DNA from: Nocardioides sp.
Lineage (GTDB): Bacteria > Actinomycetota > Actinomycetes > Propionibacteriales > Nocardioidaceae
Length of the DNA stretch: 33,458 nucleotides
Reading direction: 5' to 3'
NCBI GenBank assembly: GCA_025965125.1
Contig: JAOPXM010000146.1
Location: 1-33,458, forward strand
A program made the translations under genes and the position numbers. Positions 1 to 33,458 of the stretch are shown in pieces (within the stretch, counting starts at the first letter, position 1; each line of letters opens with the position of its first letter). The notes beneath the pieces are model-generated. The model was not told the origin of the DNA, made no database searches, and saw nothing but the letters and a program-made list of their open reading frames with translations.

Positions 1-710
1 TCGCGCACTGGGCAGACGACCTGGGGGCGTCGTTCGGGATCGGCGTCGCGGCGGATCTGCCACGGATCGAGTCAGCGCTGTCCGGTCTCCACGGCTACGT
101 CGACGACGTGGTCCTCGACCGGCAGGCGCACCCCCGCGACGACCTCGTCACAACGCTGCTCCGGGCACAGGAGGCCGACGGCCTGAGCCGCCACGAGCTC
201 GGCGTCGCGCTGGTCTTCCTGGCGTTCGCCGGGATGGAGACCACCCGCAACCAGCTGGGCCTGGCGCTCCAGACCCTGCTACGACACCCCGACCAGTGGC
301 GCCTTCTCGGCGAACGGCCGGACCTCGGTGCCAACGCCGTCGAGGAGGTGATGCGGGTGAATCCGACGGTCACCTGGGTCACTCGCGAGGCGCTGGAGGA
401 CGTCGAGTTCCAGGGCCTGCACATCCCGAAGGGCGGCATCGTGCAGATGTTGTCGCACGCGGCCGGCACCGACCCGGCAGCCATGCCCGACCCCGCCTTC
501 GACATCACCCAGGTCCGCCCGCCGCACCACGGGTTCGGGGCGGGCGTCCACCACTGCCTCGGCCACTTCGTGGCCAGGACCGACATGGCCGTCGCGTTGC
601 CGCTGCTCGCTCAGCGGCTGCCGGACGCGCAGCCCGACGGTCCCGGCGAGTGGCTGCCGGTGTCGGGCAACACCGGACCGGCGCGGTTCCCGATCCGGTT
701 CAGGCAGTGA
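1..710 (+). CDS. Cytochrome P450, C-terminal part (cut by left edge)
   Basis: About 235 codons of a P450 are visible, read in frame from base 3; the start lies outside the window. The I-helix oxygen-activation motif AGMETT is at about bases 228-245, the K-helix ExxR (EVMR) at about 345-356, and the haem loop FGAGVHHCLG has its thiolate cysteine at bases 555-557. All core elements of the C-terminal half are present, so the gene looks intact here. P450s use electrons from a ferredoxin or similar partner to hydroxylate small molecules; no redox partner is visible and the substrate cannot be read from the sequence. The stop (TGA 708-710) overlaps the convergent antiporter gene by 11 bp. Family call is secure; role unknown. 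Confidence 0.93.
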   Translation, partial: AHWADDLGASFGIGVAADLPRIESALSGLHGYVDDVVLDRQAHPRDDLVTTLLRAQEADGLSRHELGVALVFLAFAGMETTRNQLGLALQTLLRHPDQWRLLGERPDLGANAVEEVMRVNPTVTWVTREALEDVEFQGLHIPKGGIVQMLSHAAGTDPAAMPDPAFDITQVRPPHHGFGAGVHHCLGHFVARTDMAVALPLLAQRLPDAQPDGPGEWLPVSGNTGPARFPIRFRQ

Positions 711-2562
711 GGTGGTGGACGTAGCACCAGCGCCAGTCCTCGCCGGGCTCGGCGGACTGCATCACCGGGTGCGTGGTCTCGTGGAAGTGGGCGGTGGCGT
801 GCTGAAGCGGCGAGGAGTCGCAGCAGGCGACGTTGCCGCACTCCAGGCACTGCCGCAGGGCGACCCAGGCGACGCCGGCATCGATGCACCTGGCGCACGA
901 CGGATCCCGATCTGTGTCGATCACGAGGTACCGCTCCAGCTCGGCGCAGATGTCGCCGACCCGCTGCCTGGAGGAGCTGACGACCTTCAGCTCCTCGCGC
1001 GCGGCGCTGGCGACGTCGATCATCGACTCCTCGACGTCGAGCATCGCGAGGACCTCCGCGATGACCTCGGACGCCACCGTGCCCGACTTCCGGATCTCGA
1101 GGATCCGGCCTCGCTCGGCCCCGATCATGGCCAGCCGGATCCGGGCGTAGAGCTCGCTCGGTGACTCCTGGTCGGCGGTGGTGCCGAGCCGCTCCCAGGC
1201 CGCGAAGTTCCGTTGGTCGATCCGCTGACGCACCAGGTCGCAGATGCCGTGCTGGTCGTCGTACTCCAGCTTCTCAAGCTCCTCGTAGCCGGCCTTCGAA
1301 GCCTGCTGCAGCAGGGTGGCGCGGGCCAGGGCGTCGTCCATGGGATCCGGCGCGGGCACCTTCAGCCACCGGGCGAGGACCGGCAGGGTCAAGCCCTGGA
1401 TGAACAGGGTCCCGGCCACCACCGTGAACGCGATCAACAGCAGGATCTCCCGCTGTGGGACGTCCGCCGGGATGACGAAGGCGGCGGCAAGGGTCACCAC
1501 GCCGCGCATGCCCGCCCAGCCGAGGATGAAGGTGTACTGCCACGGCGGGACCTGTCTGGTGATCCGATCCGGTCCGGGGCGCACCAGCGCGTAGCGCGCG
1601 ACGAAGACCCACGCCAACCGGAGCACGATCACGCCGACCAGGGTGGTGGCGCAGACCCCGAAGATGCGCAGCGCCGAGAGGTTGCTCCGCCCGACGTCGG
1701 TGAAGATCCAGGACGCCTGCAGTCCGATGAGCAGGAACACGGCGTTCTCGAGGACGTAAGCGATCGTGCGCCAGTTCATCCGCTCGGCGATCCGCGACTG
1801 CGCGGTCTGCAGGATCGCCGCCTTGTGACCGAGGAACAGGCCGGCGACGACCACCGCAATCACGCCGGAGGCATGTGCCTTCTCGGCCAGGATGTAGGAA
1901 CCGAACGGGACCACGAACGAGATCGCGGTGTCGAGCAACGGGTCGGTGATCCGCTTGCGCATCCTGCCGACGAGCAAGAAGATCGCGAATCCGATCAGCG
2001 CACCGCCCCCCGCTGCCCAGAGGAAGTCCCGGGCCACGTGCCACATCACCACTCCCGATCCGGCGGCGAGCGCGGTCCGGAGCGCGACCAGAGCGGTCGC
2101 GTCGTTCAGGAGCGACTCGCCCTCGAGGATCGTGACGATCCGGCGGGGCAGCCCGATCCGGCGCCCGATGGCCGTGGCTGCCACGGCGTCCGGCGGCGCG
2201 ACGACCGCCCCGATCGCCAGGGCCGCGGCCCAGGACACGTTCGGCAGGCTCATGTGCACAAAGGCACCGATGCCGAACGTCGTGAACGTCACCAGGCCGA
2301 CCGACAGCAGCAGGATCGAGCGCCGGTTGGCGTTGAAGTCAACCAGCGAGGTCTGGATCGCCGTGGCGTAGAGCAGCGGGGGCAGCAGCCCGAGCAGCAC
2401 CACCTCGGGCTCGAGGTGGACCTCCGGCATGCCCGGCGCGTACGACGCCGCGACCCCGACGGCGATCAGCACGAGCGGAGGCGAGACGTCCAGCCTCTCG
2501 GACAACGCCGTGACGGCCAGCACGCCGATTGCCAGGGCGACAAGGAAGAAGGCGACATCCAC
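700..2562 (-). CDS. CPA1-type Na+/H+ antiporter with C-terminal UBP zinc finger
   Basis: A 620-residue membrane protein. The N-terminal ~400 residues are a run of hydrophobic helices with the CPA1/NhaP signatures VAPPDAVAATAI (about residues 121-132, with the ion-binding-region Asp) and EGESLLNDA (about 148-156). A charged cytoplasmic region follows. The last ~65 residues form a UBP-type zinc finger: CxxC at 556-559, CxxC at 572-575, Cys 580/581 and several His between 588 and 598. In eukaryotes this domain binds ubiquitin C-termini; its bacterial role is unknown to me. The expected function is exchange of cytoplasmic Na+ for H+ in pH and salt homeostasis. The GTG start is preceded by a candidate -10 (GACAAT) six bases upstream, suggesting a leaderless mRNA. 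It lies downstream of the AraC-DinB gene on the same strand. Confidence 0.92.
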   Translation of the reverse strand: MDVAFFLVALAIGVLAVTALSERLDVSPPLVLIAVGVAASYAPGMPEVHLEPEVVLLGLLPPLLYATAIQTSLVDFNANRRSILLLSVGLVTFTTFGIGAFVHMSLPNVSWAAALAIGAVVAPPDAVAATAIGRRIGLPRRIVTILEGESLLNDATALVALRTALAAGSGVVMWHVARDFLWAAGGGALIGFAIFLLVGRMRKRITDPLLDTAISFVVPFGSYILAEKAHASGVIAVVVAGLFLGHKAAILQTAQSRIAERMNWRTIAYVLENAVFLLIGLQASWIFTDVGRSNLSALRIFGVCATTLVGVIVLRLAWVFVARYALVRPGPDRITRQVPPWQYTFILGWAGMRGVVTLAAAFVIPADVPQREILLLIAFTVVAGTLFIQGLTLPVLARWLKVPAPDPMDDALARATLLQQASKAGYEELEKLEYDDQHGICDLVRQRIDQRNFAAWERLGTTADQESPSELYARIRLAMIGAERGRILEIRKSGTVASEVIAEVLAMLDVEESMIDVASAAREELKVVSSSRQRVGDICAELERYLVIDTDRDPSCARCIDAGVAWVALRQCLECGNVACCDSSPLQHATAHFHETTHPVMQSAEPGEDWRWCYVHHLTA

Positions 2563-2597
2563 CCGGCCATTGTCGCGGACAACCGGTCGGGGATGTC
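2563..2597 (-). promoter_or_regulatory. Candidate leaderless promoter of the antiporter gene
   Basis: On the minus strand GACAAT (2574-2569) ends six bases before the GTG start at 2562, a typical spacing for a leaderless actinobacterial transcript. The -10 overlaps a short inverted repeat TTGTC-gcg-GACAA (2570-2582). No good -35 is visible (GACATC at the expected place). Read from base patterns only. Confidence 0.35.
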
Positions 2598-2625
2598 CGG
2601 TCTGCCCGCGCGGGCTCGGACAGCC

Positions 2626-3555
2626 CTACGAGGAAGCGGCCTCCGCGACCCAGCGCATCGGGTCGCCCCACCCGAGCTCGCCGACGCCGTGGTGGTCGAG
2701 GGCCAGGGCCACCAGGGTCCGGCGGTGGGCCGCGAACGTGAGGACGTGGGCGATCATCCCGCCATACGTGAACACCTCGGCGGGCAGGCACAGCGCGTCC
2801 ACGAACGTGTCGTCGAGACGGTTGGCGTCCACAACCTCACGGACGTGGGTGAGGTACGTCGGGGCCTCGACGGCCAGCCGCTCCCGCATCGACGTCAGCG
2901 ACTCGTGCTCCTCGACCGACCAGTCGTAGTCGCGGGTCGCCATGGCGGCGTTCCACATGCCCATCTGACCGATCAGCCGCGACAACAACCGGCGGATCGA
3001 CTGCTCGTCCTCGTCGACATCGACCCCGATCAGCTGGTCGAGCTGCTCGTCGGAGAGTCGTCCGGCCACACGCACCATCTCGCCGGTCAGCCAGATGTGG
3101 TGCTCGACCATCTTGGTCAGGAGGTCCATGGAGGTCACCTTGTCTCGTACGGGCAGCCGCAGGCCGCCGGGTGGGTGGAAGTGCACGTCGCTGGGTGCGG
3201 CGATCTGGAGATGACCGGGCTTGCGGCGCCAGGCCGCCGGTGCGACGCCGTACGCCCTCGTGAACGCACGGGTGAACGCCTCGTGGGAGCCGTACCCCGC
3301 CTCCACCGCGATATCGAGCAACGGCGCCGCGGTCGTGACCATGCGGTACGCCGCCCGCTCGAGCAGGATCCGTCGACGGAAGGCGTGCGGGGGCTCACCG
3401 GCCACGGACCGGATCATCCGGTCGAAGTGGAAGCGCGAGAAGTGCAGCCGGGTGGCCCAGTCCTCGCCGGTCATCGAGCTGCCGGCCGATGCCTCGTCGT
3501 CGAGTGCCTCGGCGAGGTGGTCGACGAAGTCCGCGAAGGTGTCGGCAGCGGTCAT
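2626..3555 (-). CDS. AraC-type HTH regulator fused to a DinB-like domain
   Basis: A 309-residue protein from ATG 3555. Residues about 32-112 are an AraC/XylS double helix-turn-helix: FSRFHFDRMI for the first HTH region, DIAVEAGYGSHEAFTRAF and the GVAPAAWR ending for the second. A short linker leads to residues about 143-300, which resemble the DinB/YfiT four-helix family, with histidines in EHHIW and AHRR. DinB-like proteins often bind a metal or act as thiol-dependent enzymes; as a regulator fusion the domain may sense a ligand. The order is unusual, since in most AraC proteins the sensor comes first. The gene starts 10 bp after the TetR stop, so the two are probably cotranscribed. AraC assignment is firm; the DinB assignment rests on overall pattern. 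Confidence 0.8.
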   Translation of the reverse strand: MTAADTFADFVDHLAEALDDEASAGSSMTGEDWATRLHFSRFHFDRMIRSVAGEPPHAFRRRILLERAAYRMVTTAAPLLDIAVEAGYGSHEAFTRAFTRAYGVAPAAWRRKPGHLQIAAPSDVHFHPPGGLRLPVRDKVTSMDLLTKMVEHHIWLTGEMVRVAGRLSDEQLDQLIGVDVDEDEQSIRRLLSRLIGQMGMWNAAMATRDYDWSVEEHESLTSMRERLAVEAPTYLTHVREVVDANRLDDTFVDALCLPAEVFTYGGMIAHVLTFAAHRRTLVALALDHHGVGELGWGDPMRWVAEAASS

Positions 3556-3565
3556 GCGTCGATAC

Positions 3566-4228
3566 TCAGGCGCCGGCCCGGCCGGTGGCTTGATCGCGCT
3601 TGCCCAGGCTGCCGAGCAGCATCCGGGCCAGACCGAGCAGACGCTCGGTGTCGAAGCGCGCGGGGTCCTCGAGCAGGATCCGGCCGAAGTGCTCGAGCAC
3701 CGCCACCAGTGCGTGCGAGGCGATCTCGACGTCCACCTCCGGCCCGCCACGCACCGCGAGGCCTGCCGTCAGCAGGACGGCGAGCTGGCCGCGGATGCGC
3801 TCGCGGTCCGCGTCGATGCGGGCGCGGACCGCCTCGGGGGTGCCCTGCGGAGCCAGCAGGATGGGCCGCCAGGTGAGCGGGTCGGCGGACACTGTCTCGA
3901 TGAGCGCCCGGACCGTGTCCAGCAGGAAGGCGTCCGGGTCGTCCACGTCGAGCCGGTCCGGGAGCACCCGCGCCAGCTGGCTGAGCGCGCGGACCTGCTG
4001 GCGGTCCAGGAGCGCCTCGAGCAGCGGCCCGAGCCCGTTGTACGCGCCGTAGACGACCGGCCGGGTCACCCCCGCCTCCCGGGCGATCGAGTCGACCGAG
4101 ACGCCGTCGTACCCGTCGCGCACCACCACCCGGATCGCGGCGTCCAGCAGCTGCTCGCGACGGACGTCGAGCGGCACCCGGGCGGCGTACGGACGGCGGC
4201 GTCCGGTCGTCGGCTGCTGGGTGCTCAT
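3566..4228 (-). CDS. TetR-family transcriptional regulator
   Basis: A 220-residue protein from ATG 4228. The N-terminal DNA-binding domain (about residues 24-70) shows the TetR pattern REQLLDAAIRVVVRDGYDGV followed by SIAREAGVTRPVVYGAY. The helical C-terminal part is the presumed ligand-binding and dimerisation domain. It is transcribed away from the MpaB-like oxygenase gene; the 76-bp gap holds a perfect 24-bp palindrome (4255-4278) that is the obvious operator. The usual arrangement would be repression of the divergent oxygenase gene and of itself, relieved by a substrate-like ligand. The ligand is unknown. TANNNT-like TACGGT lies seven bases before the start, so the message may be leaderless. 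Confidence 0.9.
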   Translation of the reverse strand: MSTQQPTTGRRRPYAARVPLDVRREQLLDAAIRVVVRDGYDGVSVDSIAREAGVTRPVVYGAYNGLGPLLEALLDRQQVRALSQLARVLPDRLDVDDPDAFLLDTVRALIETVSADPLTWRPILLAPQGTPEAVRARIDADRERIRGQLAVLLTAGLAVRGGPEVDVEIASHALVAVLEHFGRILLEDPARFDTERLLGLARMLLGSLGKRDQATGRAGA

Positions 4229-4254
4229 GGGGGTAACCGTACGGCAGACCTTCC

Positions 4255-4278
4255 AATTACTACAGTGGTGTAGTAATT
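4255..4278. promoter_or_regulatory. Perfect 24-bp palindrome, probable TetR operator
   Basis: Half-sites AATTACTACA (4255-4264) and TGTAGTAATT (4269-4278) are exact reverse complements around a GTGG spacer. The A+T-rich palindrome stands out in G+C-rich DNA and lies between the divergent tetR-like and mpaB-like genes, 26 bp from each start codon. Position, symmetry and length fit a dimeric TetR regulator. Binding is inferred. Confidence 0.85.
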
Positions 4279-4304
4279 TGCGACGACCAACGAGAGGAGT
4301 CGCC

Positions 4305-5363
4305 ATGGCGGCACGCAGCAGCACGGTGGAGCCACCGGAGGACTACGGGTTCTTCGGGCCCGGCTCGATCACCTGGAAGGTGTGGGGCTACGCCACCTCG
4401 GTGACCATCGGGTTCCAACGTGCGGTCGTCGTGGAGGAGCTGGATCCCGCCCTGGTCGCGGCCGTCGACACCACGCAGGCAATCGTCCTCCGGCCTCGGA
4501 CCCGCTACGACCGGACCCTGCGCTACTTCGCGATGGTGGCCTTCGGCGACACCCGCTCCACCTCCCAGGCGGCCGACATCCTGGTCAAGGTGCACTCCAA
4601 GGCAATCGGGACCGAGCCCCTGAGCGGCCTGCCGTACGACGCCAACGACCCGCACTCGCAGCTCTGGATCCACCTCACGGCGTGGCACTCGATCCTCTAC
4701 GCCTACGAGAAGTACGGGCCCGGCCGGTTGACCGAGGACGAGGAGAACAGGTACTGGGCCGAGTGCGCGGTCGCGGCCGAGCTGCAGACCTGCGACCCCG
4801 CCGACGTGCCGCGCACCCGTGAGGGCATCCGCGACTACTTCGCAATGATGCGACCGCGTCTGGCCGGCAGCGAAGCGGCCCAGCGGACCATGGCCCACCT
4901 GCTCAACGCCGACGTGATGATGCCGCCGATGCCGCGCCTCCTGCGGCCCGGTGCCTGGGTCGTCAGCAGGGTGCTCCGGGCCGGGACCATCGCGACGATG
5001 CCACAGTGGATGCGCACCATGGGCGGCCTGCGCCAACCCCGGATCATCGATGTGCTCGTCACGCCGGTGCTGCGGGTCTCGTTCTGGCTGGCCGAGCGGA
5101 ACACCGCGATGAAGCTCCGGGTCCTCCGCGTCCTGTCGCCGATGACGGTGCCGGTCGTGGAGCCGGTCCTTCTCGGGATCGCGCCGATCCGCCAGGAGAC
5201 GCTGACGCCGACCGAGGCGCGCGAACGCTACGGCTACGACAAGCCCGCCGAGGCGCACCTCGAGCTGCGGGCACGGCAGGCGGCGAAGGTCTTCGGCGAG
5301 GGTGCCGCGCCGAGCGACGAGGGCCTCGTCGAGTCCGAGCCGATCCTGGGGGCGATGAGCTAG
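4305..5363 (+). CDS. Oxygenase MpaB/Lcp-like family protein (DUF2236)
   Basis: A 352-residue protein from ATG 4305, preceded by a good ribosome site (GAGAGGAG 4292-4299, five bases away). It matches the DUF2236 family that includes fungal MpaB and the b-type-cytochrome rubber oxygenase Lcp: N-terminal FGPGSITWKVWG, then GDTRST (about 81-86), a VHSKAIG stretch and the histidine-rich LWIHLTAWHS (about 120-129), the region where the family places its haem ligand. Relatives cleave carbon-carbon double bonds with O2; most bacterial members are uncharacterised. No signal peptide is visible, so it is probably cytoplasmic. Likely controlled by the divergent TetR protein. Its TAG stop overlaps the menD stop in a shared CTAG. 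Substrate unknown. Confidence 0.87.
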   Translation: MAARSSTVEPPEDYGFFGPGSITWKVWGYATSVTIGFQRAVVVEELDPALVAAVDTTQAIVLRPRTRYDRTLRYFAMVAFGDTRSTSQAADILVKVHSKAIGTEPLSGLPYDANDPHSQLWIHLTAWHSILYAYEKYGPGRLTEDEENRYWAECAVAAELQTCDPADVPRTREGIRDYFAMMRPRLAGSEAAQRTMAHLLNADVMMPPMPRLLRPGAWVVSRVLRAGTIATMPQWMRTMGGLRQPRIIDVLVTPVLRVSFWLAERNTAMKLRVLRVLSPMTVPVVEPVLLGIAPIRQETLTPTEARERYGYDKPAEAHLELRARQAAKVFGEGAAPSDEGLVESEPILGAMS

Positions 5364-6979
5364 GGCCGTAGCGCGCGGATCCGGGCGTCGAGGTCGCGAC
5401 GGTTGTCGCGGCGCACCGGCACCTCGACCACCTCGATGCCACCCGCAGGGGAGGCTAGGGCGTGCTCGAGCTCGGCCAGCGAGTCGACCCTCCAGTGCGG
5501 CGTCTGGGTCGCGGCGCAGAGAGAGCCGAGGTCGACGCCGTGCGGGGTGCCGAAGAGCCTGTCGTAGCGGTCGGCGTGCTCCGCGGCGCCCTGCTCGAGC
5601 ATCGCGAAGATCGATCCGCCGTCGTCGTTGACCACCACGATCGTGAGGTCCGGTCGCGGTTCCTGGGGGCCGAGCACCAGGCCGTTCGAGTCGTGGAGGA
5701 ACGTCACGTCGCCCATCAGGGCCAGGTTGCGGCTGCCGTGCGGACGCCCGAGCGCCGCGCCCAGGGCCGAGGACACCGTGCCGTCGATGCCGCTCAGCCC
5801 GCGGTTGGCGATCACCTTGCGCCGATCGCCCACGGCGTACGGCGCGACCATCAGGTCCAGGTCGCGGATCGGGCTGGAGGCGCCGACGAACAGCAGCCCC
5901 ATGGCAGGCACGGCGCGACTCACCGCGCCCGCGACCTCGTACGGGGTGAGCTCGGGCTCGGCGGCGAGCAGGGCGTCGAGCCGTCGGGCCACGGACCGGT
6001 CGGCCGCGCGCCACTCCTCCAGCCAGGCCGGGTCGTCCGGCCGTGCCGGCCCCGGCTCGGCGTGGACGTCGAGATGCCCGTCGACGCGAAAGGGCCGCTT
6101 GCTCCAGACGCCGCCGGTCGGGGCCGTCAAGATCTCGACGTCGCTGCGTCCGAGGAGTCGAGCGACCGGTCGCGACAGCGTCGGGTGACCGAACACGACG
6201 ACCCGCTCGATCGCCGAGCCCAGAGCCGTGTCGAGCAGCAGCCGGTAGCAGCGCAGGGCGTTCTCGCCCGTTCGCGAACCACTCGTGGGCTCCGCGAACA
6301 GCGGCCAGTTGGCCTGCTGCGCCAGGACGCGCGCCCGCGGACCCGCGTCGTCACCCGCCACCACGACCGTCCGCGGGCCCGGTGGCGGGGGCTGCACGTA
6401 TTCGTTCAATTGCTGGGGAAGGGACGCGATTCGGGCGGAATCAGGTCCCTTTCCCAGCAATTGCGCGGTTACGTCCGCCCACGGACCCTCGGGCAGCAGC
6501 GGGTCGTCCAGCTGAACATTGAGGTGGGTGGGGCCCACGACCGAGGCCAGGGGTGGGATCTCGTTCGCCGCCGCCAGGTCGACGGTCTCGACCAGCCGCC
6601 CGAAGATCCCGACCTGGTCGGTGGTCTGGTTCGCGTTCGTCTCGCGCAAGCGCGCCGGGCGGTCGGCGGTGACGACGACGAGTGGCAGGGCGGCGTGGGC
6701 CGCCTCGAGCACCGCGGGATGCAGGTTGGCCACGGCCGTTCCGGACGTGCACACGATCGCGGCCCGGGCGCCCACCCGGGTCAGCCCCAGGGCGAGGAAG
6801 CCGGCGGACCTCTCGTCGATGCGGGTGTGGATCCGCACCAAGCCGGCCGCAGCCGCGTCGAAGACGGCGAACGACAGCGGGGCATTGCGCGAACCCGGCG
6901 CTATCACGACCTCGGTCACCCCGGCCTCGACCAACGCCGTGACGACCGCACGGGCGAGGTCGGTCGAGGGGTTGCTCAC
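5360..6979 (-). CDS. menD: 2-succinyl-5-enolpyruvyl-6-hydroxy-3-cyclohexene-1-carboxylate synthase
   Basis: A 539-residue thiamine-diphosphate enzyme that joins 2-oxoglutarate (after decarboxylation) to isochorismate in menaquinone synthesis. The N-terminal domain has VIAPGSRNAPLSFA and RIDERSAGF with the conserved Glu near residue 56. The C-terminal ThDP/Mg motif runs from MGDVTFLHDSNGL to VNDDGGSIF. Length is normal to slightly short. It is the last gene of menE-menC-menD; its ATG (6979) overlaps the menC stop by 4 nt. Residues about 173-191, in the linker after the first domain (after HLNVQLDDPLLP), are encoded by a 57-bp near-perfect palindrome with atypical codons (see the repeat at 6407-6463). 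Function is firm; the insertion reading is inference. Confidence 0.97.
   Translation of the reverse strand: MSNPSTDLARAVVTALVEAGVTEVVIAPGSRNAPLSFAVFDAAAAGLVRIHTRIDERSAGFLALGLTRVGARAAIVCTSGTAVANLHPAVLEAAHAALPLVVVTADRPARLRETNANQTTDQVGIFGRLVETVDLAAANEIPPLASVVGPTHLNVQLDDPLLPEGPWADVTAQLLGKGPDSARIASLPQQLNEYVQPPPPGPRTVVVAGDDAGPRARVLAQQANWPLFAEPTSGSRTGENALRCYRLLLDTALGSAIERVVVFGHPTLSRPVARLLGRSDVEILTAPTGGVWSKRPFRVDGHLDVHAEPGPARPDDPAWLEEWRAADRSVARRLDALLAAEPELTPYEVAGAVSRAVPAMGLLFVGASSPIRDLDLMVAPYAVGDRRKVIANRGLSGIDGTVSSALGAALGRPHGSRNLALMGDVTFLHDSNGLVLGPQEPRPDLTIVVVNDDGGSIFAMLEQGAAEHADRYDRLFGTPHGVDLGSLCAATQTPHWRVDSLAELEHALASPAGGIEVVEVPVRRDNRRDLDARIRALRP
6407..6463. repeat. 57-bp palindromic element lying in frame within menD
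   Basis: Arms of 19 nt (6407-6425, CAATTGCTGGGGAAGGGAC; and 6445-6463) are inverted copies with a single mismatch (6418/6452). The 19-nt loop contains a second inverted repeat GATTC-gggcg-GAATC (6428-6442), so the whole segment can fold into one hairpin. Both ends are CAATTG. The segment is exactly 19 codons in the menD frame, encoding a peptide that begins QL and ends QL. It uses codons rare in the rest of the gene (TTG, GGA, CCT, CGA, CTT) and is about 58% G+C by my count, below its surroundings. Weak outer symmetry (CGTA 6397-6400 / TACG 6470-6473) continues beyond it. I see no second copy in the window. Confidence 0.85.
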
Positions 6980-7935
6980 GAGCGTCGATCCTGCCGCAGC
7001 GCCCGGACCGCCGCGAGCCGGGCCTCCCAGTGCGCGGCTCGCTCCGGTGAAGCACCGAGACGGGCCAACGCGTCCTCGTCCACGACCGGCGCCCCGACCG
7101 GCAGGACGCCGTCGATCGGCAGCAGCGGGTGGAAGACCACGTCGTCGGTGAGCAGCTGCACGGTCGCAAGCCCGCAGGCGAAGGGCAGGTGGGGCAGCGC
7201 GGCAGCCAGGGCCACACCCGCGGCGATCCCGACCGACGTCTCCAGCGCGGACGACACCACGACGGGCAGGTCGATGTCCTCGGCGATCCGCAGGCAGGCC
7301 CGGACCCCGCCCAGCGGCTGGACCTTGAGCACCGCGATGTCGGCCGCCTCCAGGTCACGAACCCGATAGGGGTCGGCTGCCCGCCGGATCGACTCGTCGG
7401 CTGCGATCGGCACGTCCACCGCTCGGCGTACGACGGCCAGGTCCTCCACGCTCGCGGTCGGCTGCTCGACGTACTCCAACCCGCCAGCGGCCCGGTCCAG
7501 CACCCCGATCGCGGCGATCGCGGTGTCGACGTCCCAGGCACCGTTGGCATCGATCCGGATCCGCCCGGCCCCACCGAGCGCGTCGCGCACCGCCTCGACC
7601 CGGGCCTGGTCGTCGGCGAGCGACTGGCCCGGCTCGGCCACCTTCACCTTGGCGGTCGCGCAGCCGCCCCGGCCGACGATCGCGTGGGCCTCTGCCGGGC
7701 CTACGGCGGGGACGGTGACGTTGACGGGGATCGAGGACCGCAGCGGCGCCGGCCAGTCGCCGGCGGCCGCTTCGTCGGCGCACCGGAGCCAGGGCTCGGC
7801 CACCTCGGGGTCGTACTCCAGGAACGGGCTCCACTCCCCCCAGCCCCCGGCTCCACGGACGAGCACGCCCTCTCGCACGGTGATGCCGCGAAATCGGCTG
7901 CGCATCGGAATCGAGAAGACAGTGGAGAAGGTCAT
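6976..7935 (-). CDS. menC: o-Succinylbenzoate synthase
   Basis: A 319-residue enolase-superfamily enzyme that dehydrates SHCHC to o-succinylbenzoate in menaquinone synthesis. Catalytic and metal residues sit in the right order: KVK (96-98), IDANGAW with Asp129, EQP with Glu157, ADES with Asp180, and LKVQP with Lys204. The ATG at 7935 overlaps the menE stop (7932-7934) by 4 nt, and the menC stop overlaps the menD start by 4 nt, so the three genes are translationally coupled. The open frame runs further upstream, but that stretch is antisense-frame shadow over menE. The protein is cytoplasmic. Nothing is odd about it. Confidence 0.95.
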   Translation of the reverse strand: MTFSTVFSIPMRSRFRGITVREGVLVRGAGGWGEWSPFLEYDPEVAEPWLRCADEAAAGDWPAPLRSSIPVNVTVPAVGPAEAHAIVGRGGCATAKVKVAEPGQSLADDQARVEAVRDALGGAGRIRIDANGAWDVDTAIAAIGVLDRAAGGLEYVEQPTASVEDLAVVRRAVDVPIAADESIRRAADPYRVRDLEAADIAVLKVQPLGGVRACLRIAEDIDLPVVVSSALETSVGIAAGVALAAALPHLPFACGLATVQLLTDDVVFHPLLPIDGVLPVGAPVVDEDALARLGASPERAAHWEARLAAVRALRQDRRS

Positions 7936-8972
7936 GCCAGGGCCTGCAACCGGACCCGGTCGGGCTTGCCGTTTCCGAGCATCGGGATCTCGTCGAGCCG
8001 GACGAGATCCCGGGGTGCCCAGGACCGGGGTTGCTTCTTCCCCACCCAGTCCCGCGCCTCGTCGAGTGTCACGTCGCCGACGACGAACGCGACGACCCGG
8101 CTGCCCCACTCGTTGTCGGGTACGCCGAGCACCTCGACGGCGGTGACGCTCGGGTGCTCGCGCAGCCTGGCGGCCACCGCTGCGGCCGGCACGTTCACAC
8201 CCCCGCTGACAACCATGTCGTCGATGCGACCGAGCACCTGGAGGCGCCCGTCCTCGTCGATCCGCGCGGCGTCGGAGGTCAGGAACCAGCCGTCCACCAG
8301 CACCTCGGCGGTCAGCTCCGGGTTGTCCTGGTACCCCTCGAAGAGGGTCGGGCCGCTGACCCGCAGTCGTCCGTCGCGGTCGGTCGCGAGCGCGACCCCG
8401 TCCAGGGCGTACCCGTCGTACACGCACCCGCCCGCGGTCTCGGCAGAGCCGTAGGTGGCGACCACGCGCACCTCGGCCTCCGAGGCTCTGGACCGCAGGG
8501 TCGGGTCAACCGGGCCGCCACCCAGCAGGACCGCGCGGAAGGTACGCAACGCTTCGACGTCCGCGGGCGTGTCCAGCATCCGGTGCAGCTGCGTCGGCAC
8601 CAGCGAGACGAACCGGTCCGACGCCATCGCGGCGGCGGCCTCGGAGAAGGACCCGTGCTCCTCGAGCAGCACCGGTTCGTGTCCCGCGACCAGCGAGCGG
8701 CAGATCACCTGGGCCCCGGCGACGTACGACGCGGGCAGCGCGACCAGCCACTGGCCGACTCCACCGAGGCGGCGTTCCGTGGCGCGGACCGAGGCCAGGA
8801 CCGCGGACCTGGGCAGCATGACTCGCTTGGGAGCCCCGGTCGACCCGGACGTCTCGACCACCAGTGGACCGGGCTCGCCGGGCTCGCCCAGCCACCCGGA
8901 CAGGGACGTGACCACCTGCCGCGTCGTGCCCCGCAAATCCACCTGACCGAGGCTAGTGGTCCGTGGTCTCAT
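7932..8972 (-). CDS. menE: o-Succinylbenzoate-CoA ligase
   Basis: A 346-residue ANL-superfamily adenylating enzyme that activates o-succinylbenzoate with ATP and CoA. The P-loop VVETSGSTGAPKRV is near the N terminus, ATYGSAETAGG is the aromatic/adenine motif, and GRIDDMVVSGGVNV followed by the GNGKPDR lysine motif marks the C-terminal lid. The N terminus is short compared with long acyl-CoA synthetases, normal for compact actinobacterial MenE. I chose ATG 8972 because AGGGAGGG lies nine bases upstream; a GTG at 8942 would give a protein ten residues shorter but has no ribosome site. The start lies only six bases from the divergent MFS start. First gene of menE-menC-menD. Confidence 0.9.
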   Translation of the reverse strand: MRPRTTSLGQVDLRGTTRQVVTSLSGWLGEPGEPGPLVVETSGSTGAPKRVMLPRSAVLASVRATERRLGGVGQWLVALPASYVAGAQVICRSLVAGHEPVLLEEHGSFSEAAAAMASDRFVSLVPTQLHRMLDTPADVEALRTFRAVLLGGGPVDPTLRSRASEAEVRVVATYGSAETAGGCVYDGYALDGVALATDRDGRLRVSGPTLFEGYQDNPELTAEVLVDGWFLTSDAARIDEDGRLQVLGRIDDMVVSGGVNVPAAAVAARLREHPSVTAVEVLGVPDNEWGSRVVAFVVGDVTLDEARDWVGKKQPRSWAPRDLVRLDEIPMLGNGKPDRVRLQALA

Positions 8973-8978
8973 GTCGTC

Positions 8979-10253
8979 GTGCCCTCCCTGTTCGACCGCT
9001 TCCTGCCGCCGACGCCGCTCGCGCGCAAGCTGTCGCTGCAGTCGGTGCTGTTTGCGATCGGCGAGGGCGTCTTCCTCACGGGGAGCGCGGTCTTCTTCAC
9101 CCAGATCGTCGGCCTCTCGGCCGCCCAGGTCGGGCTCGGGCTGACGGTCGCTGGGGTGGTCACGTTCTTCTTCGCCGTGCCCCTCGGCAAGATGGCCGAC
9201 CGGATCGGACCCAAGCGCATGTGGTCGATCGGGGCGTTCGCCGGCGCCGGCCTCTACGCACTGTGGCCGCTGATCACGGGCTTCCCGGCGTTCCTGGCGA
9301 TGATGATCGTGCTCGAGCTGGTCGGCACGGCCGGCTGGTCCGGCCGGGGTGCCTACACGCTCGACGTGTTCCCACGCGAGGAGCGCGTGCGATCCCAGGC
9401 GTTCATGCGGGCAGCCCTCAACATCGGGTTCACGCTGGGCGCGCTGATAGGGGGCCTCGCTCTCGCGTTCAACAACGACGCTGTGGTGCGGGCGGTGCCG
9501 TTGCTGACCGCGGTGATCCTGGCCCTCAACGCGGTCTACATCACGCGGCTCCCGGACGCCGAGCACGACGCCAAACCGGCTGACGACGAACAGCTGATCA
9601 ACCCCGGAGCCCTCAGGAACAAGGGGTTCCTCGCCCTCAGCGCCTTCGACGGCGTCCTGGGGACCAACCAGGTCCTCCTGAACGTGGTCATCCCGCTGTG
9701 GCTGGTCCAGGAGACCGACGCTCCTCGGGTGCTGCTCGCCTGGTTGTTCGGCACCAACACCGTGATGGCGGTGCTGTTCCAGGTGGCCGCGGCGCGCGGG
9801 GTCGACTCGGTGGACCGCTCGCTGCGGGCTGCGCGGATCAGTGCTGCATTCTTCGTGCTCTCCTGCCTGATCGTCCTGGTCACCCACGACACCCTCGGCT
9901 GGACGACGATCTTCCTGGTCTGGCTCGGGCACGTGACCGTCACGGGCGCCGAGCTCTACCAGTCGGCTGGCCACTGGGGCTTCATGTCCGAGCTCTCCGA
10001 TCCCGATCGTCGCGGCGAGTACCAAGGCGCGGCTCAGCTCGGCGGCACGCTCGGGAGCGTGTGGGCACCGGCGGCGTACACGTTCCTGGCGATGGAGTGG
10101 GGCACGCCAGGCTGGCTCGTCATCGCCGGAATCGTCATCGTGGCCGCGCTCGGAATGGCGCCCTCCGCGCGCGCAGCCGAGCGCTACCTGGCCCGGGAGT
10201 CGGGCGACCGGCCCGCCGAGGCCCCGCTCGCCGGCCAGCAGCCGCCTGCTTAG
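8979..10253 (+). CDS. MFS transporter
   Basis: A 424-residue protein with about 12 hydrophobic segments and the major-facilitator motif A GKMADRIGPKRMW in the loop between helices 2 and 3. A polar central loop (about residues 185-210) separates the two six-helix halves. The start is GTG 8979; no ribosome site precedes it, and any promoter must lie inside or against menE. menA begins 8 bp after its stop, so the two are probably cotranscribed. Substrate unknown; location among menaquinone genes may be incidental. Confidence 0.88.
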   Translation: MPSLFDRFLPPTPLARKLSLQSVLFAIGEGVFLTGSAVFFTQIVGLSAAQVGLGLTVAGVVTFFFAVPLGKMADRIGPKRMWSIGAFAGAGLYALWPLITGFPAFLAMMIVLELVGTAGWSGRGAYTLDVFPREERVRSQAFMRAALNIGFTLGALIGGLALAFNNDAVVRAVPLLTAVILALNAVYITRLPDAEHDAKPADDEQLINPGALRNKGFLALSAFDGVLGTNQVLLNVVIPLWLVQETDAPRVLLAWLFGTNTVMAVLFQVAAARGVDSVDRSLRAARISAAFFVLSCLIVLVTHDTLGWTTIFLVWLGHVTVTGAELYQSAGHWGFMSELSDPDRRGEYQGAAQLGGTLGSVWAPAAYTFLAMEWGTPGWLVIAGIVIVAALGMAPSARAAERYLARESGDRPAEAPLAGQQPPA

Positions 10254-10261
10254 ATCCTCCG

Positions 10262-11137
10262 GTGGCCACCACCTCCGACTGGATCGCCGGCGCGCGTCCC
10301 CGCACCCTCCCGGCCGCCGTCTCACCCGTGCTCGCTGGCACCGGCGTGGCCGCCTACGCCGATGCCGCGGTGTGGTGGAAGGCCGCGCTCGCGCTGGTCG
10401 TCAGCCTGGCTCTGCAGGTGGCGGTCAACTACGCCAACGACTACTCAGACGGGATCCGCGGCACCGACGACGAACGCGTGGGCCCGATGCGCCTGGTCGG
10501 CTCGGGTGCCGCCGCCCCTGGCGCCGTGAAGCGTGCCGCCTTCCTCGCGTTCGGTGTCGCGGGGGTGGCCGGCCTGGTCCTCGCCGCGACCACGGCCTGG
10601 TGGCTGGTGGCCGTCGGCCTGGTCTCGGTCGCCGCGGCTTGGTTCTACACCGGCGGCCGCAAGCCGTACGGCTACCTGGGCCTCGGCGAGGTGATGGTCT
10701 TCGTCTTCTTCGGACTGGTGGCAGTGATCGGCACGACGTACGTCCAGACCGAGTCATGGGAATGGGCCGCGCTGTACGCCGCCGTCGGGGTCGGCGCGCT
10801 GGCCTGCGCGATCCTCGTGGTCAACAACCTGCGCGACATCCCGACTGACACGGTCTCCGGCAAGCGCACGCTGGCCGTGGTGCTCGGCGACCGTCACACT
10901 CGGCGGCTCTACCTGGCACTCGTCATCGTCGCCGCGGTCGCGGTCGTTGCCGTGGCTGCCGTCACGACGTGGTTCGCCCTGCTCGGCCTTGCCTTCGTGC
11001 TGCTGACCGTCCCAGCAGTGCGCACGGTCCTGGCGGGCGCGACCGGGCCCGGGTTGATCCCGGTGCTCCAGCAGACGGGACTGGCCGAGCTGCTCTGGGC
11101 CGCGCTCGTCGCTGGCGCCCTCATCGCCCGCAGCTAG
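10262..11137 (+). CDS. menA: 1,4-Dihydroxy-2-naphthoate polyprenyltransferase
   Basis: A 291-residue UbiA-superfamily membrane enzyme that attaches the polyprenyl tail to 1,4-dihydroxy-2-naphthoate, giving demethylmenaquinone. The first aspartate-rich motif is NDYSDGIRGTD (about 59-69). The second is NNLRDIPTDTVSGKRT in the second half, where prenyl diphosphate-Mg2+ binds. About eight or nine hydrophobic helices surround them. Start GTG 10262 lies 8 bp after the MFS stop and has no clear ribosome site; TTAGAT six bases upstream is a weak -10. It is separated from menE-C-D by the MFS gene and lies on the other strand. Confidence 0.95.
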   Translation: MATTSDWIAGARPRTLPAAVSPVLAGTGVAAYADAAVWWKAALALVVSLALQVAVNYANDYSDGIRGTDDERVGPMRLVGSGAAAPGAVKRAAFLAFGVAGVAGLVLAATTAWWLVAVGLVSVAAAWFYTGGRKPYGYLGLGEVMVFVFFGLVAVIGTTYVQTESWEWAALYAAVGVGALACAILVVNNLRDIPTDTVSGKRTLAVVLGDRHTRRLYLALVIVAAVAVVAVAAVTTWFALLGLAFVLLTVPAVRTVLAGATGPGLIPVLQQTGLAELLWAALVAGALIARS

Positions 11138-11173
11138 GACCGCCCGCGACGGACCCCGGCGTACGCTGGCAGC

Positions 11174-11305
11174 ATGTTGTGGTTGATCCTGTTGGTCATC
11201 GTCGTCGGCTTCGTCGCCTGGCGGATGCGCGTGCCGCTGCTCGCCAAGATCCTCGGTCAGCCACAGAGCCGGATCGACCGGCAGCTCAACCGCCGCAAGC
11301 GCTGA
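11174..11305 (+). CDS. Small single-span membrane protein, 43 residues
   Basis: ATG 11174 opens a 43-residue frame ending at TGA 11303-11305. Residues 1-16 are one hydrophobic helix (LWLILLVIVVGFVAW), followed by a basic tail ending LNRRKR. Composition and codon choice are those of a real gene rather than of a shadow. It follows menA by 36 bp on the same strand. I do not recognise the family and propose no function. Confidence 0.6.
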   Translation: MLWLILLVIVVGFVAWRMRVPLLAKILGQPQSRIDRQLNRRKR

Positions 11306-11332
11306 CGGGGCAACCCCATCGGGCCCGTCGAC

Positions 11333-11593
11333 CTAGTCGACGTCTTCGCTGGCCTTGCGCGCCTCGAACGCCGCGCTGGCTCGGGCCGCGCGCTCCTCGA
11401 CCCGCTGGGCAAATGCTGCGCGCTGCCGGTCGAGCATGAAGTACGAGCCGACCCCGCTCACGAGGAATGCGATGGCCACGGCCCACAGCACCGGCACGTT
11501 GTCCCCGACCAGCAGCCAGACCCCGATCACGATCCCGAGGGACGCCAGGAACAGCACGATCCTCAGGCCGGTGTAGATCACGAACTCCTTCAC
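11333..11593 (-). CDS. DUF4229 small membrane protein
   Basis: An 86-residue protein from GTG 11593, starting VKEFVIYTGLRIVLF as DUF4229 proteins do. It has two hydrophobic segments (about 5-27 and 33-50) and then a basic, alanine-rich coiled-coil-like tail ([14 protein letters not shown]). I chose 11593 over a GTG at 11617 because TACCCT (11605-11600) is a -10 six bases before it, implying a leaderless start and leaving the longer version outside the mRNA. It is divergent from the gene at 11638. Function unknown. Confidence 0.8.
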   Translation of the reverse strand: MKEFVIYTGLRIVLFLASLGIVIGVWLLVGDNVPVLWAVAIAFLVSGVGSYFMLDRQRAAFAQRVEERAARASAAFEARKASEDVD

Positions 11594-11637
11594 GCGATCA
11601 GGGTAGGCGTTCACCACGGGGCGCCTACATTGGAGGG
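11594..11637. promoter_or_regulatory. Divergent leaderless promoter pair
   Basis: This 44-bp gap has a -10 on each strand: TACCCT (11605-11600, minus) and TACATT (11626-11631, plus). Each ends exactly six bases before a GTG start (11593 and 11638). The plus-strand gene has GGAGGG touching its GTG, too close to work as a ribosome site, which supports leaderless translation. Confidence 0.55.
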
Positions 11638-11853
11638 GTGCTGAAGTTCCTTTTCGTCGTGATCCTCTTTGCGGTGGCGATCTACCTGACGACGCGGATG
11701 ATCCAGCGCCGCGGGATCACCCCCCGCACCCAGGCACCCCGCACGCCCAGCCAGCCGCCGCGCCCCATGGGCCCCGACGACGACGAGGACTTCCTCCGCG
11801 ACCTCGACCGCCGGCGCCGCCACCCCGAGGACCCCGACTCCAAGAACGGCTGA
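11638..11853 (+). CDS. Small membrane protein with acidic/basic cytoplasmic tail, 71 residues
   Basis: GTG 11638 opens a 71-residue protein. One hydrophobic N-terminal helix (about residues 3-20), a proline-rich linker (TPRTQAPRTPSQPPRP) and a charged tail (DDDEDFLRDLDRRRR) follow. It is a single-span protein whose tail probably faces the cytoplasm. I do not recognise the family. A hairpin at 11857-11896 just after the stop probably ends the transcript. Confidence 0.7.
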   Translation: MLKFLFVVILFAVAIYLTTRMIQRRGITPRTQAPRTPSQPPRPMGPDDDEDFLRDLDRRRRHPEDPDSKNG

Positions 11854-11856
11854 ACA

Positions 11857-11896
11857 GGCCGGACCCGCCCGAGGCAAGGTCGCCTCCCGGTCGGCC
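11857..11896. terminator. Nested hairpin between convergent genes
   Basis: Outer arms GGCCGGACC (11857-11865) and GGTCGGCC (11889-11896) pair with one bulged base. Inside them GAGGC (11871-11875) and GCCTC (11882-11886) form a second stem. The element fills the gap between the stop at 11853 (plus) and the ccsB stop at 11914 (minus), where a bidirectional terminator is expected. There is no U tract, which is common in high-G+C terminators. Confidence 0.5.
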
Positions 11897-11913
11897 CGGG
11901 GAGCCGGAACGTC

Positions 11914-12906
11914 CTACACCCGAGCCGAGGTAGACCCGACGTCGCGAACCGCGGGGATGCTGGCATACGAATGCTGGCTCGTCGTCGAGAAGTAGTTGAT
12001 CCCGATGAAGTTGAACCACAACGTCGCCACCCCGAGCAACGCCAGCAGCGCAGCGTTGCGCCCCTTCCACCCAGCGGTCGACCGCGCATGGAGGTACGCC
12101 GCATAGACGACCCACGTGATGAACGCCCAGACCTCCTTGGGGTCCCAGTTCCAGTACGACGACCACGCCTGGTGCGCCCAGATGGGACCGGTGATCAGCA
12201 CCGCGAACGTCCACACCGGGAACCCGAACGCGTGGATCCGGTAGGCGATCCGGTCCAGCACCGGAAGGGCCGGGACCCGCGCCAGCAGACCCGTGCTCGT
12301 GTCGGGCCGACGCGCCTTGACGAGGTAGATCGCTGACACGATGCCGCCGAGCGTGAACGCACCGGTCGCCAGGATCGCCGAGACCACATGGATGACGAGC
12401 CAGTAGGAGTTCAGGGCCTCGGTCAGCGGAGCGACCGGGTCGTAGAGCCAGATCACCGCCACCATCAGCAGCGTCAGGACCAGGCCGACCACCACGGGCG
12501 CCATCCACTGCAGCCCGAACCGGCGGTGCAGCACGACGTAGAACAGGGCGACGACGAACGTGCCGGACAGCGTGAACTCGTACATGTTGCCCCAGGGCAC
12601 CCGGTTCGGGTCCGCAGCCATGCCCCGCCCGGCAAGAGCGATGGCGTGCACCAGCACGGCAATGCACGTGAGCAGGAACCCGAGGCGTCCGAAGACCTCC
12701 GTGCGGCGAACCGCGGCGTCGTCCGCTTCCGGTCCCCCGGTCGCGACGGCGACTCCCCCGGACGAGGCAGCTTCCGACACCGCGGCAACGGGCACCTTGC
12801 GCAGGGAGCTCCACTCCACCAGGTGCGACAGGAGCGCCAGGAAGTAGACGAGCCCGCAGGCCGCCACGGCCTGGTTGCTGAGGTTCTCCCACGCGGCGTC
12901 GGTCAC
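11914..12906 (-). CDS. ccsB: Cytochrome c biogenesis protein CcsB/ResC (CcsA family)
   Basis: A 330-residue integral membrane protein. With ResB it forms the system II cytochrome c synthetase that carries haem across the membrane and attaches it to apocytochromes. The tryptophan-rich haem-handling motif of the family is SSYWNWDPKEVWAFITW, near residue 250. About eight hydrophobic helices and conserved histidines flank it. The GTG start at 12906 overlaps the resB stop by 4 nt. It is the last gene of the hemL-ccs operon. Many genomes call this protein CcsA or ResC. Confidence 0.93.
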   Translation of the reverse strand: MTDAAWENLSNQAVAACGLVYFLALLSHLVEWSSLRKVPVAAVSEAASSGGVAVATGGPEADDAAVRRTEVFGRLGFLLTCIAVLVHAIALAGRGMAADPNRVPWGNMYEFTLSGTFVVALFYVVLHRRFGLQWMAPVVVGLVLTLLMVAVIWLYDPVAPLTEALNSYWLVIHVVSAILATGAFTLGGIVSAIYLVKARRPDTSTGLLARVPALPVLDRIAYRIHAFGFPVWTFAVLITGPIWAHQAWSSYWNWDPKEVWAFITWVVYAAYLHARSTAGWKGRNAALLALLGVATLWFNFIGINYFSTTSQHSYASIPAVRDVGSTSARV

Positions 12907-14471
12907 GACTTCTCCTCGGATCCGGGTTTGTGCTGGGCGCCTCGCAGCGCGGAGACGACATCATCGATCACGCCGGAGACGTCGCCGCCGCCGGACCGGT
13001 CCAGCGCCGCCACCTCGACCAGTGTGACGCCACCCTCTCGACGGGCGCGAACCCAGGTCCGACGCGGCCGGATGAACAGGGAGCCGAGCAACCCGATCAG
13101 GGCCAGCACGACCCCGCCGAGCGCGATCCGCTTGCCGGGAGTCTGGGAGATCTGGATGCGGTTCCACTGGACGACGTCGTCGAAGCTGACGGTGCCGAGA
13201 CCATCGGGCAGCTTGACCTTGTCGCCGACGCTGAGGTCGATCCGCAACGGCTTGCCCTTGTCGTTCTTCACCGGCTCCGTGCCAGCCTTGTCGAGCACGT
13301 AGACCGACTGCGGTGTCCCGTTGTCCATGCCGAGGTCGCCGGTGTAGACGAGCATCGACAGCTTGGGGTTCTTGTCGTCACCCATGACGTTGACGGGGTC
13401 GCCGCCCATGTTGATGAAGGTCGGGTAGAACAACCCCTCGAGCCCGATCTGTGCCGGCTTGGCGTCCGGTGCCTTCACCACCCCGAAGGACAGGAAGGTC
13501 TGGTCCTGCGGCAGAAACACGGTCGGCCCGCGGTAGGCGATGTTGCCCTCCCCGTCGCGGACCGTGATCACCGGCGCGTAGCCATGACCGATCAGGAAGA
13601 CCTCCGTGCCGCCGATCGTCAGCGGGTGGTTGACCCGCAGGTCGTAGGACTTCTCGTCGGCCGTCGGCGACTCGCGGTAGCGCAGGTGCGCGTCGAACCC
13701 GCGGGCCATCCCCTGACGGGGGCCGGACGTCAGCCAGTCGACGTCGAACTGGTCGACCACGAACGAGAACGGGTCGAGGTCCTGTGCGTTGAACAGCCTG
13801 CCGGGCACGAAGTCGTCGTACTGGGTGAGGTTGTTGGCGAAGCCGTTTCCCACGACCAGGATGACGCCGCCCTTGTAGCCGAACAGCCCACCCATGGCGA
13901 AGCCCACGAGCACGACCAGCACGGACAGGTGGAAGACCAGGTTGCCGACCTCGCGCAGGTACCCTCGCTCGGCGCTCACCGCGTCGTCGTCCCGGTCTGA
14001 GGCGCGCACCCGGTAGCCCTTGGCCCGCAGCACCACCCGGGCGCGGTCCAGGACCTCGTCGACCCGCTCGTCGGTGTCGTACGACGCGTGGTCCGGGAGC
14101 CGGCCCAGGTTGCGCGGGGCGGGGGGTGGGTCGGCCCGGATCGCGCGGGCGTAGACCCAGGTCCGCGGCACGATGCAGCCGACAAGCGAGATCACCAGCA
14201 GGAGGTAGATCGCGGAGAACCACGGGGAGTCGTAGACCGCGAACAGCCCCAGCTTCTCGTAGACAGGAGTGAGCTTCGGGTGCTGGTCCTGCCAGTTCGC
14301 GGTCTTGAGGGCGTCGACGCCCCTTTGCGGGATGATCGAACCGGGGACGGCTGCGAGCGCGAGCAGCAACAGCAGGATCAGCGCGATGCGCATCGATGTG
14401 AGCTGGCGCCACAGCCAGCGTGCCAGCTCCCGCACGTTGAGCTCGCCGGGGCGGCGTTCGGGACTACTCAC
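12903..14471 (-). CDS. resB: Cytochrome c biogenesis protein ResB
   Basis: A 522-residue membrane protein, the partner of CcsB in the system II synthetase. It has two N-terminal helices (LILLLLLALAAVPG and IYLLLVISLVGCIV), a third near residue 165, a large periplasm-side domain and a last helix near residue 455 before a basic cytoplasmic tail, the normal ResB topology. I chose GTG 14471 because it overlaps the ccdA stop as GTGA; the open frame extends further upstream, but that stretch is shadow of ccdA. Function is firm from family and neighbours. Confidence 0.93.
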   Translation of the reverse strand: MSSPERRPGELNVRELARWLWRQLTSMRIALILLLLLALAAVPGSIIPQRGVDALKTANWQDQHPKLTPVYEKLGLFAVYDSPWFSAIYLLLVISLVGCIVPRTWVYARAIRADPPPAPRNLGRLPDHASYDTDERVDEVLDRARVVLRAKGYRVRASDRDDDAVSAERGYLREVGNLVFHLSVLVVLVGFAMGGLFGYKGGVILVVGNGFANNLTQYDDFVPGRLFNAQDLDPFSFVVDQFDVDWLTSGPRQGMARGFDAHLRYRESPTADEKSYDLRVNHPLTIGGTEVFLIGHGYAPVITVRDGEGNIAYRGPTVFLPQDQTFLSFGVVKAPDAKPAQIGLEGLFYPTFINMGGDPVNVMGDDKNPKLSMLVYTGDLGMDNGTPQSVYVLDKAGTEPVKNDKGKPLRIDLSVGDKVKLPDGLGTVSFDDVVQWNRIQISQTPGKRIALGGVVLALIGLLGSLFIRPRRTWVRARREGGVTLVEVAALDRSGGGDVSGVIDDVVSALRGAQHKPGSEEKS

Positions 14472-15223
14472 ACCCCCACGGTCCAGCCGCTGATCAGGTG
14501 GATCTGCAACCAGGTGACCAGCTCGGCCCACCAGCCGGTGAGCAGCAGGACGCCCACGGCGATCAGCATCAGGCCGCCGGCCCGCGTCACCCACTGCTGG
14601 TGGCGGCGGAAGAACGCGAAGGCTCCGAGAGCGCGCCGCCAGGCCAGGCCGGCCGCGATGAACGGCAGGCCGAGACCGAGTGAGTAGAACGCCAGCAGCA
14701 CGCCGCCGCGGGTGGCGCTCCCCTCGTTGATCGCCAGCGTGAAGATGACCCCGAGCGTCGGTCCGATGCACGGAGTCCAGCCGAGTCCGAACAGGAACCC
14801 CAGCAGGGGTGCGGCAGCCAGACCGACGGCCGGCACCGCGTGGATGCGCACGTCGCGCTGGAACCACGGAACCAGCCCGAGGAACGCGACGCCGAGCACG
14901 ATGGCGAGGCCACCGAGCACCACGTTCAGCAGCCGTTGGTTGACGATCAACCACTCGCTGACCGAACCGGTCACCACCCCCAGGGTCACGAAGACCACGG
15001 AGAAGCCCAGCACGAAGAGCACCGATCCCGCGAGCATCCGGCCTCGTCGGACGTCGCCCGTGGCGAGGTCCGCTCCGGACAGCCCGGTCGCGTAGGAGAG
15101 GTAGCCGGGCAGCAGCGGGATCACGCAGGGTGAGAAGAAGGACACCAGGCCCGCGAGCAGCGCAACCGGCACCGCGAGCACGAGGGACCCCGAGCCGGCG
15201 GTCTCGCCGAACCAGTCACCCAT
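14468..15223 (-). CDS. ccdA: Thiol-disulfide carrier CcdA
   Basis: A 251-residue membrane protein with six hydrophobic helices that passes electrons from cytoplasmic thioredoxin to extracytoplasmic thioredoxin-like proteins, here the TlpA/ResA-like lipoprotein encoded just upstream. The two redox cysteines lie inside helices 1 and 4: FFSPCVIPLLPG (Cys33) and GLGWTPCIGP (Cys152). The start could be ATG 15223 or the adjacent GTG 15226. It begins a few bases after the tlpA stop and overlaps resB by 4 nt. Confidence 0.94.
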   Translation of the reverse strand: MGDWFGETAGSGSLVLAVPVALLAGLVSFFSPCVIPLLPGYLSYATGLSGADLATGDVRRGRMLAGSVLFVLGFSVVFVTLGVVTGSVSEWLIVNQRLLNVVLGGLAIVLGVAFLGLVPWFQRDVRIHAVPAVGLAAAPLLGFLFGLGWTPCIGPTLGVIFTLAINEGSATRGGVLLAFYSLGLGLPFIAAGLAWRRALGAFAFFRRHQQWVTRAGGLMLIAVGVLLLTGWWAELVTWLQIHLISGWTVGV

Positions 15224-15229
15224 CACCGG

Positions 15230-15817
15230 TCACCCATCCTGGCCAGCGATCTCGTCGATGACCTCGGTCAGCGTCAGCTGGGACGGGATCGGGCCGGTGA
15301 CGACCGCCGCGACCCGGCCCTGCTTGTCGAGGATGGCCGTGCTGGGGACGGCCGCCGGGCTGACCTTGCCGGAGAACTGCAGCAGCGCCTCGCCGCCGGG
15401 CGAGTAGATGGAGGAGTAGCTGACGCCGAGGCTGCGCTCGAAGGCCAGTCCGTTGTCGGCGCTGGAGTCCCGGATGTTGATGCCCACGAACGTGGCCTTG
15501 CCGGCGTACTCGTCCGCGGTCTTCGTCAGCATCGGCATCTCGCCTCGGCACGGGCTGCATCCCGACCACCACGTGTTGACGACCACGATCTGGCCCCGGT
15601 AGTCGGCGAGGTCGATCTTGTCGCCCTCGAGGGAGGTCCCGGTCAGCTCGATCGGATCACCCCGATCCGCCGGGGCCAGCTGGAGGATCTGACCGTCGCC
15701 GGGGACGTAGCCGGCGTTGTTGGTGCCGCCCAACGAGTTACAGCCCGCCAGCAGGAGAACGCAGGCGAGCACGACACCGAGGACGGCGGGGAGGGTACGG
15801 CGGGACCGGGACGACAT
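15230..15817 (-). CDS. TlpA/ResA-like thiol-disulfide lipoprotein
   Basis: A 195-residue protein from ATG 15817. The N terminus is a lipoprotein signal: basic start, hydrophobic core and lipobox LLAGC with Cys26. The mature part is a thioredoxin fold with active site WWSGCSPC (Cys87, Cys90) and cis-proline region AVPSTAILD. The role is reduction of apocytochrome c haem-binding cysteines outside the membrane, fed by CcdA. The ATG lies 2 bp after the phosphatase stop, so the genes are coupled. Rv0526 occupies the same place in Mycobacterium. Confidence 0.92.
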   Translation of the reverse strand: MSSRSRRTLPAVLGVVLACVLLLAGCNSLGGTNNAGYVPGDGQILQLAPADRGDPIELTGTSLEGDKIDLADYRGQIVVVNTWWSGCSPCRGEMPMLTKTADEYAGKATFVGINIRDSSADNGLAFERSLGVSYSSIYSPGGEALLQFSGKVSPAAVPSTAILDKQGRVAAVVTGPIPSQLTLTEVIDEIAGQDG

Positions 15818-15819
15818 CG

Positions 15820-16500
15820 TCAGGGCTTGCGCTCCTCGGGTGCTCCGCCGGCCGAGAACGGCGCCTTCTTGTCCGCTGTGGGGATCAGGTCGCCGGCTGG
15901 CTCGCTGTAGGAGACCTGGCTGAGTCGGTCGCCCACGAAGTGAAACGACGTCAGGGAGCAGAGCGTGCACTGACGCTTGCGCGGGTCGTGGAGGAAGGAG
16001 CGGCCTTCGACGTGCAGCCGCGTCGTCCAGATCGGCAGCTGGTGGGAGACGAGGACCGCCTCATGGCCGGCCGCCGCGATCCGGGCGTCGTGGACCGCCG
16101 CCATCATCCTCGCGACGATGTCCTTGTACGGCTCGCCCCACGAGGGCTTGAACGGGTTCCACAGGTGCCGCCACGCCGACGGCCTGCGCAGGGCGCCGTC
16201 TCCGACCCCGAAGCGCATCCCCTCGAAGACGTTGGTCGACTCGATCACGCGCTCGTCGGTGACGATCTCGAGGCCTCGGGCCTGGGCAAGCGGCCGGGCC
16301 GTCTCCTGGGCCCGCTCCAGGGGCGAGACCCGCAGGTGGACGATGTCGCGGTCCTTCACGGCGTCGGCGACCTTCTCCGCCATCTGCTTGCCCAGGTCCG
16401 AGAGGTGGTAGCCGTCGCGGCGGCCGTAGAGCACGCCGTCGGGGTTGTGGACCTCGCCGTGGCGAAGCAGGTGGACGATCGTGTCGGGGGTCGCGTTCAT
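15820..16500 (-). CDS. Histidine phosphatase family protein
   Basis: A 226-residue protein from ATG 16500, overlapping the hemL stop as ATGA. The phosphoglycerate-mutase-like signature [10 protein letters not shown] places the phospho-accepting His at residue 14. The second catalytic His lies in LVSHQLPIW, and a conserved [10 protein letters not shown] arginine loop lies between. It is cytoplasmic; the substrate is unknown. Its fixed place between hemL and the ccs genes (Rv0525 in Mycobacterium) suggests a linked but unproven role. Confidence 0.9.
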
Positions 16501-17825
16501 CGGTCCTTCTCGGTAGCGGCCGCGGCTCTGGCGGCGTCGGGCAGAGCGTCGAGCACCGTCGACACGGCGCGGTCGTCGTGCGCCGAGGAGAGGAACCACG
16601 CCTCGTACGCCGACGGCGGCAGGTAGACGCCACGGTCGAGCATCGCGTGGAAGAACGCTGCATAGGCACGCGAATCGGTGCGCGACGCGTCGTCGAAGTC
16701 GCGCACGCTGCCGTCCGCGAAGAAGACCGAGAACATCGTGCCGGACGCCTGGACGACATGCGGGACGCCGGCCCCGGAGAGTGCGGTCGCGACCGCGTCC
16801 TTGATGGTCTCGCCGGCACTCGTGATGTGGTCGTAGACCTCCTGGGTCGCGAGCCGCAGCGTGGTCAGCCCGGCGGTGGTGGCGACGGGGTTCCCCGAGA
16901 GGGTGCCTGCTTGGTAGACCGGCCCCTCGGGCGACAGCCGCGACATCACGTCGGCCCGCCCGCCGAACGCAGCGGCCGGGAAGCCGCCACCCATGACCTT
17001 TCCGAACGTGACCAGGTCGGGCCGCCAGCCCTCCACCGCGCCATCCAATCCCCACTGTCCGAGCCGACTGGCCCGGAAGCCGGTCATCACCTCGTCGCTG
17101 ACGAACAGGGCGCCATGGCGGGTGCAGGTCTCGGCCAGGAACGCGTTGAATCCCGGCTCCGGTGGCACCACACCCATGTTCCCGGGAGCGGCCTCGGTGA
17201 TCAGGCACGCGATCCGGTCGCCGTGCTCGGCGAACGCCTTGTCGACGGCGGCGCGGTCGTTGTACGGCAGCACCAGTGTCAGGGCGGTCGACGACTCGGG
17301 CACCCCTGGCGTGCCCGGCACGGCGAACGTGGCCAGGCCCGATCCCGCGGACGCGAGCAGCGAGTCGACGTGACCGTGGTAGCAGCCGGCGAACTTCACC
17401 ACCACGTCGCGGCCGGTGAAGCCGCGCGCGAGCCGGATCGCGGACATGGTCGCCTCGGTCCCCGACGACACGAGGCGCACTCGCTCGACGGGGGCCCGGG
17501 TCACGATCTCCTCGGCCAGCTCGACCTCTGGTTCGGTGGGCGTGCCGAACGACGTACCTCGGGTTACGGCCGCTGCCACCGCGGCCTGCACATCGGGGTG
17601 TGCGTGCCCCAGGAGCATCGGCCCCCAGGAGCAGATCAGGTCGACGTACTCGTTGCCGTCCACATCAGTCAGCCATGCCCCGCTGGCCGACCGGATGAAC
17701 CGCGGGGTGCCACCCACGGCGTTGAACGCGCGTACCGGGGAGTTCACGCCGCCGGGCGTCACCGCGCGGGCGCGCTCGAACAGCGACGCGGACGCGGCGG
17801 TGTGGTCGGGCCGGAGGGGGCTCAC
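16497..17825 (-). CDS. hemL: Glutamate-1-semialdehyde 2,1-aminomutase
   Basis: A 442-residue PLP enzyme that makes 5-aminolaevulinate from glutamate-1-semialdehyde, the step after HemA. The PLP lysine is Lys276 in [12 protein letters not shown], with upstream [15 protein letters not shown] and DEVMTGFR; the N terminus has [13 protein letters not shown] chose GTG 17825, which gives the usual N terminus and lies six bases after a GACAAT -10; the frame stays open further upstream but with unrelated composition. It heads the operon hemL, phosphatase, tlpA, ccdA, resB, ccsB. Confidence 0.96.
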
Positions 17826-17866
17826 CGAGTCATTGTCCCCAACGGTCCAACCCCGGCATGCCGGGG
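17826..17866 (-). promoter_or_regulatory. hemL leaderless promoter with palindrome over the -35 region
   Basis: On the minus strand GACAAT (17837-17832) ends six bases before the hemL GTG. At the -35 position no consensus hexamer is seen; instead a perfect 16-bp palindrome CCCCGGCA/TGCCGGGG spans 17851-17866. This is where an activator or repressor would bind. The -10 and spacing match those of the antiporter gene at 2562. Inferred from pattern only. Confidence 0.45.
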
Positions 17867-17990
17867 GCCAGTCCTGGGCACCGGGAAGGTGTTCCGGGCC
17901 ACGGAATCGATGCTGTTCGGCGTCATGACCAGCCGCAATTCCCGTCACCTTGACACGGCCTCGAGTCGAGGACCAGTGCCACGTATCGGA

Positions 17991-18025
17991 CACATCCGTA
18001 ACTTGGATGTGACACGATTCGTTGT
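17991..18025 (+). promoter_or_regulatory. Candidate sigma-BldN-type promoter of the lytic transglycosylase
   Basis: -35 CGTAAC (17997-18002) and -10 CGTTGT (18020-18025) are 17 bp apart, identical in both hexamers and spacing to the promoter at 29030-29058. The reported sigma-BldN consensus, as I recall it, is CGTAAC about 16 bp from CGTTGA. A 7-bp inverted repeat CACATCC-N7-GGATGTG (17991-18011) brackets the -35, a possible operator. The expected 5' leader is about 50 nt and contains the ribosome site. Confidence 0.65.
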
Positions 18026-18084
18026 ATCGGTGTTCGGTGCTTGAGGGAGTGCCACGAACAGCGTCAGAATTGGGAGTGCATCGG

Positions 18085-19275
18085 ATGTCCGCAAAGCGTT
18101 TCGGCCGCGTCCAGAAAGCAACGGCGATCCTGCCGCTCGCTCTGCTCTCGGCAGCGTGGACGGCCAGCCTCGCAGGAGTCGGTGCGGCCACTGTTGCCGC
18201 GGACGCCGAGCCGAACACGTCACTGCCGGACGGCACGAGTGTGCCGTCGCAGGCGATCGAGGCGCCGGCGAGTGTGTCGTCGCGTGGTGCGGTGTCCCCG
18301 GATGTCTCGGGTGCGGGCGACGCGGAGCAGATCGTGGCCCATGCGTCGACCTCGGGGATCCCCTCGGCTGCCCTGGCGGCCTACCAGCGTGCCGAGACCG
18401 TGATCAACTCCGCTGACAAGTCCTGCAACCTGACCTGGCAGCTGATCGCGGGGATCGGGCGGGTCGAGTCCAACCACGGCCGCGCGAACGGCAACCAGCT
18501 CAACAACGACGGGGTCGCCACCCCGGGCATCTACGGTCTCGCGTTGAACGGCCAGCACCACACCGCGCTGATCCGCGACACCGACGCCGGCCAGTTCGAC
18601 GACGACACCGCCTACGACCGGGCGGTCGGGCCGATGCAGTTCATCCCCTCGACCTGGTCGGTGGTCGGGGTCGACGCCGACGGCGACGGGCAGCGCAACC
18701 CCCAAGACATCGACGACGCAGCCCTGGCCACCGCGGTCTACCTGTGCTCGGGCAACGACGACCTGGCCACCACCGCGGGCCAGCACGCCGCGGTCTACCG
18801 CTACAACCACTCCGCGTCCTACGTCGACCTGGTGCTGTCGATCATGACCGCCTACGCCGACGGCGACTTCACCTCGGTGCCCAACAGCACCACCGCGGCC
18901 GGGGTCATCGCCCCCGACCCCAACTACGTGGCACACCCCCACCCCAACAACGGCGCCCACGGCCCCGGACACCCCCACGCCCAGCACGTCCCCACCAACC
19001 AGCCCGGCAGCGGCGGCGAAACCACCCCACCGCCCACCCAACCCACCGACCCCCCCGAGACCGGCGGCAACGGCAACAACGGCGGTGGTGGGGTCCCGAA
19101 CATCCCACTCCCCCCGGTCACCCTGCCCCCGCTGCCCACCACCTCGATCGCCCCCGTCGACGACATCCTCACCATGGCCCAGGCCATCGTCCAGTGCACC
19201 CTCGACGGCTACATCGACAACATCCTCGTCAAGAACGACAAGTTCGACCGCTGCCTGATCCGCTACACCCACTGA
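18085..19275 (+). CDS. Secreted lytic transglycosylase (MltB-like)
   Basis: A 396-residue exported protein from ATG 18085, with ribosome site GGGAG eight bases upstream. An N-terminal signal peptide (basic start, hydrophobic stretch to about residue 37, likely cleavage after VAADA) is followed by a catalytic domain with Glu128 in [10 protein letters not shown], then [10 protein letters not shown] (about 182-191) and a calcium-loop-like [13 protein letters not shown]. This is the SLT_2/GH103 pattern for non-hydrolytic cleavage of peptidoglycan to 1,6-anhydro products. Residues about 290-360 are a proline-, histidine- and glycine-rich linker. A short C-terminal segment with two cysteines ends the protein. 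It is monocistronic, divergent from hemL and apparently driven by the sigma-BldN-type promoter at 17997-18025. Confidence 0.88.
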
Positions 19276-19302
19276 GGCAGAACGTCTCGGCGGTCGGCTT
19301 CT

Positions 19303-20307
19303 TCAGCGGGCGAGGAGGCGGGCGGCTTCGGCTGCCCAGTAGGTCAGGACGACGTCAGCGCCGGCTCGGCGGATCGAGATAAGGGTCTCGAGGATCGCCG
19401 GCTCGCGTTCGATCCAGCCCCGGGCGGCGGCCGCCTCGAGCATGGAGAACTCCCCCGAGACGTTGTACGCCGCGACCGGCACGTCCACGGCGTCTCGCAC
19501 CCGGCGTACGACGTCGAGGTAGGCAAGCGCCGGCTTCACCATCACGATGTCGGCGCCCTGCTCGATGTCGAGCAGCGCCTCGCGGACTCCCTCGAGGGCA
19601 TTGGGCGGGTCCTGCTGGTAGGTCCGGCGGTCGCCCTCGAGCGAGGAGTCGACGGCCTCCCGGAACGGGCCGAAGAACGCGGAGGCGTACTTCGCGGAGT
19701 AGGCGAGGATCGAGACCTCCTCGTGCCCGTCGGCATCGAGCGCCTCTCGGATGACGGCGACCTGACCGTCCATCATCCCGCTGGGTCCGACCATCTGCAC
19801 GCCGGCGTCGGACTGGGCCCGCGCCATCTCGGCGTAGGCCTCCAGCGTCTTGTCGTTGTCGACCCTGCCGTCGGGGGTCAGCAGCCCGCAGTGACCGTGG
19901 TCGGTGAACTCGTCGAGGCACAGGTCGCTCATCACCGTCAGCGCGTCGCCCACCTCGGCGACGACGTCGGTGATGGCGAGGTTGAGGATGCCTGCAGGGT
20001 CGGTGGCACCCGAGCCCACGGCGTCCTTCGTCTCAGGGATGCCGAACAGCATCACGCCACCGAGGCCGAGCTCGGCCGCCTCGGCGACGGCCGCGAGCAA
20101 CGTCGATCGGGTGTGCTGGAAGACCCCTGGCATCGACGAGATGGCGCGGGGCTCGCTGAGCCCTTCACGCACGAAGACCGGCAGCACCAGCTGGCGTGCC
20201 TCCAGTGACGTCTCTGCCACCATCTTGCGCAGGGCCGGGGTCGTACGCAGCCGTCGTGGCCGGACCCGGGGTCCGGCCACCTGGGGCGACGTGCCTTCTT
20301 CGCTCAC
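19303..20307 (-). CDS. hemB: Delta-aminolaevulinic acid dehydratase (porphobilinogen synthase)
   Basis: A 334-residue cytoplasmic enzyme that condenses two 5-aminolaevulinates to porphobilinogen. The two active-site lysines are Lys206 ([14 protein letters not shown]) and Lys258 ([12 protein letters not shown]). The metal site reads [14 protein letters not shown]: cysteines at 130 and 140, but Asp132 where zinc enzymes of the E. coli type have the middle cysteine, so the metal preference may differ. The start is GTG 20307, with no ribosome site; a GTG nine codons downstream is an alternative. It lies 40 bp after cobA/hemD. Confidence 0.95.
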
Positions 20308-20347
20308 GGGTTTCGAGACGGGCGCCAGCGCGCCGTCCTCGACCTCC

Positions 20348-22024
20348 TCATTGCGTTCGGACCTTCCGTCGCGCAGAGGGCTTGCGCTCGGAGGGCCGGG
20401 TCACCGGCTGTCCCTGGTCGAGCAGCGAGAGCCGGCGCGCGGCGCCGAAGTCAGCGAGGGCGTCGACCAGCTCGTCGATGTCCGGCTTCGCGGCCAGCAC
20501 GTCGACGCGCAGGCCGTGCTCCTCGGCGGTCTTCGCCGTGGCCGGGCCGATCACCGCGATGATCGTCGAGGGGTGCGGCTTGCCGGCGATGCCCACCAGG
20601 TTGCGCACGGTGGAGGACGAGGTGAACACGACAGCGTCGAACTTGCCGGTCTTGATCGCGTCGCGGGTCGGCGCCGGCGGCGGCGTGGCCCGGACCGTGC
20701 GGTACGCCGTCACGTCGTCGCACTCCCAGCCGAGGTCGACCAGGCCGGCCACGAGGTTCTCGGTGGCGATGTCGGCCCGCGGCAGGAAGACCCGGTTGAT
20801 CGGGTCGAGCAGCCGGTCGTACTCGGGCCAGTCGGCGAGCAGACCCGCAGCCGACTGCTCCCCCGAGGGGGTCAGGTCGGCGCGCAGGCCCCAGGCCGAG
20901 ATCGCCTGAGCGGTCTTGTCGCCGACCGCAGCGATCTTGAGGCCGGAGAAGGCCCGGGCGTCGAGGCCGTACTCCTCGAACTTCTCCCGCACCGCCTTGA
21001 CCGCGTTGACCGAGGTGAAAGCGATCCACTCGTAGCGGCCCTCGACCAGGCCGCGCACGGCCTTGTCCATCTGAAGCGGGTTGCGGGGCGGCTCGACCGA
21101 GATGGTCGGGACCTCCTCGGGCACCGCGCCGTAGCCGCGCAGCCGCGCGGACACGGCACCTGCCTGCTCCTTGGTGCGGGGCACCAGGACGCGCCAGCCG
21201 AACAGCGGCTTGGTCTCGAACCACGAGAGGGTCTGTCGCAGGTCGACCACGGCGCCGATGACCGTGACCGCCGGCGGTGCCATCCGCGCGGCACGCGCGT
21301 CGGCGGCGATGTGCTCGAGGGTCGAGGTGACCGTGGCCTGGCCGGTGGTCGTCCCGACCCGGGTCATCGCGACCGGGGTCTGCGGCGAGCGCCCAGCGGC
21401 CACGAGCGCCTTGCTGATCTCGCCGATCGAGCCGACAGCCGAGAGCAGGACCAGGGTGCGGTCGTCGGCGTACTGCGCCCAGTCGATCCGGTCACCGCAG
21501 GTGACGACGGCGACCTCGCGGTGGTCCTTGGTGGTCAGCGGGATGCCGGCGTACGCCGGGACCGCATTCACCGAGGACACGCCCGGAACGATCTCGAAGC
21601 CGAGTCCGGCCTTGACGCAGGCCTGGGCCTCCTCCGGGCCGGACGCGTAGAGGAACGGGTCGCCAGACATCAGGCGCACGACGCGTAGGCCACGCTTGGC
21701 CTGCTTGACGACGACCTTCGCCCGGGCGGCATGGGTCAGGGGCTGGCCGTCCTCACCGAACCCGCCATCGACGAACTCGGGACCATCGACGTCGGCGGCG
21801 ACGGGCTCGTCGCCCTCCTCGGGCTCGACGGGCTCGGGCAGACCCAACAGCGCCCGGACGAGTCCGGCGTGCTCGGGTGCCTCGGTGACGACCACGTCCG
21901 CCTGCCTCAGCAGGGCGACAGCTCGTACCGTCAGCAGGTCCGGGTCACCGGGGCCGCTGCCGACGAACGACACCCAGCCACGGGTCTGGCCCTGGGCGGA
22001 TCGAGTGGAATTGCCTCGCGTCAT
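20348..22024 (-). CDS. cobA-hemD: Fused uroporphyrinogen-III C-methyltransferase / uroporphyrinogen-III synthase
   Basis: A 558-residue bifunctional protein. Residues about 16-260 are the SAM-dependent SUMT (CobA) domain: [42 protein letters not shown]. Residues about 275-540 are the HemD domain that cyclises hydroxymethylbilane with ring-D inversion: [33 protein letters not shown]. It supplies uroporphyrinogen III for haem and precorrin-2 for sirohaem/cobalamin. An acidic insertion (about residues 64-93) splits the usual start of the SUMT domain. ATG 22024 overlaps the hemC stop by 4 nt. The fusion is standard in Actinobacteria. Confidence 0.95.
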
Positions 22025-23055
22025 GCGTTGTGCACCTTGTCTTCGTGTACGTCGTGTTCCCGCGGGTCTACTTCGGCCCCGCCCATTTCGAGCTGTCCTG
22101 CACCGTCGGCGAGCATGTCCTGCGCCAACCGGGTCCCGACGCCGATGGCATCGGCCGGGGCCCCCGATGCGGATCTCCGCACCGCGAGCCCTCCGTCGAG
22201 CGAGAGTGCGACTGCGCGCACCCAGATCTCGTCTCCGTCCTCACCTTCCACAACCTCTGCCAGGGTGCCGATCGGTGCCGAGCAGCCACCTTCGAGCGTG
22301 GCCAGCACCGCGCGCTCGGCGTCGACCGCCGCCCGGGCCCGGACGTCCTCGAGCGTGGCCAGCTCCGTGCGCAGCTCGTCATCGGCGCGGCACTCGATCG
22401 CCAGCGCGCCCTGCCCGGGGGCGGGAAGCATCTGCAACGGGTCGAGCACCTCGGTCGCCATGTCGAGCCTGTTGATACGAGCCAGACCCGCACGGGCGAG
22501 GACCACGGCGTCGTACTCGCCGGAGCTCACCTTGCTGATCCGGGTGTCGACGTTGCCACGGACTCCGACCACGTCCAAACCGAGGCCGAGGGCATGCAGC
22601 TGGGCGGCACGTCGAGGCGACCCGGTGCCGACCCGGCTGCCAGCCGGCAGCTCGCCGAGAGTGAGCCCGTCGCGGGCCACCACGACGTCGCGCGGATCCT
22701 CGCGGGTGGGCACGGCTGCCAGCGCGATGCCCTCGGCGGGGTACGTCGGGAGGTCCTTGAGGGAGTGGACAGCGACGTCGACGTCACCGCGGAGCAGCGC
22801 GTCGCGCAGCGCCCCGACGAAGACGCCGGTGCCGGACGCGGCCAGCGAGGTGCCGGCGGCCTGGCTGCGGTCGCCCTCGGTGGTCACCTCGACGAGCTCG
22901 ACCCGGTGTCCCAACCGGGTGCGGATCAGTTCGGCCACCGTGCTGGCCTGGGTGGTGGCGAGCAGGGAGCCTCGGGTGCCGACGCGGATGGTCGCCACGG
23001 TTTCGGGGTCCCCGGCGGAACGGGAGCCCAGCGAGGGATCTGGCGGGGAGATCAT
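22021..23055 (-). CDS. hemC: Porphobilinogen deaminase (hydroxymethylbilane synthase)
   Basis: A 344-residue enzyme that polymerises four porphobilinogens into hydroxymethylbilane. It carries IRVGTRGSLLATTQA at the N terminus, the substrate-binding HSLKDLP and TGSPRRAAQL, and the dipyrromethane-cofactor cysteine Cys258 in LEGGCSAPIG. About 20 extra N-terminal residues precede the fold; ATG 23055 is kept because it overlaps the hemA stop as ATGA. The C-terminal tail ([17 protein letters not shown]) is poorly conserved and less G+C-rich. Third gene of rex-hemA-hemC-cobA/hemD. Confidence 0.96.
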   Translation of the reverse strand: MISPPDPSLGSRSAGDPETVATIRVGTRGSLLATTQASTVAELIRTRLGHRVELVEVTTEGDRSQAAGTSLAASGTGVFVGALRDALLRGDVDVAVHSLKDLPTYPAEGIALAAVPTREDPRDVVVARDGLTLGELPAGSRVGTGSPRRAAQLHALGLGLDVVGVRGNVDTRISKVSSGEYDAVVLARAGLARINRLDMATEVLDPLQMLPAPGQGALAIECRADDELRTELATLEDVRARAAVDAERAVLATLEGGCSAPIGTLAEVVEGEDGDEIWVRAVALSLDGGLAVRRSASGAPADAIGVGTRLAQDMLADGAGQLEMGGAEVDPREHDVHEDKVHNA

Positions 23056-24344
23056 GCCAGGCCCTCCGGACGGGTGACGGCGTCGACGGCCTCGGGGTCG
23101 AGAGCGAACAGCTCGGCCAGGGCCGCGGCGTAGGACACCGCCCCGGTCTCGTTGGCCAGCTCCTTGACCCGCACGGTCGGCTCGTGGAGCAGCTTGTCGG
23201 CGACCCTCCGCACGGTCTGCAGGATCTCGGCGCGGGCCGCCCCGTCCAGCTCGGGCAGCCGACCGTCGAGGCGAACCATCTCCGCTTCGACGACCGCCGT
23301 GGCCATGGAACGCAGCGCAACCACCGTCGGGGTGACGCTGGCCTGGCGACGTGCGGCCAGGAAGGCGGCGACCTCCTGGGTGACGATGGCGCGGACGTCC
23401 TCGACCTCGCGGCCGACCTCGGAGTGCTGCAGCTCCTCGGCGAGCTCGGCGAGGTTGATCAATGTGACTCCGGGGAGGTCACGCACGGCCGGGTCGACGT
23501 CGTGCGGGAGCGCGAGGTCGATGAAGGTCAGGGGCCGGGCGTCCGACTGGGCGGTCACGACCATGTCGGTGGTGATCAAGACGCCGGTGGCCCCGGTGCA
23601 GGTCAGGACGACGTCGGCGGCGCCGAGCTCGACGGCGAGATCCACGAGCGGCGCCGGCCTGGCGCCGTACTCGCGGGCCAGCCGGTCGGCGCGGTCGGGG
23701 CTGCGGTTGACCACGGTCACCTCGGTCGCACCGAGCCGGGCGACGGTTGCGGTCGAGAGCCCGGCCATGGCCCCGGCGCCCACGACGACGACTCGCTTGC
23801 CCGCGATCTCTCCCTGGGCCAACCCGGCGCGGTCCAGAGCGGCGCTGACCAGCGACGGCGCGACCCGATCGATGTCGGTCTCGGCCCGGGACCGCTTGCC
23901 CACGCGGAGTGCCTGCTGGAAGAGCACGTTGAGTGCGGGGCCCACGGTGCCGAGCTCCTGGCCGAGCCGCAGCGCCTCGCGGGTCTGGCCGAGGATCTGG
24001 CCCTCGCCGACCGCCATCGAGTCGAGACCTGCGGCGACCTGGAAGAGATGGGAGACCGCACCGTCGTCGTAGTGCACGTAGAGGTGCGGCAGCATCGCCT
24101 CGGTGGACTCGCCGGCGCGGTCGACGAGCAGCTTCGAGAGCTCCTCGACGCTGCCGTGGAAGCGGTCGTCGTCGGCGTAGACCTCGAGCCTGTTGCAGGT
24201 GGAGATGACCGTCGCCTCGGTGACGTGCTCGCCCGCGGCGACGTCGTGCACCAGCTTGTGCACCCCATTGGCATCGAGGGCGACCTGCTCGAGCAGGGAC
24301 ACCGGGGCGGAGTTGTGGGAGATGCCGACCACGAGGACGCTCAT
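23052..24344 (-). CDS. hemA: Glutamyl-tRNA reductase
   Basis: A 430-residue enzyme that reduces glutamyl-tRNA to glutamate-1-semialdehyde with NADPH, the committed step of the C5 haem pathway. The catalytic Cys50 is in ISTCNRLEVYA, after VGISHNSAPVSLLE. The NADPH-binding segment is VVVVGAGAMAG, and a C-terminal helical dimerisation domain closes the protein. ATG 24344 overlaps the rex stop by 4 nt. In Streptomyces coelicolor the same rex-hemACD order is known, so haem synthesis here is expected to follow the NADH/NAD+ ratio through Rex. Confidence 0.97.
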   Translation of the reverse strand: MSVLVVGISHNSAPVSLLEQVALDANGVHKLVHDVAAGEHVTEATVISTCNRLEVYADDDRFHGSVEELSKLLVDRAGESTEAMLPHLYVHYDDGAVSHLFQVAAGLDSMAVGEGQILGQTREALRLGQELGTVGPALNVLFQQALRVGKRSRAETDIDRVAPSLVSAALDRAGLAQGEIAGKRVVVVGAGAMAGLSTATVARLGATEVTVVNRSPDRADRLAREYGARPAPLVDLAVELGAADVVLTCTGATGVLITTDMVVTAQSDARPLTFIDLALPHDVDPAVRDLPGVTLINLAELAEELQHSEVGREVEDVRAIVTQEVAAFLAARRQASVTPTVVALRSMATAVVEAEMVRLDGRLPELDGAARAEILQTVRRVADKLLHEPTVRVKELANETGAVSYAAALAELFALDPEAVDAVTRPEGLA

Positions 24345-25006
24345 GCTGTGTCCGCCTGGGCCTTGCGCTGCTCGTGGTAGGCGAGGATCTGCAGCTCGAT
24401 CGACAGATCGACCTTGCGGACGTCGACGCCCGCCGGCACCGCCAGCACGGTGGCTGCGAAGTTCAGGATGCTGCTGATCCCGCACTCAACCATGCGGTCT
24501 GCCACGTCCTGGGCGGCGATCGCCGGCGTGGCGATCACCCCGATCGCGACGCCGTTCTCGCGGACGATCTGCTCGAGGTCGTCGAAGGGGCGTACGTCGA
24601 TCCCGGCGACCACTTCCTCGTGCCGGGTCGGGTCGGCGTCGAGCAGCGCGACCACCCGGAACCCCCGGCTGCGGAAGCCGGAGTAGTTCGCCAGCGCGTG
24701 TCCGAGGTTGCCGATACCGACGATGACAACCGGCCAGTCCTGGGTCACGCCGATCTCGCGGGCGATCTGGTAGCGCAGGTAGTCGACGTCGTAGCCAACC
24801 CCGCGGGTGCCGTAGCTGCCGAGGTACGAGAGGTCCTTGCGGAGCTTGGCGCTGTTGACGCCCGCTGCCCGGGCGAGGTCCTCGCTGGAGCACGTGACGG
24901 TGCCCGACTCAGACAGCGTGATCAGGGCCCGCAGGTAGACGGGAAGTCGCGCGACCGTGGCCTCCGGGATGTCCCGGGTGCTCTCGGCGGAAGTCCGTGC
25001 GGTCAC
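24341..25006 (-). CDS. rex: Redox-sensing transcriptional repressor Rex
   Basis: A 221-residue repressor from GTG 25006, with ribosome site GGAGAG about six bases upstream. The N-terminal winged helix contains SSEDLARAAGVNSAKLRKDLSYLG-type residues (about 40-63, given here by position), then GSYGTRGVGYDV. The Rossmann domain has GIGNLG (97-102) for NAD(H), followed by acidic DADP. NADH releases Rex from DNA, switching on respiratory genes. Here it heads rex-hemA-hemC-cobA/hemD and its own promoter carries a Rex-like site (25088-25103), so autoregulation is expected. Confidence 0.97.
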   Translation of the reverse strand: MTARTSAESTRDIPEATVARLPVYLRALITLSESGTVTCSSEDLARAAGVNSAKLRKDLSYLGSYGTRGVGYDVDYLRYQIAREIGVTQDWPVVIVGIGNLGHALANYSGFRSRGFRVVALLDADPTRHEEVVAGIDVRPFDDLEQIVRENGVAIGVIATPAIAAQDVADRMVECGISSILNFAATVLAVPAGVDVRKVDLSIELQILAYHEQRKAQADTA

Positions 25007-25075
25007 TGTCTTCTCTCCATGCCAGCGCCGTGGATGGGGGCCATCACAGGTCCGGATTCGTCCGACGGCCCGCTC

Positions 25076-25104
25076 ACTGTAAGAGTTTGTGAACGCGAGA
25101 ACAA
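25076..25104 (-). promoter_or_regulatory. rex promoter overlapped by a Rex operator
   Basis: On the minus strand -35 TTGTTC (25104-25099) and -10 TACAGT (25081-25076) are 17 bp apart. On the plus strand TGTGAACGCGAGAACA (25088-25103) matches the Streptomyces Rex site TGTGAACGCGTTCACA at 13 of 16 positions. The operator covers the -35 and the spacer, the right place to block RNA polymerase. It lies about 80 bp upstream of the rex start. Confidence 0.8.
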
Positions 25105-25183
25105 AACGAGCCGCACCTCCGGACGCGGGGCGGACTAGCACATGTGAGATGTGACACTGCCTCGGGGGTGCGGCAGGCGGCGA

Positions 25184-25423
25184 TCACCCCGTGAGAGCGG
25201 CGCGGAGGCGGGTCTCGTCGACCCGCCAGAAGTCGTGCTGGCGACCGTCGACGAACGTCACCGGGATCTCCTCGCCGAAGCGCGCAAACAACTCGGGATC
25301 GTCGGCGATCGAGATCTCGTCGTACCCCACGCCGAGATCGGCACACACCCGTTCGATGACGGTGCGCGCCTCGTCGCAGAGGTGGCAGCCGGGCCGGCTG
25401 TAGAGGGTGATCCGGGCAGTCAT
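25184..25423 (-). CDS. Glutaredoxin-like protein
   Basis: A 79-residue thioredoxin-fold protein with N-terminal ITLYSRPGCHLCDEA (redox Cys13 and Cys16, CHLC) and the cis-proline region EIPVTFVDG. It belongs to the small glutaredoxin-like group (DUF836 type) found beside hemA in actinobacteria (Rv0508 position). The probable role is disulfide exchange in the cytoplasm; the partner is unknown. Its ATG overlaps the stop of the upstream acyl-CoA synthetase gene as ATGA. Confidence 0.9.
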   Translation of the reverse strand: MTARITLYSRPGCHLCDEARTVIERVCADLGVGYDEISIADDPELFARFGEEIPVTFVDGRQHDFWRVDETRLRAALTG

Positions 25424-27078
25424 TCGAGGAGGCCGAGCGCGCGGCGGCGCTCCATGCCCCGCAGGCGACCCTTCTGGACCTTCCCGGTGACGGTCAGGGG
25501 CAGCTGGTCGACGATCTCGACCCGACTGGGCCGCTTGAAGCGCGCCAACCGCTGTTCGCAGTGCGCCCGCACTGCGGCCTCGACCGCACCCGGGTCGCTG
25601 CCCGTGGTCCGGACGTAGGCCACGACCGCCTCCCCGGTGACGGGGTCCTCGACGCCGATCACCGCGGCCTCGACCACACCGTCGACCTCGCGGATCACTT
25701 CCTCGACCTCGACCGGGTAGACGTTGAACCCCGACACGATCACCAGCTCCTTGAGCCGGTCGACCAGGAACAGGTCCCCGGTGGCGTCTAGGAAGCCCAC
25801 ATCACCCGTCGACCACCAACCGTCGGCGTCCGGACCGCCGGTGCCGTCGGGCCAGTAGCCGCTGAACAGGTTGGCGCCGGAGATCTGGATCTCGCCGGGG
25901 TCCTCACCCTCAGGGGCGCGGCCGGCCTCGTCCACGAGCCGGAGGCCGATCCCGGGCAGGGCAGCCCCGACCGAACCCGCCTGCAGCTTCTGGGAGATCA
26001 GGGTGCTGGTGACGACCGGCGATGCCTCGGTCAGGCCATATCCCTGGTGCACCGGGATCTGGGTGGCCTGGGTGAACTCGTCGACCAGCTCGGGTGACAG
26101 CGGCGCCGAGCCCGACAGGATCAGCCGCACCGGGCCGAGCCTGTCCTTGAGGTGCTCCTCGCCCCGCCAGTACGCGAAGACGGGTGGGGCCACCGGGATG
26201 ACGCTGCAGGCCTCGTCCTCGATCAGGTCGAGGGTGCCCTGCGGGTCGAAACGGTCGACGAGCACCAGCTTGGCCCGGTGTCGGATCACGCCACCGAGGA
26301 CCGCGTTGAGGCCGTAGACATGGAAGAGGGGGAGTACGCCGAGGACCACGTCGTCGCCGTGGATCATCCGCGGGTCGACGCGCGCGACCTGGGCGATGTT
26401 CGCAAGCAGGGCACGGTGCGTCAGCATCGCGGCGCGGGGACGACCCGACGTACCGCTGGTGTAGAGGAGCGCGGCCAGCTTCTCGGGGTCCTGCAACGGC
26501 GGCACGAACCTGGCCTTGTCCGCGCGCAGGTGGTCGTAGGAGCGTTCGCCCGGCAGGAGAGTCCCGCCGACCACCACGACGCGCGGTTGGACGGCGCGCT
26601 CCACGAGCTCGGGCTCGAGGCCGCCGTCCTCGTCCTCGCCGTCAAGGGCGCGGGCCAGGATCGCCACCGCTTCCCGGACTGCCCGCACGGTGTCGACGTC
26701 GGTGACGACCATGCGAGATCCGGAGTCGGCGACCATCCGGGCCAGCTCGCCGGGCGTCGCGCGCGGGTTGACCGGCACGGCCACGGCCTGGGCCCGCAGG
26801 ACACCGAGGTAGGTGGTCACGAACTCGATGCGGTTGCCCATCGCGACCATGACCCGGTAGCCGGCCACGATGCCCGCAGCGCCGAGCCCCGTTGCGATCC
26901 GGCCGACCTCGTCGTCGAGCTGGGACCAGGTGAGGCTTCGTCCGCCGGCTTCCACGATCGCGAGCTTGTCGGGGCTCTCGGCGGCTGCTGCCTCGACCAG
27001 ATCCGCCACGTCGGTGACCCCGTCGAGCTCGTCGTAGTCCTCGACGGCGCTCTCGGAGTCGTCGACCGGGGAAGGCAT
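25420..27078 (-). CDS. AMP-dependent (long-chain) acyl-CoA synthetase
   Basis: A 552-residue ANL-superfamily ligase from ATG 27078. It has the P-loop [16 protein letters not shown], the motif [12 protein letters not shown], the hinge [16 protein letters not shown] and the C-terminal catalytic lysine in [12 protein letters not shown]. It should activate a carboxylic acid, most likely a fatty acid, by adenylation and transfer to CoA; substrate length cannot be read. An acidic stretch (about residues 140-165, [10 protein letters not shown]) is an unusual loop insertion. It is divergent from the HAD gene and coupled to the glutaredoxin-like gene. Confidence 0.92.
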
Positions 27079-27129
27079 GGAGGGATACTTCCACAAGGGA
27101 CGACCGCTCGTTGTGGTCTCGATTCGATC

Positions 27130-27142
27130 TACTGTTACGGGC
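27130..27142 (+). promoter_or_regulatory. Candidate -10 of the HAD gene (leaderless)
   Basis: TACTGT (27130-27135) ends seven bases before the GTG at 27143, so transcription should begin at or next to the start codon. No ribosome site precedes the GTG. No clear -35 is visible at the usual distance. Confidence 0.45.
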
Positions 27143-28030
27143 GTGAGTCCTCCCGCCGAGAAGCCGCGACCGCTGCTGGACCTGCAACAGCGATCGACGC
27201 TCGCGGGCGAGGCCGCCGCAGCCGCAGCCGAGGTGGAGACCGCGTTGGACACCCAGGCCGATCCCACGTCCGCCGCCTTCTTCGACGTCGACAACACCGT
27301 GATGCAGGGCGCGAGCATCTTCCATCTCGCACGCGGGCTGCACCGGCGCAAGTTCTTCACCACCGGCGAGATCCTGGGCGCCGCCTGGAAGCAGGCCTAC
27401 TTCCGGATAGTCGGAGTCGAGGATCCCGAGCACGTGGCCGATGCACGCAACTCGGCCCTCAGCTTCATCGCGGGGCACACCGTGCTGGAGCTGCAGGAGC
27501 TCGGGGAGGAGATCTTCGAGGAGGCGATGGCGCATCGCATCTGGCCGGGCACCCGGGCCCTGGCCCAGCTGCACCTCGACCAGGGCCAACGCGTCTGGCT
27601 GGTGACGGCGGCACCGATCGAGATCGCCCAGATCATCGCCCGGCGGCTCGGCCTCACCGGAGCGATGGGCACCGTCGCCGAGCACGAGGACGGCGTCTAC
27701 ACCGGGCGCCTGGTGGGCGACCTGCTGCACGGCCCGGCCAAGGCCGAGGCGATCAAGGCCCTGGCGGCCCGGGAGGGCCTGGCCCTGGAGACCTGCTCGG
27801 CGTACTCCGACTCCTACAACGACCTGCCGATGCTGAGCCTGGTCGGCGACCCCTGTGCCATCAACCCGGACTCGAAGCTGCGCTCCCATGCGCGCGAGCA
27901 GGGTTGGCGCATCCGGGACTACCGCACCGGCCGCAAGGCGGTACGGGCCGGGTTGCTGGTCGGAGCCGCGGCCGGCGCGGTCAGCGGCACGGTCGCCGCG
28001 GGCGTCGCTCTGCGGGCCCGCCGACGATGA
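27143..28030 (+). CDS. HAD-superfamily IB hydrolase (SerB1-like)
   Basis: A 295-residue protein from GTG 27143. The HAD nucleophile motif is FFDVDNTV (Asp48, Asp50), motif II is VTAAP, and motifs III/IV are the GPAKAEAI lysine and [10 protein letters not shown]. The large helical cap between motifs I and II fits the HAD-IB group that includes phosphoserine phosphatase and CicA-like proteins; substrate not predictable. The C terminus is a glycine/alanine-rich hydrophobic helix (about 272-290) ending ALRARRR, a probable membrane anchor. It lies where serB1 (Rv0505c) lies in Mycobacterium. Confidence 0.9.
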
Positions 28031-28200
28031 CCACGCCCTAGGAGATGTCCTTAGTTTTCAGGGAACGTGTTCTAGTTCTGAGCGGTCCGGGCGGCCCCGA
28101 TGGTCCAGACCAGGGATCTGCCATTTCGTTCCCAGGACCGGTACTTCGGCCTATCCTTTGGGTGGCTTCGGGGGGAAGTCGTACTGGGAGGGTGCACAAG
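28031..28200 (+). promoter_or_regulatory. Leader and probable promoter region of the bldN-like sigma gene
   Basis: This 170-bp gap is less G+C-rich than its surroundings. TATCCT (28152-28157) is a plausible -10 about 43 nt before the sigma ATG. Near the HAD stop there is GAAC-gt-GTTC (28063-28072) followed by a tandem GTTCT-a-GTTCT (28069-28079). No CGTAAC/CGTTG pair is present, so this gene is probably not under its own sigma factor. The ribosome site GGGAGG is at 28186-28191. Confidence 0.35.
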
Positions 28201-28977
28201 ATGCCGTGGAACGGTGCTGACGTTGCGCGCGGGCTAGAGGCCCTGCGCGTCACGGTCACGCGCCTCATGGCCCTCGAGGACCCCCTCCTGGCCGGTATCC
28301 CCACCCCGCTCCTCTCCGAAGCCCGGGCCGATGACAACGCCGGTGCCGGCGCCGCAGTCGTGCCGGGTGGACCGGACGGGTACGGCGACTCCGACCTCGC
28401 GACGTCATCTGAGGAGTCCGAGGCCGACCGCACCAGGCTGATCGCCCTCGTCGAGCTGGCTCGCACCGGAGACTCCGAGGCGTTCGGGCTCCTCTACGAC
28501 CACTACCAGGGGTCGGTCTACCGCTTCCTCTTCTACCGGACGCGGTCCACGGCGCTGGCCGAGGACCTCACGTCGGAGACGTTCTTCCGGGCGCTGCGGA
28601 GCATGACCAACTTCCGCTGGCAGGGCAAGGACTTCGGCGCCTGGCTGATGACGATCGCCCGCAACCTGGCGACCGACCACTTCAAGGCCGGCCGCACCCG
28701 CCTCGAGCTCACCACCGAGGACATGGGTCTCCACGACGACGCCACCGAGGGTCCCGAGTCGGCGGTGCTCGCCGGTCTGACCAACGACATCCTGCTCAAG
28801 GCACTCACCGAGCTCCCCGACGAGCAGCGCGACTGCCTCGTGATGCGCTTCCTGCAGGGCATGAGCATCGCGGAGACGGCGGCCGTGCTCGGCCGTAGCG
28901 ACGGTGCCGTCAAGCAGCTCCAGCTGCGCGGGGTCCGCAATCTCGCGAAGCTGATGCCAGAGGGGATCCGGGACTGA
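28201..28977 (+). CDS. bldN: ECF-type RNA polymerase sigma factor, sigma-BldN-like
   Basis: A 258-residue sigma factor from ATG 28201 (GGGAGG nine bases upstream). Residues about 92-163 are region 2, including EDLTSETFFRALR and FRWQGKDFGAWLMTIARNL. Residues about 197-252 are region 4 with LPDEQRDCLVMRFLQGMS and GRSDGAVKQL. About 75 residues precede region 2, starting with a GLEALRVTVTRLM helix: this resembles the N-terminal pro-sequence that marks Streptomyces BldN, a regulator of aerial growth. It is followed by an RsbN-like anti-sigma gene, as in Streptomyces. Orthology is an inference from the long extension, the sequence recalled and the gene order; whether the pro-sequence is removed here is unknown. 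Confidence 0.85.
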   Translation: MPWNGADVARGLEALRVTVTRLMALEDPLLAGIPTPLLSEARADDNAGAGAAVVPGGPDGYGDSDLATSSEESEADRTRLIALVELARTGDSEAFGLLYDHYQGSVYRFLFYRTRSTALAEDLTSETFFRALRSMTNFRWQGKDFGAWLMTIARNLATDHFKAGRTRLELTTEDMGLHDDATEGPESAVLAGLTNDILLKALTELPDEQRDCLVMRFLQGMSIAETAAVLGRSDGAVKQLQLRGVRNLAKLMPEGIRD

Positions 28978-29029
28978 TGAGCCTCTCCCGCAACACCTTC
29001 CTCCGCGGCCCCGCGAGTGCGCCGCACGC

Positions 29030-29058
29030 CGTAACTTCCGCCCGTCGCCCATCGTTGT
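29030..29058 (+). promoter_or_regulatory. Candidate sigma-BldN-type promoter of the anti-sigma gene
   Basis: -35 CGTAAC (29030-29035) and -10 CGTTGT (29053-29058), 17 bp apart, lie in the 151-bp gap between the sigma and anti-sigma genes. Hexamers and spacing are identical to the site at 17997-18025. A promoter here would let the sigma factor induce its own inhibitor, independent of read-through from the sigma gene. The leader to ATG 29129 would be about 63 nt. Confidence 0.7.
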
Positions 29059-29128
29059 GCTCTGTGACGACGCTTCATCTCGGGAACGTCGCCGCACGAC
29101 CCAACGACTGCACCACAGGATGGATCCG

Positions 29129-30328
29129 ATGACACCCGTGTTCGCGGCCCGACGCCGCGCCGAGGAGTTCAACCTCCTGGTCGAGGATCTCTCGACCGGG
29201 GTTCTCCGTGACGCGCGTTACGTCGAGTTCCTCGAGCTGGTCGGCGCCCTCCGCGACACCTCTCCCGTCGAGGCCCGACCCGAGTTCGTGGCAAGCCTCC
29301 GCGAGCGGTTGATGGCCGAGGCCGACTCCGTGCTGGCGAAGGCCCCCACCGGCTCCGCAAGGACCCTCAACGACCGGTTGACCGTCGCGCCGCGCCGGAC
29401 CGCCCGCGAGCGCCGGTTCGCGGTCGCCATCGGCGGGTTCGCCATCGTCGGCGCGACCACCTCCATGGCAGTCGCCGCCCAGTCGGCCTTGCCGGGTGAC
29501 GCGCTCTACCCGCTCAAGCGAGCCATCGAGAACGCTCACACCGGATTCAGCGTCGACGACAGCTCCAAGGGCTCCACACTCCTGGCCAACGCGTCCGGCC
29601 GGCTCGACGAGGTCGACGCGCTGACCCGCGCCGGGGCCGACTCCGGCGACGCGGCGGCGATCGCAGACACGCTGGGCACGTTCTCGGCACAGGCCTCCGA
29701 GGCATCGGACCTGCTGATGGCCGACTACCAGAACACCGGTCGCGAGCGCTCGATCTCGGAGCTCCGTGACTTCGCCTCGTCCGCCCTGGCCTCACTCTCC
29801 GGCTTCGAGTCGGTGGTGCCCGTCGGCGCCCGCGGCGCCCTCATCACGGCAGCGCGGACGCTTCTCCAGATCGACACCAGCGCTCAGAGCCTCTGCCCCG
29901 ACTGTGGCGGCGCCAGCATCGACATCGTGCCGCCGTTCGTCACCGAGGCGGTCGACAACCCGTTCAACACCGTCGCCCAGATCTTCACCATCGACACCAC
30001 TCGCCCCGGCAGGCACCTGCAGCCGGTCAAGCACCCCGGTGCCCAGCAGGGTGCCGACGCGCCGGTCGACCAGCCGGGTGATGCGACCACGGCCGAGGGT
30101 TCCCAGGTCGGCCCGCTCCCGGCGGACTCATCGCACGGCGACGGCCCGACTCGTCACCACGGCGGCAACGGCGGCCCGATCTCCCACATCGCCGACCTGC
30201 TCGGGGGCAACCAGCCGGCCTCGAACCCTGACGGCGGACTGCCCGACCTGGGTCCGGTCGACGACGTCCTCGGCGACGTGGGCAACATCCTGGGTGGCGT
30301 GCTCGGCAACAACACGCCCACGCCCTAG
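29129..30328 (+). CDS. rsbN: RsbN-like membrane anti-sigma factor (DUF5667)
   Basis: A 399-residue protein from ATG 29129; AGGA eight bases upstream favours it over ATG 29120. Residues 1-95 are a cytoplasmic helical segment (FAARRRAEEFNLLVED...) in the place of the RsbN anti-sigma domain. Residues about 97-119 are the single membrane helix, and LPGDALYPLKRAIE after it is the DUF5667 signature. The outer part is helical, then a CPDC pair (about residues 256-259) and a long proline-, glycine- and histidine-rich tail follow. The protein should hold the sigma factor inactive at the membrane. The tail is longer than needed for that and may contact the cell wall. Its stop overlaps the acyltransferase stop in a shared CTAG. 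Confidence 0.78.
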   Translation: MTPVFAARRRAEEFNLLVEDLSTGVLRDARYVEFLELVGALRDTSPVEARPEFVASLRERLMAEADSVLAKAPTGSARTLNDRLTVAPRRTARERRFAVAIGGFAIVGATTSMAVAAQSALPGDALYPLKRAIENAHTGFSVDDSSKGSTLLANASGRLDEVDALTRAGADSGDAAAIADTLGTFSAQASEASDLLMADYQNTGRERSISELRDFASSALASLSGFESVVPVGARGALITAARTLLQIDTSAQSLCPDCGGASIDIVPPFVTEAVDNPFNTVAQIFTIDTTRPGRHLQPVKHPGAQQGADAPVDQPGDATTAEGSQVGPLPADSSHGDGPTRHHGGNGGPISHIADLLGGNQPASNPDGGLPDLGPVDDVLGDVGNILGGVLGNNTPTP

Positions 30329-31449
30329 CGGAAGACCGACTTGCGCTGCATGAGCAGCGTGTAGAGCGTCTGCTGGATCGTCTCGCGGACCTGATCGGTC
30401 ACGTTGAACACCAGCATCGGGTCATCGGCCGAGCCGGCGTCGTACTCGTCGGTCCGGATCGGCTCTCCGAACTCCAACAGCCACTTGGACGGTAGCGGCA
30501 CCAGCCCGAGCGGGCCGAGCAGCGGGAACAACGGCGTGATCGGGATGTAGGGCACCCCCAGCAGGCGCGCCAGCGAGGGGATGTTGCCGACCAGCGGATA
30601 GATCTCCTCGGCCCCCACGACCGCCAGCGGGATGATGGGTACGCCGGTGCGCATGGCCGCGGAGACGAAGCCGCCCCGGCCGAAGCGCTGCAGCTTGTAA
30701 CGCTCGGAGTAGGGCTTCCCGATCCCCTTGAAACCCTCCGGCCAGACCCCGACCAGCTCACCCCCGCTGAGCATCCGCTCGGCGTCCTCGTTGCAGGCCA
30801 GGGTGGCGCCGCCCTTGCGGGCCAGCGAGCTGACGAACGGCATCCTGAAGACCAGGTCCGCGCCGAGCGGGCGCAGGTTGCGTCCGGTGTGGTCGTTGAT
30901 CGTCACCGACGTCATCAGGCCGTCGAGCGGGACGGTGCCGGAATGGTTGGACACGACCAGCGCGCCCCCGTCGAGCGGGATGTTCTCGATGCCACGCACC
31001 TCGATGCGGAACCACTTGTCCGCGATCGGGCGGAGCGCCGTCATGAAGAAGCGCTGGGCGATCTCCTGGTCGAAGCCGTATTCGTCGACGACGTAGTCGC
31101 CGGTCACCCGGCGCCGCAGAAAGGCCAGGAAGTGAGCCAGCTGGGGCTCCCACTGCTCGCCGAACAGCTCCTTCGCGGCGAACTGGAAAGCCCCGAGCCA
31201 CTCCCCGGTGGGGATGCCGGTCAGCGGTGCCCGGTCACGGGTGAGGGCGGGCGGCCGATCGATCACCGGCACCTCGGTCTCGATCACCGGTGTGGGGTCC
31301 GGCTCGCGCTCCGCGGCCTTGCGGGGAACCGGTCGGGTGGGCGGTCGGCGGCCGGGGGCCAGGCTCCGGGCCGCGGAGGACGGTTGCTTGCCGGTGCCGC
31401 GACCGGGACGACCGCGGGTGCCGATCGGGATGATCTCGGCGTCACCCAT
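30325..31449 (-). CDS. Lysophospholipid acyltransferase family protein (PlsC-like)
   Basis: A 374-residue protein from ATG 31449. The first ~75 residues are basic and proline-rich with low complexity; the acyltransferase domain follows. The catalytic block reads SNHSGTVPLDGL, with His169 and Asp176 six residues apart instead of the canonical HX4D. The substrate loop has VWPEGFKGIGKPYSERY (PEG), and IPIIPLAVVG-type residues complete the fold. It probably acylates a lipid headgroup acceptor at the inner face of the membrane; the exact lipid is unknown. The gene overlaps the upstream epimerase gene by 8 nt, matching the galE2-Rv0502 pair of Mycobacterium. Confidence 0.88.
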   Translation of the reverse strand: MGDAEIIPIGTRGRPGRGTGKQPSSAARSLAPGRRPPTRPVPRKAAEREPDPTPVIETEVPVIDRPPALTRDRAPLTGIPTGEWLGAFQFAAKELFGEQWEPQLAHFLAFLRRRVTGDYVVDEYGFDQEIAQRFFMTALRPIADKWFRIEVRGIENIPLDGGALVVSNHSGTVPLDGLMTSVTINDHTGRNLRPLGADLVFRMPFVSSLARKGGATLACNEDAERMLSGGELVGVWPEGFKGIGKPYSERYKLQRFGRGGFVSAAMRTGVPIIPLAVVGAEEIYPLVGNIPSLARLLGVPYIPITPLFPLLGPLGLVPLPSKWLLEFGEPIRTDEYDAGSADDPMLVFNVTDQVRETIQQTLYTLLMQRKSVFR

Positions 31450-32485
31450 GGTCAGCTCCTGACGAGAGCGCGGCGGTGGCTGCGGAGGACGGGAGCCGCT
31501 GCTCGAGTCCCGCCAGGACACGCTCCGCCCGGCCACCTGAGGACGGCAGGAGCGATCCGAAGTCGGCAAACGCCTCGGCCGTGGTGAACTCCGGCTCGAA
31601 GCCGAAGATCTCGCGCATCCGCGTGGTGTCCACCCCACGACCGTAGGTCAGGAACCCCAGCTGCTCGGGAGAGAAGTCGGCGACCCGCGCCGAGCGAAGC
31701 ACGGAGCCGACGCTGCCGACCGCGAAGCCAGGCATCGGCACCGAGGTGCGCTGCAGGCGTCGGACCGCCTGGGACAGCATCAGGATCCCGTCTCCGGCGA
31801 TGTTGAACGTGCCGGGGACCTCCCGGACCACTGCGTGCTGCAGCGCCCGCAGCATGTCGTTCTCGTGCAGGAACTGCAGCCGGGCGTCGTAGCCGAGGAC
31901 GGTGGGGATCACCGGGAGCCGGAAGTAGGAGGTGATGGGGCTGACGATGTGGGGCCCGATCACGTTGGCGGCGCGCAGCAGCGTGACGCGTACGTCGGAG
32001 CGCCGGCGCGCAAAGCCGCGCACGTAGCCCTCGATCTCGGCGACGTCCTTGGCATAGCCCGCCCGAGGTGAGCGACGCGGGCCCATGTCCTCGGTGAACA
32101 TCGCGGGGTCCCGGTTGCTCGCGCCGTACACGGTGGTCGTCGACTTGACCACGAGGTGCTGGACGCTGGGCGCCTTCTGGCACGCCGCGAGGAGCTGCAT
32201 CGTCCCGATGACGTTGAGCTCCTTCATCGTGTTGCGGCCGCCGGCACTGCCGGGGGTCGAGATGACGCTCATGTGGACGACCGTGTCGACGTCCTCCTTG
32301 GCGATCACCGGGTTGCGGATGTCGGCCCGGACGAACGAGACGTCGCCGATGTCTCCCCGGGGGGGAACCACATCGACACCGATCACCCGGGAGACCGAGG
32401 GGTCGCAGGCCACGGCGCGCGCGAACCGTCGACCGAGGTCGCGAGAGACCCCGGTGACGAGAACTATCCTGCCGGGCGCCGCCAT
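31442..32485 (-). CDS. NAD-dependent epimerase/dehydratase family protein (GalE2-like)
   Basis: A 347-residue extended-SDR protein. The N-terminal Rossmann fold has VLVTGVSRDLGRRFA, a variant of TGxxGxxG, and acidic GVDVVPP. Substrate-side segments include STTTVYGASNRDP and RAANVIGPH. The expected catalytic YxxxK is not intact: the region reads AGYAKDVAEIEGY, with Lys two residues after Tyr. The Mycobacterium counterpart (Rv0501, galE2) has a similar stretch as I recall, so the variation is probably a family trait. The true substrate is unknown. It begins 24 bp after the bS22 gene and overlaps the acyltransferase gene. Confidence 0.87.
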   Translation of the reverse strand: MAAPGRIVLVTGVSRDLGRRFARAVACDPSVSRVIGVDVVPPRGDIGDVSFVRADIRNPVIAKEDVDTVVHMSVISTPGSAGGRNTMKELNVIGTMQLLAACQKAPSVQHLVVKSTTTVYGASNRDPAMFTEDMGPRRSPRAGYAKDVAEIEGYVRGFARRRSDVRVTLLRAANVIGPHIVSPITSYFRLPVIPTVLGYDARLQFLHENDMLRALQHAVVREVPGTFNIAGDGILMLSQAVRRLQRTSVPMPGFAVGSVGSVLRSARVADFSPEQLGFLTYGRGVDTTRMREIFGFEPEFTTAEAFADFGSLLPSSGGRAERVLAGLEQRLPSSAATAALSSGADHG

Positions 32486-32509
32486 GTCAGTTCGCTGCCT
32501 GGCGCAGGG

Positions 32510-32611
32510 CTACTTACCGAGCTTGCGACGCTGGACGCGCGTCTTCTTGAGCAGCTTGCGGTGCTTCTTCTTGGCCATGCGCTTGCGCCGCTTCTTGATG
32601 ACAGAACCCAC
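32510..32611 (-). CDS. Small ribosomal protein bS22 homologue (AURKAIP1/COX24 type), 33 residues
   Basis: GTG 32611 to TAG 32510 encodes 33 residues, [18 protein letters not shown] followed by a [15 protein letters not shown] end; 17 of the 33 are Lys or Arg. The ribosome site GGAAGG lies six bases upstream. It is nearly identical to Rv0500B of Mycobacterium as I recall it, which corresponds to bS22, a protein seen in mycobacterial 30S structures. It therefore probably binds rRNA in the small subunit. It lies between the HTH and epimerase genes, as in Mycobacterium. Confidence 0.9.
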
Positions 32612-32700
32612 GGGAAACCTTCCGATACCGACGAGTCTCTCCGGAAGACGCCCGGAGGACGCCGACAGCCTATCGGCCACGAGGTGGCGCGAAGAATCGG
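32612..32700 (-). promoter_or_regulatory. Promoter region of bS22-epimerase-acyltransferase
   Basis: On the minus strand TAGGCT (32672-32667) fits a TANNNT -10. A short inverted repeat GCCAC-gag-GTGGC (32676-32688) occupies the spacer just upstream. No convincing -35 is seen. Together with the strong hairpin at 32757-32779 after the HTH gene this suggests a separate transcription unit. Confidence 0.4.
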
Positions 32701-32756
32701 TGCCGAAAAGTCCATCACGTGGGTCGTGTTACGGCGCCCCGAGAGTCGGCACCGAG

Positions 32757-32779
32757 CGCCGGCTGAACCTCAGCCGGCG
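32757..32779 (-). terminator. Perfect 10-bp stem hairpin at the end of the HTH gene
   Basis: Arms CGCCGGCTGA (32757-32766) and TCAGCCGGCG (32770-32779) are exact reverse complements around a 3-nt loop. The TGA stop codon of the HTH gene (32772-32770) is part of the stem. There is no U tract after it. The structure is strong enough for a factor-assisted terminator or a 3' stabiliser. Confidence 0.7.
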
Positions 32780-32976
32780 TTGTAGAAGCTCTTGCGGAGG
32801 TACTCGTTCGCGTCCTCTTCGCGGACCCGGAACGAGCGGCCCACGCGGACGGCGGGCAGCTCGCCCCCGTGGACGAGGCGGTAGACGGTCATCTTGGAGA
32901 CGCGCATCATCGCGGCCACCTCGGCAACGGTCAGGAACTTGGCGTCAGAGATGTCCCCGGACGAATGTGTGGCCAT
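32770..32976 (-). CDS. Excisionase-type helix-turn-helix DNA-binding protein
   Basis: A 68-residue protein from ATG 32976. The MerR/excisionase-like winged helix covers most of it: KFLTVAEVAAMMRVSKMTVYRLV, here spanning about residues 13-36, then GELPAVRVGRSFRV and a short C-terminal end SFYNAG. It matches Rv0500A of Mycobacterium and is often labelled BldC family by annotation pipelines, though true BldC is a different gene. It is probably a DNA-binding regulator with unknown targets. Its fixed place next to bS22 is widely conserved. A GTG at 33006 could give ten more residues, but it would run through the leader hairpin. Confidence 0.88.
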   Translation of the reverse strand: MATHSSGDISDAKFLTVAEVAAMMRVSKMTVYRLVHGGELPAVRVGRSFRVREEDANEYLRKSFYNAG

Positions 32977-33003
32977 CGTGCACCGATCTCTCTGTGCGAA
33001 CGC

Positions 33004-33023
33004 CACCGGCTTCCCCGCCGGTG
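33004..33023. other. Stem-loop in the leader of the HTH gene
   Basis: CACCGGC (33004-33010) and GCCGGTG (33017-33023) form a perfect 7-bp stem with a 6-nt loop. It starts 27 bases upstream of the HTH ATG and lies downstream of the -10, so it is in the mRNA leader. It may affect translation or stability; no known riboswitch is recognised. Confidence 0.5.
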
Positions 33024-33045
33024 ATGGTCGTTCGCGTCGGTCGTG

Positions 33046-33099
33046 AGAATAGAGCCTGAAGTGACTCGTGGGGAAGAGAAAGACTCAAGCAACTTAAGT
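33046..33099 (-). promoter_or_regulatory. Promoter and direct repeats upstream of the HTH gene
   Basis: TATTCT (33051-33046, minus strand) is a good -10. Upstream of it lie two similar A+T-rich heptamers in direct orientation, ACTCAAG (33083-33089) and ACTTAAG (33092-33098), nine bases apart; the second is part of the palindrome ACTTAAGT. Small MerR/BldC-type proteins can bind direct repeats, so these could be regulator sites, including self-regulation. Inference only. Confidence 0.4.
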
Positions 33100-33149
33100 G
33101 GTCTACGGCGTGTCGTCTTGCGCCCGCGGCCCCTCCGGGTCCGGATTTC

Positions 33150-33458
33150 TCATGGTTGGGGGTCCAGACCGTGCAGCGGAAACGTCTCCGTGCGGGTCGC
33201 GTTGATGGCCCGGTCCAGCCACGTGGCGGGGTCGTAACCCTCGCTCCAGTCGCGGTAAGCGGGCTCGCGACCGTCGGTGAGGCGCAGGGGCGCCGTACGC
33301 CCGAGAGCCTCACGGACGTGCTCGCGCCAGGCTCCGGGGGTCTCGGTGCCGGGATCGAGCGGGGTCCCGCCGACGATAGCGAGCAGGTGGGTCCAGGCGC
33401 GCGGCACCACCTCGACCAGGGCGTAGCCACCGCCCCCGGTGACCACCCAGCGCCCGCC
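33150..33458 (-). CDS. AcuC-like histone deacetylase family protein, C-terminal part (cut by right edge)
   Basis: The last ~102 codons are visible. The frame begins GGRWVVTGGGGYALVEVVPRAW, by position from 33458 down, and includes the TGGGGY loop that supplies the conserved active-site tyrosine of class I/II deacetylases, then TRAWTHLLAI-type residues of the AcuC group. The family removes acetyl groups from lysines with zinc; AcuC counteracts acetylation of acetyl-CoA synthetase in Bacillus. The start and metal ligands are outside the window. Neighbourhood with the HTH gene is common in actinobacteria. Confidence 0.88.
   Translation of the reverse strand, partial: GGRWVVTGGGGYALVEVVPRAWTHLLAIVGGTPLDPGTETPGAWREHVREALGRTAPLRLTDGREPAYRDWSEGYDPATWLDRAINATRTETFPLHGLDPQP

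Follow-up and report, generated by a model that had tools for sequence, protein, structure and literature searches.

The sigma factor BldN is known in Streptomyces as a switch for aerial growth and the sheath proteins. Its published recognition motif is CGTAACN16CGTTGA, with bldM as the sole known site at that time according to the accessible part of the report (PMC2375139). In the available sections of a 2013 review (PMC4255298), rsbN of Streptomyces venezuelae has its own BldN-dependent promoter, RsbN is noted as diverging unusually fast, and convincing orthologues of BldN were found only in morphologically complex genera; that review was the only item in the literature searched in which Nocardioides and BldN appear together. 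RsbN is classed as a class III anti-sigma factor in the accessible parts of two further papers (PMC7406223, PMC8103513), and as membrane-anchored in the second.

The window analysed here is a stretch of 33,458 nucleotides from Nocardioides sp. (assembly GCA_025965125.1, contig JAOPXM010000146.1), for which a preliminary description had proposed two promoters of this type and a bldN-like gene. The sigma gene is indeed present, at 28201-28977 on the forward strand, and encodes a predicted BldN-type ECF sigma factor of 258 aa with an N-terminal extension of about 80 residues. TIGR02952 (the BldN family) is the best of 86 families for this protein (E 3.1e-48), with a score of 163.9 bits against a cut-off of 206.45, and the protein is therefore termed BldN-type rather than a certified equivalog. 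Its best PDB match is 6dxo_A (4.1e-48; labelled in the output as an ECF-subfamily sigma factor), which we take to be the S. venezuelae sigmaBldN-RsbN complex, and the next is at 4e-14. The gene order hemB-hemD-hemC-hemA, a further gene, sigma, acyltransferase and a further gene is common to Streptomyces loci: hemC and hemA lie near sigma in all 12 Streptomyces-type loci and the acyltransferase in 11, with order and strands agreeing in the three loci displayed. Judged by sequence and gene order, the sigma factor is the positional orthologue of BldN.

On re-reading the sequence, both hexamer pairs lie at the proposed positions on the forward strand, each with a 17-bp spacer. The first (17997-18025; -35 CGTAAC at 17997-18002, -10 CGTTGT at 18020-18025) is the predicted sigma-BldN-type promoter of a lytic transglycosylase gene, and the second (29030-29058; CGTAAC at 29030-29035, CGTTGT at 29053-29058) is the predicted autoregulatory promoter of rsbN. 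Both are exact, a scan of the whole window finds no other exact CGTAAC-N17-CGTTGT pair, and both are nearly identical to the BldN motif as given in the available part of PMC2375139; transcription would be expected to start at about 18032 and 29065. With up to two mismatches allowed, the window contains five matches, of which these two alone are exact, against 1.34 expected from 100 shuffles.

The gene following the first site (18085-19275, forward strand) encodes a 396 aa SLT_2/MltB-like protein (PF13406, 2.3e-11) with a signal peptide judged by eye, and is located between hemL (frame 16497-18236) and hemB, on the opposite strand. The SLT_2 match is far below the MltB cut-offs and the PDB matches, 7qvd and 9vlr, are weak, although a VES motif, presumably catalytic, aligns with 7qvd; secretion and lytic activity are predicted for the protein. 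Judged orthologues are present in 35 of 37 same-genus genomes, and the promoter core CGTAAC-N16/17-CGTT is exact upstream of 33 of the 35 and carries one mismatch in another; the single orthologue with no site upstream belongs to a genome (G028) in which sigma and rsbN are present. The site also precedes all eight orthologues in the Kribbella-type family f3, and none of three same-genus paralogues. At conserved sites in the relatives' loci, the spacers diverge and the hexamers stay. In four genomes of family f4 (L144, L145, L146, L147) a conserved site is found close to hemB and hemL, these names being read by eye for two of the four, with no transglycosylase gene in the fetched stretch. A link between BldN and a lytic transglycosylase was not found in the literature searched, which did not extend to the primary BldN regulon papers or their supplementary tables, where an earlier report is possible; text naming both, in the portion available, does not connect them.

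The second site precedes an RsbN-like anti-sigma gene (29120, or 29129, to 30328, forward strand) with a DUF5667 domain (PF18915, 2.2e-11) and a membrane segment judged by eye, whose product would be the inhibitor of sigma in this organism. Such a gene directly follows sigma in all 30 same-genus loci fetched, and each has an exact CGTAAC-N17-CGTT core between the two; an rsbN match is present in 35 same-genus genomes. A set of 80 named loci, the best 80 of at least 576 confirmed relatives, spans Nocardioides, Marmoricola, Aeromicrobium, Kribbella, Actinopolymorpha, Streptomyces and relatives, and Frankiales MAGs; here 71 carry the exact core and nine a core with a single mismatch (CATAAC in six, CGTCAC in three), at a spacing of 17 in 79 loci and 16 in one, though these loci and the same-genus genomes may in part be the same species and are not independent sets. 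The RsbN of the window matches at four of four Kribbella loci and at none of 12 Streptomyces-type loci at 1e-15, the latter being in line with the fast divergence of RsbN, and has no PDB sequence match. A promoter for rsbN is, from the accessible part of the 2013 review, already a known feature of the BldN system of S. venezuelae (PMC4255298). As to the motif originally proposed, the CGTAAC-N16/17-CGTT core is conserved, and the final two bases of CGTTGT vary among relatives.

In the 3.98 Mb draft genome from which the window derives, CGTAAC-N16..18-CGTTG[A/T] occurs nine times against none for the reversed pattern, a weak control that alters CpG content, for which reason wrong spacings were added. 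Over 25 same-genus genomes, this one included, CGTAAC-N15/16-TCGTTG gives 87 matches (summed rows) and 27 wrong spacings of these words together yield 49, or 1.8 per spacing and 3.6 for two, so that the natural spacings are enriched about 24-fold over the wrong ones. Coordinates place 62 of the 87 matches at five targets (rsbN and the transglycosylase 30, a small RNA 22, a trypsin-like protein 8, a beta-helix protein 2), the other 25 being outside this assignment. Fourteen other genomes of the order give 40 matches; the wrong spacings total 70 there, or 2.6 each. Background rates are low: an exact match occurs in 1 of 4,000 windows of 250 nt drawn at random and in 0 of 507 lying upstream of other putative genes, and the counts rise to 21 and 6 when up to one mismatch is allowed. 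The pair is thus both enriched over chance and conserved at orthologues, two of the points on which the preliminary description proposed that it be judged. The promoters were also described there as a local sigma-BldN-type regulon; comparison supports their type, but the sites are genome-wide and extend beyond the window. On these comparisons the two matching promoter sequences are real and strongly conserved, and the genes that they precede are very probably activated by a single sigma factor of developmental type.

An ABC-transporter ATPase gene (named by eye) is preceded by the same kind of site both here and elsewhere in the order, in other families (L004, L076, L156, L157, L158). Kribbella-type genomes (L154, L155) have recurrent sites before stretches with no long reading frame, which may encode small proteins or additional small RNAs.

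An exact CGTAAC-N16-CGTT site precedes the trypsin-like gene, which lies elsewhere in the same genome (L409, contig C135) and whose product is only tentatively named (Trypsin_2, 9.4e-4, 20.4 bits; cut-off 27.6). The protein is present in 18 of 39 genomes, and its 22 copies (the present genome counted in both cases) have an exact promoter in 14, one mismatch in six and no promoter in two. The beta-helix protein of this genome (PF13229, 1.1e-10) likewise has a site upstream, although its promoter is weakly kept, being exact in two of five homologues, own included, with one mismatch in one and absent from two.

The small RNA gene (L001:1474-1631, contig C33 of this genome, G000) is, in the same genus, usually located upstream of guaA. 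Among the first 20 sites examined, of which 19 have guaA nearby, a conserved element of three hairpins, roughly 125 nt in length, lies just downstream of the sigma-BldN-type promoter site; an alignment of 20 copies has 27 pairs, nine with changes on both sides. Hairpins 1 and 3 expose CUCCCUCCC loops, and the third is terminator-like. A covariance model from which the promoter was excluded finds one copy in each of 37 same-genus genomes, none in 21 other genomes of the order, and, at E up to 0.01, copies in 92 of 149 sampled family genomes and 11 of 26 genera, strict filters being liable to miss diverged copies. The promoter is exact in 33 of the 37 same-genus copies, has one mismatch in three (CGTGAC in two; CGGAAC-N17, read by eye, in G028) and is lost in one, G023; since 22 of the 37 were first met through the promoter pattern and 20 of these built the model, an unbiased test is provided by the remaining 15 alone. 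In other genera, 20 diverged copies selected solely with the model have an exact promoter in 17 cases and CATAAC in three. All 30 small-RNA-bearing genomes tested have sigma. Family genomes with no match to the model have a sigma match at 1e-15 in 16 of 20 cases (that in G075 being weak, at 30% identity), and the sigma factor is therefore older or more widespread than the recognisable RNA.

Identity of this RNA with 6C RNA was rejected, as no Rfam family reaches its gathering score at 20 loci (19 with the RNA); a permissive scan of one copy gives ar14 as the best match, at 29.3 bits against a cut-off of 58.8, and no 6C. Neither is it a mere guaA leader, as guaA follows it in 25 of 30 same-genus loci and in only three of 20 in other genera, where the stretch fetched, of about 1 kb, may have failed to reveal a diverged guaA. 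The RNA is apparently undescribed: no paper was tied to it in the literature searched, as judged from titles and abstracts, although the primary BldN regulon papers were beyond that search and an earlier report is possible. The main inference of the preliminary description, that the sigma factor drives a lytic enzyme and its own anti-sigma factor, is well supported by the comparisons, and the window pair would belong to a genome-wide regulon whose most novel predicted member is this small RNA.

A finished genome of the same genus (G023) has no sigma match (E up to 1e-20 and 1e-15), no rsbN that could be found and, in place of an intact transglycosylase orthologue, only a broken, distant homologue; the pair has no matches there at natural spacings, yet five at wrong spacings, and the small RNA is retained behind a promoter decayed to CGTAAT ... 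TAGTTG (read by eye). In five genomes of family f2, sigma (at 1e-20), rsbN and the transglycosylase are all undetected, and the four that were scanned have 0, 1, 0 and 0 matches, approximately as wrong-spacing counts predict. The exception is an 87% complete genome (G016) in which the same three genes are undetected, yet three matches occur, one of them at the small RNA. As the three genes are 11-17 kb apart in most relatives, an assembly gap or missing contig is the likely explanation.

The -35 boxes of rsbN and the small RNA may also be compared within genomes. Of 30 genomes, three in which the end of sigma was not located and G166, whose small-RNA site was spurious, were set aside; in the other 26 the boxes are CGTAAC in both promoters (10 genomes), CATAAC in both (9, all of genus g12), CATAAC at rsbN and CGTAAC at the RNA (6), or the converse (1); the association has a Fisher p of 0.014, not corrected for kinship. 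This shared change fits, but does not prove, the reading of both promoters by one sigma factor. Among 25 aligned sequences, region 4 of sigma has no clear residue that explains CATAAC, two columns differing (L/H and R/Q).

The best explanation, to which we give a probability of roughly 0.86, is that the two sites serve as -35/-10 promoters for RNA polymerase carrying the product of the BldN-type ECF sigma gene at 28201-28977. The comparisons establish the sequences themselves, their conservation and enrichment, the co-loss and the synteny; binding of this sigma factor to both sites is inferred. A role for a different ECF paralogue of the genome at some or all of the sites seems unlikely, although AAC-type -35 boxes are common among ECF sigma factors and the incomplete genome with three sites has no detected sigma gene. 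Against such a paralogue, the finished genome that lacks sigma has no site and a decayed small-RNA promoter, a site with no more than one mismatch follows sigma in 80 of 80 named loci, and the -35 change tends to be common to the promoters of one genome.

A conserved two-part word of fixed spacing could be the operator of a DNA-binding regulator. We consider this very improbable given that the word is non-palindromic, lies on the strand of the gene downstream, has the 16-17 spacing of ECF promoters, occurs just 5' of the first hairpin of the small RNA and is nearly identical to the BldN motif in the accessible text of PMC2375139. Least probable of all is the chance occurrence of two similar words in one window; five matches at two mismatches are reached in one of 100 shuffles, but conservation has already refuted this idea and the spacing controls also speak against it.

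If the sites are promoters of the BldN-type factor, sigma would become active on release by RsbN, and the freed sigma would transcribe rsbN, giving negative feedback, together with the secreted lytic transglycosylase, by which peptidoglycan would be opened or remodelled. The unlinked trypsin-like gene, the small RNA and, in some species, the beta-helix gene would be transcribed as well, both of these proteins being predicted to be secreted.

A second level of control may lie in the ribosome-binding site of the sigma gene, GGGAGGG at 28186-28192 (forward strand), which is complementary to the small-RNA loops (CCCUCCC). It is present at 36 of 45 Nocardioides-type sigma loci, four of 49 with no sigma motif usable for frame finding having been left out, against 14 of 245 background genes chosen for GGAGG; the count somewhat favours sigma genes, for which any start codon in frame and with a ribosome-like site was accepted, and the sigma orthologues are not independent. 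Aeromicrobium-type loci have it in five of seven cases by script and six of seven by eye, and it is absent from four Kribbella and 12 Streptomyces-type loci. The energy of the duplex is not exceptional, 12% of 252 background genes being at least as strong, and thus only the conservation of GGGAGGG speaks for pairing. Pairing of the loop with this site is a hypothesis and not an established finding; GGGAGGG may be no more than a strong ribosome site.

A broader picture, which is tentative and whose odds as a whole we place well short of even, is that the BldN-type sigma factor of the Nocardioidaceae commands a wall lytic enzyme, a secreted protease-like protein and an undescribed anti-Shine-Dalgarno-type small RNA, whose CUCCCUCCC loops would pair with GGGAGGG sequences, including that of the sigma mRNA, as a second feedback beside RsbN; on this view, Streptomyces would have added the sheath proteins later, to an older regulon of wall and RNA genes. 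If sigma does govern wall lysis and a small RNA in relatives of Nocardioides, the ancestral task of BldN may have been different, and its role before sporulation would become a directly testable question, for which the small RNA provides a concrete object with a defined promoter.

The system most similar to that described here is sigma-BldN/RsbN of Streptomyces, which has the same sigma family (best PDB match 6dxo), the CGTAAC-N16/17-CGTT element after the sigma gene and the order hemB-hemD-hemC-hemA ... sigma ... acyltransferase. The targets named differ, being chaplins, rodlins, bldM and rsbN in Streptomyces, as far as the accessible parts of the sources extend, and here, among the conserved predicted targets found, rsbN, the lytic transglycosylase, the trypsin-like protein and the small RNA. 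The small RNA itself has parallels in other regulatory RNAs. The 6C RNA of actinobacteria and the alphaproteobacterial ar14 and cuckoo (CcsR) RNAs also have hairpins with C-rich, anti-Shine-Dalgarno-like loops, and their sequences, promoters and taxonomic spread are different. In E. coli, sigmaE and the small RNAs RybB and MicA involve a different sigma group, promoter, RNA and anti-sigma factor, but resemble the arrangement predicted here, with an ECF sigma factor driving its own anti-sigma factor, envelope genes and small RNA.
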